Source of the DNA: Haloferax denitrificans ATCC 35960
GTDB lineage: Archaea; Halobacteriota; Halobacteria; Halobacteriales; Haloferacaceae
Reading direction: 5' to 3'
Length of the DNA stretch: 64,000 nucleotides
NCBI RefSeq assembly: GCF_000337795.1
Contig: NZ_AOLP01000018.1
Location: forward strand, 124,001-188,000
Of the stretch, positions 1 to 64,000 are shown piece by piece; the stretch's first letter is position 1, and every line of letters begins with the position of its first letter. Below the pieces are notes generated by a model. The model had not been told where the DNA came from. It saw nothing but the letters and a program-made list of their open reading frames with translations, and did no database searches. Position numbers and translations under genes: made by a program.

Positions 1-68
1 GGGGATCTACCTTGGAATAAAAACCGCCATGCGGCTGATTGGGACTGATCTTTAGTTGATACATTAGA

Positions 69-75
69 TTTAATA
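69..75 (+). promoter_or_regulatory. TATA box for the PH-like protein gene
   Basis: TTTAATA lies 24-30 nt upstream of the ATG at 99, the spacing expected for a leaderless haloarchaeal transcript. This supports the ATG at 99 over the in-frame ATG at 111. Confidence 0.45.
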
Positions 76-98
76 ATGTCCCTTGTTAACACGCATTT

Positions 99-515
99 AT
101 GTCAGGGGAGATGGAAATTGATGAGCTTCAGTCTGAACTTGCTACATTAAATGACAACGAAACGATATTGGGGAATGTCTCATATTATTGGACTAGCTGG
201 TGGAAAGAGGTGCTATTTGGGATTTTGACCACACCGGTGCTGATAGGTTTCGTTGTACTTTTTTTAACTTGGAGAGCAAAAAATAAAAGCGGTTGCGTAG
301 TCACCAATCAACGAGTGATTCACACAAAAGCAGGACTATTGAGTGCTAGAACAAACGAAGTAAGGATGAAAGATATCCGTAGTATCTCTACGTTCGAAGG
401 TCTGATTAGCGGGGGAGTGAGGCTGGAAACCGGGGGTGGGAATATCGATATCGGGGTACGGAATGTCCGCGAGATGGTCGAGGTTATCCGCAGTCAGAAG
501 AATAAATACGAATAA
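99..515 (+). CDS. Membrane protein with a bacterial PH-like (bPH2/YdbT-type) domain
   Basis: The 138-residue protein has an N-terminal soluble stretch, one membrane segment at about residues 38-58 (LFGILTTPVLIGFVVLFLTW), then a small beta-rich domain. That domain holds the pattern VVTNQRVIHTKAG, then IRSISTF, then V.LETGGG.NIDIG.V, which is typical of bacterial PH-like (DUF304) domains. Such domains are usually membrane-associated and their role is mostly unknown. The DNA is far more AT-rich than the rest of the window (23 G/C in 121-180), and the protein has about as many basic as acidic residues, unlike the acidic neighbours. Both suggest recent acquisition. The family call is moderately sure; no specific function can be given. 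Confidence 0.75.
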   Translation: MSGEMEIDELQSELATLNDNETILGNVSYYWTSWWKEVLFGILTTPVLIGFVVLFLTWRAKNKSGCVVTNQRVIHTKAGLLSARTNEVRMKDIRSISTFEGLISGGVRLETGGGNIDIGVRNVREMVEVIRSQKNKYE

Positions 516-1002
516 ATAGCGTTAATTCATCTGTGGTCTGATATATTTGAACAGTCGGACCTCAGGTACTGATATCCATTCAGATTTGTATAGAGGCTGA
601 CTAGCCTGTAACGGATTGACTTGCGCGCTGTATTCAGCACGCCTACTTAAAACCATCACCAATAGAGGGTTCCAACAAGGTCAACACATCACAAATCCGG
701 GATTTCAACAGAGCCTTTTCTGCTCATTCTTGTTGCCCTTGGTTGGTCAGATACTCGTCTGCCACGCCACAGATATATTATATCTCGCTATACAGAATTG
801 GATAGTTCGGTTCACGATAGTGACCGAGCACAGAAACGGAGTCACGCTCTCCGTTCGGCTGTCGCGCGGCTCACGCGCGGGATTCGCGCGAGTCGCGAGC
901 GGCGGCTCAGCGATTCTTTGCGACGCGAAGCTCTCTGACGGTGACTGTCTCGATCGACTCGCCGGCACGAACGCTGATACCTTCTGCCCGCGTACGGAAC
1001 GC
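516..1002. other. Non-coding gap with compositional boundary
   Basis: No convincing gene is seen in these 487 bases. The first part (to about 840) is AT-rich like the preceding gene; the sequence then turns GC-rich. It holds a perfect palindrome with a one-base centre at 771-785. Open frames on both strands here lack family signatures and start signals. Confidence 0.6.
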
Positions 1003-1422
1003 ATGACAATCGGTTCACAGGTCGTCGAGACCGACGCCCGCCGGCTCCCGCTGTCGGAGACGCGGGTGTTGCTCGGCGTCGGGCTGGCGATTGCCCTCGT
1101 CGCGGGCCTCGTCTTCCGCGTCGTCGGCCAACTCGTGTTGGTCCCCTCCCGTCCGCTGGCCACGGCCGCGGTGTTCGCGCTGACGGTCCCCGCGATGTGG
1201 GCGCTCGCGGTCGGGGTCTTCCGGTGGCGCGGGCTCTCCGGTGGCGCGCGGCGGGAGGCGGCGGTGTTGCTGGTCGTCCCCGGGATGCTCGTCGACGCGG
1301 TCTCGACGGCGCTGTTCTCGGTCGTCTATCCGAACATGGGCCTCGGAGCCGCGGGGCTCTTCGGCGGGCTGTTGCTCTTGGCGTACGCGACGGTGCTGGT
1401 CGCGGGGTTCGTCGGTCGGTGA
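1003..1422 (+). CDS. Small four-helix membrane protein, DUF5367-like
   Basis: The protein has 139 residues with four predicted membrane helices: about residues 20-40, 47-70, 85-105 and 110-138. The ATG at 1003 is chosen because residues encoded upstream of it (open to 616) look like random GC-shadow translation and cross the compositional boundary. The layout and the motif VDAVSTALFSVVYPNM resemble the DUF5367 family of small integral membrane proteins, whose function is unknown. It converges on the NhaC gene with an 18-base gap. Family assignment is from memory and tentative; the membrane topology is clear. Confidence 0.75.
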   Translation: MTIGSQVVETDARRLPLSETRVLLGVGLAIALVAGLVFRVVGQLVLVPSRPLATAAVFALTVPAMWALAVGVFRWRGLSGGARREAAVLLVVPGMLVDAVSTALFSVVYPNMGLGAAGLFGGLLLLAYATVLVAGFVGR

Positions 1423-1440
1423 AAAAGAGCGGGCGACGGG

Positions 1441-3033
1441 TTAGTCGGACGACGACCCGAACGCGTTCGGGACGCTCACGTCGGCGTGCTGGGAGAGGTA
1501 GTAGGCGGCGACGAAGAGCGTGAGGACGCCGACGCCGAGGAGCGCGAGGGGGCCGACGCCGTAGCCGGAGACCGTGAGCGAGCCAACGCCGTAGCCGTCC
1601 GCGAGGAACAGCCCCGTGGCGACCGTCCCGCTCAGCAGTGCGTACGGAATCTGCGTGTTCACGTGGTCGACGTGGTCCGCGCCGGCGAACATCGACGAGA
1701 GGACCGTCGTGTCGCTGATGGGCGAACAGTGGTCACCGAACAGCGATCCGGTGAGGATAGCGCCGATGGCACCGGGGAGCGGCGCGCCGAGCTGATAGGC
1801 AAGCGGCACCGCGACGGGGAACATGATACTCATCGTCCCCCACGACGTGCCGATGGAGAACGAGATGATGGCCGCGGCGAGGAAGACGACCGCGGGCAGG
1901 AGTTCGGGCGTGATGACGCCTTCGGCGACGCTGACGACGAACGGACCGACGCCGAGCGCCTGACTGACGCCGCCGATGGTCCACGCCAGCGAGAGGACGG
2001 CCACGGGGAACATGACCATCTTGAAGCCCTCGAAGATGGCGTCGCTGACGGCTTCGAGTTGGACGCGGGCGTGGCCGACGAGGATGGCGAGCAGTAGCGC
2101 GCACGCCGAGAAGACGCCCCAGAGGATGGCGTCGGCGGTGGCCGCTCCCTTCAGCGCCTCGACGGGTGCCAATTCGGGCCAGCCGCCGGAGTACAGCAGG
2201 CCGAAGCCGGTGACGGCGACGAGCGCGACGATGGGCGCGGCGAAGTACCACCAGCGCGAGTCGACGTGGTCGGGTGTGACGATGTCCTCCTCGCGGGTCT
2301 CGATGAGGGGGTCGGCGTCGTCGCCGAGGACTTTCCCCTCTTCTTTCGCGCGCCGCTCGGCGCGCTTCATCGGGCCGAAGTCCCAGTCCATCACGACGAG
2401 GATGAACACGAGCGCGACCGCGAGCAGGCTGTAGAAGCGGAACGGGATGCTCTGGAGGAACACCACGAAGGCGCTCTGGTCGATGCCGAGCGAGGCGAAC
2501 TGCTCGCGGATGAGGCCGACCTCGAAGCCGACCCACGTCGAGACGACGGCGACGCTCACCACGGGCGAGGTGGTCGAATCGAGCAGGTACGCGAGCTTCT
2601 CGCGGCTGATGTCGAACTTGTCGGTGATGGGCCGCATCACCGAGCCGGTAATCATCGTGCTCGCGTAGGAGTCGACGAAGATGAGCATCCCGAGGACGCT
2701 CGTCCCCAACGCGGCCTGTTTCCGGGTCTTGATGCGGGCGATGATGCGCTGTGCGAGCGCGTTCATCCCGCCCGAGAGGAATATCATCCCGAGCATCGCG
2801 CCCGAGAGGAACGTAAACAGGAGGAGTTTGCTGTTGAACGACTCGGTCACGTTGTTGATGACCAACTGGAGGGAGTACGCCGCCCCACCGATGGGGTTCC
2901 ATCCCACCAAGATGGTCGCACCGATCCAGATGCCGGTGAAAAGCGAGAGGAGCACCTGCCGGCTGACCAGCGTCAGCACGATTGCGAAGAGCGCCGGTAG
3001 CAGGCTGATGACTCCCTGCGTCTCTGCGGGCAT
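1441..3033 (-). CDS. nhaC: NhaC-family Na+/H+ antiporter
   Basis: This 530-residue polytopic membrane protein has about a dozen hydrophobic segments and an acidic loop near residues 225-255. The NhaC-type stretches LLFTFLSGAMLGMIFLSG, FVDSYASTMITG, and SIGTSWGTMSIMFPVAVPL followed by GSLFGDHCSPISDTTVLS are all visible. The last one, with its GDHCSPISDTT motif, is diagnostic. The family exchanges Na+ (sometimes with amino acids such as malate or lactate) for protons at the cytoplasmic membrane, and it fits sodium extrusion and pH control in a halophile. A TATA-like TTAAAT sits 28-33 nt upstream of the start. It is transcribed alone, converging with the membrane gene at 1003-1422. The ion specificity cannot be fixed from sequence alone. 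Confidence 0.9.
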   Translation of the reverse strand: MPAETQGVISLLPALFAIVLTLVSRQVLLSLFTGIWIGATILVGWNPIGGAAYSLQLVINNVTESFNSKLLLFTFLSGAMLGMIFLSGGMNALAQRIIARIKTRKQAALGTSVLGMLIFVDSYASTMITGSVMRPITDKFDISREKLAYLLDSTTSPVVSVAVVSTWVGFEVGLIREQFASLGIDQSAFVVFLQSIPFRFYSLLAVALVFILVVMDWDFGPMKRAERRAKEEGKVLGDDADPLIETREEDIVTPDHVDSRWWYFAAPIVALVAVTGFGLLYSGGWPELAPVEALKGAATADAILWGVFSACALLLAILVGHARVQLEAVSDAIFEGFKMVMFPVAVLSLAWTIGGVSQALGVGPFVVSVAEGVITPELLPAVVFLAAAIISFSIGTSWGTMSIMFPVAVPLAYQLGAPLPGAIGAILTGSLFGDHCSPISDTTVLSSMFAGADHVDHVNTQIPYALLSGTVATGLFLADGYGVGSLTVSGYGVGPLALLGVGVLTLFVAAYYLSQHADVSVPNAFGSSSD

Positions 3034-3060
3034 GACAAACGTTTCGTCACTGGCTCCCGA

Positions 3061-3066
3061 ATTTAA
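3061..3066 (-). promoter_or_regulatory. TATA box for the NhaC antiporter gene
   Basis: On the minus strand TTAAAT lies 28-33 nt upstream of the start at 3033, consistent with a leaderless transcript. Confidence 0.4.
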
Positions 3067-3163
3067 CGGTTTTCACTTCGAACGCCGAGAATAAGACGTA
3101 TCGGATGCCGTCGGTTGTCGTAGTTCGGTCGGCGAATCGACCGAATTCGGACGCGTGAGGGCC

Positions 3164-4285
3164 TCAGACGACCGCGTCGTACGCTTCGCCCATGATTTCG
3201 ATGGCCTCGCGGAGCGACTCGGTGTCGGTCGCGTACGACAGGCGGGCGTAGCCGCGGCCGTGTTCGCCGAACGCCTCGCCGGGGACGATAATGACGCCGC
3301 GGTCGATGCACTCGTCGACGAAGCCCTCGGGCACCTCGGGCATGACGTAGAACGCGCCGCCCGGCGACGGGACGGTGAGACCGATGTCCTCCAGCCCCTC
3401 GACGACGAGGTCGCGGCGCTCGCGGAACGTCTCTGTCATCTCCTCGATGCGGTCCTGCGGGCCGCTGAGCGCGGCTTCGGCGGCGAACTGGGCCGGCGCG
3501 GAGGCGCACGCCTGCACGTACTGGTGGACGCGGAGCATGCGCTCGACCCGGCGGGTGGAGCCGTACACCCAGCCGAGTCGCCAGCCGGTCATCGAAAACA
3601 GCTTCGAGGCCGAGTTGACGACGACGACGTTGTCGGTTTCGGCGAACTCGATGGGCGAGCGGTGTTCGCCCTCGAAGACGGTGTACTCGTACACCTCGTC
3701 GGAGATGCAGAGCACGTCGTGTTCGTCGGCGATGCGGGCGAACTCGGCGATGTCGTCGGGCGGCGAGACCGCGCCCGTCGGGTTGCCGGGGCTGTTGACG
3801 ACGAACGCCGCGGTGTCGTCGGTGATGGCGTCTTCGACCGCCGCGGGGTCGAGCGTCAGGTCGTCGCGGAGGGGAACCGGAACCGGCTCGCCGCCGGCGA
3901 GTTTCGTGAGCGCGTCGTAGGAGACGAAGCCGGGGTCGGGGATGATGACCTCGTCGCCCTCGTTCACGTGCGCCTCGATGGCGATGTGGAGCGCCTCGCT
4001 CCCTCCGGCCGTGGCGATGACGTCGTCGGAGTCGAGGTCGACGCCCTGGTCGCGGCGGTGCTTCTCGGCGATGGCCTCGCGCAGGCTCGGAAGTCCCTTG
4101 TTACCGGTGTAGCCGTCGGCCTCGCCGGCCTCGATGGCCTCGATGGCCGCCCGTCGAGCGTGGTCCGGGGCCGGGAAGTCGGGCTGACCCAGCCCGAGAT
4201 TGATAGCGTCTTCGCCAGCCGCCTCGAACACCTTGCGAATGCCGCTGATGGAGATGCGCTCCACCCGGTCGGAGAAGTGCGTCAT
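3164..4285 (-). CDS. PLP-dependent class I/II aminotransferase (aspartate aminotransferase-like)
   Basis: The 373-residue fold-type I enzyme transfers amino groups between an amino acid and a 2-oxo acid with pyridoxal phosphate. Visible signatures are the N-terminal NLGLGQPDFPAPDH, the substrate-side NSPGNPTGAV, CISDEVYEY, and the PLP-lysine segment NSASKLFSMTGWRLGW with its Lys near residue 230. The C-terminal ARLSYATD supplies the carboxylate-binding Arg. Length fits the aspartate/aromatic aminotransferase group (about 370-390). Substrate could be aspartate, aromatic amino acids or others. It diverges from the ABC importer genes across a 256-base spacer and is not operonic with them. Confidence 0.9.
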   Translation of the reverse strand: MTHFSDRVERISISGIRKVFEAAGEDAINLGLGQPDFPAPDHARRAAIEAIEAGEADGYTGNKGLPSLREAIAEKHRRDQGVDLDSDDVIATAGGSEALHIAIEAHVNEGDEVIIPDPGFVSYDALTKLAGGEPVPVPLRDDLTLDPAAVEDAITDDTAAFVVNSPGNPTGAVSPPDDIAEFARIADEHDVLCISDEVYEYTVFEGEHRSPIEFAETDNVVVVNSASKLFSMTGWRLGWVYGSTRRVERMLRVHQYVQACASAPAQFAAEAALSGPQDRIEEMTETFRERRDLVVEGLEDIGLTVPSPGGAFYVMPEVPEGFVDECIDRGVIIVPGEAFGEHGRGYARLSYATDTESLREAIEIMGEAYDAVV

Positions 4286-4541
4286 ATCCTATCCGGTGTC
4301 GCCGTTCGGGATAGTTCTTCCCACGCAGGGTCGCGGCCGACCCGTTGTCTCGGTGACGTGAACGTCGTCGTTTGTCGGAGGTTACTGCCGCTATCTGGGA
4401 GGCGTCGATTCGGGAAAACCGACCGTTCCAACTCCGACCACGGCGGCAGACCGGGATTTCACCGGCTTCGGCGCGTCATCTACCGCGTCTATCGTTACCG
4501 GGTACGCGCCCGGAATAAGGCGCTGATTCGTAACGAGGACA

Positions 4542-5588
4542 ATGACAGAGGCACCACGTTCGACTTCGATTAGCCGTAGACGATTCCTGCAGGGCTCCGG
4601 CCTCGCCGCGACCGCCGGCCTCGCGGGCTGTCTCGGCGGGTCCGGCGGGGGCGGGCTGGACGAACTCAACGTCGCCTACATGCCCATCTACCCGGACATG
4701 CAGTACTTCGTGATGGAAGAAGAGGGGCTGTTCGACGAGCTTTCGGTCCCGGTCGCGGGCAAGAAGTTCTCCGACGGCCCGAGCATCGTGCAGGCGTCGG
4801 CGACGGGCGACTTCGACGTGATGATGTTCGGCATCGTCCCGGCGATGATTGTCATGGACAAGGGCATCCCCGCGAAGATAACCGCGGCGAACATCAAGAA
4901 CGCGATGCAGATTCTCGCCACCGACGACTTCGCCGCGCTGTGGGAGGAACACGGGAAAGACGCCTTCGCAGAGTTCGAGGCACAGAAGGGCCGCAAGTTC
5001 ACCTTCGGAACCTTCCCGCCGGGGTCGGTCCCGGACATCCTGCTCCGCTACTGGATTCAGAACACGCTCGGCCTCGACCCCGAGGAGGACGTGAACATCA
5101 AGGGCCTCGGCGGCGCGGCCGCGGTCCAGCAGGCGCTCCTCTCGAACAACGTCGACGGCACGAGCATCATGGAGCCCGTGCCGACGGTCATCGACGCCAA
5201 CGACGCGCCGTTCCAGTCCATCGCGTGGGCGGGCGACTTCATGCCCGGCCAGCCCGCGGCGGTCACGCTCATGCACGACCGCCTCCGGCAGGACAACCGC
5301 GACCTCGCCACGGAGTTCGTCGAACTCCACCGGCAGGCGACGAACTTCGTCGCCGACAACCCCGACACCGCCGCCCAGCACGCGAGTTCGGTCATCGGGG
5401 AGAGCGCGCTTCCGGTCGAGACCGCCCGCACGGCGCTCGACTCCCCCGCGTCGGACTTCATCACCGACCCCCACGACATCGAAGGCGGGGCGGAAATCTT
5501 CGCCGACTACGCCCAGACGCTCGGGAAGACCGAAGCGCAGTTGACCGTCGACGAGATGTTCGACTACGGTATCTACGACTCGCTATGA
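4542..5588 (+). CDS. Tat-exported ABC substrate-binding lipoprotein (NitT/TauT type)
   Basis: This is the extracellular binding component of a three-gene ABC importer, 348 residues. The N-terminus carries a twin-arginine motif (SRRRFLQ, residues 11-17), a hydrophobic stretch and the lipobox LAGC with Cys30. Export by Tat and lipid anchoring are therefore expected, as for most haloarchaeal binding proteins. The mature part resembles SsuA/TauA/NMT1-like proteins: LNVAYMPIYPDMQYFVMEE, GTFPPGSVPDILLRYWI, and a helix-rich C-terminus. The ligand could be nitrate, a sulfonate, a thiamine precursor or another small solute; sequence does not settle it. Its stop overlaps the permease start as ATGA. Confidence 0.88.
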   Translation: MTEAPRSTSISRRRFLQGSGLAATAGLAGCLGGSGGGGLDELNVAYMPIYPDMQYFVMEEEGLFDELSVPVAGKKFSDGPSIVQASATGDFDVMMFGIVPAMIVMDKGIPAKITAANIKNAMQILATDDFAALWEEHGKDAFAEFEAQKGRKFTFGTFPPGSVPDILLRYWIQNTLGLDPEEDVNIKGLGGAAAVQQALLSNNVDGTSIMEPVPTVIDANDAPFQSIAWAGDFMPGQPAAVTLMHDRLRQDNRDLATEFVELHRQATNFVADNPDTAAQHASSVIGESALPVETARTALDSPASDFITDPHDIEGGAEIFADYAQTLGKTEAQLTVDEMFDYGIYDSL

Positions 5589-6454
5589 GCAACGACGAAG
5601 TCGGCGCGGGCGTCACCCTCTCGGAGACCGAGGCGGACGAGCGACTGCTCGACCGACTCGCGGGGTTCTCCTCGGAACAGACGGGGCTCGCGGTCGCCGG
5701 CTTCGCGGGCTTTCTCGCCGTCTGGTACGTCGCCGCGCTGTTCCAGCCGACGTATCTCCTCCCCTCGCCCGTCGAGGTGCTCGCGGCGTTCGTGGTCGAA
5801 CTCACCGCGCCGGCCTCGCTGTCGATTCCATTCACCGGCGTGGAACTCCCGGCGACCCGACTGCTCGTCAAGCTGGTCCAGAGCCTCTACCACTACGTGC
5901 CGGGACTGCTCATCGGGACCTCGCTCGGCGTCTTCGCGGGCGTCGCCATGGGCTGGAACACTCGCGTCGACAGCGTCTTCACGCCCGTCACGCGCCTGCT
6001 CCGACCGATTCCGCCGCTGGCGTGGATCGGCTTCGCCGTCATCTGGCTCGGCGTCAACCATCAGGGCGCGACGTTCATCGTCGCCATCGGCTCCTTTTGG
6101 ATTAACTTCTACAGCGCCTACGGCGGCGTCGAGGGCGTCTCCGAGGACCTCAAGGAGGTCGCCGCGACCCTCGGCGTCGGCGACGACTGGACGATGATTC
6201 GGAAGGTCGTCATCCCGGCGGCCAGCCCCTCTATCATGACCGGCATCCGAACGAGCATCGGCCAGTGTTGGATGATTGTCGTCGCGGCCGAACTCATCGT
6301 CGGCGTCGGCGTCGGCTACGAGATTCTCAACACGGCGCAGAACCTCGCGATGGACGTCTCTGTCGCCTACATGCTCGTCATCAGCATCGTCTTCCTCGTG
6401 AGCGACGGCCTGTTCCGCCGGGTCGAACGGCGGGTGCTGGAGTGGCGAGCATGA
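5585..6454 (+). CDS. ABC transporter permease (NitT/TauT type)
   Basis: The 289-residue permease spans the membrane about six times. The BPD_transp_1 coupling (EAA) loop is seen as EVAATLGVGDDWTMIRKVVI followed by PAASPSIMTGIR, the segment that docks onto the ATPase. The ATG at 5585 is chosen because it overlaps the preceding TGA (ATGA) and gives the family length; the frame stays open further upstream only as a shadow of the binding-protein gene. Translational coupling on both sides points to a single transcript from the binding protein to the ATPase. Confidence 0.92.
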   Translation: MSNDEVGAGVTLSETEADERLLDRLAGFSSEQTGLAVAGFAGFLAVWYVAALFQPTYLLPSPVEVLAAFVVELTAPASLSIPFTGVELPATRLLVKLVQSLYHYVPGLLIGTSLGVFAGVAMGWNTRVDSVFTPVTRLLRPIPPLAWIGFAVIWLGVNHQGATFIVAIGSFWINFYSAYGGVEGVSEDLKEVAATLGVGDDWTMIRKVVIPAASPSIMTGIRTSIGQCWMIVVAAELIVGVGVGYEILNTAQNLAMDVSVAYMLVISIVFLVSDGLFRRVERRVLEWRA

Positions 6455-7272
6455 GCGACGACGCGAACGCGGACGCGGGCGCGGCCGCGAACACGGCCGA
6501 AACCGCGACCGCGACGGACACCGACGAGGCCGCGACGGTCAGCGTCGACTCGCTCGGCAAGACCTACGCGTCCGACCGGCGGACGGTCGAAGCCCTCTCC
6601 GGCGTGGAGTTCGCCGTCGCGGACGGCGAGTTCGTCTGTATCGTCGGCCCCTCGGGATGCGGCAAGACGACGCTGTTCCGCATCATCGCCGGCCTCGAAG
6701 CCGCCACGACGGGTGCGGTCACCCTCGACGGCTCGCCCGTCACCGGCCCCGGCACCGACCGCGGGATGGTGTTCCAAGAGTACGGGCTGTTCCCGTGGCG
6801 GACCGTCAGCGAGAACGTCGCCTTCGGGCTCGAAGAACAGGGCGTCGAGGAGCCGGCGCGCTCGGAACGCGTGACGGAGATGCTCGAACTCGTCGGTCTC
6901 GACGGCTTCGCCGACGCCTACCCGAAAGAGCTGTCCGGCGGGATGAAACAGCGCGTCGGCATCGCCCGCGCGCTCGCGGTCGACCCCGAACTCCTCCTCA
7001 TGGACGAGCCGTTCGGCGCGGTCGACGCCCAGACCCGCGACATGCTCCACGGCGAACTGCTCGACATCTGGGCGGAGACGGATAAGACGGTGCTCTTTGT
7101 CACCCACGACGTGGAAGAGGCGGTCACGCTCGCCGACCGCGTGGTCGTCATGGCCGCCAACCCCGGCCGCGTCCGCGAAATCGTCTCGGTCGATATCGAC
7201 CGCCCGCGCGAGCGGACCGAAGGCGAGTTCGCGGAATACGTCGAGCGGATTCGCGGGCTCATCGGGGAGTAG
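6451..7272 (+). CDS. ABC transporter ATP-binding protein (NitT/TauT type)
   Basis: This 273-residue ATPase powers the importer encoded just upstream. It has an Ala/Thr/Asp-rich extension of about 30 residues, then Walker A GPSGCGKTT (about residues 67-75), the Q-loop MVFQEYGLFPW, the signature LSGGMKQRVGIARAL, Walker B LLLMDEPFGAVDAQT and the switch histidine VTHDVEEA. The PW after the Q-loop is common in SsuB/TauB-type ATPases. The ATG at 6451 overlaps the permease stop (ATGA). All catalytic motifs are intact. The low-complexity acidic leader is a common haloarchaeal feature. Confidence 0.93.
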   Translation: MSDDANADAGAAANTAETATATDTDEAATVSVDSLGKTYASDRRTVEALSGVEFAVADGEFVCIVGPSGCGKTTLFRIIAGLEAATTGAVTLDGSPVTGPGTDRGMVFQEYGLFPWRTVSENVAFGLEEQGVEEPARSERVTEMLELVGLDGFADAYPKELSGGMKQRVGIARALAVDPELLLMDEPFGAVDAQTRDMLHGELLDIWAETDKTVLFVTHDVEEAVTLADRVVVMAANPGRVREIVSVDIDRPRERTEGEFAEYVERIRGLIGE

Positions 7273-7302
7273 TCCGGGTTCTACGCGCCCGATTCTCGCG
7301 TC

Positions 7303-7452
7303 TTACTCTCTCGCCTCTCGCAACTCGTCGATGTGCGCGTCGATGACCGACAGCGTCGCGTCGGCGTCGACGTAGCCCTTCTCGTACTCCTTCATCGCGC
7401 TGTTGTAGTCGCTGAGGAACTGTGCGACCGCGTCGTCGAGGTCGTCGCTCAT
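7303..7452 (-). CDS. Small acidic helical protein, unknown
   Basis: A 49-residue acidic protein is read from the ATG at 7452 (MSDDLDDAVAQFL...). It is predicted to be almost all alpha-helical, with aromatic/hydrophobic residues spaced as in a short coiled coil and an ending HIDELREARE. The frame is open upstream to 7572, but that part is basic shadow sequence. It lies opposite to its neighbours, between the ABC ATPase stop and the helicase start. No family is recognised. Its acidic composition, unlike random reading frames here, supports it as real. Confidence 0.6.
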   Translation of the reverse strand: MSDDLDDAVAQFLSDYNSAMKEYEKGYVDADATLSVIDAHIDELREARE

Positions 7453-7595
7453 ACACGTCCGTAGCCCCGCCATCGGATTTGAACCTTCGGCCCGCGGACG
7501 GCGGGCCGGAACCCCGCGACATCCCCGCCCGGCTCGGTCCGGCCGCCCACCGCGGGACCGTCGATTTATCACCGCGCCCCGCCAACGCGCCGGTA

Positions 7596-8987
7596 GTGAC
7601 GACCCTCCGCTTCGAGGACGGTACCGTCCACGTCAGCATCGATGGCGACGGCTCTGACGCCGACGGCTCAGCGGACGACGCCGACGTTCGGGCCGCCCTC
7701 GCCGACGTGCCGAGCGTCGAGGCCGACCCCCGAAGCGGCGGCTATCGCGCCCCCGCGATGCGGTACGCCGCGGTTCGGGACGCGCTCGACGCGGCCGGCG
7801 TCGACTACGACGACCGAGTCGCGGCCGCGCTCGCCGCTCCCCTCTCGCTTTCGACGACTTACGACCTCCGCGACTACCAGCGCGCCGCCCTCGACGCGTG
7901 GCTCGACGCGGGCAGTCGCGGCGTCGTGGAACTGCCGACCGGCGCGGGCAAGACGGTGCTCGCGGTCGCGGCGATGGTCGCCCGCTCGGTGCCGACGCTC
8001 GTCGTCGTGCCGACCATCGACTTACAGGACCAGTGGATACGCGAACTCGAAACCGAGTTCGACGTGCCGGTCGGGCGCTTCGGCGGCGGCGAACAGACCC
8101 AAGAGGCCATCACGGTCTCGACGTACGACTCGGCGTACCTCCGCGCCGACGACGTCGGCGGCGACTTCGGCCTCGTCGTCTTCGACGAGGTCCACCACCT
8201 CGGCGGCGAGGGGTATCGGGACATCCCGCGATTCCTCGCCGCGCCCGCCCGCCTCGGCCTGACGGCGACGTTCGAGCGCCCCGACGGCGCACACGAGCGC
8301 GTCGAGGAACTCGTCGGCCCGCGGGCGTACCGCCTCGACGTGGACGACTTGGCGGGCGACCACCTCGCCGACTACGAGGTCCGCCGCATCGAGGTGGAAC
8401 TCACGGCCGACGAGCGCGAGACGTACGACGAGGCACAGGAGACGTTCGTGAACTACCTGCGGACCTCGGGGCTGTCGATGCAGTCGGGGAGCGACTACCA
8501 GAAGCTCGTGATGCGGTCGGGCAACGACCCGCGAGCGCGGCAGGCACTGCTCGCCAAACAGCGCGCCCGCGACGTGATGATGAACTCCGAGGCGAAGGTG
8601 GACAAACTGGCTCGGTTGCTCGCGCGGCACCGCGAGGACCGCGTCATCGTCTTCACCGCCTCGACCGACCTCGTCTACCGCATCTCGCGGCGCTTCCTCG
8701 TCCCGCCGATAACGAACGAGACCGGCACGAAAGAGCGCCGCGAAATCCTCGACCGCTTCCGCGACGGCACCTACGACACCGTCGTCGCGGCCAACGTGCT
8801 CGACGAGGGCGTTGACGTGCCCGACGCCAACGTCGGCATCCTCCTTTCGGGGTCGGGGTCGGAACGCGAGTTCACCCAGCGACTCGGCCGCATCCTCCGG
8901 CCGAAAGCCGACGGCTCGACCGCGACGCTCTACGAACTCGTGAGCGTCGAGACGGCGGAAGAACGGGTGGCGGCCCGGCGTCGGTGA
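7596..8987 (+). CDS. rad25: XPB/Rad25-type superfamily 2 DNA helicase
   Basis: This is a 463-residue 3'-5' DNA helicase of the archaeal XPB family, the counterpart of the TFIIH nucleotide-excision-repair subunit. The N-terminus holds a short damage-recognition-like region. Then come the motif around LRDYQRAALDAW, Walker A ELPTGAGKTV (about residue 113), DEVHH (motif II, about residue 197), LTATFER (motif III), a thumb-like insertion, motif V NVLDEGVDVPDANVGI and motif VI QRLGRILRPK. The GTG at 7596 is chosen: it starts TTLRFEDGTVHV, and upstream codons look non-coding. Bax1, the known XPB partner nuclease, follows at 9585, which supports a joint repair role. Confidence 0.92.
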   Translation: MTTLRFEDGTVHVSIDGDGSDADGSADDADVRAALADVPSVEADPRSGGYRAPAMRYAAVRDALDAAGVDYDDRVAAALAAPLSLSTTYDLRDYQRAALDAWLDAGSRGVVELPTGAGKTVLAVAAMVARSVPTLVVVPTIDLQDQWIRELETEFDVPVGRFGGGEQTQEAITVSTYDSAYLRADDVGGDFGLVVFDEVHHLGGEGYRDIPRFLAAPARLGLTATFERPDGAHERVEELVGPRAYRLDVDDLAGDHLADYEVRRIEVELTADERETYDEAQETFVNYLRTSGLSMQSGSDYQKLVMRSGNDPRARQALLAKQRARDVMMNSEAKVDKLARLLARHREDRVIVFTASTDLVYRISRRFLVPPITNETGTKERREILDRFRDGTYDTVVAANVLDEGVDVPDANVGILLSGSGSEREFTQRLGRILRPKADGSTATLYELVSVETAEERVAARRR

Positions 8988-9038
8988 GGCGACGTAGGCG
9001 CGGGCCGACGCCGGCGGGAGAGCCGACCGCCTTCGACC

Positions 9039-9431
9039 TCAGACCAGCGAGACGTTCAGGTCGCCGTCTTCTCTGAAGGCGTCGTACCCGAACTCGAACT
9101 CGACTGCGAAGTCGGCGGTCCCGCCGGCCGGGACGGCGAGTTCCTGCGACTGCGTCGTGCGTTCGCCGCCGACGGTGACTCGGACTTCGACCGTGGTGAG
9201 CCGCTCGGCCCCGCCGTCGTTGAGGACCGACCCGAACACCCGGAGACGGCCGTCGTCGGTCGCCTCGTAGTCGATGTCCTCGATGCGGACCGGGGAGACC
9301 TCGGGCGTTTCTCGTGGGTCGCCCGCCGGTGCCGCCGGTGGGTTTCGCGGCCCCGTCGCGCCCGGTAGCGAGCCGAGACAGCCCGACGACAGGCCGACCG
9401 CGACCAGTCCGAGGAGGCGTCGTCGCTCCAT
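9039..9431 (-). CDS. Small secreted lipoprotein with FxLYD-like domain
   Basis: The 130-residue protein starts MERRRLLG, a twin-arginine-like leader, with the lipobox SSGC (Cys18), so it should be a lipid-anchored surface protein. The mature domain reads RVFGSVLNDGGAERLTTVEV...ELAVPAGGTADFAVEFEF. That is the pattern of FxLYD/CARDB-like immunoglobulin-type domains (V.G.V.N.G...). The frame is open far upstream on this strand, but only as a shadow of the Bax1 gene. It sits antisense between the XPB helicase and its partner Bax1 and is probably unrelated to them. Ligand unknown. Confidence 0.82.
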   Translation of the reverse strand: MERRRLLGLVAVGLSSGCLGSLPGATGPRNPPAAPAGDPRETPEVSPVRIEDIDYEATDDGRLRVFGSVLNDGGAERLTTVEVRVTVGGERTTQSQELAVPAGGTADFAVEFEFGYDAFREDGDLNVSLV

Positions 9432-9584
9432 ACGGTGGCGTCCGCCGCGGGCGCAATGAACCTTGTCGTCCGCGTCGTCGCCCGCTTTCTGCCGGCGTCG
9501 CCGTTCCGACTCTCGTCTTCGCCGCGGTCCGCCCATTCCTCGCCGCCCGAGTCGTTTTTGTCCCGCGGCCCCGTCGTGGCGAGC

Positions 9585-11087
9585 GTGCTGACGAAGGACC
9601 TGCTTCGCGTGTCGCGGGCGGGCGGCGGCTACCACCCGCAGTTCGCCGACCGGGGGGACCGCCCGCTGGCCGCGAAGGCAATCGGCGTCTTCCGGCGACA
9701 CGTCGGCGACGCGCGGGCCGCCCTCGACGACGCCCTCGCCGACCTCGAAGCCGAGGCCGACGACTTCAAACTCGCCCGCGGCTTCGCGTCGCTCCTCGCC
9801 CGCGAGGCGGTGTTCGAGACGGCGGCTCCCCTGCCCCCCGCCCGCGCCCGCCGCGCCGCGTTCGAAGCCGCGATGGCGGTCGGCGGCGTGACGACCGACG
9901 AGGAGCGAGCCGCGGCGCTCGACCGCGCGGCGTCCTCGCTCGGGTCGTCGCCCGACGCGGTCGACGAGTCGCTGACTGCCGACCGCGAGGTCGAACAGGT
10001 GCTCTCCGAGTTCGACCCGCGGTGGACGCCCGACGAACTGCTCGCGCAGTACAACCTTTCTCTCGCCCAGACCGCCCTGTTCGACGCGACCGAGGTTCGG
10101 GTCCGAAGCTCCGACCCGAAGGCCGTCGTCTCGGCGGTCAAACGCCTCCGGCTGATGTACGAGGTCCGGAAGACCGACGCCGGCCGCGAGGTCGTCGTCA
10201 CCGGTCCCGACGCGCTCTTTCAGCGGACCCGGCGGTACGGAACCGCCTTCGCCCGCCTGCTCCGGTCGGTCGCCACCGCGGGCGACTGGCGGCTCGCGGC
10301 GACCATCGACGACCGCGGGACCGACCGGGAGATGACGCTCACGAGCGACGACGTGTCGGTCCCGGGCGTCGAGCCGATGGCCGAACCCGGCTTCGACAGC
10401 GGCGTGGAGGCCGACTTCGCCGCCCGCTTCCGCGGCCTCGACCTCGACTGGTCGCTCGTCCGGGAGCCGGAACCGCTCGAAACGGGGACGAGCGTGATGA
10501 TTCCGGACTTCGCGTTCGACTACGCCCACGCCGACTTCCGCGTCTTCTTCGAGATTATGGGCTTTTGGACGCCCGAGTACGTCGAGAAGAAGCTGGGCCA
10601 ACTCGCCGACGTGGAGGACGTGGAACTCGTCGTCGCCGTCGACGACTCGCTCGGCGTCGGCGAGGACATCGCCGCCCGCGACCACCGCGCCGTCCCGTAC
10701 GCCGGCTCCGTGCGCGTGAAGGACGTGGTGGACGTGTTGCGCGACTACGAGTCCGACCTCGTCGCCGACGCGGCCTCGTCGCTCCCCGCGGAACTCACGC
10801 CGGACGACGACGTGGTGACCTTATCTGACCTCGCGGCCGCCCGTGGCGTCTCGGTCGACGCGCTCGACGACGTGGCCTTTCCGGACCACGAACTCGTCGG
10901 GCGGACGCTGGTCCGGCCGGGCGTCCTCGACGCGCTCGCCGAGGAGGTCGAGGCGGGGATGTCGCTGTCGGCGGCCGAGTCCGTCCTCGACGACCGCGGC
11001 CTCGACGACGCGAGCGCGGTCCTCTCGCGGCTCGGCTACCGGGTCGAGTGGGAGGGGCTGACCGGCGGGACGGTCAGAGAGAAGTAG
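9585..11087 (+). CDS. bax1: Bax1 (DUF790) nuclease, XPB partner
   Basis: The 500-residue protein begins LTKDLLRVSRAGGGYHPQF, the characteristic start of the DUF790/Bax1 family. Bax1 proteins bind archaeal XPB and act as structure-specific endonucleases on bubble or fork DNA. The nuclease-like segment SVMIPDFAFDYAHADFRVFFEIMGFWTPEYVEKKL is clear near residues 305-345 (PDF ... E-I-x-GFW, a PD-D/ExK-type core), followed by LVVAVDDSLG. A GTG at 9576 is an alternative start; 9585 matches the usual family beginning. The gene lies on the same strand as XPB, 597 bases after it, with an antisense lipoprotein gene between. The pairing is conserved in archaea and supports a nucleotide-excision role. Confidence 0.9.
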   Translation: MLTKDLLRVSRAGGGYHPQFADRGDRPLAAKAIGVFRRHVGDARAALDDALADLEAEADDFKLARGFASLLAREAVFETAAPLPPARARRAAFEAAMAVGGVTTDEERAAALDRAASSLGSSPDAVDESLTADREVEQVLSEFDPRWTPDELLAQYNLSLAQTALFDATEVRVRSSDPKAVVSAVKRLRLMYEVRKTDAGREVVVTGPDALFQRTRRYGTAFARLLRSVATAGDWRLAATIDDRGTDREMTLTSDDVSVPGVEPMAEPGFDSGVEADFAARFRGLDLDWSLVREPEPLETGTSVMIPDFAFDYAHADFRVFFEIMGFWTPEYVEKKLGQLADVEDVELVVAVDDSLGVGEDIAARDHRAVPYAGSVRVKDVVDVLRDYESDLVADAASSLPAELTPDDDVVTLSDLAAARGVSVDALDDVAFPDHELVGRTLVRPGVLDALAEEVEAGMSLSAAESVLDDRGLDDASAVLSRLGYRVEWEGLTGGTVREK

Positions 11088-11111
11088 CGTCGGGGAGCGA
11101 CCCCGAACCGC

Positions 11112-11644
11112 TCAGTCGAGTTTGACGAGGTCTTCCTGCCGACCCTTCGGGACCGTCGAGCGGAGTTCCCCGTGGAGGTAGAGACCGACGCCGAGGGGTT
11201 CGAGTTCGCCGGCGATTTCGTGTGCGGCGGTGAGGTAGCCCCAGTCGCCCTCCCACCGGTCGAGCTGTTGGTCGTGGCCGTCGACGAACGCCTTCGCCTC
11301 GCCCGGACTCAGTTCGATGACGTTCCTCGTCGCGTCGCCGCAGAAGCGCTGGACCGCGTTGGTCGAGGGCTTCCAGTGGCGCTGGCGAGTCCGCAGGATG
11401 CGCATTCCGAGCCCCTCGACTTCGATGGGGTCGACGACCTCGCCGTGGAACGCCCAAATCTTGCCCGCGCCCTTCTCCCAGAACGTGTAGCCGTCGAAGA
11501 CGGCGGGGTCGACGCCGAACCGTTCGTCCCACCAGTCGATGACCTCCTCGCGCGAGGGGCGACCGTCGACGACGCGGTCGTCGGCCGTCGGCGGCAGGCG
11601 GTCGAACTGCTGGCCCCAGTTCTCGTCGGGGGCGGTGTCGTCGC

Positions 11645-11648
<4 letters not shown>
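11112..11648 (-). CDS. PUA-like RNA-binding protein paired with the RNA m5C methyltransferase
   Basis: The 178-residue protein has an N-terminal region with SREEVIDWWDERFGVDPAVF and FWEKGAGKIWAF, then a segment resembling the PUA-like C-terminal domain of RsmF/NSUN methyltransferases: GLGMRILRTRQRHWKPSTNA, ELSPGEAKAFVDGHDQQL and ELEPLGVGLYLHGELRS. Its ATG overlaps the stop of the methyltransferase gene (ATGA), so the two are translationally coupled. It probably supplies RNA binding to that enzyme as a separate chain. The domain call is by resemblance; partnership is inferred from the overlap. Confidence 0.72.
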
Positions 11649-12586
<938 letters not shown>

Positions 12587-12775
12587 GACACCCGATTCCG
12601 CGCGGGCGCGCTTGTCGGTTTCGGAGTCGCCGGCGTCGCCCGCCGACGGTGACGCCGGGCGACGCCACCGGTCGAACCAGTCGCGTCGGGACAGGGCGGG
12701 ACGGGGCGGAGCCGGCGGCCGACGGCTACGCACTCGCCCGTCGGATTTACCTCGCCCCGGCGACCATGTTCACCT

Positions 12776-13522
12776 ATGGCACGCATTCGCGTCCTCGCGG
12801 AGGAACTCACAGACGAACTGGAGTCGCCGACGCTGGTCGAGGGACTGCCGGGCGTGGGGTTGGTCGGCAAAATCGCGGCCGACCACCTGGTCTCGGAGTT
12901 CGACATGACCCACTACGCGGACGTGTTCTGCGAGGGCGTCCCGAAGGTCGCGGTCTACATGGAGGACGACCCGGCGTTGCACCCGCCGGTCAGGCTCTAC
13001 GCCGACGCGGAGCGGGACCTGCTCGTCCTTCAGAGCGACATCCCCATCCGGCCCGAGGCGGCGACCGAACTCGCGGCCTGTCTCGGGCCGTGGTTCGAGG
13101 AACTCGACGTGCTCCCCGTGTTCCTCTCGGGCATCGCCCACGAGAGGTCCGAGGACGTGCCGGCGCTCTACGGCGTCGGCACCGACGGCGCGCGGTCGCG
13201 GCTCGAAGCGGCCGGTATCGACAGTCCCACGGAGACCGGTCTCGTCTCGGGGCCGACGGGCGCGCTCCTGAGCAACGCCGTCTCGGTCGGCCGCCCGGCG
13301 CTCGCGCTGATAGTCGAGTCGGACCCGCAGTTTCCGGACCCCGAGGCCGCTCGCGTCATCATCAAACACGGCCTCGAACCCCTCGTCGGCATCGAGGTGC
13401 CCGTCGACGACCTCGTGAACAGCGCCACCGAGATACGGCAGGCCAAAGAGCAGTTGGCCCGGCGGATGCAACAGTCCGACGAGGAGAGCACGCAGGCCCG
13501 ACCGCTCGGGATGTACCAGTAG
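12776..13522 (+). CDS. PAC2-family protein (proteasome assembly chaperone-like)
   Basis: The 248-residue protein belongs to the PAC2 family, related to eukaryotic proteasome-assembling chaperone 2 and the archaeal PbaA/PbaB proteins. Signature stretches are LVEGLPGVGLVGKIAADHL (residues about 19-37), DLLVLQSDIPI, GLVSGPTGALLSNAVSVG and FPDPEAARVIIKHGLEPLVGIEV. The C-terminus has the helical tail QAKEQLARRMQQ. In bacteria and archaea PAC2-like proteins may bind proteasomes or other oligomers; the partner here is not known. It begins ahead of grpE on the same strand, 117 bases away. Confidence 0.88.
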   Translation: MARIRVLAEELTDELESPTLVEGLPGVGLVGKIAADHLVSEFDMTHYADVFCEGVPKVAVYMEDDPALHPPVRLYADAERDLLVLQSDIPIRPEAATELAACLGPWFEELDVLPVFLSGIAHERSEDVPALYGVGTDGARSRLEAAGIDSPTETGLVSGPTGALLSNAVSVGRPALALIVESDPQFPDPEAARVIIKHGLEPLVGIEVPVDDLVNSATEIRQAKEQLARRMQQSDEESTQARPLGMYQ

Positions 13523-13609
13523 GCGACGCTGGCCGTCGGTCGCGGGGAGTTTCGCCCCGCGCGACCCCTCCGCCCTGAGAAGGGTTTCGGCCGACCCGCA
13601 GTCTACACG

Positions 13610-13615
13610 TTTAAG
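13610..13615 (+). promoter_or_regulatory. TATA box for grpE
   Basis: TTTAAG lies 25-30 nt upstream of the grpE ATG at 13640, the leaderless spacing. Confidence 0.45.
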
Positions 13616-13639
13616 CCGCGTCGGACACTTCTCCCGCCC

Positions 13640-14335
13640 ATGAGCGACGACCCTGCCGAGTCGGTCACGGACGCGAACGCAGACGCCGAGACTGACGCGG
13701 CATCCGACGTAGCGGCGCAGGCGGCCGAAGACGCGGCGACGGGCGCCGACGGCGAGGCGTCGAGCGCCGAGTCGGCGGCCGAGGAATCCGACGCGGCGGG
13801 CGACGGGCCGACTGTCGCCGACCGCGTCGCCGAGTACGACGACGACCTCGCGGCCGAGGTCGCGGCGCTCGAAGCCCGCGTCGCAGACCTCGAAGCCGAG
13901 CGCGACGAGGCAGAGGCGACGGCCGAGGAACTCCAGTCGCGTCTCAAGCGCACGCAGGCCGACTTCCAGAACTACAAGAAGCGCGCGAAGAAGCGACAGT
14001 CCCAGATAAAAGACCGCGCCACCGAGGACTTCGTCGAGCGCGTCGTCACCGTCCGCGACAACCTCGTTCGCGCGCTCGACCAGGACGACGACGCCGACAT
14101 CCGCGGCGGCCTCGAATCGACGCTCAAGGAGTTCGACCGCATCCTCGAAGACGAGAACGTCGAAATCATCGACCCCGAACCGGGGACCGACGTGGACCCG
14201 AACCGCCACGAAGTGATGATGCGGGTCGATAGCGACCAGCCGGCCGACACCGTCGCCGACGTGTTCCAACCCGGCTACGAGATGGCCGACAAGGTCATCC
14301 GCGCCGCGCAGATCACGGTCAGCAAGGGCGAATAG
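13640..14335 (+). CDS. grpE: GrpE nucleotide-exchange factor
   Basis: GrpE releases ADP from DnaK and resets the Hsp70 cycle. The 231-residue protein has a long acidic Ala/Asp/Glu-rich leader (about residues 1-65). A coiled coil follows (AEVAALEARVADLEAERDEA to SRLKRTQADFQNYKKRAKKR), then the beta domain with the family ending: DPNRHEVMMRVDSDQPADTV, VFQPGYEMADKVIRAAQITV. Length exceeds bacterial GrpE (about 190-200) because of the acidic leader. It opens the chaperone cluster grpE - hydrolase - dnaK - dnaJ on one strand. dnaK has its own TATA-like site, so separate heat-responsive promoters are likely. Confidence 0.95.
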   Translation: MSDDPAESVTDANADAETDAASDVAAQAAEDAATGADGEASSAESAAEESDAAGDGPTVADRVAEYDDDLAAEVAALEARVADLEAERDEAEATAEELQSRLKRTQADFQNYKKRAKKRQSQIKDRATEDFVERVVTVRDNLVRALDQDDDADIRGGLESTLKEFDRILEDENVEIIDPEPGTDVDPNRHEVMMRVDSDQPADTVADVFQPGYEMADKVIRAAQITVSKGE

Positions 14336-14427
14336 CGCGCCGTCGACGGGCGCTCGCCGTCGTCGGGGCGGTCTCGATTCCCCCCGACCGGCGAGGACTT
14401 TTGTTCTCACCTCGCTATCACTACGCC

Positions 14428-15222
14428 ATGCGACTTCGTTCCCGTCGGCGGCGGCCGACCGTGCGCGTCACCCAACACGGCGACCCCGGCGACGACGACC
14501 TGCTTTTCGTCCTCGGGTGGGGCAACGAGCCGGGTCATCGGAGCGTCGAGTGGCTCCTCGACCGCCTCACCTACGAGGGGTATCACGTCCACGCCGTCGA
14601 ACTCCCGACGAACGGCTGGGAGTTCGAGCGCCAGTACGTGAACCCGGTGCGGGCGTACGCGGTCGACCGCGACATCGACCTCGTCCTCAGCCACAGTACC
14701 GGCGGCCTCGTGGCCGCCCACCTCGACCTCTCGGTCCGGAACGTCTTTCTGAGCCCGTGGTGGGGGACGGCGGTCTCGGGGCTCGCCACGCTCTTTTTGC
14801 CCCTCGTCAGGCGACTGCCGACGACCAAGGCCGTCATCCCGTCCGGCATCTCCCGCGACGACCTCGGCGAGCTGAAGCTCGCGGCCGAGCTGGCCGACGC
14901 CCCGGGCAACGTCTCGCCCGCGTTCCTCCGCATGATTCGCGGCGCACAGGTGTCGTTGCCGTCGTTCCGACCCGACGACGTGGTGTTCGTCTCGCTTTCG
15001 GACCGGGTCGTGGACGTTCGCGCAATCGGCGACCGGACGCCGTCGGCGAACCTCGTCCCCTACGACGGCGGTCACGAGTTCTTCGCCAGCGAGGGCCGCG
15101 AGCGGACGCTCTCGACGGTGCTCGACGCCCTCGACGGAGCCGACGCGTCGTCGCTCCGAGCGAACGGCGCTGACGCGTCCGACTCGGCCGACGGAACCGA
15201 ACGCCCGCAACCGACCGACTGA
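14428..15222 (+). CDS. Alpha/beta-hydrolase-like protein between grpE and dnaK
   Basis: The 264-residue protein has an alpha/beta-hydrolase layout: DDLLFVLGWGNEPGHRSVEWL (oxyanion-side loop), the nucleophile elbow DLVLSHSTGGLVAAHLDL with Ser in SHSTGG (about residue 91), a late acidic strand, and a C-terminal YDGGHEFFAS giving the His. A triad Ser-Asp-His is therefore plausible. ATG 14428 is preferred over the TTG at 14401. It ends with an acidic disordered tail. It sits inside the chaperone gene cluster, but a role with DnaK is only suggested by position; the substrate is unknown. Confidence 0.82.
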   Translation: MRLRSRRRRPTVRVTQHGDPGDDDLLFVLGWGNEPGHRSVEWLLDRLTYEGYHVHAVELPTNGWEFERQYVNPVRAYAVDRDIDLVLSHSTGGLVAAHLDLSVRNVFLSPWWGTAVSGLATLFLPLVRRLPTTKAVIPSGISRDDLGELKLAAELADAPGNVSPAFLRMIRGAQVSLPSFRPDDVVFVSLSDRVVDVRAIGDRTPSANLVPYDGGHEFFASEGRERTLSTVLDALDGADASSLRANGADASDSADGTERPQPTD

Positions 15223-15431
15223 CTGTTCGCGGGGGCGCGGGCCGCGTGGTCGCGTGGTCGCGCGGTCGGTCGCCGACCGAGTGTCGGGTCGCCGCCGGCC
15301 ATGTTCTCCGTCGTCGCCGCGACGCGGTCGGCGGTTCTACATAAATCGACCGACCTGTTTCGACGCGAGAATAGAAAATCGCAAGACGGCGTCGACCTCG
15401 TCGCACACCGTGTGTCGCAGTATCTAGTAAC

Positions 15432-15439
15432 CTTTAACC
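15432..15439 (+). promoter_or_regulatory. TATA-like element for dnaK
   Basis: CCTTTAACC at 15431-15439 lies about 27-34 nt upstream of the dnaK ATG at 15466, which would give a nearly leaderless mRNA. The AT-rich stretch 15338-15390 before it may hold heat-responsive regulatory sites; none was identified. Confidence 0.45.
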
Positions 15440-15465
15440 GGCAAAAGACGGTATTTGCGGGCAAG

Positions 15466-17331
<1,866 letters not shown>

Positions 17332-17456
17332 GCGACTGAGCGACTGAGCGACTGACTGACTCTCGGGTCGCCGAGGGACCCGACGCCGGCGGTCGAATCC
17401 GGGCGAAACCCCCGGTTTGACCCCGCTCGCGCTCGCCGCGATACGAGAGACGGGCT

Positions 17457-17464
17457 TTTCAAAT
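17457..17464 (+). promoter_or_regulatory. TATA-like element for dnaJ
   Basis: An AT-rich TTCAAATA lies about 29-36 nt before the dnaJ ATG, within the 161-base spacer after dnaK. It suggests that dnaJ can be transcribed on its own. The match is weaker than at grpE. Confidence 0.3.
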
Positions 17465-17492
17465 ACCTTCACCGGCTACAAGATAGCAACTG

Positions 17493-18653
17493 ATGAGCGA
17501 GAACTTCTACGACGTACTCGGGGTCTCGCGGGACGCCTCGAAAGACGAAATCAAGAACGCGTACCGCAAGAAGGCCGCGAAGTACCACCCCGACGTTTCC
17601 GACGAGGACGACGCCGAGGAGAAGTTCAAGAAGGTCCAGAAGGCCAAGGAGGTGCTCACGGACGACGAGAAGCGGCAGATGTACGACCAAGTCGGCCACG
17701 AGCGCTTCCAGCAGTCCCAGAAACGCGGCGGCGGCGGTGGTGGCGGCCGCGGCGGCGGCAACCCCTTCGGCGGCGGCGGTAACCCGTTCGGCGGCATGGG
17801 CGGCGGCGGTGGCGGCTTCGAGGACATCTTCAACAACCTGTTCAACGGCGGCGCGGGCGGCCAACAGCGCAACCGCCCCCAGCAGGGCCGCGACGTGGCC
17901 CAGCGCATCTCGATCGACCTCGAAGACGCCTACCACGGCGTCGAGCGCGACGTGACGATTCGCCGCCGCGAGGTCTGTCCGGAGTGCGACGGCGAGGGTC
18001 ACCCCGACGACGCGGAGGTGAACACCTGTTCGGAGTGTAACGGCTCGGGCCAGCAGACGACGGTCCAGCAGACGCCGTTCGGCCGCGTCCAGCAGACGAC
18101 GACCTGTCGCGCCTGCGGCGGCGAGGGCGAGACCTACAGCGAGGACTGTTCGGAGTGCCGCGGGAGCGGTCGCGTCCGCCGCACCCGCGACGTGACCATC
18201 ACCATCCCCGCCGGCTTCCGCGACGGCCAGCGCCTCCGCTACCGCGGCGAGGGCGAACCCGGCGAGAACGGCGGTCCCAACGGCGACCTGTTCGTCGAGG
18301 TCAACGTCCGCGACCACGAGGAGTTCGAGCGCGACGGCGACGACCTCCGCTACACCCATCCCATATCCTTCCCGCAGGCCGTCTTCGGCGCGACCGTCGA
18401 GGTGCCGACGCTCGACGGCGAGGAGGAACTGAAGGTGCCCGCGGGCACCCAAAGCGGGTCGACGTTCACCGTCTCCGACGCGGGGATGCCCCACCTCGAC
18501 GGTCGGGGCCACGGCGACCTGCACGTCGAGGTCCACGTCGTCACGCCCGAGGACCTCAACAAAGAACAGCGCGAGGCGCTCAAGGAGTTCGCCGAGGCCG
18601 GCGGCGAGGAGGTCAAAGAGGGCCTCTTCCAGAAGCTGAAGAACTCGCTGTAA
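17493..18653 (+). CDS. dnaJ: Hsp40 co-chaperone DnaJ (type I)
   Basis: DnaJ delivers clients to DnaK and triggers ATP hydrolysis. The 386-residue protein has a J domain at residues 1-70 with HPD (KYHPDVSDED), then a Gly/Phe-rich linker at about 75-120 with long glycine runs. Four zinc motifs follow, CPECDGEG, CSECNGSG, CRACGGEG and CSECRGSG (about 160-230), and then the client-binding C-terminal domain with IPAGFRDGQRLRYRGEGEPG. All type I parts are present. The glycine-rich linker DNA is a GGC/GGT-rich simple stretch. It closes the chaperone cluster; a cupin gene follows after 52 bases. Confidence 0.97.
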   Translation: MSENFYDVLGVSRDASKDEIKNAYRKKAAKYHPDVSDEDDAEEKFKKVQKAKEVLTDDEKRQMYDQVGHERFQQSQKRGGGGGGGRGGGNPFGGGGNPFGGMGGGGGGFEDIFNNLFNGGAGGQQRNRPQQGRDVAQRISIDLEDAYHGVERDVTIRRREVCPECDGEGHPDDAEVNTCSECNGSGQQTTVQQTPFGRVQQTTTCRACGGEGETYSEDCSECRGSGRVRRTRDVTITIPAGFRDGQRLRYRGEGEPGENGGPNGDLFVEVNVRDHEEFERDGDDLRYTHPISFPQAVFGATVEVPTLDGEEELKVPAGTQSGSTFTVSDAGMPHLDGRGHGDLHVEVHVVTPEDLNKEQREALKEFAEAGGEEVKEGLFQKLKNSL

Positions 18654-18705
18654 CGGATTTCCGGCACCGCCACGCTCTCTTGTCCGGCGGCCGTCAGTTC
18701 GGTCG

Positions 18706-19026
18706 ATGTCCTACACGAAAGCGAACTACGAGGACGTAGACGCGGTCGGCGGCGGGCTCCACTTCCTGCGGGACGAACTCGACTGCGTCGAACTCGGCTT
18801 CAGCGTGTTGGAGGCGGACCCCGACTGGTCCGGCAAGCCCCACGACCACGCCGAACAGGGCCACGAGGAAGTGTACTACCTCGTCTCCGGCGGGGCCACG
18901 CTCGTCGTCGAGGACAAGGAACTCGACCTCGAACCCGGCGACGCCGTGCGCGTCTCGCCGGAGGACACGCGCGAACTCCGAAGCGGCCCCGAGGAGAGCA
19001 CGTTCGTCATCGCTGGCGCGCCCTGA
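18706..19026 (+). CDS. Small single-domain cupin protein
   Basis: The 106-residue protein is a single cupin barrel. Cupin motif 1 is read as KPHDHAEQGHEEVYYLVSGG, with His residues and Glu placed as for a metal site. Motif 2 is read around LEPGDAVRVSPEDTREL. Such small cupins bind a metal and may act as isomerases, dioxygenases or ligand sensors; no substrate can be told. It is 52 bases downstream of dnaJ on the same strand and could be cotranscribed. A run of six T at 19091-19096 lies downstream. Confidence 0.88.
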   Translation: MSYTKANYEDVDAVGGGLHFLRDELDCVELGFSVLEADPDWSGKPHDHAEQGHEEVYYLVSGGATLVVEDKELDLEPGDAVRVSPEDTRELRSGPEESTFVIAGAP

Positions 19027-19090
19027 CTCACATCGAGGGACGACGCCGGGTTCCCGTCGCGTTCTCGAACCGCGAGCGCGCCTCGGGGCC

Positions 19091-19096
19091 TTTTTT
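19091..19096 (+). terminator. Possible oligo-T terminator after the cupin gene
   Basis: A run of six T lies 64 nt after the cupin stop and 25 nt before the next ATG. Archaeal RNA polymerase terminates at T-rich tracts, so this is a plausible end for the dnaJ-cupin transcript. It could instead be part of the next promoter. Confidence 0.3.
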
Positions 19097-19120
19097 CGCA
19101 CCGACTCCGTACGGTCGGCT

Positions 19121-19828
19121 ATGGACGTTATCGGCGACCTCATGGCCCGCGACCGGCGGAGCGACCGACTCGCGCTCCGGGTCGACGGCCCCGGCCGGAC
19201 CTACACGTACCACGACCTCATCACGACCTCGTACAAGGCCGGGAACGTCCTCCGCTACCTCGGCGTCCGCAAGGGCGCTCGCGTCGCGGTCGACCCGGTG
19301 TCGCTCCCCGAACCGCTGTTGACGTTCCTCGGGGCGGCCCAACTGGGCGCGGTGACCGCGTTCGACCCGGCGGTCGAGGCGCGGGCGACCGTCGTCGCCG
19401 TCGCCCGCGAGTCCGAGTTCGACGACCTCCCGCCGGGGCAGAAACTCGCCGTGTTCGGCGGCCCGCCGAGTTCGCCCGCGACGACCCACTGGGAACAGGA
19501 GGTCTGGAGCGAGAACCCCGCGGTCCACCCGGAGGTCGTCGCGCCCGACGACCCGGCGCTCGTCGCCGGCGACCGCGAGCTCACCCACGGCGACCTGCTC
19601 GACGCGGCCCGCGGGGTCGTCGCCGACTTCGACCTCGAAACGGGCGACACGGTCGCGGTCCGGTCGTCGCTCTCCCGTCCCGGCACCGTCGTCGCCGGCG
19701 TGCTCGCCCCGCTTCTCGCCGGCGGCACGATTCGGATTCCCGAGACCGACGAGGCCGTCGAGGCGGCGCTCTCGGTCGGCGACGGGGTCCCCGAGTCGGT
19801 CGCGCTCGCGCCCGACGACGCGTACTGA
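19121..19828 (+). CDS. Truncated AMP-binding (acyl-CoA synthetase-like) protein
   Basis: The 235-residue protein resembles only the N-terminal lobe of acyl-CoA synthetases: RLALRVDGPGRTYTYHDLITTSYKAGNVLRYLGVRKGARVAVDP and then VSLPEPLLTFLGAAQLGAV. A second, similar segment, LTHGDLLDAARGVVADFDLETGDTVAVRSSL, follows. The ATP-grasping SSGTTGxPKG loop and the C-terminal catalytic Lys domain are missing. Full enzymes have 500-680 residues, like the one at 21294-23327. No stop or frameshift junction with a downstream remainder is seen, so it looks like a stable short protein rather than a fresh pseudogene. It is unlikely to be an active ligase. Confidence 0.75.
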   Translation: MDVIGDLMARDRRSDRLALRVDGPGRTYTYHDLITTSYKAGNVLRYLGVRKGARVAVDPVSLPEPLLTFLGAAQLGAVTAFDPAVEARATVVAVARESEFDDLPPGQKLAVFGGPPSSPATTHWEQEVWSENPAVHPEVVAPDDPALVAGDRELTHGDLLDAARGVVADFDLETGDTVAVRSSLSRPGTVVAGVLAPLLAGGTIRIPETDEAVEAALSVGDGVPESVALAPDDAY

Positions 19829-19884
19829 CGGCGGGCGTGGCGGCCTATCGTCAGAGAGTCAAATATTCATTCGATTCTTGAGTT

Positions 19885-19911
19885 TAAATTCCACGACCGT
19901 GTTAAATTCCG
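19885..19911 (+). repeat. Direct repeat upstream of the dicarboxylate symporter gene
   Basis: TTAAATTCC occurs at 19885-19893 and again at 19903-19911, 18 bases apart (about two helical turns less a few bases). It lies in an AT-rich spacer before the symporter promoter and could bind a regulator. Confidence 0.5.
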
Positions 19912-19965
19912 ATTTTCGACCGCTACATTTATGATTCGGCTGTAAGGTTGGTTCACATACGTTAC

Positions 19966-21273
19966 ATGTCACAGTCTGGCATCGTGTCACTCTGGAACCG
20001 GTATCGCTCGGTCGGCATCGTCTACCGAATCGGGGTCGCGTTCGTCCTCGGGTCGCTCGTCGGCCTCGTCGTCGGCGAACCCGCGACGGCCCTGAAACCG
20101 GTCGGCGACCTGTTCGTCCGACTGCTGAAGATGCTCATCGTCCCCATCGTGGTGTTCACGCTCCTGATGGGCGTCCGACAGCTCTCGCCGTCGTCGCTCG
20201 GTCGCGTCGGATTACAGGTCGTGGGCCTGTACGCGCTCACGTCCGCGTTCGCGGTCGCCATCGGGCTCGGCGTGAGTAACCTCGTCTCTCCCGGCTCTCG
20301 CGGGCTCGAAGAACTGCTCGCCGGTGCCGAGGCACAGAGCGCCGAGGCCCCCGACGCCGTCGAAGTCGTCCTCAACATCGTCCCGACGAACCCCGTGGGC
20401 GCGATGGCCGACGGGAGCGTGTTGCCGACCATCTTCTTCGTCGTCGTGTTCGGCCTCGGCCTCACGCTGGCGTGGGAGGAGACCGACGACGAGCAGGTCA
20501 AACGCGGCATCGAGTCGTTCTTCGACCTCGCCGACGCGGGCGCGGAGGCGATGTACAAGGTCGTCTGGGGGGCGATGGAGTTCGGCGTTCTCGGCGTCTT
20601 CGCGCTCATGGCGAACGTCTTCGGCACCGCGGGCGTCGACGCCGTCCTTCCCTTCGCGCTCCTCATCGGAACGATGCTCCTCGCGGCCGTCGTTCACATC
20701 GGGGTCGTCTACCTCGGCGCGTTCGTCGTCGGGGTCGCGGGGCGGTCGCCGGTCGCGTTCCTCTCCGGTGCGCGCGACGCGATGGTGACCGCGCTGAGCA
20801 TCCGGTCGTCGTCCGGGACGCTCCCGGTCACGATGTCCGACGCGGACGAGAACCTCGGCATCGAAGAGCGCATCTACGGCTTTACGCTCCCGCTCGGCGC
20901 GACCATCAACATGGACGGCACGGCGATGTATCAGGGCGTCGCGGCCATCTTCGCGGCGAACATCGTCGGCGTGAACCTCTCTCTGGCCGACCAGTTCGCC
21001 GTCGTCGCGGTGGCCGTGCTGGCGAGCATCGGCACCGCCGGCGTGCCCGGGTCGGGGCTCATCATGCTCACGCTCGTCTTGACGCAACTCGGCCTGCCGC
21101 TCGAAATCGTGGGGCTCGTCGCCGGCGTCGACCCAATCCTCGACCGGATTCGGACGATGGTGAACGTGACCGGCGACCTCGCGGTGACGACGGTCGTCGC
21201 CACGTGGAACGACGCGGTCGACTTCACCGCCGACGCGTGGGACGACGGCGTCGGCGCGGCGCTGTCCGACTGA
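19966..21273 (+). CDS. Dicarboxylate/amino acid:cation symporter (DAACS family)
   Basis: The 435-residue membrane protein imports C4-dicarboxylates or acidic amino acids with Na+ or H+. It has eight-plus hydrophobic segments and two hairpins. Family motifs are LLKMLIVPIVVFTLLMG, the Ser-rich reentrant loop SIRSSSGTLPVTMSDADENLG, and the transport motif LPLGATINMDGTAMYQGVAAIF (NMDGT), then GTAGVPGSGLIMLTLVL and VDPILDRIRTMVNVTGDL, with the Asp/Arg/Asn that contact substrate. The ATG at 19966 is chosen over 19948 because MSQSGIVSLWNRYRS begins the first amphipathic helix. A TTTAT-like TATA is at about 19927-19932. Confidence 0.92.
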   Translation: MSQSGIVSLWNRYRSVGIVYRIGVAFVLGSLVGLVVGEPATALKPVGDLFVRLLKMLIVPIVVFTLLMGVRQLSPSSLGRVGLQVVGLYALTSAFAVAIGLGVSNLVSPGSRGLEELLAGAEAQSAEAPDAVEVVLNIVPTNPVGAMADGSVLPTIFFVVVFGLGLTLAWEETDDEQVKRGIESFFDLADAGAEAMYKVVWGAMEFGVLGVFALMANVFGTAGVDAVLPFALLIGTMLLAAVVHIGVVYLGAFVVGVAGRSPVAFLSGARDAMVTALSIRSSSGTLPVTMSDADENLGIEERIYGFTLPLGATINMDGTAMYQGVAAIFAANIVGVNLSLADQFAVVAVAVLASIGTAGVPGSGLIMLTLVLTQLGLPLEIVGLVAGVDPILDRIRTMVNVTGDLAVTTVVATWNDAVDFTADAWDDGVGAALSD

Positions 21274-21293
21274 ACGAAAAACGAAAAACCGCC

Positions 21294-23327
21294 TCAGGAC
21301 GCGTTCTCTATCTTTTCGAGCGACTCGGGGTTCTCGATACTGCTCATGTCTCCGAGGTCCTCGCCCGCGTAAATCGAGGCGATGGCGCGGCGGATTATCT
21401 TCCCCGACTGCGTCTTCGGGAACTCGTCGACGAACAGTATCTCGCGCGGACGGAACGGCTTGCCCAGCTCCTCGCCGACGACGCCCCGAAGCTCCTCGCG
21501 GAGGTCGTCGCTCTCCCCGACGCCGTCTTCGAGGACGACGTAGGCGACGACGGCCGTCCCGGTGGTGTCGTCGGGGACGCCGACCGCGGCGGCCTGATTC
21601 ACCGCGTCGTGTTCGATGAGCGCGCCTTCGACCTCGGCGGGGCCGACCTTGCGGCCGGCCACGTTGAGGGCGTCGTCGGCGCGGCCGTGGAGGAACCAGA
21701 AGCCGTCTTCGTCCTTCTGCGCCCAGTCGCCGTGGTCCCAGAGGTCGTCCCACGACGACCAGTAGGTGTCGAGGTAGCGCTCGTCGCCCTCCCAGAGGCT
21801 CTTTGTCATCGACGGACAGGAGTCGCGGGCGACGAGGAAGCCCCGTTCGTGGGTGTCGGCGATGGACTCGCCCGACGAGTCCACGATATCGATGTCCATC
21901 CCGAGGCCGGGGCCGCCGAGCGAGCAGGGCTTGAGCGGCTGGGTCGGCATCGGCATGAGGAAACAGCCGCAGATTTCGGTGCCGCCGGAGATGTTCATGA
22001 TGGGCGCGTCGCCGCCGCCGACGTGTTCGTAGAACCACATCCACGACTCGGGGTCCCACGGCTCGCCGGTCGACCCGAGGAGGCGCAGGCTCGACAGATC
22101 GTGTTTCTCGACTTCCTCGTCACCGTACTTCCGCAGGGCGCGGATTGCGGTCGGCGAGATGCCGAAGGTGGTGATGCGGTGGCGCTCTATCATCTCCCAG
22201 AAGCGGTCCGGGTTCGGGTAGTCGGGCGCGCCCTCGTACATGAAGATGGTGCCGGCGAACGTGTGGTTCCCGATGAGCGTCCACGGGCCCATCATCCAGC
22301 CGATGTCGGACACCCAGAAGAATCGGTCTTCGGGCTTCTGGTCGAAGCCGAAGTGAATCTCCTTCGCGGTCTGCATCTGGACGCCCGCGTGGGTGTGGAC
22401 GATGCCCTTCGGCTTGCCGGTCGTCCCCGAGGAGTACAGCAACATCGACTCGGCGTCCGACGGGAGGGATTTGGTTTCGTACTCGGAGTCGGCCGCGCCG
22501 ACGGTGTCTTCCCACCACTCGTCGCGGCCCTCTGTCCACGGCACGTCGTCGTCGCTATCCCCGCTTTCGTCGCCGAACCGCCGGTAGACGACGACGTTCT
22601 CGACGCAGTCCGCCTCCGCCATCGCCTCGTCGGCGGTCGGCTTCAGCCGGACTTCCGAGCCGCGGCGATAGAAGCCGTCAGCAGTAAAGAGGACTGAACA
22701 CTCGGGGTCTGCGAGGCGGGTCGCGGTGGCGTCGACGCCGAAGCCGGAGAAGATAGGGACGGCTATCGCGCCGACCTTGAAACAGCCGTAGAGGATAGAG
22801 ATGACCTCGGGGACCATCGGCATGTACAGCCCCACCGTATCCCCGGTCTCGACGCCGTACGATTCGAGGACGTTGGCGACGCGGTTGGCCTCGCGGTAGA
22901 GGTCGTGGTAGGTCCGCTGGACGACCTCGCCGTCTTCGCCCTCCCAGATGCAGGCGACGCGGTTCCGGTTCCCGGAGTCGACCGCGGCGTGGCGGTCGAG
23001 GGTGTTGTGGGCGACGTTTAGCTCGCCGCCGGGGTACCAGCGGGAGAACTGCGGCCCCTCCGAGTCGTCGCGGACCGCGTCGTACTCCTCGTAGAAGTCG
23101 ATGTCGAGGTAGTCGACGAGCTCGTCCCAGAACCACTCGACGCCCGAGGCACCGACGCCCGGAACCTCGGTCGTCGTCCGCTCGATGAGTTCGTCGTAGT
23201 CCTCGATGTCGTGTTCCCGCATGAAGCGGGTGACGTTGGCGTCCTCGACGAACGCCGGGTCCGGTTCGTGTACCACGGTGTCGGTGTCGGGCACGTCCAT
23301 GAACCGTGGTTCCGCGACGGGAACCAT
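21294..23327 (-). CDS. AMP-forming acyl-CoA synthetase (acetyl-CoA synthetase-like)
   Basis: The 677-residue enzyme activates a carboxylic acid to its acyl-CoA with ATP. The ATP loop LLYSSGTTGKPKGIVHTHAG starts at about residue 295. Further motifs are GSTGEPWDPESWMWFYEHVG, the acyl-pocket region ISGGTEICGCFLMPMP, the hinge DDALNVAGRKVGPAEVEGAL and the catalytic Lys segment FPKTQSGKIIRRAI near residue 640. Length and the N-terminal cap (FSRWYPGGELNVAHNTLDRH) match the acetyl/propionyl-CoA synthetase branch rather than fatty-acid ligases. Substrate is probably short-chain, but not proven. It converges with the symporter gene. Confidence 0.92.
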   Translation of the reverse strand: MVPVAEPRFMDVPDTDTVVHEPDPAFVEDANVTRFMREHDIEDYDELIERTTTEVPGVGASGVEWFWDELVDYLDIDFYEEYDAVRDDSEGPQFSRWYPGGELNVAHNTLDRHAAVDSGNRNRVACIWEGEDGEVVQRTYHDLYREANRVANVLESYGVETGDTVGLYMPMVPEVISILYGCFKVGAIAVPIFSGFGVDATATRLADPECSVLFTADGFYRRGSEVRLKPTADEAMAEADCVENVVVYRRFGDESGDSDDDVPWTEGRDEWWEDTVGAADSEYETKSLPSDAESMLLYSSGTTGKPKGIVHTHAGVQMQTAKEIHFGFDQKPEDRFFWVSDIGWMMGPWTLIGNHTFAGTIFMYEGAPDYPNPDRFWEMIERHRITTFGISPTAIRALRKYGDEEVEKHDLSSLRLLGSTGEPWDPESWMWFYEHVGGGDAPIMNISGGTEICGCFLMPMPTQPLKPCSLGGPGLGMDIDIVDSSGESIADTHERGFLVARDSCPSMTKSLWEGDERYLDTYWSSWDDLWDHGDWAQKDEDGFWFLHGRADDALNVAGRKVGPAEVEGALIEHDAVNQAAAVGVPDDTTGTAVVAYVVLEDGVGESDDLREELRGVVGEELGKPFRPREILFVDEFPKTQSGKIIRRAIASIYAGEDLGDMSSIENPESLEKIENAS

Positions 23328-23423
23328 GAATCTTTACTGTTCTTTCGTTGAGTTCGACCGACGCGGCGGGAATCGGTCGCCCGGCCCGAGGCGTTTTTGT
23401 CGGCCGGTGTGCTACTGATAGGC

Positions 23424-24005
23424 ATGTACGTCCGAGACGCGAAGAACCGAGACGAGGTCTGGTTGCTCGACTCGCTTGAGGAACTCGGACTCGACGACGG
23501 CTCTTTCCGGTCCCGCGATTACGTGATTGCGCTCGACGAGGAGTCCGGCGAGAAGGCCGGATTCGGGCGCATTCGGGTCCACAAGACCGACGAGCCGTTC
23601 TGCGAGGTCACCTGCGTCGGCGTCTCGGAGCGGTGGCGCGGGCAGGGCGTCGGCGCGCACGTCGTCGAGCGACTGGTCGACCGCGCCGCGGCCGAGGCGT
23701 TCGACACCGTCTACGGGTTCTCCTCGGACCACGGCTACTGCGCGCAGTTCGGCTTCGAGGCGGTCGACGCCGAGGACCTCCCGTCGGGGCCGCGGAAGCG
23801 ACTCGACGGAGTGAGGGAAGCCGACGGCGACGCCATCGCGCTCCGACTCGACCGCGAGTCGTTCTCGATGCCCGAGCGCCTCCGCGAGCGGTTCAAAGTC
23901 GCCGCGCCCGCGAGCGCCGGAGACGCCGAGCCCGAACTGACCGCCGAGGACTTCGGCTACGACGAGGAGACGCCGACGAAGTACTCCACGAACCTGCGAC
24001 GCTGA
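23424..24005 (+). CDS. GNAT-family N-acetyltransferase
   Basis: The 193-residue protein shows a GNAT acetyl-CoA site: EVTCVGVSERWRGQGVGAHVVERLVDRAAAEA (motif A, R-x-x-G-x-G, about residues 66-95), then a motif-B-like GFSSDHGYCAQFGFEAVDAEDLP. The N-terminal MYVRDAKNRDEVWLLDSLEE is the usual first helix region. The C-terminal 30 residues (ELTAEDFGYDEETPTKYSTN) look like an extra tail. The ATG at 23424 is used; the longer reading contains promoter sequence. The acceptor substrate is unknown. It diverges from the acyl-CoA synthetase gene; acetyltransferases sometimes control such enzymes by lysine acetylation, but that is speculation here. Confidence 0.88.
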   Translation: MYVRDAKNRDEVWLLDSLEELGLDDGSFRSRDYVIALDEESGEKAGFGRIRVHKTDEPFCEVTCVGVSERWRGQGVGAHVVERLVDRAAAEAFDTVYGFSSDHGYCAQFGFEAVDAEDLPSGPRKRLDGVREADGDAIALRLDRESFSMPERLRERFKVAAPASAGDAEPELTAEDFGYDEETPTKYSTNLRR

Positions 24006-24036
24006 ATCGAATCCCCGGACCCGACTCGCGGCCGGC

Positions 24037-24312
24037 TCAGGTCCGGTCGTCGAGGAAGTCGGTGCTGAAGACGATCCAGGTCAGCACGCTACAGAACAGA
24101 ATCGGCGGGAGGATGGCGAAGCCCCAGAGCGGTTCGAGCCCCTGCAGGAGGATGAGTACCACGTCGGCCAGCCCGAGCGCGAGGAACGGCGCGGTCGCAA
24201 GCGCGGCGCGCTTTCGGTTCTTGCCACCCGTGTCCTCCGGGAGCGGGCCGGGGGCGGCGTCGCCGGCCGAGGCGTCCGAGGTCGAGGTCGAGGTCGACGA
24301 GGGCGCGTCCAT
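24037..24312 (-). CDS. Small two-helix membrane protein, unknown
   Basis: The 91-residue protein has a Ser/Asp-rich hydrophilic leader of about 32 residues and two predicted membrane helices (AALATAPFLALGLADVVLIL and WGFAILPPILFCSVLTWIVF). The Met at 24312 is chosen because the extra upstream codons are basic shadow sequence. No family is recognised. A second small membrane gene lies upstream on the same strand. Confidence 0.68.
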   Translation of the reverse strand: MDAPSSTSTSTSDASAGDAAPGPLPEDTGGKNRKRAALATAPFLALGLADVVLILLQGLEPLWGFAILPPILFCSVLTWIVFSTDFLDDRT

Positions 24313-24425
24313 GCGGGTCCGTCGGGGCCGGACGAGCAAAAGCGGTCCGCCTTCCGGTCGCGGTTCCCCGACCGGGACGGGCGTTTCGACGCGGCGCGAG
24401 CCACCGTTACCGAGGTGGACCCCCG

Positions 24426-24680
24426 TTACTGAGCGTTCTCCACGCGCGAGGCGTACTCGACGAGCGCGAACAGCACCGCGAGGATGACGGCCGAGAACGC
24501 CATCCCGTAGAGGCTGAAGGCGAGCGGACTGGTCGGCAGTGAGAGGACGCCGAACAGCGATATCTCGGCGGCGACCTGACCGCCGTTCTCGCCGATGAAG
24601 ACGCCGAGGATGCCCGAGATGACTACGACGCTCGCGCCGACGAGGAGCAGGATTCGTCGTCCGCCGGATGTGTCGTTCAC
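24426..24680 (-). CDS. Small two-helix membrane protein, unknown
   Basis: The 84-residue protein begins at a GTG (24680) as NDTSGGRRILLLVGASVVVISGILGVFIG and has a second helix SLYGMAFSAVILAVLFALVEYASR. An ATG reading from 24812 is possible but its first 45 residues are Pro/Ser/Arg-rich shadow. Two hydrophobic segments separated by a short polar loop are clear; function is unknown. Confidence 0.65.
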   Translation of the reverse strand: MNDTSGGRRILLLVGASVVVISGILGVFIGENGGQVAAEISLFGVLSLPTSPLAFSLYGMAFSAVILAVLFALVEYASRVENAQ

Positions 24681-24827
24681 GACGCCGCGTTGGGGCCGCG
24701 TCGTATAGTCGCTTGCGGGACGACGCGATGGGGGCGGCCCCCCGGAGCCTCCGCCCGCGTCCGTCGACCGAGTCGACAGTCTCGGAGAGCCGAACGAACT
24801 AAGCCACCCCACGCGAATGAGCGCCCA

Positions 24828-25256
24828 ATGCCCGAATCACTCGTCGAACGCGCCCGCGAAGCCCTCGACAACGCTTACGTTCCCTACTCGGAGTACACCG
24901 TTGGAGCGGCGCTCAGGACCGCAGACGGCGAGGTCTACGTCGGCTGTAACATCGAGAACGCCAACTACTCGAACAGCCTCCACGCCGAGGAGGTCGCCAT
25001 CGCGGAGGCCGTGAAGAACGGCCACACGGAGTTCGACCGCCTCGTCGTCACCTCGGGCGCGCGCGACGGCGTGACGCCCTGCGGAATGTGTCGCCAGACG
25101 CTCGCGGAGTTCTGCGACGAGGACCTCCCGGTCGTCTGCGACCTCGGCGGCGACGACGTCGCCGAGTACACGCTGGGCGAACTCCTCCCGAACACCATCT
25201 CGCTGGACACGCTGGAAGCCGCCGCGGCGAAGCGCGACGCCGACGCCGACGAGTAG
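24828..25256 (+). CDS. cdd: Cytidine deaminase
   Basis: The enzyme converts cytidine (and deoxycytidine) to uridine with a zinc-bound water. The 142-residue protein has the homotetrameric-type layout: VPYSEYTVGAALRTADGEVY, GCNIENANYSNSLHAEEVAIAEA with the catalytic HAE (about residue 55), and the zinc cysteines GVTPCGMCRQTLAEF. All zinc and catalytic residues are intact. ATG 24828 is chosen for family length. The next gene begins one base after the stop, and uridine phosphorylase lies downstream, so this is the first gene of a pyrimidine nucleoside salvage or breakdown operon. Confidence 0.95.
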   Translation: MPESLVERAREALDNAYVPYSEYTVGAALRTADGEVYVGCNIENANYSNSLHAEEVAIAEAVKNGHTEFDRLVVTSGARDGVTPCGMCRQTLAEFCDEDLPVVCDLGGDDVAEYTLGELLPNTISLDTLEAAAAKRDADADE

Positions 25257-25257
25257 C

Positions 25258-26534
25258 GTGTCGCTCGCCGCCGACCGCGGAACCGCCGCGCTCGCGCTCG
25301 CTTTCTCGTCGCACTCTCGGGGTGTGCGTCGCTGTCGCCGTCCCCGCCGGTCGTGGACGCCGCCCTCGGAACCCAGTCGGCCGACGCGAGCGACGGCGAC
25401 GACGGGGCCGTCTCTGCCGCCGTCGGTGGAACCGGGTCGTCGGCGATGCCGGAGACGCGCCCCGCCGACAACCCGTGGGGTCGCGCGCCCGTCGTCGTCG
25501 GCATCGACGCGCCCGCGGACGGCCGCGACTACGCGTCGCTCGTCGAATCGGCGGTCGACCACTGGCGGGCGAACGCGTCGGCGGTCGCCTACGACCCGGC
25601 GTTCGTCGTGGTGCCGAACGCCTCGGAACCGGACGTGACCGTCTCGGTCGTCGAGCGAATCGACGCCTGCGGCGACTACGACGGCGCGGACGCGGTCGGC
25701 TGTGCGCCCCTCTTGGACGGCGACGAACCGACCGCACCAACTGAGCCTGTTTCGGTGGTCGTCGCCGCCGGCTACGACGACCGGACGACCGAGACGGTGT
25801 TGCGCCACGAGTTCGGCCACCTGCTCGGACTGACCCACGACGACGCCGACGCGTTCCCCGCGCTGTCCGAGCGCATCGAGACGACGCGACTGCCAGAACC
25901 GGACGCCGCCGAACGAGAGTCGCCCTTCCGCGAGCAGAGCGTCGCGGTCCACGTCGACCTCTCGAACGTCTCGGCAGACGAGCGGGCGACCTACGAGGCC
26001 GAAATCGACCACGCGCTGTCGTACTACGAGTCCGGGGCCGACGGCGTCGCGCCCGCGAACCGTTCGTTCGAGCGCGTTTCCGACCCCGAGGTGGCCGACG
26101 TGACGCTCTCGGTGTCGGCGTTCGGCGACGGCGACTCGGGCGTGCGCTGGCGGCGGACCGGTGTCGACGTCGACGACGACGCGGCGCTGGAGTGGTACAC
26201 CGGCGGCGACCTCGTCGTGGACGCCGACCTCGACCCGTCGCTGGTCGACTGGTACGTCGGCGCGGGACTCGGCTACCTGCTGGCGGCCGACGAGCGGGCC
26301 GACCTCCCGCCGCCGTTCCGCGACGGCGACCCCGCCGACGACCCGGCGTGGCGCGGCGTCGCGGGCGAGCGGCGGTCGACGGTGACGCCCCCACGCGCGA
26401 CGACCTCGCCGGCCGCGACCGCGAACGAGAACGAGAACGAGAACGAGAACGAGAACGAGAACGCGACGACGCCCGCGAGGGTTCCCTCAGAGAACGCAAG
26501 AATTTCCACCGCCGGCGCGCGAGTAGTGCCATGA
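25258..26534 (+). CDS. Metalloprotease-like lipoprotein with an apparent frameshift in its signal peptide
   Basis: The main frame (open from 25260, GTG at 25353) encodes an approximately 393-residue secreted-type protein. Its zinc-metalloprotease motif is HEFGHLLGLTHDD (HExxHxxGxxH, about residue 150 of that reading). A second domain with VAVHVDLSNVSADERATYEAE and DWYVGAGLGYLLAADE follows, and the C-terminus carries an Asn-Glu repeat. In the same frame just upstream of 25353 is a lipobox, FLVALSGCAS (Cys codon 25323-25325), but no start codon. The matching leader MSLAADRGTAALALA reads from GTG 25258, one base after the cdd stop, in a different frame. A one-base deletion near 25291-25303 would join them. 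Its stop overlaps the udp ATG (ATGA). Without correction the product would lack its export signal. Confidence 0.7.
26424..26459 (+). repeat. Hexanucleotide tandem repeat (AACGAG x6)
   Basis: Six perfect copies of AACGAG encode a run of Asn-Glu pairs near the C-terminus of the metalloprotease-like lipoprotein. Copy number of such a repeat can change by slippage without breaking the frame. Confidence 0.9.
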
Positions 26535-27349
26535 ACGACAGTGAGGACCCGAACGACGAGGTCCAGTACCACCTCGAAGTCGGTCCCGCGGACCTCGCCG
26601 ACGCGGTGTTGCTCCCCGGGAACCCGGAGCGCGTGGACAAGGTGACGGCGCTGTGGGACGACCACGAGGAGAAGGCCTACCACCGCGAGTACCGGACCGC
26701 CACGGGCAGTTACGACGGGACGCCGATTTCGGTCACCTCGACGGGTATCGGGAGTCCCTCGGCGGCCATCGCCGTCGAGGAACTCGCCCGCGCCGGCGCG
26801 GACACCTTCATCCGCGTCGGCTCCTGCGGCGCGATTCAGCCCGAGATGGAGGTGGGCGACCTCGTCATCACCTCTGGCGCGGTCCGACAGGAGGGAACCT
26901 CCAAGGAGTACGTCCGCGAGGACTACCCCGCCGTTTCCGACCACGAGGTCGTCTCGGCGCTCGTCGCGGCCGCCGAACGCCTCGGCTACGACTACCACGT
27001 CGGCCTCACGATGAGCGCCGACTCCTTCTACGCGGGGCAGGGCCGACCCGGTTTCGAGGGCTTCCGCGCCGCCGGCTCCGACTCGCTCGTCGAGGAACTC
27101 CGCGAGGCGAACGTGAAGAACATCGAGATGGAGGCCGCGGCGCTCCTGACCATCGCCAACGTCTACGGCCTCCGCGCCGGGGCGGTCTGCTCGGTCTACG
27201 CGAACCGCGTCACCGGCGAGTTCCGCACCGAAGGCGAGTCGCGCGCGGCCGAGACCGCCAGCCTCGCGGTCCACCTCCTCGCGAAGATGGACGCGGTCAA
27301 GCGAGAGGCGGGCGTCGACCGCTGGCACGCGGGCCTCAGTCTCGACTAA
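26531..27349 (+). CDS. udp: Uridine phosphorylase (nucleoside phosphorylase family)
   Basis: The 272-residue enzyme splits uridine with phosphate to uracil and ribose-1-phosphate. Family motifs are YHLEVGPADLADAVLLPGNPERVDK, TSTGIGSPSAAIAVEELARAGADTFIRVGSCGAI (phosphate and ribose contacts), SADSFYAGQGRP and NIEMEAAALLTIANVYGLRAG (Glu-Met-Glu ribose-binding motif). The ATG overlaps the stop of the metalloprotease-like gene. Together with cdd it takes cytidine to uracil plus ribose-1-phosphate, which can feed the archaeal pentose-bisphosphate route. Specificity for uridine rather than other nucleosides is by family resemblance. Confidence 0.93.
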   Translation: MNDSEDPNDEVQYHLEVGPADLADAVLLPGNPERVDKVTALWDDHEEKAYHREYRTATGSYDGTPISVTSTGIGSPSAAIAVEELARAGADTFIRVGSCGAIQPEMEVGDLVITSGAVRQEGTSKEYVREDYPAVSDHEVVSALVAAAERLGYDYHVGLTMSADSFYAGQGRPGFEGFRAAGSDSLVEELREANVKNIEMEAAALLTIANVYGLRAGAVCSVYANRVTGEFRTEGESRAAETASLAVHLLAKMDAVKREAGVDRWHAGLSLD

Positions 27350-27435
27350 TCCGACAACCGTCGAATCCGGATTTCGACGCTCTGGGGGCGTAGCGGCCAA
27401 AATTACCCCGGCTGTGGAGACGGTTTCAAAGCCCC

Positions 27436-27441
27436 TTTATC
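27436..27441 (+). promoter_or_regulatory. TATA box for NADH dehydrogenase gene
   Basis: TTTATC lies 23-28 nt upstream of the ATG at 27464, consistent with a leaderless mRNA. Confidence 0.45.
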
Positions 27442-27463
27442 GGATGACTGCACAGACGACGAC

Positions 27464-28657
27464 ATGAGCACGCAGGTCGTCGTTCTCGGCTCGGGGTACG
27501 CCGGGGCCGGCGCGGTCACAACCCTCGAAGAAGAGCTCGGTCACGACGCGCAACTCACGTGGGTCGCCGAACACGACTACCACCTCGTCCTCCACGAGGT
27601 CCACCGCTGTATCCGAGACCCGAGCGTCGAGTCCAGCATCACCATCCCCGTCGACGACATCAAGTCCGACTCGACCGACTTCGTCAAGGGTCGCGCGACC
27701 GACGTGAACGTCGACGAGCGCGTCGTCGAACTCGAAGGCGGCGACACCGTCGACTACGACTATCTGCTCGTCGCCATCGGCTCCTCGACCGCCTTCTTCG
27801 GCATCGAGGGCCTCGAGGAGTTCGCCCACCAGCTCAAGGGTCTCGACGACGCCCGCGAGATTCACCAGGACATCAAGGAGGCGGCCGCCGACGCCTCCCG
27901 CGACGACCCCGCGCAGGTCGTCATCGGCGGTGCGGGCCTCTCGGGCATCCAGACGGCCGCCGAGGTCGCCGAGTACCGCGACACCAACCGCGCGCCAATC
28001 GACATCAAGCTCGTCGAGGGGATGGACGAAATCTTCCCCGGCAACGACCCCGAACTGCAGGGCGCGCTCCGCCGCCGCGTCGAGGACCTCGACATCGACA
28101 TCCTCACCGGCGACTTCATCTCGAAGGTCGACGAGGAGACCGTCTTCATCGGCGGCGGCGAGGACGAGGACCCCGAGGAACTCGACTACGACGTGCTCGT
28201 CTGGACCGGCGGCATCACCGGTCAGCCCGAGGCGTCCGACGTGGAACTCGAACAGGACGAGCGCTCCCACCGCTTCTTCGCCGAGGAGGACTTCCAGACC
28301 AGCGACGACCGCGTCTTCGCGGTCGGCGACTGCGCCCTCGTCGAGCAGGGTCCCGACAGCGTCGCGCCGCCGACGGCGCAGGCCGCCTGGGACGCCGCCG
28401 ACGTGGCCGGCGAGAACATCGCTCGCGCCCTCGCCGGCAAGCCGCTCAAGCGCTGGACGTTCACCGACAAGGGCACGGTCATCTCCATCGGCCACGACGC
28501 CGTCGCCCACGGCGTGAAGTTCCCCGTCGTCGGTGAGTTCCCCGTCAACGTCTTCGGCGGCCCGCTCGCGCGGACGCTGAAGAAGGGAATCGCCGCGAAC
28601 TGGATTGCCGACGTCACGTCGCCGAAGCGCGCGCTTTCGGCTTGGAACGACCTCTAA
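27464..28657 (+). CDS. FAD-dependent NADH dehydrogenase, type II (NDH-2-like)
   Basis: The 397-residue flavoprotein resembles non-proton-pumping NADH:quinone oxidoreductases. Motifs are the FAD dinucleotide fold QVVVLGSGYAGAGAVTTLEE (residues 4-23), DYDYLLVAIGSSTAFFGIEG, the NAD fold QVVIGGAGLSGIQTAAEVAEY, LVWTGGITGQPE, and the FAD ribityl contact DDRVFAVGDCALVEQG. The C-terminus (PLARTLKKGIAANWIADVTSP) has the amphipathic membrane-docking region usual for NDH-2. Haloarchaea use such enzymes to feed menaquinone. A related sulfide:quinone reductase is less likely because the paired Cys residues are absent. Monocistronic, with its own TATA box. Confidence 0.88.
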   Translation: MSTQVVVLGSGYAGAGAVTTLEEELGHDAQLTWVAEHDYHLVLHEVHRCIRDPSVESSITIPVDDIKSDSTDFVKGRATDVNVDERVVELEGGDTVDYDYLLVAIGSSTAFFGIEGLEEFAHQLKGLDDAREIHQDIKEAAADASRDDPAQVVIGGAGLSGIQTAAEVAEYRDTNRAPIDIKLVEGMDEIFPGNDPELQGALRRRVEDLDIDILTGDFISKVDEETVFIGGGEDEDPEELDYDVLVWTGGITGQPEASDVELEQDERSHRFFAEEDFQTSDDRVFAVGDCALVEQGPDSVAPPTAQAAWDAADVAGENIARALAGKPLKRWTFTDKGTVISIGHDAVAHGVKFPVVGEFPVNVFGGPLARTLKKGIAANWIADVTSPKRALSAWNDL

Positions 28658-28918
28658 TCCGGCTACCGCATCCGACCCGACCGCCGGGCGACGCCCGACG
28701 CTCGCCGGCTCAGTTTCGGTTTCGGTTTCGTTTCTTCGGCTCCGTTACACTGCCGAGCACTGCCGAGCCGCGAGCGACGCGTCGCGTCGTCACTCGCCGA
28801 GGTCAATCGGTGGCGCGGACCGTATCGCTAAGCCGGACGGACTGTCTCGCCCGAACGCCAAACCAGCCGGTCGGAGTGCGTGGAGAGTGCCCGGGAAAAG
28901 ACGAAGAGATGTGCGTGG

Positions 28919-29452
28919 TTAGTGCTGGGGTTCGCCGACGGGTGCCTGCATGTCGTCGATGCGGAGGATGAGGATGTTGCTCGTGTCGTCCTTGCCGTCG
29001 AGCGTGCCGTCGATGACGAGCTTCGAGAGGGGCGTCGGACCGACGCGAATCTTGTCGCCCTCGTGGAACTCGCGGACGGAGCCCTGCACGTGAATCTCGG
29101 CGCGGCACAGCTCGGGGTGGTGAACGCTGGAGAGGTCGATTTCGTCGACGTTGACGCCCTCGACTTCCTCGTCGTTGTGGAACAGGGGGACGAACGCGGG
29201 CTCGTCCATCTTGTCCACGTCGAGCGCCTCGTAGGCGTTCGCGGTCGGCTTGTAGCCGCCCTTCGGACCGGGGACGCCCTCGACCAGCTGGAGCGCCTTC
29301 AGGCTCTGCATCTGGTTTCGGATGGTGCCGGGGTTTCGGTTGACCTCGGTGGCGATGTCCTCACCCTTTACGGCGTCTTCGGAGTCCCGATAGAGGTTGA
29401 TGAGGGCAGTCAAGATAGTTTTCTGACTCGACGTGAGCTCGATTGATGACAT
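28919..29452 (-). CDS. Winged-helix transcriptional regulator
   Basis: The 177-residue protein has an N-terminal winged helix: SSQKTILTALINLYRDSEDAVKGEDIATEVNRNPGTIRNQMQSLKALQLVEG, with the recognition helix PGTIRNQMQSLK, and a wing GPKGGYKPT. The second half is a beta-rich domain (CRAEIHVQGSVREFHEGDKIRVGPTPLSKLVIDGTLDG) that could sense a ligand. The architecture is widespread in haloarchaea; target genes are unknown. It starts leaderless behind a TATA box and diverges from the epimerase gene; the 165-base spacer holds an inverted repeat that could be its operator. Confidence 0.85.
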   Translation of the reverse strand: MSSIELTSSQKTILTALINLYRDSEDAVKGEDIATEVNRNPGTIRNQMQSLKALQLVEGVPGPKGGYKPTANAYEALDVDKMDEPAFVPLFHNDEEVEGVNVDEIDLSSVHHPELCRAEIHVQGSVREFHEGDKIRVGPTPLSKLVIDGTLDGKDDTSNILILRIDDMQAPVGEPQH

Positions 29453-29476
29453 GGAGAATGGTTCGCTACATACGTC

Positions 29477-29483
29477 CTTAAAT
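29477..29483 (-). promoter_or_regulatory. TATA box for the winged-helix regulator gene
   Basis: Minus-strand ATTTAAG lies 25-31 nt upstream of the start at 29452. Confidence 0.5.
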
Positions 29484-29545
29484 CCGATGGATGGCGGCTC
29501 GAATCTGCCGTTCGTCTACTTTGTAACCATATCACACACATGAAT

Positions 29546-29558
29546 GTTCATTTTGAAC
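29546..29558. promoter_or_regulatory. Inverted repeat GTTCA-TTT-TGAAC (operator candidate)
   Basis: A perfect five-base-arm inverted repeat lies in the divergent spacer between the winged-helix regulator and the epimerase gene, 60 nt before the epimerase ATG. It is a reasonable operator candidate, though short. Confidence 0.4.
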
Positions 29559-29617
29559 CTCGATTCGGCCCCGATGCTGTCGATAGCACTATACGGCTCA
29601 CGAGAGTCCGGTAGCGC

Positions 29618-30538
29618 ATGCACGGGAAACGAGTCCTCGTCACCGGCGGTGCCGGCTTCATCGGCTCGAACCTCGCGAACCACCTCGCCGACGACAACGA
29701 GGTCGTCGCGGTCGACGACCTCTATCTCGGGACGCCCGAGAACCTCGACGACGCCGTGGAGTTCCACGACGCGAGCGTCCTCGACGACGACCTTCCGACC
29801 GAGGGCGTCGATGTCGTGTTCCACCTCGCGGCGCTGTCGTCGTACAAGATGCACGAGGAGAACCCGGCGAAGGGCGCGCGCGTCAACGTCGAGGGCTTCG
29901 TCAACACGGTCGAACAGGCGCGGAAGGACGGCTGTGACACCGTCGTCTACGCCTCCACGTCCTCGATTTACGGCTCTCGGACCGAGCCCTCGCCGGAGGA
30001 CATGCCCGTCGAGGCGCGCACGGGCTACGAGGCGTCGAAACTGGCGCGGGAGCGCTACGCGGAGTACTTCCACCACCACTACGACGTGCGGACGGCCGGG
30101 CTCCGGTTTTTCTCGGTGTATCAGGGCTTCGGCGGCGCGGAGGAACACAAAGGCGAGTTCGCCAACACGGTCGCGCAGTTCGCCGACAAAATCGCGGCCG
30201 GCGAGTCGCCGGAGCTGTTCGGCGACGGCACCCAGACCCGCGATTTCACCCACGTCGACGACATCGTCCGCGGCATCGAACTCGCCGCCGACCACCGGCT
30301 ACAGGGCATCTACAACCTCGGCACCGGCGAGAGCTACTCGTTCAACGAGATGGTCGAACTGATAAACGACGTGCTCGGCACCGACGTCGACCCGGTGTAC
30401 ATCGAAAACCCCCTCGACGTGTACGTCCACGACACGATGGCCGACTGCACGAAGATGCGCGAGGCGACCGGCTGGGAACCACAGATCTCCTTCGAGGAGG
30501 GCGTCCGGCGCGTCTGCGAACCGTATCTCGACGAGTAG
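29618..30538 (+). CDS. NAD-dependent sugar-nucleotide epimerase/dehydratase (extended SDR)
   Basis: The 306-residue enzyme belongs to the UDP-glucose 4-epimerase/GalE-like extended SDR group. It shows the cofactor loop VLVTGGAGFIGSNLANHLAD (residues 5-24), DVVFHLAALSSY, the Ser/Thr site YASTSSIYGSR, and the catalytic YEASKLARE (Tyr-x3-Lys). A substrate-binding SRTEPSPEDMPVE and TRDFTHVDDIVRGIEL follow. Likely substrates are UDP- or TDP-hexoses for surface polysaccharide or N-glycan synthesis; no glycosyltransferase neighbours are present to narrow it. Start ATG 29618 fits the N-terminal strand directly. Confidence 0.9.
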   Translation: MHGKRVLVTGGAGFIGSNLANHLADDNEVVAVDDLYLGTPENLDDAVEFHDASVLDDDLPTEGVDVVFHLAALSSYKMHEENPAKGARVNVEGFVNTVEQARKDGCDTVVYASTSSIYGSRTEPSPEDMPVEARTGYEASKLARERYAEYFHHHYDVRTAGLRFFSVYQGFGGAEEHKGEFANTVAQFADKIAAGESPELFGDGTQTRDFTHVDDIVRGIELAADHRLQGIYNLGTGESYSFNEMVELINDVLGTDVDPVYIENPLDVYVHDTMADCTKMREATGWEPQISFEEGVRRVCEPYLDE

Positions 30539-30643
30539 CCCTCTCGTTCGGCCACGCGGGTCCGCCCGACGACGCGACGGCGAGCGTTATCAATAAGGGT
30601 GTTTTTCCGATGCCACTAAACGCCCCGAACGAGTGCATCATCT

Positions 30644-31543
30644 ATGGAACGGAACGTCAGAATTCTGGGTGCGCCGACGGACTACGGTGCCAATCGACGC
30701 GGGGTGGACATGGGTCCCTCCGCGATTCGATACGCCGGGCTCGCGGAGGAACTCGAGTCCGCGGGCGTCTCGCCGACGGACGCGGGCGACCTCGCGGTCC
30801 CGCACCACGCGACGCGGGACGCGGACGCCGGGGCGGCGAACGCGAAGCACGTCCAAGAGGTCGAAGAGGTGACGACGAGCCTCGCCGACGCGGTCTCGAC
30901 CGCGCTCGCCGAGGGGACGACTCCGCTCGCGCTCGGCGGCGACCACTCCATCGCCATCGGCTCGCTGGTCGGGAGCGCCCGCGACGCCGACATCGGCGTC
31001 ATCTGGTTCGACGCCCACGGCGACTTCAACACCCCGAGCACCTCGCCGTCCGGCAACGTCCACGGCATGCCGCTGGCCGCCGCGCTCGGCGTCGGTGACT
31101 TCGCGGGCGTCGAGTGGGCGAACGCCACCGGCCTCAAGGAGGAAAACGTCGCCATCGTCGGTCTGCGCTCCGTCGACGGCGTGGAGGCCGAGGCGATTCG
31201 CGACAGCGACGTGACGGTGTACACGATGTCCGATATCGACGAGCGCGGCGTCACCGAGGTGACGAACGACGCCCTCGACGTGGCGACCGACGGCACCGAC
31301 GGCGTCCACGTCAGCCTCGACCTCGACTGGCTCGACCCCCGCGAGGCCCCCGGCGTCGGGACGCCCGTCCGCGGCGGCGTGACCTACCGCGAGGCCCACG
31401 CGGCGATGGAACTCGTCGCCCGCTCGGAGGCCATGCGCTCGTTCGAACTCGTGGAGGTCAACCCCATCCTCGACGAGCACAACGAGACCGCGACGCTCGC
31501 GACCGAACTCGCCGCAAGCGCCTTCGGCAAGCGCATCCTCTGA
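30644..31543 (+). CDS. Arginase/agmatinase-family ureohydrolase
   Basis: The 299-residue enzyme hydrolyses a guanidino compound with a binuclear Mn site. Metal-ligand motifs are all present: GGDHSIAIGSL (His), WFDAHGDFNTPSTSPSGNVHGM (DAHxD), and VSLDLDWLDPREAPGVGTPVRGG (DxDxxDP), with the ending FELVEVNPILDEHNETA. The start VRILGAPTDYGANRRGVDMGPSAIR is closer to arginase (RocF) than to SpeB agmatinase. It would give ornithine and urea from arginine. Arginase is preferred; agmatinase or formimidoylglutamase cannot be excluded. Its TGA overlaps the Nudix ATG (TGATG), so the two are coupled. Confidence 0.92.
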   Translation: MERNVRILGAPTDYGANRRGVDMGPSAIRYAGLAEELESAGVSPTDAGDLAVPHHATRDADAGAANAKHVQEVEEVTTSLADAVSTALAEGTTPLALGGDHSIAIGSLVGSARDADIGVIWFDAHGDFNTPSTSPSGNVHGMPLAAALGVGDFAGVEWANATGLKEENVAIVGLRSVDGVEAEAIRDSDVTVYTMSDIDERGVTEVTNDALDVATDGTDGVHVSLDLDWLDPREAPGVGTPVRGGVTYREAHAAMELVARSEAMRSFELVEVNPILDEHNETATLATELAASAFGKRIL

Positions 31544-32013
31544 TGTCGACGCCGAGAGAAGCCCCCGCCCCGCACGACCTCGCCGCCGGCGTCGTCGTCT
31601 TACAGGGGAACTCCGTGCTCGCGGTCTACGAGAAGGACCGCTGGGGACTGCCGAAAGGCGGCTCCGAACCCGGTGAGTTCTTCTTCGAGACCGCCGCCCG
31701 CGAGGCCGCAGAGGAGACCGGCGTTGAAGTCGAAATCCAGTCGTTGGCCTTCACGAGCGAGATTCGCGCCCCGGACCACCGCATCTATCTCCAGCGGTTC
31801 TACCACGCGACGCCCGTCGCCGACGACCCGACGCCGTCGCCGAGCGACCCCGACGACGAAATCGAGGCGGCGAAGTTCCTCCCGCTGACCGCCCTCGGGT
31901 CGACGCTCACCTACCGCCCGCGGGTCGAACCGCTCCGCGACTGGCTCCGGGACCGCAAGCCGCGACACTACACCTACGACCTGACGCGAGAGCCGTCGGA
32001 CGTGGAGAAATAG
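31543..32013 (+). CDS. Nudix hydrolase
   Basis: The 156-residue protein has a perfect Nudix box (G-x5-E-x7-REAAEETGV, from GGSEPGEFFFETAAREAAEE on, about residues 36-58) after DRWGLPKGG. It hydrolyses a nucleoside diphosphate linked to another moiety; the substrate may be a damaged nucleotide, a sugar nucleotide or a dinucleoside polyphosphate. The ATG at 31543 is chosen because it overlaps the arginase stop (TGATG) and starts just before the Nudix fold. Coupling to arginase is notable but not obviously explained by function. Confidence 0.92.
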   Translation: MSTPREAPAPHDLAAGVVVLQGNSVLAVYEKDRWGLPKGGSEPGEFFFETAAREAAEETGVEVEIQSLAFTSEIRAPDHRIYLQRFYHATPVADDPTPSPSDPDDEIEAAKFLPLTALGSTLTYRPRVEPLRDWLRDRKPRHYTYDLTREPSDVEK

Positions 32014-32016
32014 GAG

Positions 32017-32430
32017 CTACGACGCGCTGTTGCTGGTTTTTCTCGCTCTCACGACTCGAACGGCGTAGCCGACGGCCGCGCCGACACTGCCGAGCGCGAG
32101 CGCGAGCACCGCGCCGCCGACGAGCGGGTACGCGACCCACAGCGGCGGCTCCATCGTCGACACCGGGACGAACAGGTTGACCGCGAAGCCGAGACACGGA
32201 CCGAAGGCGAGCACGATTCCCTCGCCGGCGCGTGTGCCGACTGCCTCGCCTCGGGCGACGTGCGCCGCGACGCCGGCGACGACCAGTATCGCGCCAGCAT
32301 CAACGACGAGCGACTGCGCGGCCGTCGACGGTTCGAGGTTCCACACCCGAAGCGCGGTCAGGCCGCCGAGAACGACGACGAACGCGAGCGCCGAGACGGC
32401 GACGATTCTCGACCGCGGTCGCATTCTCAT
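32017..32430 (-). CDS. Four-helix membrane protein, unknown
   Basis: The 137-residue protein has four predicted membrane helices: VAVSALAFVVVLGGLTALRV, AGAILVVAGVAAHVA, VLAFGPCLGFAVNLFVPVST and VAYPLVGGAVLALALGSVGAAVGYAV. The basic ends (MRMRPRSR, RVVRARK) suggest cytoplasmic termini. No family is recognised. It converges with the Nudix gene, three bases apart. Confidence 0.75.
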   Translation of the reverse strand: MRMRPRSRIVAVSALAFVVVLGGLTALRVWNLEPSTAAQSLVVDAGAILVVAGVAAHVARGEAVGTRAGEGIVLAFGPCLGFAVNLFVPVSTMEPPLWVAYPLVGGAVLALALGSVGAAVGYAVRVVRARKTSNSAS

Positions 32431-32540
32431 ACCGTGACGACCCCTCGGCCGCGGTAAATGCCTTCGGGGAGCGATGGCCGGAGCCGCGGCTCTCCGGCGG
32501 GGTCAGCAAAAGAAAACCGTCGTCGGGAGTCGGAGCCGAC

Positions 32541-35093
32541 CTACTCGTCGTCCGCGGGTTCGGCGTCGCCTTCCACGTCGTCGAGTTCCTCGGCCTCGGT
32601 CGTCATCGCGGCCGGAATCACGTCGACGGAAGCGACGTCGTCGCCCTCGTCGAGGTCCATCACGATGACGCCCATCGTGTTGCGGCCGACCGTCGAGATG
32701 TCCTCGACGGGCGTCCGGAGAATCTGGCCCTCGTCGGACATGACGACGAGGTGGTCGCCCTCGCCGACGGTGTTGATGGCGCAGACCGGGCCGTTCCGCT
32801 CGTTGGTCTTGATGTCGATGAGCCCCTTGCCGTTTCGGGACTGCTTGCGGTAGGCGTCGAGGTCCGTGCGCTTCCCGTAGCCGTTCTCGGTGACGGTGAG
32901 CACCCAACTGTGGTGTTCCTCGTCGATGGCGGCCACGCCGGCGACCACGTCGTCGCCGGTCAGTTTGACGCCGCGGACGCCGCGGGCCGACCGGCCCATC
33001 GCGCGCACCTCGTCCTCGTCGAAGCGGATGGACATGCCCTGTTCGGTGCCGATGACGAGGTCGCTTTCGCCGTCGGTGACCTCCACGTCGACGAGTTCGT
33101 CGCCCTCGTCGAGTTTGGTGGCGATGATGCCCGTCGAGAGGATGTTCTGGAACCGGTCGGTGCCGGTCCGCTTGATGTAGCCGTTCCGTGTCACCATCGT
33201 CAGGTAGCCCTCGATGTCTTCGAGGTCGTCGCAGTTGACGACGGCCGTAATCTCCTCGCCGTCGTCGAAGTCCAGCAGGTTGACCGCCGACTTGCCGCGG
33301 GCGGTCCGTGACATCTCGGGCACTTGGTAGGCCTTGAGCTGGTAGACCTGTCCGTGGTTGGTGAAACACAGCAGGTCGTCGTGGGTGTTCGTGACGAACA
33401 CCGACGAGACGTTGTCTCCCTCCTTGAGGTCGGTGCCGATGATGCCCTTGCCGCCGCGGTGTTGGGCGCGGAACCGAGACACCGGCATGCGCTTTATGTA
33501 GTCGTCCTCGCTGACGACGACGACCACGTCCTCCTCGGGGATGAGGTCGGCGCGGGTGACCTCGCCGGTGTTGGCGACGAACGAGGTCCGCCGGTCGTCG
33601 GCGTACTCGTCTTTGATGTCGAGCAGTTCGGACTCGATGACCGCGTCGAGTTCCGACCGGTCGCCGAGGATGGTTTCGAGGCGCTCGATGGTCGCTTGGA
33701 CGTCCTCGTACTCGTCTTCGATTTCGGCGGCCTCCATCGAGGTGAGCGAACCGAGTTGCATCGAGACGATGTGGTTGGCCTGGTCTTCGGAGAAGTCGAA
33801 CGTCGGGAGCGGCGCGCCGTCGACTTCGACTTCGACCTCGCCGCGGAGCGCGGCCTTCGCGTCGTCGCGGCTCTCGGAGTGCCGGATGGTCTCGACCACG
33901 TCGTCGATGTTGTCGAGGGCCTTCAGGCGGCCTTCGAGGATGTGCGCGCGGTCTTCGGCCTCGGCGAGTTCGTACTCGGAGCGCCGGCGGACCACGTCGC
34001 GGCGGTGGTCGAGGTAGTGTTCGAGCGTCTCCTTGAGCGTCAGCACCTGCGGCTGGCCGTCGACGAGCGCGAGGTTGATGACGCCGAACGTGGATTCGAG
34101 GTGGTTGTCGAGAAGCTGATTCTTGACGACCTCGGCCATCGCGCCGCGCTTGAGTTCGATGACGACGCGGATGCCGTCGCGGTCGGACTCGTCGCGGATG
34201 TCGCGGATGCCCTCGATTTTGCCCTCGTTCACGTCGTCGGCGATGCGCTCGATGAGGCGGGCCTTGTTCTCCTGATACGGGAGTTCGTTGATGACGATGC
34301 GGCCCTCCTCCTCGAACACGTCGTAGTCGGCGCGGACGCGGACGCGGCCGCGGCCCGTCTTGTACGCCTTGTGGACCGCGTTGCGGCCGACGATGTTCGC
34401 GCCGGTCGGGAAGTCGGGACCCTTGACGTGTTCCATCAGGTCCGGGATGGTCGCCTCGGGGTTCTCGATGAGTTCGACCGTGGCGTCGATGACCTCGCCG
34501 AGGTTGTGCGGCGGGATGTTCGTGGACATCCCGACCGCGATGCCGGACGAGCCGTTGACCAGCAGGTTCGGGAACGACGACGGGAGCACGGTCGGCTCCT
34601 GTTTGCGGTCGTCGTAGTTCGACTGGAAGTCGACGGTGTCCTTGTCGATGTCGTCGAGGAGTTCCTCGGCGATGGGGGACATCCGCGCTTCCGTGTAGCG
34701 CATCGCGGCCGGCGGGTCGCCGTCGACGGAGCCGAAGTTCCCCTGCCCGTCGACGAGCGGGTAGCGCATGGAGAAGTCCTGCGCCATGCGCGCGAGGGTG
34801 TCGTAGATGGCGGAGTCGCCGTGGGGGTGGTAGTCACCCATCGTCTCGCCCACGATGGACGAGGACTTGCGGTGCGACGAGTTGGAGGTCACGCCGGCCT
34901 GATGCATCGCATACAGGATGCGCCGGTGGACCGGCTTCAGGCCGTCGCGAACGTCGGGCAACGCCCGGCCCGCGATGACCGACATCGCGTAGTCGATGTA
35001 CGACTGCTCCATCTCGTCTTCGATGCGCGCGTTCTTGACTTCGGCCGCGATACCCGCGCCCGGTTCGAAAGAATCTGGTGCGTCAGAACTCAT
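32541..35093 (-). CDS. gyrA: DNA gyrase subunit A
   Basis: GyrA cuts and rejoins DNA and wraps it so that gyrase adds negative supercoils. The 850-residue protein has the breakage domain [21 protein letters not shown], the [14 protein letters not shown] segment and the active-site Tyr in [12 protein letters not shown] (about residue 132). The coiled coil [22 protein letters not shown] follows, then a six-bladed C-terminal propeller with the GyrA box as [10 protein letters not shown] (about 535). The GyrA box marks it as gyrase rather than topoisomerase IV. An acidic tail ends the protein. gyrB lies one base upstream, so the two are cotranscribed. Confidence 0.97.
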
Positions 35094-35094
35094 A

Positions 35095-37046
<1,952 letters not shown>

Positions 37047-37071
37047 GGCTCGCACGCGCGGGCGCGAACTA

Positions 37072-37133
37072 CTTACTGGAGTCCCGCGTAGCGGTTTTCG
37101 ACACCGGTGATTCCGACTGCTTACTGGAGTCCC
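37072..37133. repeat. Direct repeat in the gyrB/top6B divergent spacer
   Basis: CTTACTGGAGTCCC (14 bases) occurs at 37072-37085 and again at 37120-37133, 48 bases apart. The pair lies between the divergent topoisomerase operons and may bind a regulator or be a topology-sensitive element. Confidence 0.75.
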
Positions 37134-37153
37134 CGCCCGGGGGATTCCGACTG
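37109..37153. repeat. Second direct repeat in the gyrB/top6B spacer
   Basis: GATTCCGACTG (11 bases) occurs at 37109-37119 and 37143-37153, interleaved with the 14-base repeat pair. No gene lies in this stretch; the long upstream reading for Top6B through it is rejected. Confidence 0.65.
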
Positions 37154-37301
37154 GCTGACTCTCGTTTCGTGGGTGACTCTGTATAACACGGCTCGGCGTT
37201 CGGTTGCGAACGGCCCTCGAAGCGCGTCAATGCCGGGATTTCACTTTCACTCCGTTGCCGGTGAGTACTTAACGCGGGACTGGGTAGATGCGCATCAGGA
37301 A

Positions 37302-39698
37302 ATGACCTCGTTCCAGTCGACACTCGGTGACGAGCCGGGGATCGCAGAGGAGCTGGCGAAGGGCCAGCGGGAGATCTCCATCGCCGAGTTCTTCGAGAAG
37401 AACAAGCACATGTTGGGCTTCGACAGCGGAGCCCGCGGGTTGGTCACCGCCGTCAAGGAGGCGGTGGACAACGCGCTCGACGCCACGGAGGAGGCGGGTA
37501 TCCAGCCCGACATCTACGTGGAAATCGCCGAGGCGGGCGACTACTACCGCCTCGTCATCGAGGACAACGGGCCGGGCATCACGAAAGAGCAGGTGCCCAA
37601 AGTGTTCGGGAAGCTCCTCTACGGCTCTCGCTTCCACGCGCGCGAACAGTCCCGCGGCCAGCAGGGTATCGGTATCTCCGCGGCGGTCCTCTACTCGCAG
37701 TTGACGAGCGGGAAGCCCGCCAAGGTGACGAGTCGGACGCAGGGCTCGGAGGACGCCGAGTACTTCGAACTCGTCATCAACACGGACCAGAACGAACCCG
37801 AGATTCGCACCGAGAAGACCACCTCGTGGGACCGCCCCCACGGCACGCGCATCGAGTTGGAGATGGAAGCCAACATGCGCGCCCGCCAACAGCTTCACGA
37901 CTACATCCTCCACACGGCGGTCGTCAACCCCCACGCCCGACTCGAACTCCGGGAACCCGGCCTCGACGAGCCGATGAAGTTCGAGCGGGCGACCGACCAG
38001 CTTCCGAAGCAGACCAAGGAGATTCGCCCCCACCCCCACGGCGTCGAACTCGGGACGCTCCTGAAGATGCTCTCGGCGACCGAGTCGTACTCCGTCTCCG
38101 GCTTCCTCCAAGAGGAGTTCACCCGCGTCGGCGCGAAGACCTCCGACAAGGTTCACGACGCCTTCCGCGACCGGCACTTCGGCCGCGAGATGACGTGGCG
38201 GACGCCCGACGCGACCGAGGCGGCCGACCTCGTCGCCGTCGTCGAGGACGCCGTCGCCAACAAGGGCAAGGAGGCGACCGCGGCGTTCGCCGAGGAACTG
38301 GTCGATATCGTCGTCGGCAAAGAGCGCATCGCCCACGGCGAACTCGTCACCATCGTCGAAAACGTCGCCGAGACGGTCGGCGAGGAGACCGACACCTCGT
38401 TCGGCGAGACGGTCCGCGAGAACGTCGTCGAGGCGCTGTGGCCCGCCCTCACCGACGACCGCGAGGGCGACGTGTACGCCATCGTCGACGACGTGACGAC
38501 CACGCAGAAAGACGACGCCGGCAAGCTGTCGATGGCGCGCTCCATCGCCACGCAGTTCGCCGAGACGACCGGCCCGGCCGACCGCGCCACCCGCGACGAC
38601 GTGGCCGAGTTCGTCGCGTGGGCCGCCGAGCGAACGAAAGAACGCGAGGACGAGACGTACGGCGAGACGGCCCAAGAGAACATCGCCGACGCCGTCTGGT
38701 CGCGGATGCGCACCGTCTCCGACGACGTGCCGAAGGTCCGCGAGGTCGCCGACGACCGCGACGTGGCCCGCGACCTGCTCGACGCGATGCGCGAGACGGA
38801 CATCCTCGCGCCGCCGACGGACTGTCTGTCTCCCATCTCGGCGGAACTCGTCGAGGCCGGCCTGCGAAAGGAGTTCGACGCCGACTTCTACGCCGCGGCG
38901 ACCCGCGACGCCGAGGTCCACGGCGGCGACCCGTTCATCGTCGAGGCCGGTATCGCCTACGGCGGCGAACTGAAGTCCGAGGGGAAAATCGACCTGCTCC
39001 GCTTCGCCAACCGCGTCCCGCTCGTCTACCAGCAGGGCGCGTGTACCATCACCCACGTCGTCAAGGACATCGGCTGGCGGAACTACGGCCTCGACCAGCC
39101 GGGCGGTAGCGGCATGCCGAACGGCCCCGCGGTCCTCATGGTCCACGTCGCCTCCACGAACGTCCCCTTCACGAGCGAGTCGAAAGACGCGCTCGCGGAC
39201 GTGCCGGCGATTCAAGACGAGGTCGAACTCGCCATCCGCGAGGCGGCCCGCGACCTCAAATCGTACCTCTCGAAGCGGCGGTCGCTCCAGAAGCGCCGCG
39301 AGAAACAGGACGTGCTCGGTCGCATCCTCCCGCAGATGGCGACGAAGCTCTCGGAGGTCACCGGCCGACCCGAGCCCAACATCGACGGCGCGCTCGGCCG
39401 CATCATGAACAACCTGACCGTCGAGCGGGCGGTCGACGACGGCGAGGTGACGCTCACGGTGACGAACCACTCCAACACGAACGAGTCGCCGGACATCACG
39501 GACATCGTCTCGGCTGAGCCGACCGGCCTCGACGGGGAGGCGACGGTCGTCGACCTCGACGGGGAGTGGTTCGTCAAGTGGAACCCCGAGGTGTCGTCCG
39601 GTGACACGGCGACGCTCACGTACTCGGTCGCACAGGACGCGTCGTTCGACATCAACGTCGACGGCGTCGAGACGGAGAAACTCACGGTGAACGTATAA
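37302..39698 (+). CDS. top6B: DNA topoisomerase VI subunit B
   Basis: Top6B is the ATPase of the type IIB topoisomerase that relaxes and decatenates DNA. The 798-residue protein has the GHKL fold: [20 protein letters not shown] (about residues 44-63), [40 protein letters not shown] and [16 protein letters not shown]. After the H2TH region comes a large acidic insertion (roughly residues 290-500). The transducer with [20 protein letters not shown] and the C-terminal Ig-like domain follow. Homologues outside haloarchaea have about 530-620 residues. ATG 37302 is chosen over upstream starts because [30 protein letters not shown] begins the conserved part. The gene overlaps top6A. Confidence 0.95.
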
Positions 39699-40798
39699 TG
39701 GCATCCGAACGGCAGACATCCGAGGAACGCGCCCGCGAGCGTCTCATCGACCTCGCGGCGGAGTTCTACGACCAGTTCGACGCGGGGGAGATTCCGTACA
39801 TGACGCTCCCGACGCGGACGAAAAGCAACATCGAGTACGACGAGGACGCCAACGTCTGGGTGTACGGCGACCGGACCTCGAAGCGCTCTGCGAACAGCGT
39901 TCGGGGGGCGCGAAAGCTCCTGAAGGCCGCCTACACCATCGAGTTCCTCGCGCGCCAACTCGACGAGGACCGCTCGTCCACCCTGCGTGAGCTGTACTAC
40001 ATCTCCGAGTCGTGGGACAACGAGGAGGCGCACTTCTCCGACCAAGACGAGTCCAACAAGCTCATCGAGGACTTGGAAATCGTCAGCGAGGTCAAGCGCG
40101 AGGACTTCCACATGCGCCCGGAGGAGTCCGGCGCGAAGCTCATGGGGCCCCTCAAAATCCGCGAGCAGACGAACCGCGGCGACCGCGAGATTCACTGCCA
40201 ACTGGACGTGGGTCAGGGCGGCTACCAGATTCCGAACAACCCCGACACCATCGAGTTCCTCGACCACGACATCGACTTCGTCATGTGCGTCGAGACCGGC
40301 GGGATGCGCGACCGCCTCGTCGAAAACGGCTTCGACGACGACTACAACGCGCTCGTCGTCCACCTCGGCGGCCAGCCGGCGCGCGCCACCCGGCGTATCA
40401 CGAAACGCCTGCACGACGAACTCGACCTGCCGGTCGTGGTCTTCACTGACGGCGACCCGTGGTCTTACCGCATCTTCGGCTCGGTCGCCTACGGCTCCAT
40501 CAAGTCCGCGCACCTCTCGGAGTATCTCGCCACGCCCGAGGCGAAGTTCGTCGGCATCCAACCGCAGGACATCGTGGACTACGACCTCCCGACCGACCCG
40601 CTCGCGGACTCCGACATCAACGCGCTCCAGTCCGAACTGGAGGACCCGCGGTTCATGGGCGACTACTGGACCGAACAGATAGAGCTCCAACTCGACATCG
40701 GCAAGAAGGCAGAACAGCAGGCGCTGGCCTCCCGCGGTCTCGACTTCGTGACCGACGAGTACCTGCCGACGCGCCTCGACGAGATGGGCATCATCTAA
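39698..40798 (+). CDS. top6A: DNA topoisomerase VI subunit A (Spo11-like)
   Basis: Top6A makes the double-strand cut; it is the archaeal relative of Spo11. The 366-residue protein has the winged-helix cleavage domain with the catalytic Tyr in [20 protein letters not shown] (about residues 92-111) and the Toprim domain with [12 protein letters not shown] and [37 protein letters not shown] (acidic DGD metal site). Its ATG overlaps the top6B stop (TAATG), ensuring paired expression. Length is typical. The ordering top6B-top6A next to divergent gyrB-gyrA is the common haloarchaeal arrangement. Confidence 0.96.
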
Positions 40799-40804
40799 CC
40801 CCGG

Positions 40805-41047
40805 TCACTCCCGGTCGTCGCTTTTCTGCCGCTCCGCTCCGGACTGATTGAACAGTGCCACGATAGTGAACCCGCCGTAGAAGCCGAGGGTGTGAATCAC
40901 TACCTCGGTTGCGAACTCCGCGGTGGTTCGGACGGGTTCGATGTGAAAAAACAGCGCGTCGGTCGTCACGACGACGAGCGTGACGACGAGACAGACGAGG
41001 AGCCGACGGACGCTGAAAAGCGGGCTCGACCGGAGGGCGTCGCGCAT
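40805..41047 (-). CDS. Small two-helix membrane protein, unknown
   Basis: The 80-residue protein has a basic N-terminus and two membrane helices (VRRLLVCLVVTLVVVTTDALFF and EVVIHTLGFYGGFTIVALF). It looks like the DUF2061-type small membrane proteins (E-V..H.LGFY), but that is only a resemblance. It converges with top6A, six bases away. Confidence 0.72.
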   Translation of the reverse strand: MRDALRSSPLFSVRRLLVCLVVTLVVVTTDALFFHIEPVRTTAEFATEVVIHTLGFYGGFTIVALFNQSGAERQKSDDRE

Positions 41048-41126
41048 GGCGGTCCGACGGCCGCCCGCTGTATGAGTCTGTTGCCGCGAGAGTGTTTCGG
41101 GGGGCGCCGCCGCTTCCGGAGGGCGG

Positions 41127-41960
41127 TTACGGATACAGGCCTTTGCCGCGGAACCCGTCGAAGTAGTGCCTGACGACGCCGTTCAGCGTTCGCGGCTCGC
41201 TCGTGGCGAGGTTGTGACCCGCTCCGGAGAACAGCGCGAGCGTCGCGTCCGCGACGCCGTCTTTGAGTTCCCGAATCCGCGGCTCGGGAAAGAGTCGGTC
41301 CGATTTTCCGGCGGCGACGAGCGTCGGCGCGTCGATATCGCCGAGTATCTCCCGGGAGTCGTGTTCGAGACAGGCCGTACAGGAGACGACGGCGTCGGCG
41401 GGGACGGCGGGTCGGAGGTCGACCACCCGGCCGGCCGCCTCGATGAGCGCCGGGGCGACCGTCGCTTCGAGGCCGGTCGCGGACTCCCGTTCCGCGTCGG
41501 CGACGACTTCTGCCCAGTTGCCCTTGCCCGCCAGCGAGCGCCAGCGCGTCACGACGTTCTCGCCGTGGCCGCCGAGTCGCGTCCCGGCGGAGACGACCGC
41601 CAGCGAGTCAACGTAGTCGCCGTAGTCGGCGGCGAGATACTGGGCGACGAGGCCGCCCATCGAGACGCCGATAACGTCCGCCGGCCAGAGGTCCTGTTCG
41701 TCGATGACGCCCGCGTAGCCCGCGGCCATGTCGCGCGTGGTCGACCCGACCGGGAGGTGTCGCGGCCGGCCGACTACCCACACGTCGCGGTCGTCGAACT
41801 CGCGGAACAGACCGGCGAGCGCCATCGCGGTTCCGCGGTTCGGGTCGATGCGCTGGAAGGCGTCGGAGAGGCCGGGAAGCACCACGAGCGGGTCGGCGTC
41901 GGCGTCGCCGAAGCGGTAGTAGGGCCGCCGGCCGCCGAGCATGCCGTAGTCGAGGTCCAT
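41127..41960 (-). CDS. Alpha/beta-fold hydrolase
   Basis: The 277-residue protein has a complete alpha/beta-hydrolase pattern: PLVVLPGLSDAFQRIDPNRG, the nucleophile elbow ADVIGVSMGGLVAQYLAADY (Ser in GVSMGG, about residue 97), the strand APTLVAAGKSDRLFPEP with an acid, and the terminal SGAGHNLATSEP with the His. The lid region is acidic. ATG 41960 begins MDLDYGMLGGRRPYYRFG. Such proteins include esterases, lactonases and haloperoxidases; the substrate is unknown. It precedes an MBL-fold gene on the same strand by transcription order (that gene lies upstream). Confidence 0.88.
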   Translation of the reverse strand: MDLDYGMLGGRRPYYRFGDADADPLVVLPGLSDAFQRIDPNRGTAMALAGLFREFDDRDVWVVGRPRHLPVGSTTRDMAAGYAGVIDEQDLWPADVIGVSMGGLVAQYLAADYGDYVDSLAVVSAGTRLGGHGENVVTRWRSLAGKGNWAEVVADAERESATGLEATVAPALIEAAGRVVDLRPAVPADAVVSCTACLEHDSREILGDIDAPTLVAAGKSDRLFPEPRIRELKDGVADATLALFSGAGHNLATSEPRTLNGVVRHYFDGFRGKGLYP

Positions 41961-42077
41961 ACCCGAACCGACGGCCCGGCGCGGCAAAATCGTTCGGTCC
42001 GTTCGCCAGTCCGTCCGACTGTCCGGTTGTCTGTCTGGCCGTCCGGTTGTCCTGCTGTCCGCCCCGCCGTCGCCGTC

Positions 42078-42785
42078 TCAGACTTGCTCGGGGTCGTCGA
42101 GGACGACCGGGATGCCGCGGTTCGCCACGTCCACGACGAAGGCGTCCGGGTCGGTTTCGAGAAGCGGGATGGTGTTGTAGTGAATCGGGAGCACGAGGTC
42201 CGGGTCGAGCGTCTCAGCGAGGTCGGCGGCCTCGCGGCGGTCCATCACGACCGAACCGCCGATGTTGGCGAGGAACAGCGACACTTCGAGGTGTTCGTGG
42301 CCCGGAAGCACGTCGGAGTCGCCGGGCCAGAAGACGGTCCGGTCGGCGATAGAGATGTGGAAGCCACAGCCGAATCCGCGGGGGTGGACCACGTCGCCGT
42401 CGCGGAGGTGGGGTCCCTCGGGGTCGTTGAACGCCGGGAGCGACCACACGTCCACCTCGCCGACGGTCAGGTGGTCCTCCTCGCCGACGCGGACCGTCTC
42501 GTAGGGGAGGTCTTCGACCGGCACCACGTCGCGGTCGATGGTCGCGGCGTCGACCCCCTCGAACGCGACGACGGTCGCGTCGGCGTCGGCGACCTGCTCG
42601 ATGGCGCCGGAGTCGTAGTGGTGGTTGTGCGTGACCAAAATCAGGTCGCCGTCGCGGGCGTAGTAGTCGTCGAGGACGCCGTAGCGGCCGGGGTCGAAGT
42701 AGACGACGAAGCCGTCGGGCGACTCGATTCTGACGGTCGCGTAGCCGAGCCACGACACGTCGAGGCCGTCGTGTTTGATGGTCAT
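42078..42785 (-). CDS. MBL-fold metal-dependent hydrolase (UPF0173-like)
   Basis: The 235-residue protein has a metallo-beta-lactamase fold with the metal motif VTHNHHYDSGAIEQV (His-x-His-x-x-Asp), a later FWPGDSDVLPGH and LVLPIHYNTIPL supplying further ligands. The opening VSWLGYATVRIESPDGFVVYFDP matches the UPF0173/UlaG-like branch. These hydrolases act on esters or phosphodiesters; the substrate is unknown. ATG 42785 is chosen over the slightly longer reading because MTIKHDGLDVSWLG starts the fold. Confidence 0.88.
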   Translation of the reverse strand: MTIKHDGLDVSWLGYATVRIESPDGFVVYFDPGRYGVLDDYYARDGDLILVTHNHHYDSGAIEQVADADATVVAFEGVDAATIDRDVVPVEDLPYETVRVGEEDHLTVGEVDVWSLPAFNDPEGPHLRDGDVVHPRGFGCGFHISIADRTVFWPGDSDVLPGHEHLEVSLFLANIGGSVVMDRREAADLAETLDPDLVLPIHYNTIPLLETDPDAFVVDVANRGIPVVLDDPEQV

Positions 42786-42894
42786 ACCCGACACCTCGAA
42801 CCGAGGGGTCAAAAGCGCGGCTCTCGGTGAGGGTCGGTCGGTGCGGACGGGTGGCGGGTGGTGGGTGGCGGGTTGCGGATGCGCGGGGTCCCGC

Positions 42895-43245
42895 TCAGAC
42901 GAGCGTGTCGCGCAGGACGCCGAACACGACGAGGCTCCACAGGAACAACCCGGCCCCGTAGAACAGGAGGGTGACGCGGAGCGAGGTGTCCGTCTCCACG
43001 GGGGACCACAGTCCCGCGTTCGAGACGACTCTGTTCGTCCCGCCTTTCTCGCCCGCGTGTTCGACGTTGCTGGGCCCCATCTGACCCACGGCCCCGCCGC
43101 CGAGCACGACGAGCAGTACGCCGACGCCGGTCAACCCGAGCATGTACATCCCCGAGTGCGTGGCGAAATACACCCCGCCGACCGTGAGCAGACCGAGGAA
43201 GCCGGTGTAGAGGACGACCGGCTTCCAGAGGGCGTCAAGATTCAT
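42895..43245 (-). CDS. Three-helix membrane protein, unknown
   Basis: The 116-residue protein has three predicted membrane helices: PVVLYTGFLGLLTVGGVYFA, YMLGLTGVGVLLVVLGG and LRVTLLFYGAGLFLWSLVVFGVL. A polar loop of about 35 residues lies between helices 2 and 3. No family is recognised. It sits between the DNA ligase and the MBL gene on the same strand. Confidence 0.75.
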   Translation of the reverse strand: MNLDALWKPVVLYTGFLGLLTVGGVYFATHSGMYMLGLTGVGVLLVVLGGGAVGQMGPSNVEHAGEKGGTNRVVSNAGLWSPVETDTSLRVTLLFYGAGLFLWSLVVFGVLRDTLV

Positions 43246-43316
43246 GGGGAACCACCGTCCGAAGATGTCGACGCACAGATACTATATCTCTTTGGGCGAC
43301 CCGCGGCGAGCGTCAC

Positions 43317-45074
43317 TCACTGCGACTCGGCCAGTCGCTCGACGCGCGCCAGCGAGTCGGCCGTTTCGGCGGTCTTGTCCTCGCGGACGGTGACGAACCG
43401 CGGGAACCGAAGCGCGTAGCCCGAGGAGTACGTCGGCGACGCCTGTATCTCCTCGTAGCCGACCTCGAAGACGACCGACGGGCGGATGTCGACCTCCTTG
43501 CCCGCCTCGCGTTCGATTTCGGGTTCGAGGAGGTCGGTCAACTCGGCCAACTCCTCGTCGGTGATGCCCGTGGCGACCTTGCCGATGGTCTCGAAGGCGT
43601 CGTCGCCCGAGTCGGCTTCGACGCGGGCCGAAAGCAGGAACGTCCCGAGGAACTCCGCGCGGCGGCCCTCGCCCCACTCCGCGCCGGTGACGACGAGGTC
43701 CAGCGTCTCCACGTCGGGCTTGCGCTTCAGCCAGTTCTTCCCGCGGTCGCCCGGTGAGTACGGCGCGTCGGGGTTCTTCAGCATGATGCCCTCGTGGCCG
43801 GCGTCGAGGGCGTCGGCCTCGTAGGCGGCGATTTCCTCGGCGTCGTCCGAGAGGAGGAGGTCCGAGACGGCCGCCGAGTCGCCGCCGAGGACCGCGGTCA
43901 GTCGGTCGTGGCGGGCGGAAAGCGGGTCGGTGAGGAGGTCGTCGCCGCCGGCGTGCAGGCAGTCGAACGCCCGGAGTTCGACGCGGACCTCCTCGCGCAT
44001 CCGCCCCACGTCGTGCTTGCGGCGGAAGCGTCGGAGAATCTCCTGAAACGGGAGGGGTTCGCCGTCGTCGTCCATCGCCACGACCTCGCCGTCGAGGATG
44101 ACGGGTTCGTCGACCGCGTCCGCGACGAACTCGACCACCTCGGGGAGCGCGCCGGTCACGTCCTCCATGTTGCGCGAGAACAGCGAGACCTCGCCGTCGA
44201 CGTCGCGGTGGACCTGCACGCGCGCGCCGTCGAACTTGGTCTCGACCGCGGCGGTCTCCCACTCGTCGAGCGCGTCGGCGGCGGTGCCGGCCTGCGCCAG
44301 CATCGCCTGCACGGGGCGGCCGACTTCGAGGCGGACCCCGTCGAGGCCGGCTTCGCCCTCGTCGCGGGCGAGTTCGGCGACCATGCCGTAGTCGTTCGAC
44401 ACCTGTAGAGCGCGGGCGACGGCGGCGATGGCCTCGTTCCGGCTCGTTCGGGCGGCGTCTTCGGTCTCCGAGTCGGCGTCGTCGTCGCGGATAGCGGCGG
44501 CGTCCGCGGGGTCGACCAAGAACGCCTCCGCGACGGCGTCGCGGACGGTTCCCTCGCCGACGCCGATGCGCATCTCGGAGAGGACGAGCCGCGCGAGGAA
44601 GCGCGCCTCGTCGGGGTCGGTCCGGTTGAACAGGCCGTAGAGCGTCTTGAGCTTCGTCTCCTCGCTCCCCGAACCGGAGGCGGCCGCGAGGGCGCGGAGC
44701 TCCGAGTCGACTTCGGCGACGGTCAGGCCGTCCTGTCCGCCCGAGCCGAAGGCGGCGAGGCCGCGCTGGCCGCCGAAGTCGTAGCTCGCGGCGACCGCGC
44801 CGATTTCGCCGCGGTCGGCGAGGCGGTCTTCCACGTCGTCGGCCGAGACGTTCGGGCCGGCGGCGCGGGCGATGGCCTCGTGGCAGAGCCGCGGGCCGAT
44901 GTCGAGCGTGGTCGAGTCCCACGCGGGGAAGACGCGACCCTGGACGAACCGGGCGACCGTCGGGAGGTCGTCGCCGGCGTCGCGAAAGAGGTCTGAGAGG
45001 AGCGAGACGACCGCGAGGTCCGCTGGCTCGGCTTCTATCTCGGCGGCGCGGGCGGCGAACTCGGCGAACTGCAT
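43317..45074 (-). CDS. ligA: ATP-dependent DNA ligase LigA
   Basis: LigA seals nicks in DNA during replication and repair. The 585-residue protein has an N-terminal DNA-binding domain (QFAEFAARAAEIEAEPADLA). The nucleotidyltransferase motif I is ETKFDGARVQVHRDVDG, with the adenylated Lys near residue 280. VILDGEVVAMDDDGEPLPFQ and motif IV/V GIMLKNPDAPYSPGDRGKNW-LK follow, then the OB fold to the C-terminus. All nucleotidyl motifs are intact. It is the ATP-dependent type used as the main replicative ligase in archaea. ATG 45074 fits the family; upstream codons are shadow. A GCS-like gene diverges from it. Confidence 0.96.
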   Translation of the reverse strand: MQFAEFAARAAEIEAEPADLAVVSLLSDLFRDAGDDLPTVARFVQGRVFPAWDSTTLDIGPRLCHEAIARAAGPNVSADDVEDRLADRGEIGAVAASYDFGGQRGLAAFGSGGQDGLTVAEVDSELRALAAASGSGSEETKLKTLYGLFNRTDPDEARFLARLVLSEMRIGVGEGTVRDAVAEAFLVDPADAAAIRDDDADSETEDAARTSRNEAIAAVARALQVSNDYGMVAELARDEGEAGLDGVRLEVGRPVQAMLAQAGTAADALDEWETAAVETKFDGARVQVHRDVDGEVSLFSRNMEDVTGALPEVVEFVADAVDEPVILDGEVVAMDDDGEPLPFQEILRRFRRKHDVGRMREEVRVELRAFDCLHAGGDDLLTDPLSARHDRLTAVLGGDSAAVSDLLLSDDAEEIAAYEADALDAGHEGIMLKNPDAPYSPGDRGKNWLKRKPDVETLDLVVTGAEWGEGRRAEFLGTFLLSARVEADSGDDAFETIGKVATGITDEELAELTDLLEPEIEREAGKEVDIRPSVVFEVGYEEIQASPTYSSGYALRFPRFVTVREDKTAETADSLARVERLAESQ

Positions 45075-45192
45075 CGTCCGTGGGTATCGCCGCGCGGGGC
45101 AAAAGCGTCTCGACAGTCGTCGGGGTTGTGATTCGCTACCGAACGTCCGGAGTGCCGGGAAGTTGAAGGCGTTCGACGCCGGAACGCCGGGT

Positions 45193-46722
45193 ATGAGCGA
45201 CGACCTCGCAGAGCGCGTCGAAGACGTGCTCGCGGTCGACGCGGCCGAGTTCGAAGCGCAAGCGAAAGCCGACGCGGAGGTGCTCAAGCGCGAACTGCGC
45301 GAGGGGACCTTCGACAACCACCAGTCAATCGTCGGCTTGGAGTACGAGTTCTACGCCGTCTCCGACGGTCGCTGGTCCGCGAGCGAAGACGACGTGCACG
45401 CGCTCATGCGGGTCCCGCGCCGACTGCTCGGCCTCATGGGATTCGAGAAGGAACTGGGGCTCCACAACGCCGAGATGACCACGAGCCCCCAACCGCTGAA
45501 CCCCCACGGCCTCCGCGCGCAGGAGTCCGAGGTCCGCGCCCGACTCGACGCCGCGCTCGACTGCGCCGCCGCCGAGGGGATGCGACTCGTCTCCGACGGG
45601 ATGTGGAGCATCCCGCCGGCCGGCGAGAGCGCCCGCGAGTACCTGACCGACTCCGTCACCGACGGGGGCGTCCGCCTCGCGACGAACATGAGCAACTCCG
45701 TGCGGTATCACGCGATGGCCAACGGGCCGACCGCCCCGGCGTCGTTCACGCTCGACGCGCCGCACGTCTCGCTCGAAGCGGACACCGTGATGCCGGAGGC
45801 GCTCATCACGTCCATTCAGCCGCACTATCAGGTCCCGCACGCCGACGACCTGCCGTACCACTTCAACTACGCGCTCCGGGTCGCCGGCCCGCTCCTCGCG
45901 CTCGGCGTCAACTCGCCGTTCTTCCCCGCCGACCTCTACGACGAGGACGCGACGGCCGACGAGATTCTCGCCGACGGCTGGGACGAGAACCGAATCGCGG
46001 TGTTCGAGTCGGTGCTCAACTCCGGCGACCACGAGAAGGTCGCCTTCCCCGGCGACCTCGACACCGTCGAGGACGCCGTCGACCGCGTCGTCGAGGACTC
46101 CACGATGGTCCCCATGTCGGTCGAACGCGGCGACCGGTTCGACGACGACTTCGCCACGCTCCGCCGGAAACACGGCACCTACTGGCGGTGGGTCCGCCCG
46201 GTGTTCGACGGCGCGTCCCGGTCGTCGGCCAACGCCCGCATCGAGTTCCGCCCCATCGCGGGCCAGCCGACCGTCCGCGACTCCGTGGCGTTTCAGGCCG
46301 CCTTCGCGGGCCTCATGGAGCGGCTCCCCCGACTCGACCACCCCGTCATCGACCTCGACTGGGAGGCCGCGGAGGAGAACTTCTACACCGCGATGCGCGA
46401 GGGCCCCCACGGCGACCTGCGCTGGATAGACGTCGACGGCGACGAGGCGACCGGCGCGGACCTCTACGAGGACCTGCTCGTCCACGCGCGCGACGGGCTC
46501 CGGCTCGCGGGCTGTTCCGAGGAGGAGGCCAACTACTACCTCGAACCCCTGCGAAAGCGCGTCGAGACGGGCGTCACGCCGGCCGACTGGAAGCGCGCCC
46601 GCGTCGGCGACGCGCTCGACGACGGCGGCGACTTCGAGGCGGCGCTCCGCGAGATGCAACGCGAGTACGTCGAACGGCAGTCCGACTCGCTCCTCGAAGG
46701 CGCGTTCTCGGACTGGCTCTGA
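45193..46722 (+). CDS. Glutamate-cysteine ligase-like (GCS2-family) enzyme
   Basis: The 509-residue protein resembles the GCS2 carboxylate-amine ligase family. The Glu-rich metal/ATP motif is VGLEYEFYAVSDGRWS (about residues 50-65), with LGLHNAEMTTSPQPLNPHG, SDGMWSIPPAGESAREYLTD, and the substrate region LATNMSNSVRYHAM. Later segments are YRVPH-like ITSIQPHYQVPHADDLPYHF and ANARIEFRPIAGQPTVRDS. Haloarchaea make gamma-glutamylcysteine rather than glutathione, so an ATP-dependent ligation of glutamate to an amine is the likely reaction. Whether this is the cysteine-using enzyme or a paralogue for another amine cannot be told; no gene symbol is given. It diverges from ligA. Confidence 0.8.
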   Translation: MSDDLAERVEDVLAVDAAEFEAQAKADAEVLKRELREGTFDNHQSIVGLEYEFYAVSDGRWSASEDDVHALMRVPRRLLGLMGFEKELGLHNAEMTTSPQPLNPHGLRAQESEVRARLDAALDCAAAEGMRLVSDGMWSIPPAGESAREYLTDSVTDGGVRLATNMSNSVRYHAMANGPTAPASFTLDAPHVSLEADTVMPEALITSIQPHYQVPHADDLPYHFNYALRVAGPLLALGVNSPFFPADLYDEDATADEILADGWDENRIAVFESVLNSGDHEKVAFPGDLDTVEDAVDRVVEDSTMVPMSVERGDRFDDDFATLRRKHGTYWRWVRPVFDGASRSSANARIEFRPIAGQPTVRDSVAFQAAFAGLMERLPRLDHPVIDLDWEAAEENFYTAMREGPHGDLRWIDVDGDEATGADLYEDLLVHARDGLRLAGCSEEEANYYLEPLRKRVETGVTPADWKRARVGDALDDGGDFEAALREMQREYVERQSDSLLEGAFSDWL

Positions 46723-46842
46723 GGGAGCCGTTCGCCCCCGTTCTCGGGTCAGCGACGGCGCTCGGGGCCGTTCTCGTCGGTCGCTGACGCTCTCGCGTTT
46801 TGTCGGAGCAATAACTATTATCGCGTCCAGCGAAGACCGCGT

Positions 46843-47220
46843 ATGGTCTCCCGTCGGACGAAAGCGGTCGCCCAACTCGGTATCGCAGTTCTCACCACGG
46901 TCTGGATGGTGTCGATGCGCCGTCTGCTCCGCTCCAGCGACGACGAGTCGCACGAACCGACGCCGCTGTCGCCGAGCGGGGTCGCCGTCGGCTGGGCGTG
47001 GGGAATCGGACAGGTGTGGGCGTACGACCGCGATAGCTGGGGGGTTCGTACGAGCCGGCGTCGCGGGATGGCCGTCAGCCTCGTCGGTATCGGGGTCCAG
47101 CGCCGACTGCTCCCCCGCACCGAGTCGTTCCAGTACAGCTTCGGGCTCGGGCGCGTCCTCGGCGTGGTCGTCTACCGGACGTGGTACGGACTGTTGCGGC
47201 CGCTTCCGGGCGACGACTGA
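46843..47220 (+). CDS. Small basic membrane-associated protein, unknown
   Basis: The 125-residue protein has a basic N-terminus, a first hydrophobic segment (AVAQLGIAVLTTVWMVSM), a second at SPSGVAVGWAWGIGQVWAY, and a third near SFGLGRVLGVVVYRTWYGLL. It is rich in Trp and Arg. No family is recognised. An AT-rich promoter stretch (AATAACTATTATCG) lies about 25-35 nt upstream. It converges with psmB. Confidence 0.6.
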   Translation: MVSRRTKAVAQLGIAVLTTVWMVSMRRLLRSSDDESHEPTPLSPSGVAVGWAWGIGQVWAYDRDSWGVRTSRRRGMAVSLVGIGVQRRLLPRTESFQYSFGLGRVLGVVVYRTWYGLLRPLPGDD

Positions 47221-47330
47221 GTGAGAACTGCGGCCGGGGGTGTTCCGTCGCGGGAGTCCCACTGCGAGAGTCCAGCCGGTCCCGCCGGTGGGAAATCGAA
47301 AACGAAGAGAAACCGCCGACTGCGGGCGAC

Positions 47331-48062
47331 TTATTCGAGGCCTTCGAAGTTCTGGTGGCGCTGGATGTCGACGCCGTCCTCGGTGACGACGGCGATGTTG
47401 ATGCCGTTACCCGAGGCGAGGTCGCGCTCGACCGCAGAGCGGATGGCTTTCGTGGCGACCTGCTTCGCCTCGTCGATGCTGAGGCCGTCTTCGAACTCCT
47501 GTTCGAGCACACCGAGGGCGTACTGACTGCCGGAGCCGGTGACGGTGTACTCCTCTTCGAGGATGGAGCCGGCGGGGTCGATGCTGTAGATGTGCGGGCC
47601 GGTCTCGTCGACGCCGCCGAGGATGGGCTGGACGACGTAGAACCCGCCCGAGCGGAGGAAGTTGCCGACGAGCGTCGACAGCGCCTGCATGCTCATGTCC
47701 TCTCCGCGGCGGGCCTCGTAGAGTCGGACCTCGGCGCGGAGGGAACTGATGAGCGACTGGGCGGCCGACACGGAGCCGGCGATGGTCAGCGCGCCCGTCG
47801 GGTGAATCTCTTCGACCTTCTGGACGTCCTTCGAGGAGACCATGTAGCCCATGCTCGCGCGCATGTCGGTCGCGAGGACGACGCCGTCTTCGGTCTTGAT
47901 ACCGACGGTGGTCGTTCCGGTCTTCGTCTCTTTGTCTCCGAGCTCGTCGGCGCGACGCTCGGCGTGCGGGAACTCGCCGAGCTCGGGGCCGAACACGTTC
48001 GAGCGGTCGCCGTTCAGCGAGTCGAGACGGCCGGAGAACTCGTCGTGAGTCGGGGTACGCAT
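47331..48062 (-). CDS. psmB: 20S proteasome beta subunit
   Basis: PsmB is the proteolytic subunit of the archaeal 20S proteasome. The 243-residue precursor has a 49-residue propeptide and the cleavage site ETKTG|TTTVGIKTEDGVVLATD, so autoprocessing should expose Thr50 as the catalytic residue. Other active-site residues are seen: Asp (ATD), Arg in the same strand, and Lys82-like V-S-S-K-DVQKVEEI. The G-S-G-SQYALGVLE core follows. The ATG at 48062 gives exactly the known Haloferax-type length; the reading from 48077 is longer. A TATA box lies 25-31 nt upstream. The alpha subunits are not in this window. Confidence 0.97.
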   Translation of the reverse strand: MRTPTHDEFSGRLDSLNGDRSNVFGPELGEFPHAERRADELGDKETKTGTTTVGIKTEDGVVLATDMRASMGYMVSSKDVQKVEEIHPTGALTIAGSVSAAQSLISSLRAEVRLYEARRGEDMSMQALSTLVGNFLRSGGFYVVQPILGGVDETGPHIYSIDPAGSILEEEYTVTGSGSQYALGVLEQEFEDGLSIDEAKQVATKAIRSAVERDLASGNGINIAVVTEDGVDIQRHQNFEGLE

Positions 48063-48086
48063 TGTCAGCGATTGCACTTCGGCGCT

Positions 48087-48093
48087 GATAAAT
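48087..48093 (-). promoter_or_regulatory. TATA box for psmB
   Basis: Minus-strand ATTTATC lies 25-31 nt before the psmB ATG, consistent with a leaderless mRNA. Confidence 0.5.
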
Positions 48094-48210
48094 GCAACCC
48101 TTCACCTCGCCGTTGCCGGTGCCAAAGCGTCAGACGCGCGTCGGCGGCGGCCGCGCGGGGCGGTCGCTCGCGGCGAGCGGCGTCGGAAGGAGGGAGTCGC
48201 GCGAGTCGGC

Positions 48211-48384
48211 TTAGCGACCCGCGGCGCGTTCGTAGGCGGTTCCGGTCGTCTCCACGAGCCGGCGAATCGGGAGGGTCACACCCATCCGGCGAGCGGCGAG
48301 CGCGATGGGGAGGAGCGCGATACCCATCGCGACCGATAGCTGGTAGGCGGCAAACAGGACGTACTTGGTTAGGCGGGGAATCAT
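48211..48384 (-). CDS. Small one-helix protein, unknown
   Basis: The 57-residue protein starts MIPRLTKYVLFAAYQL and has one hydrophobic helix (LFAAYQLSVAMGIALLPIALAA) followed by a basic amphipathic tail. A strong TATA box (TTTATATA) lies 36-43 nt upstream on the minus strand, which supports expression and the ATG at 48384 over longer readings. No family is recognised. Confidence 0.62.
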   Translation of the reverse strand: MIPRLTKYVLFAAYQLSVAMGIALLPIALAARRMGVTLPIRRLVETTGTAYERAAGR

Positions 48385-48724
48385 CACCGTGTCCTCAGTG
48401 GAGGCTCGGGGGGTGCCAGTATATAAATCTTCTCTCAGCCGGGTGCGCAATACCCCGACGCTGTCTGCCGATTAAAGCGCACTTGTCTCTACTCCAACTA
48501 GACCGACTATTCGGCGTGGGTCGCGCGTGACCCGCGGAGGGCTTTTCCATAAGTTATAGCGATTATCGCCGTGGCATGCGCGGGTCCCGCGCGCTCCGGT
48601 CGACCAGTGGGAGTGTCGCAGATTCGAACGCGTCGCGACCGGCGCGCGCGCCGGGTGTGTGAATCCCACGCGCCCCGGCGCTCGAACCACAAGACACGAA
48701 ACCCCACCGGCGCGTAACGTGTGT
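48385..48724. other. Non-coding gap with promoters and a hairpin
   Basis: No gene is seen in these 340 bases. They hold the minus-strand TATA box at 48420-48427, a hairpin-forming GTGGGTC...GACCCGC at about 48517-48534 with GGAGGGCTTTT just after it, and an AT-rich CATAAGTTATAG at about 48549-48560. A TTCGAA-containing stretch at 48622-48628 does not form a tRNA. Confidence 0.55.
48420..48427 (-). promoter_or_regulatory. Strong TATA box for the small gene 48211-48384
   Basis: Minus-strand TTTATATA, a near-consensus haloarchaeal TATA, lies 36-43 nt before the ATG at 48384, giving a predicted 5' leader of about 10-15 nt. Confidence 0.6.
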
Positions 48725-49084
48725 ATGAGCAACTATCTCGTCGCGATGGAGGCGGCCTGGTTGGTCCGGGACGTAGAAGACATCGACGACGCCATCGGCG
48801 TCGCGGTCAGCGAGGCCGGCAAGCGACTCAACCAGAAGGACAAGGAGTACGTCGAGGTCGAAGTGGGCGCGACGCCCTGTCCCGCCTGTGGCGAACCGTT
48901 CGACTCCGCGTTCATCGCGGCCAACACCGCCCTCGTCGGCCTGCTCCTCGAAATCAAGATTTTCAACGCGGACGGCGAGAAGCACGCCTCCCGCATCGCG
49001 AAAAGCGAGGTCGGCGGCGCGCTCCGCGACGTCCCCCTCGACGTTATCGACATCCGCGAGTTCGACTCCGACGAAGACCAGTAA
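48725..49084 (+). CDS. DUF555/UPF0212 archaeal protein
   Basis: The 119-residue protein belongs to the archaeal DUF555 (UPF0212) family. The start NYLVAMEAAWLVRDVEDIDDAIGVAVSEAG and a single knuckle-like CPACGEPFDSAFIAANTALVGLLLEIKIFNAD are characteristic. The conserved CxxC suggests metal binding; function is unknown. ATG 48725 gives the normal family length. Confidence 0.88.
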   Translation: MSNYLVAMEAAWLVRDVEDIDDAIGVAVSEAGKRLNQKDKEYVEVEVGATPCPACGEPFDSAFIAANTALVGLLLEIKIFNADGEKHASRIAKSEVGGALRDVPLDVIDIREFDSDEDQ

Positions 49085-49239
49085 CGCCGCGCCGTCGCGC
49101 CCGGCCGCACCGCGTCGCGCCGACCACCGCACTCGGGGCGACCACCGACACGAGCGACCGATTTTCGCGGCGCCCGCGACGCTCCACCCCCGGTGAGCGA
49201 CCGGAACACTTTTTCATAACTACGGGTTATCACTCCGGC

Positions 49240-49779
49240 ATGGAACTCCCCACGCCCCAAGACCTCAGGGAACGGCGGAACTCCCTCGAGTTGACGCAGA
49301 GCAAACTCGCCGACATGGCCGGCGTCTCCCAGCCGCTCATCGCTCGCATCGAGGGCGGCGACGTCGACCCGCGGCTCTCGACGCTCCGGCGCATCGTCGA
49401 GGCGCTGGACGAGGCCGAAGGGCGCATCGTTCGCGCGGAGGACATCATGAACACGACCGTCCGGAGCGTCGCCCCCGACAACTCCGTCCGCGAGGCGCGC
49501 GACATCATGCTCGACGCCGGCTTCTCGCAGTTGCCCGTCATCGAGAACGGCCGGCCGCTCGGCATCATCTCGAACGCCGACATCCGCCACGTTCAGGAAG
49601 ACGACGTCACCGACCGCCCGGTCAACGAGGTCATGTCCGAGGGCGTCACGACCGTCGAACCCGAGACGACGCTGGACGAAATCGGCGTCTACCTCGACCA
49701 CAACTCGGCTATCATCGTCGTCGAGAGCGGCGAGACGGTCGGCATCATCACCGAGGCCGACATCGCGGCCCACATCTGA
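49240..49779 (+). CDS. HTH-CBS regulator
   Basis: The 179-residue protein joins a helix-turn-helix of the Xre/cro type (LPTPQDLRERRNSLELTQSKLADMAGVSQPLIARIEGGDVDPRLSTLRRIVEALDE, residues about 3-62) to a pair of CBS domains (MNTTVRSVAPDNSVREARDIML... and MSEGVTTVEPETTLDEIGVYL...GIITEADI). CBS pairs bind adenine nucleotides such as AMP, ATP or SAM, so this is likely a nucleotide-sensing transcription factor. It is a common archaeal architecture. ATG 49240 starts the HTH directly. An AT-rich CATAACTACGGGTTATC lies just upstream. Targets are unknown. Confidence 0.9.
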   Translation: MELPTPQDLRERRNSLELTQSKLADMAGVSQPLIARIEGGDVDPRLSTLRRIVEALDEAEGRIVRAEDIMNTTVRSVAPDNSVREARDIMLDAGFSQLPVIENGRPLGIISNADIRHVQEDDVTDRPVNEVMSEGVTTVEPETTLDEIGVYLDHNSAIIVVESGETVGIITEADIAAHI

Positions 49780-49828
49780 GGCGGTCCCCGACACCGGCGA
49801 CGGCTCTCCGGCGCACGTCGCTTCGGAC

Positions 49829-51133
49829 TCAGCGCCGCCGGACGACGAGCGGCGTCTCGCCCCTCGGTTGGGTCGTCATCTCGGGCGTGATTGCTAACTC
49901 ACCGTCGCCGCCCCAGTCGAGTTCGAACTCGCGGAGGACGGTCGCGAGCACGATTTTCGCCTCCGTGAGCGCGAACGCCCGACCGAGACAGCTCCGCGGC
50001 CCGGCCCCGAAAGGCAGGTAGGCGTAGGCGGGTCGGTCGCTGTTCTCGTCCCACCGCTCGGGGCGGAACGCGAGCGGGTCGTCGTACCACCGCTCGTCGC
50101 GGTGGATGCGGATGATAGAGAGGTGGATGTCCGTGCCCGCCGGGATGACTCGGTCGCCGGTCGGAAACGGCTTCGCCGTCTCCCGCGGGAGCGTGTGGAC
50201 CGGCGGATAGAGCCGTATCGTCTCCCTGATGACGCGTTCGAGCACCGGGAGGTCTCGGGTCGCGTCGGCGGTCACGGGGCCGTCGCCGACGACGCGGTCG
50301 ACCTCGTCGGCGGCGCGCTCGCGGGCGTCGGGGTGGGTCGCGAGCAGGTACAGCGCGTAGGTGAGCGCGAGCGCGGTCGTCTCGTGGCCGGCGAAAATCA
50401 TGCCCACGAGCTGGTTCTCCAGCGACTCGACGGTCGCCGGGTAGTCTGCGTCGCTCCCGAGCGCGTCGGCGAGGCGGCGCGTGAGGCTCTCCTCGTCGGC
50501 GGTCTCGACCAGTTGTCGGACCTCCTCGCGGAGGACGCGGTCGGCCCGGTCGAACCGGCATCGGCTCGGCGTCGGCACCCACGACGGCAACACCCACGAC
50601 GCGGGCGCGAAGCGGCCGTTGAGACCGTCGGCGGCCGACCGAATCCGCTCGTCGCCGTCGCGGTCGAGTTCCCGGCCGAGGATGGTGGCGAAGATGATGT
50701 CCAAGGTGACCGCCTTCATCTCGGCTTCGAGCGACAGCGTCCCCGAGTCGGGCCACGTCCGCAGGCGGCGCTCGACCTGTCGGCGCATCACGGACGCGTA
50801 GTCGTCGACCCGCTCCCAGCGGAAGAAGGGCTCTAGCTCGTCGCGCTGTCGCCGCCACTCGTCTCCTTCGGCGGCGATGACGGCGTCGCCGAAGGCGGCC
50901 TCGAACTCGCCGCCCTTGACGATTGAATCGCGGTCGGTCACGAACGCCCGCTCGAAGTGGTCGGGGTGGGCGAGGACGTACAGGTCGTCCATCCCCACCA
51001 CGTCGAGTCCGACCGCGTCCTCGACGCCGTGGTCCGCGAGGAGGTCGGCGACGAAGCCGAACGGGTCGGCCGCGAAGCCCACTGTGTGGCCCACGAACGG
51101 GAGGCCGCTCGGTGTCGGTGGCGGTGAAGTCAC
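49829..51133 (-). CDS. Cytochrome P450
   Basis: This 434-residue heme monooxygenase shows the P450 hallmarks. The I-helix is FAGHETTALALTYALYLLA (A/G-G-x-E/D-T-T), the K-helix is VIRETIRLYPPVHTL (ExxR), PERWDE follows, and the heme-Cys loop is PFGAGPRSCLGRAFALTEAK with Cys near residue 380. The start is GTG 51133 (TSPPPTPSGLPFVGHTVGFA). The protein has no N-terminal membrane anchor, so it is soluble. It resembles the haloarchaeal CYP174-type enzymes by overall pattern. A TATA-like GTATTTTATC is about 23-30 nt upstream. Electron donors and substrate are not encoded nearby. Confidence 0.93.
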   Translation of the reverse strand: MTSPPPTPSGLPFVGHTVGFAADPFGFVADLLADHGVEDAVGLDVVGMDDLYVLAHPDHFERAFVTDRDSIVKGGEFEAAFGDAVIAAEGDEWRRQRDELEPFFRWERVDDYASVMRRQVERRLRTWPDSGTLSLEAEMKAVTLDIIFATILGRELDRDGDERIRSAADGLNGRFAPASWVLPSWVPTPSRCRFDRADRVLREEVRQLVETADEESLTRRLADALGSDADYPATVESLENQLVGMIFAGHETTALALTYALYLLATHPDARERAADEVDRVVGDGPVTADATRDLPVLERVIRETIRLYPPVHTLPRETAKPFPTGDRVIPAGTDIHLSIIRIHRDERWYDDPLAFRPERWDENSDRPAYAYLPFGAGPRSCLGRAFALTEAKIVLATVLREFELDWGGDGELAITPEMTTQPRGETPLVVRRR

Positions 51134-51155
51134 ATCCCCAGTACAGCGAACATCG

Positions 51156-51162
51156 ATAAAAT
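51156..51162 (-). promoter_or_regulatory. TATA box for the P450 gene
   Basis: Minus-strand ATTTTAT lies 23-29 nt before the GTG start at 51133, supporting that start and a leaderless mRNA. Confidence 0.5.
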
Positions 51163-51205
51163 ACTGCTTCTCATCGAACAGTTCGATTCGGCGCTCGGTC
51201 GGGCC

Positions 51206-52180
51206 TCAGAGGTCGAGTCCGCGAATCGAGACGCCGTCGCCCGCTTCGACGCGGCCGATGACGCGGCCGTCGGTCGCCTCGACCAGCGCCTCGGCGTTCG
51301 CCTCGGGGACGGCGGCGACGAAGCCGGTGCCCATGTTGAACGTCGTGTGCATCTCCTCGTCGGAGACGCCGCCGCGTTCCTGGACGAACTCGAACACCGG
51401 CTGGGGGTCGAACGCGTCGTCGACGACGTAGCGGAACTCGCCCATGCGTTCGAGGTTGGTCCAGCCGCCGCCGGTGACGTGGGCCGCGGCGTTGGTCTCG
51501 GCCGCTCGCAGGTCGTCCAGCAGGTAGGTGTAGAGTCGCGTCGGTTCGAGGAGCGCCTCGCCGACGGTGTCGTAGTCGTCGCCGTCCCACGCGTCGTCGT
51601 AGTCGCCGTCGGCCGTCGCGGCCTTGCGGGCGAGCGTGAGGCCGTTCGAGTGGATGCCCGACGACGGGAAGCCGACGAGCGCGTCGCCTTCCTCGGCCTC
51701 GCCGGGGAAGATGGCGTCTTTCCGCGACAGTCCCGCGCAGGTGCCGGCGAGGTCGAGGCCGTTGATGACCTCCGGCATGACGGCGGTTTCGCCGCCGACG
51801 AGTTCGATGTCGGCCTCCTCGGCACCCGCGGCGAGGCCCTGACCGACCTGCTCGGCGAACGTCTCGTCGGGCGCGTCGACCGCGAGGTAGTCCACGAACG
51901 CGACGGGCCGGACGCCGGCCGCGACGAGGTCGTTTGCGTTCATGGCGATGCAGTCGATGCCGACCGTCGAGTAGTCGCCGAGCGCCTCGGCGACGAGCAG
52001 TTTGGTGCCGACACCGTCCGTGGCGAGCCCGAGGTAGCGGTCGCCGATGTCGAGCAGGCCGGCGTAGTCGCCCGACCCGCCGCCGACCTGCGCGACGAGC
52101 GCCGCGGTCGCGGCCTCGCTCGCCTCGATGTCGACGCCCGCGTCGGCGTAGGTCATCCCGTCGGAGTCGTCGTTCGTCAT
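51206..52180 (-). CDS. purM: Phosphoribosylformylglycinamidine cyclo-ligase (AIR synthetase)
   Basis: PurM closes the imidazole ring in purine synthesis using ATP. The 324-residue protein has MTYADAGVDIEASEAATAAL, the nucleotide segment LGLATDGVGTKLLVAEAL, DCIAMNANDLVAAGVRPVAF (AIRS signature), LVGGETAVMPEVI, and the C-terminal HVTGGGWTNLERM and MHTTFNMGTGFVAAVP. Length is typical (about 330-345). A strong TATA box (TTTATATT) lies 23-30 nt before the ATG. It is not in a purine operon here; it stands alone upstream of the P450 gene on the same strand. Confidence 0.96.
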   Translation of the reverse strand: MTNDDSDGMTYADAGVDIEASEAATAALVAQVGGGSGDYAGLLDIGDRYLGLATDGVGTKLLVAEALGDYSTVGIDCIAMNANDLVAAGVRPVAFVDYLAVDAPDETFAEQVGQGLAAGAEEADIELVGGETAVMPEVINGLDLAGTCAGLSRKDAIFPGEAEEGDALVGFPSSGIHSNGLTLARKAATADGDYDDAWDGDDYDTVGEALLEPTRLYTYLLDDLRAAETNAAAHVTGGGWTNLERMGEFRYVVDDAFDPQPVFEFVQERGGVSDEEMHTTFNMGTGFVAAVPEANAEALVEATDGRVIGRVEAGDGVSIRGLDL

Positions 52181-52202
52181 GTTCGTGTACGAGATAGGCC
52201 GA

Positions 52203-52210
52203 AATATAAA
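52203..52210 (-). promoter_or_regulatory. TATA box for purM
   Basis: Minus-strand TTTATATT lies 23-30 nt upstream of the purM ATG at 52180. Confidence 0.6.
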
Positions 52211-52560
52211 ATCACAGGGTACGAATCATACACGTTCTCGCATAGATGAGCGTTCGCCGGCGGCCCGGCCGACGACGGAGGGACGGGACGCCGGCGTCGC
52301 CCGCGCGGTTACCCACTTCCTGCCGGCCGCGCGCGCTCCGCGACGCCGCCCGCTACGACCCTCCTAATCGTCGGCTTCCGGGGCGTTGTTATCGAATAAT
52401 CGACAACTATTGCAATATTTGCGAAAAAGCACGAGACAAGAGAATAAACTTTCTCGGACGATTTAATCGATTTGTAAAACGTTACGAAAGAAGAATGTCC
52501 CCCGTAACCCGGTCCTGAACGGTCGAAAAAGGACCCGAATTCACGGTAACGCTCGGCCCC

Positions 52561-52568
52561 TTATATTA
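52561..52568 (+). promoter_or_regulatory. TATA box for the small membrane gene 52596-52832
   Basis: TTATATTA lies 28-35 nt before the ATG at 52596, so the transcript should be leaderless or nearly so. Confidence 0.6.
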
Positions 52569-52595
52569 TGGCCCCCGTCGTATGCAGAAGTGACG

Positions 52596-52832
52596 ATGTC
52601 CGGAATACCCTCCACGAACGACTCGGTCGCGCTCGACCTCGCATCGACCCTCGGCCGCCTCGCGTACGCCCCCATCGAAACCGTCGCGTTCTGGTCGGCA
52701 GTCGCGTTGCCCCTCGCGTACCTGCCCGTCCTCAGCGGCGGTCTGAGCGCCGGCGAAATCCCCCTCTTCGCCGGGCTCATCGCCCTCCACGCCGTCGCGC
52801 TCGTCCTCGGGCGCGACCACGGCCAGCAGTAA
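52596..52832 (+). CDS. Small membrane protein, unknown
   Basis: The 78-residue protein has two hydrophobic stretches (ETVAFWSAVALPLAYLPVL and GEIPLFAGLIALHAVALVLG) after a polar leader. The ATG at 52596 sits at the expected distance from a good TATA box; a GTG two codons earlier is less likely. No family is recognised. A long repeat-bearing non-coding region follows. Confidence 0.7.
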   Translation: MSGIPSTNDSVALDLASTLGRLAYAPIETVAFWSAVALPLAYLPVLSGGLSAGEIPLFAGLIALHAVALVLGRDHGQQ

Positions 52833-53352
52833 GCGCGGTCCCCGACGCGTACGACCAAACCCGGATTCGTCTCGGTTCCCCGCCGACGTCCCCTCCACAA
52901 AGCGCGCGTCAGCATCACCCCGCGATTGCGACCCGCTCGCTGGCCGGCCCCACCTGCCAACGGCCCCTCCCGAACACCGACCTCTGCCCAACCCCAACCC
53001 CGACCTCGGCCCAACACCAACCTCAGCCCAACTCCAACCTCAGCCCAACTCCAACCTCAGCTGACCTCGGCCCAACCCCGACCTCGCGTCCCGAACTGCA
53101 CACCACGGCCGCGACCTCCCCCCGAATCCCGACCTCCACGGCGACCGGTCCCCGCCGCACTCGTGCGGTCCCCTTCTCCCTCCACTCGCCCCTGTCGCGC
53201 CCCGAGTACCGCCTGTGCATTCTGGGCCGAGCCCTCCGAACCCTCGGAGTGCTCTTTGTCCCGCGTCTCGACCGTAGCGGTCGCTCGCGACTTCGAGAAC
53301 GGGACGAACCGGAAATCGAGACTGAGGGTCGTCAGAAACTCCGCCGGTCGGG
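52833..53352. other. Repeat-bearing convergent non-coding region
   Basis: These 520 bases between a plus-strand small membrane gene and the minus-strand M50 gene hold no credible gene. Open frames on both strands are Pro/Arg/Ser-rich and show no family patterns. The C-rich tandem repeat at 52987-53086 is the main structure. The last part (53200-53350) is ordinary GC-rich spacer. Confidence 0.6.
52987..53086. repeat. Degenerate C-rich tandem repeat, 17-base unit
   Basis: Units of the form CCCAACTCCAACCTCAG occur in a row: 53010-53026 (one base different), 53027-53043 and 53044-53060 (identical). Divergent copies flank them at 52987-53009 and 53071-53086. There are no spacers, so it is not a CRISPR array. 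Confidence 0.75.
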
Positions 53353-53976
53353 TCAGAACCCGACGAACAGGAACAGGCCGACCGTGAGGAGAATCGACAG
53401 GACGAGCACGCCGGCGAACACCGGCGTGCTCCACGACTTGACCGTCTTCCCGTCGAGCGAGCCGAACGGGAGCATGTTGAACGCCGCGAGGAAGGCGTTG
53501 ATGATGAGCCCGCGCGAGCCGACGAGCTGGATGACGTCGGAGCCGACGAGGACGCCGACGACGAGCACCGGCGCGAACGCGACGAGGAGAAGCAGGTTCG
53601 TCACCGGGCCGGCGAGGGCGATGAGGCCGTGTTCGCGCTCCGTGAGCACGCCGCGATGGTAGACCGCGCCCGGCGCGGCGAAGATGAACCCGACGAGCGC
53701 GCTCATGATGGCGATGGCGAGCATGCCGTAGTCGGCGCGGAACTCGGCGACCTGATTGAACCTGACGGCGACGACCTTGTGGGCGACCTCGTGGAGGAGA
53801 AAGCCCACGCCGGCGGTCAGGAGGCTCACGACGAGCGCGAGGCCGAACGACCCGCTCGTCAGCAGTTGGATGGTTCGATTGCCGCCGCCGGCGAAGAAGA
53901 TGGCGAAGGCGAGACCGAGCGCGACCCACGCGACGAGCAGGTCGCGGAGTTCGCGCGAGGAAAACGAGACGTTCAC
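53353..53976 (-). CDS. M50 site-2-protease-family membrane metalloprotease
   Basis: The 207-residue polytopic protein has the zinc motif LLHEVAHKVVAVRFN (HExxH, about residues 60-68) inside a membrane segment and the third-ligand motif NMLPFGSLDGKTV (N-x-x-P-x-x-x-LDG, about 163-175). This is the core of site-2 proteases, which cut transmembrane substrates. It is a minimal form without PDZ or CBS domains. The start is GTG 53976 (NVSFSSRELRDLLVAW). It overlaps the TraB stop by four bases (GTGA), so it is translated together with TraB. Substrate unknown. Confidence 0.87.
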   Translation of the reverse strand: MNVSFSSRELRDLLVAWVALGLAFAIFFAGGGNRTIQLLTSGSFGLALVVSLLTAGVGFLLHEVAHKVVAVRFNQVAEFRADYGMLAIAIMSALVGFIFAAPGAVYHRGVLTEREHGLIALAGPVTNLLLLVAFAPVLVVGVLVGSDVIQLVGSRGLIINAFLAAFNMLPFGSLDGKTVKSWSTPVFAGVLVLSILLTVGLFLFVGF

Positions 53977-55652
53977 GTCAGGGACCTCCAGATGAGGTCG
54001 GCGCTGTTGCGCGCGCCCTCCAGCATCAGGTTCGTCACGCCCGCGACGCCGCCGAGGTCGGAGGCGATGACGGGGATGACGTAGGTGACAAAGAGGAAGC
54101 TCGCGATGATGCTCCCGATGTTCGTCATTGCGACGACCATGATGAGCTTGAACAGCGGCACGTCGAGCATCTGGCCGACGAGTTCGACGATGGGCGTCTC
54201 CTCGTCGGAGAGGAGTTCGTTCAGTTTGCCGATATCGCCGACGTTGACGGGCGTGTGGCGGAGTTCGACGTAGCCGGTGAACCAGCCGGGCGCGAGAAGC
54301 GGGTTGATGGAGGTCATCCACGCGACGAGGCCGCCGACGGCGGCGGAGGTCCACCGCGCGCCGGCGACCTTGGCGAGCGCGGCGGCGAACACGCCGTTGA
54401 TGAGGAACCACGCGCCGAAGATGGTCAGGAGTCGTTCGTTGCCGACGCCGGCCATCGCGAGGAGGACGAAGAAGGCGACGAACACCGCGGTGACGCCGAA
54501 GCCGAGTAGTTTCCCCCACGGGAAGCCGTCCTTTTCGGCGACGCCGACGAGCGACTCCATCGGCGGGAGCGTCTCGGGGTGTTCGAGGTAGCGCTCGATG
54601 CCCTCGCGGTGGCCCGCGCCGACGACGGCGACGACGTGGCGGCCGGACTGCCGGAGCGCGACGAGCTGGTGGGCGATGTAGGCGTCGCGCTCGTCGATGA
54701 GCGCCTCCGCGCCGCCGGGGCTGAACCGGCGGAACTCCTCCATCATCGCCGAGACCACGTCGCCGTCGGTCAGCTCGGCCATGTCGAACTCCTCGTAGTC
54801 GGCGTCGCCCTCGACGGGCGCGAACAGGCCGAAGGCGTTCAGGACCGCGCCGACGGTGACGCCCACGACGACGCCCGCGAGGACGCCGATGACGAGACTG
54901 CCGACGATGGCGACGCCGAGGCTCCCGAGGACTCCCGAGACGAGGCCGGTGCCGAGTCCGAGGCCGAAGCCGGCGACGATACCGATTGCCGCGCCGCCGC
55001 CGAGGCCGGCGAGCACCGCGTCGTCGCCGTCGAGGGAGAACGAGGCGATAGTGTAGAGCAGGTACGCGGCCGCGCCCCCGAGGACCGCGGCGGTGGCGGT
55101 GCGCGTCAACAGGAGGTCGGTGACGCCGACCGCGCCCCCGAACAGGCCGACGAGCGGCCCGAGGACGACGCCGACGGCGATGCCGAACACCGCGCCGATG
55201 CCGCGGGCGTCGGCGACCCCGAACAGGAGGTCGCCGGCCATGCGCATCTTTTCGAGCGTGCCCATCCGCCGCCAGAAGCGCTGGATGGTCACCTGGATGT
55301 CGCGGTCGACGAGCGCCACGTCGAGGCCTTCCTCTTCGGCGGTCTCGACCGCCGCGAGCATGTCCGCGCCGGGTTTCACGTCGAACTTGTCGCCCATCCG
55401 CGACTGGACGTACGAGAGCATCCAGTAGGCGATAAACTGGAAGACGGTGTTGCCGCGAAGCAGGTCGCGCGCTTCGATGTCGTCGGGCGTTCCGCCCTTC
55501 AGCTGTCGGTAGCGCCCCTCGTCGAGTTCGACCGCGACGACGTCGGGACGCTCCTCTCTGACGGTCTCTTCGACCTCTCTGACGCTGTCGGCCGAGACGT
55601 GGGCCGTGCCGACGACGCGGACGTGACCCTCGCCGGGCGACGAATCGTTCAT
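53973..55652 (-). CDS. TraB-family membrane protein (TIKI/GumN-like)
   Basis: The 559-residue protein has an N-terminal TraB/PrgY domain: GHVRVVGTAHVSADSVREVE (GTAH motif), RPDVVAVELDEGRYRQLKG, FQFIAYWMLSYVQSRMG and LVDRDIQVTIQRFWR. A Gly-rich hydrophobic block (about residues 175-290) follows. The second TraB motif, RHVVAVVGAGHREGIERYL (GAGH), lies near residues 350-370, and more membrane helices run to the C-terminus. TraB relatives include PrgY, which limits peptide pheromones, and eukaryotic TIKI metalloproteases. Here it is coupled to an M50 protease by a GTGA overlap. ATG 55652 starts NDSSPGEGHVRV. It diverges from the glycerate kinase gene. Confidence 0.9.
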   Translation of the reverse strand: MNDSSPGEGHVRVVGTAHVSADSVREVEETVREERPDVVAVELDEGRYRQLKGGTPDDIEARDLLRGNTVFQFIAYWMLSYVQSRMGDKFDVKPGADMLAAVETAEEEGLDVALVDRDIQVTIQRFWRRMGTLEKMRMAGDLLFGVADARGIGAVFGIAVGVVLGPLVGLFGGAVGVTDLLLTRTATAAVLGGAAAYLLYTIASFSLDGDDAVLAGLGGGAAIGIVAGFGLGLGTGLVSGVLGSLGVAIVGSLVIGVLAGVVVGVTVGAVLNAFGLFAPVEGDADYEEFDMAELTDGDVVSAMMEEFRRFSPGGAEALIDERDAYIAHQLVALRQSGRHVVAVVGAGHREGIERYLEHPETLPPMESLVGVAEKDGFPWGKLLGFGVTAVFVAFFVLLAMAGVGNERLLTIFGAWFLINGVFAAALAKVAGARWTSAAVGGLVAWMTSINPLLAPGWFTGYVELRHTPVNVGDIGKLNELLSDEETPIVELVGQMLDVPLFKLIMVVAMTNIGSIIASFLFVTYVIPVIASDLGGVAGVTNLMLEGARNSADLIWRSLT

Positions 55653-55705
55653 CGCCGGGTTTACCGCCCCACGGTTTTTATCCGTGTCGGCATCCCCCAC
55701 GAACT

Positions 55706-57034
55706 ATGCAGGAGTTCGACGCTCGAACCCCGACGCCCGCCCACGAGACGGCCATCGACTGCCTCCGCGCCGGCGTCGAGGCCGTGCTCCCCGACCGCGT
55801 CGTCCGCGAGTCGGTGTCGCTCGACGGCGACACGCTGACCGTCGCGGACGCCACGTACGACCTGACCGCCTACGACCGCATCCTCGTCGTCGGCGGGGGC
55901 AAGGCCGGCGACGGCGTCGCCGACGCCCTCGAAGCCGTCCTCGGCGACCGCATCGACGGCGGCGTCGTGGTGACGCCCGACCCGACGCCGAGCCCCGACG
56001 GGCGCATCGAGCGACTCCCCGGCGACCACCCGGTCCCCTCCGCGCGCGGCGTCGAGAGCACCCGGCGACTCGCTGACCTCCTCTCGGACCTCGACGACCG
56101 GACGCTCGTCCTCGCCGCCGTCACGGGCGGCGCGAGCGCGGTCCTCCCGGCTCCCGCCGAGGGCGTCTCGCTCGCCGAGTTACAGGAGACGACCGACAGA
56201 CTGCTCGAAAGCGGCGCGGAGATTCACGACCTCAACGCGGTCAGAAAGCACGTCTCGACGCTGAAAGGCGGCGGCCTCGCGCGGCTCGCCGCGCCCGCGA
56301 CGGTCGTCGGCCTCGTCCTCTCGGACGTGGTCGGAAACGACCTCGGCGTCATCGCCTCCGGCCCGACCGCGCCCGACGAGACGACCTACGACGACGCCCT
56401 CGACGTGCTGGACCGCTTCGACCTCGACGTGCCGAAGTCGGTCCGCACGCGCCTCGCCCGCGGCTCGGCCGGCGACATCCCGGAGACGCCGAAGCCCGGC
56501 GACCCGGTGTTCGACCGGGTGACGAACCACGTCCTCGCGGACACCTTCACCGCGCTCGACGCCGCCCGCGAGGTGGCCGACGAACGCGGCTACGACCCGC
56601 TCATCCTCTCCTCTCGCGTGCGCGGCGAGGCGCGCGAGGCCGCGAAGACCCACGTCGCCGTCGCGGAGGAGTCACTCGCGACCGGAAACCCGATTGCCGC
56701 GCCCGCCGTGGTCCTCTCGGGCGGCGAGTGCACCGTGACGGTCCGCGGCGACGGCGACGGCGGGCCGAACCTCGAATTCTGCCTCGCGGCCGCCGCGGAA
56801 CTCCCCGACGAGACCGTCCTCGCCAGCATCGACAGCGACGGGAAAGACGGCGGGACCGAGGTCGCGGGCGCGGTCGTGGACTCCTCGTCGGTCGACGCCG
56901 GCGACGCCCGCGCCGCGCTGGCGAGAAACGACGCGCTCCCGGTGCTCCGGGACGCCGGCGCGCTCGTCGAGTCCGGCGCGACGGGGACGAACGTCAACGA
57001 CCTGCGCGTCCTCGTGGTCGGCGAGGCCGTCTGA
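55706..57034 (+). CDS. Glycerate 2-kinase, MOFRL/DUF4147 family
   Basis: The 442-residue enzyme is of the class II glycerate kinase (GckA/TtuD/MOFRL) family, which phosphorylates D-glycerate to 2-phosphoglycerate. Motifs are DRILVVGGGKAGDGVADALE, PGDHPVPSARGVESTRRL, VTGGASAVLPAP, NAVRKHVSTLKGGGLARL, LVLSDVVGNDLGVIASGPT, VVLSGGECTVTV and the C-terminal SIDSDGKDGGTEVAGAVVD (MOFRL domain). In haloarchaea it belongs to glycerate/sugar breakdown. The regulator that follows it after 64 bases on the same strand is not obviously linked. Confidence 0.9.
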   Translation: MQEFDARTPTPAHETAIDCLRAGVEAVLPDRVVRESVSLDGDTLTVADATYDLTAYDRILVVGGGKAGDGVADALEAVLGDRIDGGVVVTPDPTPSPDGRIERLPGDHPVPSARGVESTRRLADLLSDLDDRTLVLAAVTGGASAVLPAPAEGVSLAELQETTDRLLESGAEIHDLNAVRKHVSTLKGGGLARLAAPATVVGLVLSDVVGNDLGVIASGPTAPDETTYDDALDVLDRFDLDVPKSVRTRLARGSAGDIPETPKPGDPVFDRVTNHVLADTFTALDAAREVADERGYDPLILSSRVRGEAREAAKTHVAVAEESLATGNPIAAPAVVLSGGECTVTVRGDGDGGPNLEFCLAAAAELPDETVLASIDSDGKDGGTEVAGAVVDSSSVDAGDARAALARNDALPVLRDAGALVESGATGTNVNDLRVLVVGEAV

Positions 57035-57098
57035 GCGCCGGCGATTTTTCGGCTGGTGGGACAACAAGTTTGTATCCTCCGGCGGAGTACTCCACGCC

Positions 57099-57719
57099 AT
57101 GGCCGGTTTATTGCCCTCCACTCCCGACACCTCCGCCGCGGACGAGTCCTCGCCGCGGGTCATCGGACTCGAAGACGACGAGGCGTCGGACCTCCTGTCG
57201 GCGCTCTCGTCTGGGACGGCCCGCCGCGTGCTCGCCGCGCTCCACGAAAAGCCGACGAACGCCGCGGAACTCGCCGAGCGCGTCGACACGTCGCTCCAGA
57301 ACGTCCAGTACCACCTCCGAAAGCTCGACGACGCGGGTCTCGTCGAGGTGGTCGACACCGTCTACTCCGAGAAGGGCCGCGAGATGAAGGTGTACGCGCC
57401 CGCCGACAGGCCGCTCGTCGTCGTCGCGGCCGGCGAGGAGACGCGGACGGGCCTCGCGTCCATGCTGACGAGCCTGCTCGGGGGCGTCGCCGTGTTGGCC
57501 CTGCTGTCGGCGCTCGTCCAGTGGGTCGCCACGCGCGGGCTCGGCGTCCTCGGCGGGGCCGGCGGTGCCGCGGAGTCCGCCGACGCGACGGCAGTCTCGA
57601 CGATGGCCGCGGAGGCCGCGCCCGCGGCGGCGCAGGGAATCCCGCCGGGACTGGCCTTCTTCGCCGGCGGCCTCGTCATCCTGCTCGTCATCGCGGCCGT
57701 CCAGTTCGCCCGACGGTGA
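57099..57719 (+). CDS. Membrane-anchored winged-helix regulator (ArsR-like)
   Basis: The 206-residue protein starts with a short acidic leader. An ArsR-like winged helix follows: ASDLLSALSSGTARRVLAALHEKPTNAAELAERVDTSLQNVQYHLRKLDDAGLVEVVDTVYSEKGREMKVYAP (about residues 25-100). Two C-terminal hydrophobic helices come next (about 112-138 and 182-203). The recognition helix is SLQNVQYHLRKL. Its helices would hold the DNA-binding domain at the membrane, with the loop between them possibly outside. This one-component membrane layout is recurrent in haloarchaea; the signal and targets are unknown. The BFN gene follows after 84 bases. Confidence 0.88.
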   Translation: MAGLLPSTPDTSAADESSPRVIGLEDDEASDLLSALSSGTARRVLAALHEKPTNAAELAERVDTSLQNVQYHLRKLDDAGLVEVVDTVYSEKGREMKVYAPADRPLVVVAAGEETRTGLASMLTSLLGGVAVLALLSALVQWVATRGLGVLGGAGGAAESADATAVSTMAAEAAPAAAQGIPPGLAFFAGGLVILLVIAAVQFARR

Positions 57720-57803
57720 GGCCCTGCGGGAGCGGTCGACGGCGACCGGGTCGGCGACTCGCGCTGGGGTAACTATTCGTACTCCGCCCAACTACAGCAT
57801 AGC

Positions 57804-58247
57804 ATGAAACACCGTGCCGTGGTCCGCGGTATCGGAGTCGGCGTCGGCGAAGACGGCTCGAACGTGCCGGCGGTCGTCCTCGAAGCGCGCGACGAGTTCC
57901 TCCCCATCGTCATCACGTCGGACCAGGCTCAGGCCATCCAACTCGGTCTCTCCGGCGAGCAGTTCGAGCGCCCGCTGACCCACGACCTCCTGGTCGAGAT
58001 GGTGACGGAGTTCGGCGGGGCAATCGACAGCATCCGCATCGACGACCTCTCGAACGGCACGTTCCTCGCCAAGGTCGACGCCGAGCGCTACCACGACGGC
58101 GAGGCGCGGTCGGTCGTCTTCGACGCGCGCCCGAGCGACGCCATCGCCCTCGCCATCCGCGTGGACTGCCCGATTCTCGTCTCCGACGCGGTGCTCGACG
58201 CCGCCGGCCAGTCGCCCGAGGCGTTCGACGCCGACTTCGACGAGTGA
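57804..58247 (+). CDS. Bifunctional nuclease (BFN/DUF151) domain protein
   Basis: The 147-residue protein is a single BFN (DUF151) domain: NVPAVVLEARDEFLPIVITSDQAQAIQLGLSGEQFERPLTHDLLVEMV, then DDLSNGTFLAKVDAERYHDGEARSVVFDARPSDAIALAIRVDCPILVSDAVLD. The fold includes RNase/DNase-active plant proteins, but microbial members are mostly uncharacterised, so nuclease activity is not assured. The conserved DARPSDAIALA motif is intact. Length is normal for the domain. Confidence 0.88.
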   Translation: MKHRAVVRGIGVGVGEDGSNVPAVVLEARDEFLPIVITSDQAQAIQLGLSGEQFERPLTHDLLVEMVTEFGGAIDSIRIDDLSNGTFLAKVDAERYHDGEARSVVFDARPSDAIALAIRVDCPILVSDAVLDAAGQSPEAFDADFDE

Positions 58248-58307
58248 ACGCGGGGCGTCGCCGCCGCGCCCCACGATTTCAAGCCCCCTCAGCGTGACCC
58301 TGCTCGC

Positions 58308-58790
58308 ATGAGCGAACCCACCGCGACGCTCGAAGAGTCGCGCACCGAGATGACCGAACTCCTCCTGCCGAACGACACCAACAACCTCGGGCGGGCCCTC
58401 GGTGGCGCGGTCCTCCACTGGATGGACATCTGCGGGGCCATCGCCGCGATGCGCTTTTCGAACCGCCAGTGCGTCACCGCGTCGATGGACCACGTCGACT
58501 TCATCAGCCCCATCGACCTCGGCGAAGTCGCCGTGATGGAGGCGTACGTGTTCAACGTCGGCCGGACCAGCGTGGACGTGAAAGTCGACGTGCACGCCGA
58601 GAACCCGAAGACCGACGAGCTACGGAAGACGACCACGTCGTTCCTGACGTTCGTCGCGCTCGACGACGACGGGAAGCCGACGCCCGTCCCCCGACTCGCC
58701 TGCGAGACCGACGAGGAAGAAGAGCTCCGCGCCGAGGCGGTCGCCGCCCGCGCCGACCAGCTCGAATCCGTCATCGAGCGCATGGAGTAG
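58308..58790 (+). CDS. Hotdog-fold acyl-CoA thioesterase
   Basis: The 160-residue hotdog-fold protein resembles YciA/BACH acyl-CoA thioesterases: PNDTNNLGRALGGAVLHWMDICGAIAAMRFSNRQCVTASMDHVDF, ISPIDLGEVAVMEAYVFNVGRTSVDVKVDVHAEN. The nucleotide/CoA region and the catalytic Asn/Asp positions (N-x-x-G...H-W-M-D) are present. It would hydrolyse acyl-CoA to free acid and CoA. The C-terminus has a short helical tail. It forms a run of same-strand genes with BFN and the next hypothetical gene. Confidence 0.92.
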   Translation: MSEPTATLEESRTEMTELLLPNDTNNLGRALGGAVLHWMDICGAIAAMRFSNRQCVTASMDHVDFISPIDLGEVAVMEAYVFNVGRTSVDVKVDVHAENPKTDELRKTTTSFLTFVALDDDGKPTPVPRLACETDEEEELRAEAVAARADQLESVIERME

Positions 58791-58852
58791 GCGGGAGTTC
58801 CCACCGGCGACAGCGCCGAACTCTTTTCCCCGGCGGCGACCGACTGGCGACC

Positions 58853-59305
58853 ATGCTCGACGTTCCCGTCCCCGACCCGCCGTCGCTCCCGACCGTCGAC
58901 CCGAACCAGTACGACGACGCGCAGGTCGCGGCCGACGCCGACTTCAAGCGCGCCGAGTTGGAGGCGTTCCTCGAAGCCGGCGCGTGGGCCGACGCCTTCG
59001 AGGCGTGGGCCGCGGAGACGCCCGTCACCGAGGCGCAGTGGGAAATCGTCCTCGACCTCGACCTGCTTTCCCACTTCGACTTCTTCTGGGACGACTTCGC
59101 CGACCGCGTCGGCTACCACGCCCCCGGCATCCCCGAGGACTGGAAGGAGCGCGACCTCCACCCCGACCTGACCTCGTGGGGCGAGGTGTCGTCTATCAAC
59201 GCCGGTCTCACCGAACTCGGACAGGACGTGTGCGACGTGCTCAAAGACGACTACATCGACTGGGAGTCCGAGTACGAAGCCCCCGACGACCTGCCGGACT
59301 TCTGA
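58853..59305 (+). CDS. Acidic conserved-looking protein, unknown
   Basis: The 150-residue, strongly acidic protein is rich in Trp and Phe (SHFDFFWDDFADRVGYHAPG, LTSWGEVSSINAGLTELG). The ATG at 58853 starts MLDVPVPDPPSLPTVDP; longer readings are shadow of the thioesterase gene. It has no signal or membrane segment. The dense acidic and aromatic pattern looks like a real haloarchaeal protein, but no family is recognised. Confidence 0.75.
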   Translation: MLDVPVPDPPSLPTVDPNQYDDAQVAADADFKRAELEAFLEAGAWADAFEAWAAETPVTEAQWEIVLDLDLLSHFDFFWDDFADRVGYHAPGIPEDWKERDLHPDLTSWGEVSSINAGLTELGQDVCDVLKDDYIDWESEYEAPDDLPDF

Positions 59306-59377
59306 GGCCGCCGCGTTTCGCCCGCTCGTCGTTTTCCTCTGTTCGGCTTCCCACGAGCCTCGTCCGCAACGGCCCTT

Positions 59378-59389
59378 GAGAATATTCTC
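59378..59389. promoter_or_regulatory. Perfect palindrome GAGAATATTCTC
   Basis: A perfect 12-base palindrome lies in the AT-rich spacer 74 nt after the stop of the previous gene and about 22-33 nt before a TATA-like element. GGTATTCTC at 59398-59406 repeats one arm. It is an operator candidate for the DUF4397 gene. Confidence 0.5.
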
Positions 59390-59410
59390 TTATTCGTGGT
59401 ATTCTCGCAG

Positions 59411-59420
59411 GATATACTTA
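59411..59420 (+). promoter_or_regulatory. TATA-like element for the DUF4397 gene
   Basis: GATATACTTA lies about 70-80 nt before the ATG at 59492, implying a 5' leader of about 40-50 nt. That is longer than most transcripts in this window. Confidence 0.4.
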
Positions 59421-59491
59421 TTTCTGGAAGCATTGTGGTCAGATTTGGGAAAACGGTGATATTCCGACCGTCGCTCTCATCTCCTGTCGCT

Positions 59492-60901
59492 ATGACGAAC
59501 ATAAAACGACGCGACGTACTCCGTGGATTCGGTGGCGTCGCCATCGCGGGCGGACTCGCAGGTTGTATGGGCGGCGGCGGGACCGACGACGAGACCGAGA
59601 CGACCACGACGTCGACGCCGACGCCGACTCCCACCCCGACACCCACGCCGGAACCGGAGACGGCGATGCTCCGCGTGGCGCATCTCTCGCCGGACGCGCC
59701 GAACGTCGACGTGTACGTCGACGACTCGGTCGCGCTCTCGGACGTGCCGTTCGGCGCGGTCAGCGACTACCTCTCGGTGCCCGTCGGGACCCGGACGGTG
59801 AAAGTGACCGCCGCCGGCGACGAGTCCACCGTCGCCTTCGAGGGAGACCTCGACGTCGCCGAGGCGACCTACACCGTCGCCGCGGTCGGCGAACTCGCCG
59901 AGGAGACGTTCGAACCGCTCGTCCTCGAAGACGACGTGTCGCTCCCGGCCGACGACACGGCTCGGGTCCGGGTGGTCCACGCCTCGCCCGACGCGCCCGC
60001 CGTCGACGTGACCGCCGGCGACACGGTGCTTTTCGACGGCGTCTCCTTCACCCAGTCCGGGAGCGTCGAGGTGCCGGCCGACACCTACGCGCTTCAGGTC
60101 CGGGGCGACACGGAGTCGAACGACGGCGACGCGGTCGCCGAGTTCGACGTGGAACTCGCCGGCGGCACCGTCTACACGGTGTTCGCGGCGGGCTACCTGA
60201 CGCCCGACGACGAGCCCGCGGATGTGGCCTTCCGGCCCGTCGCGGTCGTCGACGCCGGCTCCGGCGGCGGCGGGCTCGTCCAGCGCGACGTGTCGCTCCG
60301 CGCCGCGCACCTCTCGCCTGACGCGCCGAACGTCGATGTCCTCGTCGACGGCGCGGTCGCGCTCTCGGACGTGCCGTTCGACGCGGTCAGCGACTACCTC
60401 GCGCTGACCGCCGGCTCGCACCAAGTGACGATTCGCGCGACCGACGCGCCCGACACCGTCGTCTTCGACGAGATGCTCGACCTCGCGGCCGGCGCGTACA
60501 CCGCCGCGGCGCTCGGCGAACTCGACTCGGCGGCCGAAAACGGCTTCGCCGTCTCGCTCCTCGAAGACGACCGCTCGGCCCCCGCGGACGACATGGCCCG
60601 CGTCCGGGTGCTTCACGCCTCGCCCGACGCGCCCGCCGTCGACGTGACCGTCGCGGGCTCCGGGGACGCTCTCGTCGACGGCGCGGGCTTCGGCGACGCC
60701 GCGACCGTCGAGATCCCCGCTGGCGAGTACACGCTCCAGATTCGGGGCGACACGGAGTCGAACGACGGCGACGTGGCCGCCGAGTTCGACGTCGCGGTCG
60801 AGGGCGGCCGCGCCTACACCGCCATCGCGCTCGGCTACCTGACGCCCGACGACGAGCCGGCGGACGCCGCGTTCGACCTCAGCGTCGTCGCGGACAACTG
60901 A
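59492..60901 (+). CDS. Tat lipoprotein with two DUF4397 domains
   Basis: The 469-residue surface protein has a twin-arginine leader (KRRDVLRG, residues 5-12), a lipobox LAGC (Cys25) and a Thr/Pro linker (TPTPTPTPTP). Two DUF4397 modules follow: each begins HLSPDAPNVDV (about residues 63 and 272) and contains RVxHASPDAPAVDVT, then RGDTESNDGD and GYLTPDDEPADxAF. DUF4397 domains are secreted, beta-rich and of unknown binding partner. The two halves share long identical DNA stretches, showing internal duplication. It is likely monocistronic. The protein has no catalytic residues that I can name. Confidence 0.9.
   Translation: MTNIKRRDVLRGFGGVAIAGGLAGCMGGGGTDDETETTTTSTPTPTPTPTPTPEPETAMLRVAHLSPDAPNVDVYVDDSVALSDVPFGAVSDYLSVPVGTRTVKVTAAGDESTVAFEGDLDVAEATYTVAAVGELAEETFEPLVLEDDVSLPADDTARVRVVHASPDAPAVDVTAGDTVLFDGVSFTQSGSVEVPADTYALQVRGDTESNDGDAVAEFDVELAGGTVYTVFAAGYLTPDDEPADVAFRPVAVVDAGSGGGGLVQRDVSLRAAHLSPDAPNVDVLVDGAVALSDVPFDAVSDYLALTAGSHQVTIRATDAPDTVVFDEMLDLAAGAYTAAALGELDSAAENGFAVSLLEDDRSAPADDMARVRVLHASPDAPAVDVTVAGSGDALVDGAGFGDAATVEIPAGEYTLQIRGDTESNDGDVAAEFDVAVEGGRAYTAIALGYLTPDDEPADAAFDLSVVADN
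59978..60014 (+). repeat. 37-base exact repeat, DUF4397 copy 1
   Basis: These 37 bases are identical to 60614-60650, 636 bases (212 codons) downstream, inside the same gene. Two further identical pairs are 59727-59753/60354-60380 (27 bases) and 60101-60130/60743-60772 (30 bases). Confidence 0.88.
60614..60650 (+). repeat. 37-base exact repeat, DUF4397 copy 2
   Basis: Second copy of the stretch at 59978-60014; both encode HASPDAPAVDVT in the same frame. Confidence 0.88.
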
Positions 60902-61040
60902 CCGCAGGCCGGCCCGAACGGCCCCGGACTGCGAGCGCCCCTGCCCCCGACTCGACACCGCCTCCGAGCGGACCTCCTTCCGAACGAATGACGCCGACGC
61001 GACCCCGACGACGTGAACCGCCCCGGGCACAGCGGCGGCC

Positions 61041-61346
61041 ATGAGCGTCTGGGTCGACGCCGCGCGGTTCTCGCTCGGCGCGAGCGTCGTGTTCCTCGTC
61101 GTCATGCTCGGCGTCTGGGGGCGGAACTACCTGCTGTTCCGGTCGAAACACGCCCTCGGCCTCGTCGTCTTCGGCGCGTTCCTCCTCGCACAGAGTCTCT
61201 TCGCGCTCTACTACTACCTCGTCGACCCGACGCTGTCGGTCTGGTTCGCCACCGCCGTCCCCGCCGCGGCGTGGCGGGTGCTGATGGGAATTCACGTCCT
61301 CCAAGCGGTCGCGCTGGCCGTCCTCCTGTGGGTGACGTGGGATTGA
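61041..61346 (+). CDS. Three-helix membrane protein, unknown
   Basis: The 101-residue protein has three membrane helices: ASVVFLVVMLGVWGRNYLLF, HALGLVVFGAFLLAQSLFALYYYLV and WRVLMGIHVLQAVALAVLLWVTW. No family is recognised. Its stop is immediately upstream of the TATA box of the next lipoprotein gene. Confidence 0.75.
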   Translation: MSVWVDAARFSLGASVVFLVVMLGVWGRNYLLFRSKHALGLVVFGAFLLAQSLFALYYYLVDPTLSVWFATAVPAAAWRVLMGIHVLQAVALAVLLWVTWD

Positions 61347-61353
61347 TTTATAC
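61347..61353 (+). promoter_or_regulatory. TATA box for the lipoprotein gene 61377-61985
   Basis: TTTATAC lies 24-30 nt upstream of the ATG at 61377, the leaderless spacing. It overlaps the end of the previous gene by none and follows its stop directly. Confidence 0.6.
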
Positions 61354-61376
61354 ACTGTCTCTCTGACACGTCTAGT

Positions 61377-61985
61377 ATGCACCGCCGTGCCCTCCTCTCC
61401 AGCGTCGCGTCGCTCTCGCTCGTCGCTACCGCCGGATGTCTCGCGACGACACGCCGAACCGTGAGCGGTCGAATCACCGGTGACCACGGGTCTGCGTCCC
61501 TCCACCCCGCCGACGAACAGTACGTCCACGGGTCGTTCCCCGAGGACGCCGACTTCCGCGGGTGGCTCTTTTCCGACCCGCCGGACGACCAGACGGACGT
61601 GTTCACCGACCGCGCGATGCAGGGGCAGTACTCGAACGACCTACTGGAGGCCGACGGCGACTCGTTCGTCCTCCTGTTCGAGGTCCGAATGGCCCGCGAA
61701 GACGCCGCGTTCTACAACATCGCGCTCTCGCCGTCGTGGACCGGGTGGCGCGACGCCGACATCCCGATTCGGCGGTCGCCGCCGGCCGACCCCGAGGCGT
61801 TCGAGGCGGATGCCGACACGCTCGTCTGCACCCACCTGTCGACGTTCGACGTGGCGAGAGGGGCTACGCCGACGAACGCCACGCTCCGGGTGTTCGAGCG
61901 CGACGACGAGTCCGGAACCACGCACGGGACGGAACCCGAACAGACTGTGGCGACCTATCGCGTCGGCCGCTGGTCGGACCGGTAG
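61377..61985 (+). CDS. Secreted lipoprotein, unknown
   Basis: The 202-residue protein has a twin-Arg/hydrophobic leader and lipobox (MHRRALLSSVASLSLVATAGC, Cys21), so it should be a lipid-anchored surface protein. The mature part is acidic, with SFPEDADFRGWLFSDPPDD, SFVLLFEVRMAREDAAFYNIALSPSW and a closing ATYRVGRW, and is probably beta-rich. No family is recognised. A good TATA box supports the ATG. Confidence 0.82.
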   Translation: MHRRALLSSVASLSLVATAGCLATTRRTVSGRITGDHGSASLHPADEQYVHGSFPEDADFRGWLFSDPPDDQTDVFTDRAMQGQYSNDLLEADGDSFVLLFEVRMAREDAAFYNIALSPSWTGWRDADIPIRRSPPADPEAFEADADTLVCTHLSTFDVARGATPTNATLRVFERDDESGTTHGTEPEQTVATYRVGRWSDR

Positions 61986-62429
61986 CGTCCCTGTCGCCGT
62001 CGCCGTCGGAGTAAGCGTTATACTCCTCGCGGGACTGCTCTCGGATAGCATGCGACGACACCGGACGCCGCCCCGCTCGCCCGCGGTCGGCCAGTCCCGA
62101 CGCTCGGTCGTCGCCCCGTCGCCCATTATTGCGGGGCAGTAGCCTCGCACATCTCTCATCCTCGACTCCCGTCCGTACCGACTTCCGAGCGACAGCGGTC
62201 TCCCGTCCGGTGTGACCACGACCACCGGAACCCCAAATGGAGCGACGCACCCACCACACCCGACAGGCGTATCGACAGCGACCAGCGACCCGGCGACCGA
62301 ACACGCGAGCGCGGACGGTCGTCGCCCGACGGCGGAGGGTCTCGCGTGACTGAGTCCGACCCGGCGGAACGCCCGGCCGACGCGGACCAGACCCGCCGTT
62401 TTGATATATATCCACGAGAAGGACGGGGT
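61986..62429. other. Non-coding gap before ileS
   Basis: These 444 bases hold no convincing gene. Short Arg-rich readings from ATGs at 62050 and 62237 lack any support. The ileS TATA box lies at the right end. Confidence 0.55.
62405..62411 (+). promoter_or_regulatory. TATA box for ileS
   Basis: TATATAT lies 19-25 nt before the ileS ATG at 62430, within the AT-rich TTTTGATATATATCC. Confidence 0.5.
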
Positions 62430-64000
62430 ATGGAAGACATCGCAGACCAGTACACGCCGTCGGACGTGGAGTCCGTGGTCGGCGAGTACTGGGACGAACA
62501 CGACGCGTACGAGGCGACGAAGGAGGCACACGCCGACGACCCGTCGTTCTTCTTCGTCGACGGCCCGCCGTACACCTCCGGCCAGATGCACCTCGGCACG
62601 GCGTGGAACAAGACGCTGAAGGACGCCGTCATCCGGCACAAGCGCATGACGGGCCATCAGGTCACGGACCGCCCCGGCTACGACATGCACGGCCTCCCCA
62701 TCGAGGTCAAAGTCGAGGAGGAACTCGGCTTCACCTCGAAGCGCGACATCGAGGAGTTCGGCATGGAGCAGTTCATCCAGAAATGCAAGGAGTTCGCCGT
62801 CCGCAACCGCGAGGCGATGGACGAGGACTTCCAGTCCATCGGCGCGTGGATGGACTGGGACAACCCCTACCAGACGCTGTCGCCGGAGTACATGGAGTCC
62901 GCGTGGTGGGCCTTCTCGAAGGTCGCCGAAAATGGACTCGTCGAACAGGGCAAGCGGAGCGTCAACTACTGCCCGCGCTGTCAGACCGCCATCGCGGCCA
63001 ACGAGGTCGAGTACGACGAAATCACCTCGCCCTCTATCTACGTCAAGTTCCCGCTGAAGGGACGCGAGGGCAACCTCGTCATCTGGACGACGACCCCGTG
63101 GACCATCCCCGCGAACACGTTCGTCGCCGTCGACGGCGAGATGACGTATCAGGAAGTTCGCGCCGAGAAGGACGGCGAGAGCGAGGTGCTGTACCTCGCC
63201 GAACCCTGCGTCGAGGAAGTCCTGAAGAAGGGTCGCTACGAGGACTACGAGGTCCTCTCGGAGGTCACGGGCGAGGAGATGGTCGGCTGGGAGTACGACC
63301 ACCCGCTCGCCGGCGTCGTCGCCGAGTACGCCGACTTCGAGGGCGCTGGACAGGTGTACACCGCCGACTACGTCGAGGCCGACCGCACGGGTCTCGTCCA
63401 CTCCGCGCCCGGCCACGGGCAGGAGGACTTCGCCCGCGGGCAGGAACTCGGACTCGACGTGTTCGTCCCCGTGGACGACAAAGGCGAGTTCACGGAGCAG
63501 GGCGGCGACTACGCGGGCACCTTCGTCCGCGACGCCAACCCGCAGGTCATCGAGGACCTCGACGAACTCGGCCACCTGCTCCACGCCGGCAAGCACGACC
63601 ACCGCTACGGCCACTGCTGGCGCTGTGACACGGACATCATCTTCCTCGCCACCGACCAGTGGTTCATCACGGTCACCGACGTGAAAGAGCAACTCCTCGA
63701 CAACATCGAGGAGTCCGAGTGGCACCCGCAGTGGGCCCGCGACAATCGCTTCCGCGACTTCGTGAGCGACGCGCCCGACTGGAACGTCTCCCGCCAGCGC
63801 TACTGGGGCATCCCGCTTCCCATCTGGGTGCCGCAGGACGCCGACGCCGAGGGCGCAGAGGAGATGATTGTCGTCGGCACGCGCGAGGAACTCGCCGAGC
63901 GCGCCGACCAGGATATCGACCCCGAGACGGTCGACCTCCACCGGCCCTCGGTGGACCCCATCACCATCACCGAAGACGGCGTGACCTACGAGCGCGTCCC
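62430..64000 (+). CDS. ileS: Isoleucyl-tRNA synthetase, N-terminal part (runs off the window)
   Basis: The class I enzyme charges tRNA-Ile. The first 523 codons are in the window, without a stop. Seen are VDGPPYTSGQMHLGTAWNKT (the HIGH-type motif as HLGT, usual for archaeal IleRS) and RPGYDMHGLPIEVKVEEELG. A CP1 editing region follows (VIWTTTPWTIPANTFVAVDG, GLVHSAPGHGQEDFARGQEL with the editing Asp), with a zinc-type NYCPRCQTAI and GHCWRCDTDI, then WNVSRQRYWGIPLPIWVP. The KMSKS loop and anticodon domain lie beyond the right edge. The TATA-spaced ATG at 62430 supports the start. Confidence 0.95.
   Translation, partial: MEDIADQYTPSDVESVVGEYWDEHDAYEATKEAHADDPSFFFVDGPPYTSGQMHLGTAWNKTLKDAVIRHKRMTGHQVTDRPGYDMHGLPIEVKVEEELGFTSKRDIEEFGMEQFIQKCKEFAVRNREAMDEDFQSIGAWMDWDNPYQTLSPEYMESAWWAFSKVAENGLVEQGKRSVNYCPRCQTAIAANEVEYDEITSPSIYVKFPLKGREGNLVIWTTTPWTIPANTFVAVDGEMTYQEVRAEKDGESEVLYLAEPCVEEVLKKGRYEDYEVLSEVTGEEMVGWEYDHPLAGVVAEYADFEGAGQVYTADYVEADRTGLVHSAPGHGQEDFARGQELGLDVFVPVDDKGEFTEQGGDYAGTFVRDANPQVIEDLDELGHLLHAGKHDHRYGHCWRCDTDIIFLATDQWFITVTDVKEQLLDNIEESEWHPQWARDNRFRDFVSDAPDWNVSRQRYWGIPLPIWVPQDADAEGAEEMIVVGTREELAERADQDIDPETVDLHRPSVDPITITEDGVTYERV

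Follow-up and report, generated by a model that had tools for sequence, protein, structure and literature searches.

Do a TraB/PrgY-family gene and a short M50 peptidase gene that share four nucleotides in Haloferax denitrificans belong to one membrane system, or are they only neighbours? In the window, that is the whole 64,000-nt stretch of DNA analysed, both genes lie on the minus strand. The TraB gene (53973–55652) starts with ATG and encodes 559 aa, while the M50 gene (53353–53976) starts with GTG and encodes 207 aa. The TraB stop had been described as overlapping the M50 start in the form GTGA, and reading of the sequence confirmed this 4-nt overlap at 53973–53976 (minus strand), as well as a Shine-Dalgarno-like GGAGGT (53984–53989, minus strand) just upstream of the M50 start. 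The next same-strand gene downstream of M50 is purM (51206–52180, minus strand), about 1.17 kb away, and the divergent neighbours of the pair are a glycerate 2-kinase and an HVO_1552-like regulator. The gap between M50 and purM contains CCCAAC-rich short tandem repeats (52961–53061, 17-nt unit, 4.1 copies), and an 80-aa open frame with the look of a small membrane protein and no Pfam match is found at 52590–52832 on the plus strand. An anti-phage defence role for the pair was dropped, as PADLOC matched neither of the two proteins.

The TraB protein was assigned by its matches to the Pfam profile PF01963 (E=1.8e-31; 110.4 bits, cut-off 26.8) and to the NCBIfam profile TIGR00261 (E=2.5e-80; 270.2 bits, cut-off 178.35), both of which pass their cut-offs. 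Its N-terminal domain carries a GxxH motif (G15–H18), E42, D116–R117 and a second GxxH (G345–H348), and a C-terminal membrane domain spans approximately aa 379–530. G15–H18, E42 and G345–H348 are invariant in 37 class sequences, and the positions matching the GxxH motifs and the acidic residue are invariant in 16 sequences from the phylum; with catalytic residues held invariant so widely, the enzymatic activity is seemingly under selection. TraB would be a metal-dependent hydrolase with putative peptidase activity; the TraB superfamily includes non-peptidases too. A Gly-rich 4-helix membrane insertion lies within the catalytic domain (about aa 149–273, window 54834–55208), and it sets the size of the haloarchaeal proteins, which fall in the class into three discrete lengths (428–440, 490–523 and 551–608 aa). 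The shorter forms would carry an insertion with two helices or none; the four-helix form is the one modelled here, as a single chain and with moderate confidence (pLDDT 81). Since these helix numbers are even, both halves of the catalytic domain would stay on one side of the membrane.

The M50 protein carries H62-E63-x-x-H66 (HExxH) and N167-x-x-P170-x-x-x-L-D175-G, with no PDZ or CBS domain, and H62, E63, H66, N167, P170, L174, D175 and G176 are invariant in 37 relatives. It scores 19.1 bits against PF02163, under the cut-off of 27.2, yet homologous short M50 proteins adjoining TraB in other families reach 39–42.5 bits; the shortfall is a sensitivity limit of the Pfam model towards a short and divergent protein, and no defining residue is missing. 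The sole PDB match of the M50 family profile is the Methanocaldococcus jannaschii site-2 protease (3b4r, E=1e-4). The structure model (pLDDT 95) has as its top matches MjS2P (Z 8.8), SpoIVFB (Z 8.6) and RseP (Z 8.5), scores that alone are modest for a helical protein and are backed by the 3b4r sequence match. By motif, profile and modelled fold, the M50 protein is thus assigned as a site-2 protease.

The first-pass annotation took the two genes for one coupled membrane module, and the survey of their co-occurrence favours coupling, the pairing being conserved. In a class sample of 145 genomes (58 genera, 10 families), TraB and M50 were both found in every genome, and in 144 they are adjacent and co-directed with TraB first. 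The gap between their homologous parts equals 2 mod 3, as a 4-nt overlap would give, in 125 of these 144 genomes, and direct reading showed that the NTGA overlap itself is kept in 48 of 59 class loci. The TraB stop codon separates the genes in every one of the 59 loci inspected, hence no gene fusion is found among them. The exception is genome G021, where purM comes after M50 on one contig and a different contig bears TraB with no M50 after it, which looks like a real separation of the two genes. As a local control, the other neighbours were compared: purM is the best kept, following the pair on its strand in 39 of 57 class loci (within L063–L120) at distances of 39–1481 nt, and the remaining ones are kept in at most 27 of 58 loci, except for open reading frame clusters overlapping the three genes themselves. 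TraB–M50 adjacency outlasts all other neighbours in the class loci. A whole operon including purM was also considered and was dropped, as the distance varies and purM is not downstream in 18 of the 57 loci; purM is probably not part of the unit. The overlap between TraB and M50 is beyond chance, and it is its conservation that is notable, not the overlap alone.

In the phylum, TraB was found in 100 of 100 genomes sampled, and its locus was read in 80 non-class Halobacteriota genomes from 18 families. A site-2 protease adjoins TraB in 50 of these 80 genomes: a longer one, bearing two CBS domains, is its immediate upstream neighbour in 49, the short one its immediate downstream neighbour in 17, and the full array of CBS-protease, TraB and short protease is present in 16. 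Such three-gene arrays are seen in methanogens and their relatives (L126, L131, L136, L139, L140, L142, L146, L147, L192 and L199). Among 80 named loci, the CBS-protease precedes TraB in 41, e.g. in Methanococcoides, Methanothrix, Methanolobus and Methanoperedens, and the Methanomicrobiales and ANME-1 loci lack this arrangement. TraB is recurrently linked to this second, CBS-domain site-2 protease, and of an older three-gene array the class has seemingly retained half. Adjacency of TraB with a site-2 protease occurs in 11 of the 18 non-class families and none adjoins it in the other 7, thus the two partners need not share an operon. In Methanococcus maripaludis, where an M50 gene lies elsewhere, deletion of the TraB-like gene was viable and caused no transformation defect (PMC10133366).

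The pair would correspond to HVO_1554/HVO_1555 of Haloferax volcanii, the M50 protein being HVO_1555 at the same locus, with the HVO_1552-like gene adjoining; the number HVO_1554 for TraB would follow from gene order only. HVO_1555 was listed alone as an M50 protein with no extra domain, its TraB neighbour unmentioned, and it was detected in the proteome; the targets of haloarchaeal site-2 proteases were listed as unknown (PMC9263693). Moreover, HVO_1555 is induced by perchlorate (PMC12175516). In H. volcanii, 560 gene pairs lie within −8 to +10 nt of each other, so short overlaps are common; 45.2% of these pairs encode complex subunits compared to 5.6% of wider-spaced pairs (PMC10666635), which makes a complex of TraB and M50 plausible.

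On which side of the membrane would the two proteins act? TraB has no N-terminal signal peptide in its sequence. A K/R cluster precedes its first C-terminal membrane helix, with a mean of 3.5 K/R in the ten residues before that helix (alignment A3, mainly of methanogens), and K/R are likewise frequent in the charged loop preceding the last helix; the signal is weaker in haloarchaea. In the M50 protein, the helix bearing HExxH ends in K/R. From this distribution of charges, the TraB catalytic domain and the M50 active site are both predicted to face the cytosol.

The TraB hydrolase and the intramembrane protease probably work together, and two-step membrane proteolysis, as the first-pass annotation had it, is plausible. 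The reading that we tentatively prefer, by analogy with enterococcal pheromone processing, is that the pair forms a membrane proteolysis unit with translational coupling: the site-2 protease would cut, and TraB would hydrolyse or control the product. Close to the cytosolic face, the short site-2 protease may cut transmembrane segments, for example what is left of signal peptides or membrane anchors. TraB, as a membrane-anchored metal-dependent hydrolase with its catalytic domain towards the cytosol, would then remove, trim or gate the product, probably while bound to the protease or while present next to it at a fixed ratio; the physical complex, the order of action and the substrates are what we infer. 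Every class genome sampled has both genes, hence housekeeping or a part in envelope stress is a better fit than cell–cell signalling. Since Eep and PrgY act on one peptide, coupled processing of membrane peptides on the cytosolic side is favoured. It is a more speculative and rather unlikely extension that, in Halobacteriota, a physical complex of TraB with site-2 proteases is ancient and serves to dispose of remnants of membrane peptides on the cytosolic side, or to signal through them.

The main rival, distinctly less probable than coupled proteolysis, sees TraB as a regulator or scaffold whose membrane domain binds and gates the site-2 protease, with no second-step enzyme, in the way BofA and SpoIVFA bind and gate SpoIVFB. 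The conserved fixed-ratio coupling of the pair would suit such a role, as would the adjacency of TraB to two different site-2 proteases and the finding of a TraB protein as a subunit of Tetrahymena complex IV, but the catalytic residues of TraB are invariant phylum-wide, so that enzymatic activity is seemingly selected for. If instead the two genes were housekeeping membrane genes held in a conserved operon by shared ancestry and expression with no direct functional link, the frequent company of purM, the families in which TraB stands alone and the commonness of short overlaps would all be accounted for. Such a null explanation is improbable, given that the adjacency outlasts that of every other neighbour and keeps its reading-frame offset, and that in other parts of the phylum the site-2 protease beside TraB belongs to a different subfamily.

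Two signalling explanations remain to be weighed. Envelope signalling by regulated intramembrane proteolysis would have TraB make or control a site-1-like cut, after which the site-2 protease frees a transcription factor; site-2 proteases are common in such cascades (PMC10202637) and HVO_1555 is stress-induced. Nonetheless, no membrane-anchored regulator is conserved beside the pair in the class loci, and one may lie elsewhere. Moreover, site-1 cuts usually fall outside the cytosol, unlike the cytosolic side predicted for TraB, and we consider this explanation about as improbable as the null, or slightly more so. Secreted-peptide signalling, the version raised by the first-pass annotation, would let TraB degrade or trim peptides that the site-2 protease makes and the cell exports. 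Homology to PrgY, believed to be extracellular, speaks for it, yet the lack of a signal peptide and the cytosolic side predicted for both active sites run against it. In addition, the pair is universal and no conserved gene fit as a pheromone, receptor, inhibitor or exporter lies beside it in the class loci, which leaves this version very improbable.

In open-access full texts we found neither a published description of a TraB–site-2 protease pair nor a described role for archaeal TraB proteins, so the earlier statement that such a pathway is not described holds within open-access papers. With a universal coupled pair in the tractable H. volcanii, two families that were orphans become a single system open to testing. 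It is also suggestive of an evolutionary root for the relationship of Eep and PrgY: if the ancient complex were true, their pheromone control would have arisen when a partnership with a general housekeeping role was adapted on plasmids.

The enterococcal M50 protease Eep frees the pheromone cCF10, which PrgY, a TraB protein, is believed to break down (PMC10202637, PMC7117660), so that both families already meet on one peptide, a precedent for the archaeal pair that the first-pass annotation did not draw on. PrgY itself is believed to work extracellularly. The enterococcal plasmid TraB (L226:2456-3610) shows K/R-rich segments beside its membrane helices, and by the positive-inside rule its catalytic domain would lie in the cytosol, whereas the published model puts PrgY outside the cell. 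Archaeal TraB is co-linear with this member of the PrgY/TraB proteins of enterococcal pheromone plasmids from end to end, C-terminal membrane domain included (23–32% identity), and the plasmid TraB and archaeal TraB have GxxH, DRD and ERD motifs in common. In contrast to them, the archaeal gene is chromosomal, universal and adjoins a site-2 protease, with no pheromone genes nearby, and most haloarchaeal TraB proteins have the Gly-rich membrane insertion as an extra. Similarly, the M50 protein shares HExxH, NxxPxxxLDG and, by its model, the fold of Eep/RseP, MjS2P and SpoIVFB, whereas it has only 207 aa, lacks PDZ and CBS domains and its gene overlaps that of TraB. With the Eep and PrgY system of pheromone control we claim resemblance only, and not membership.
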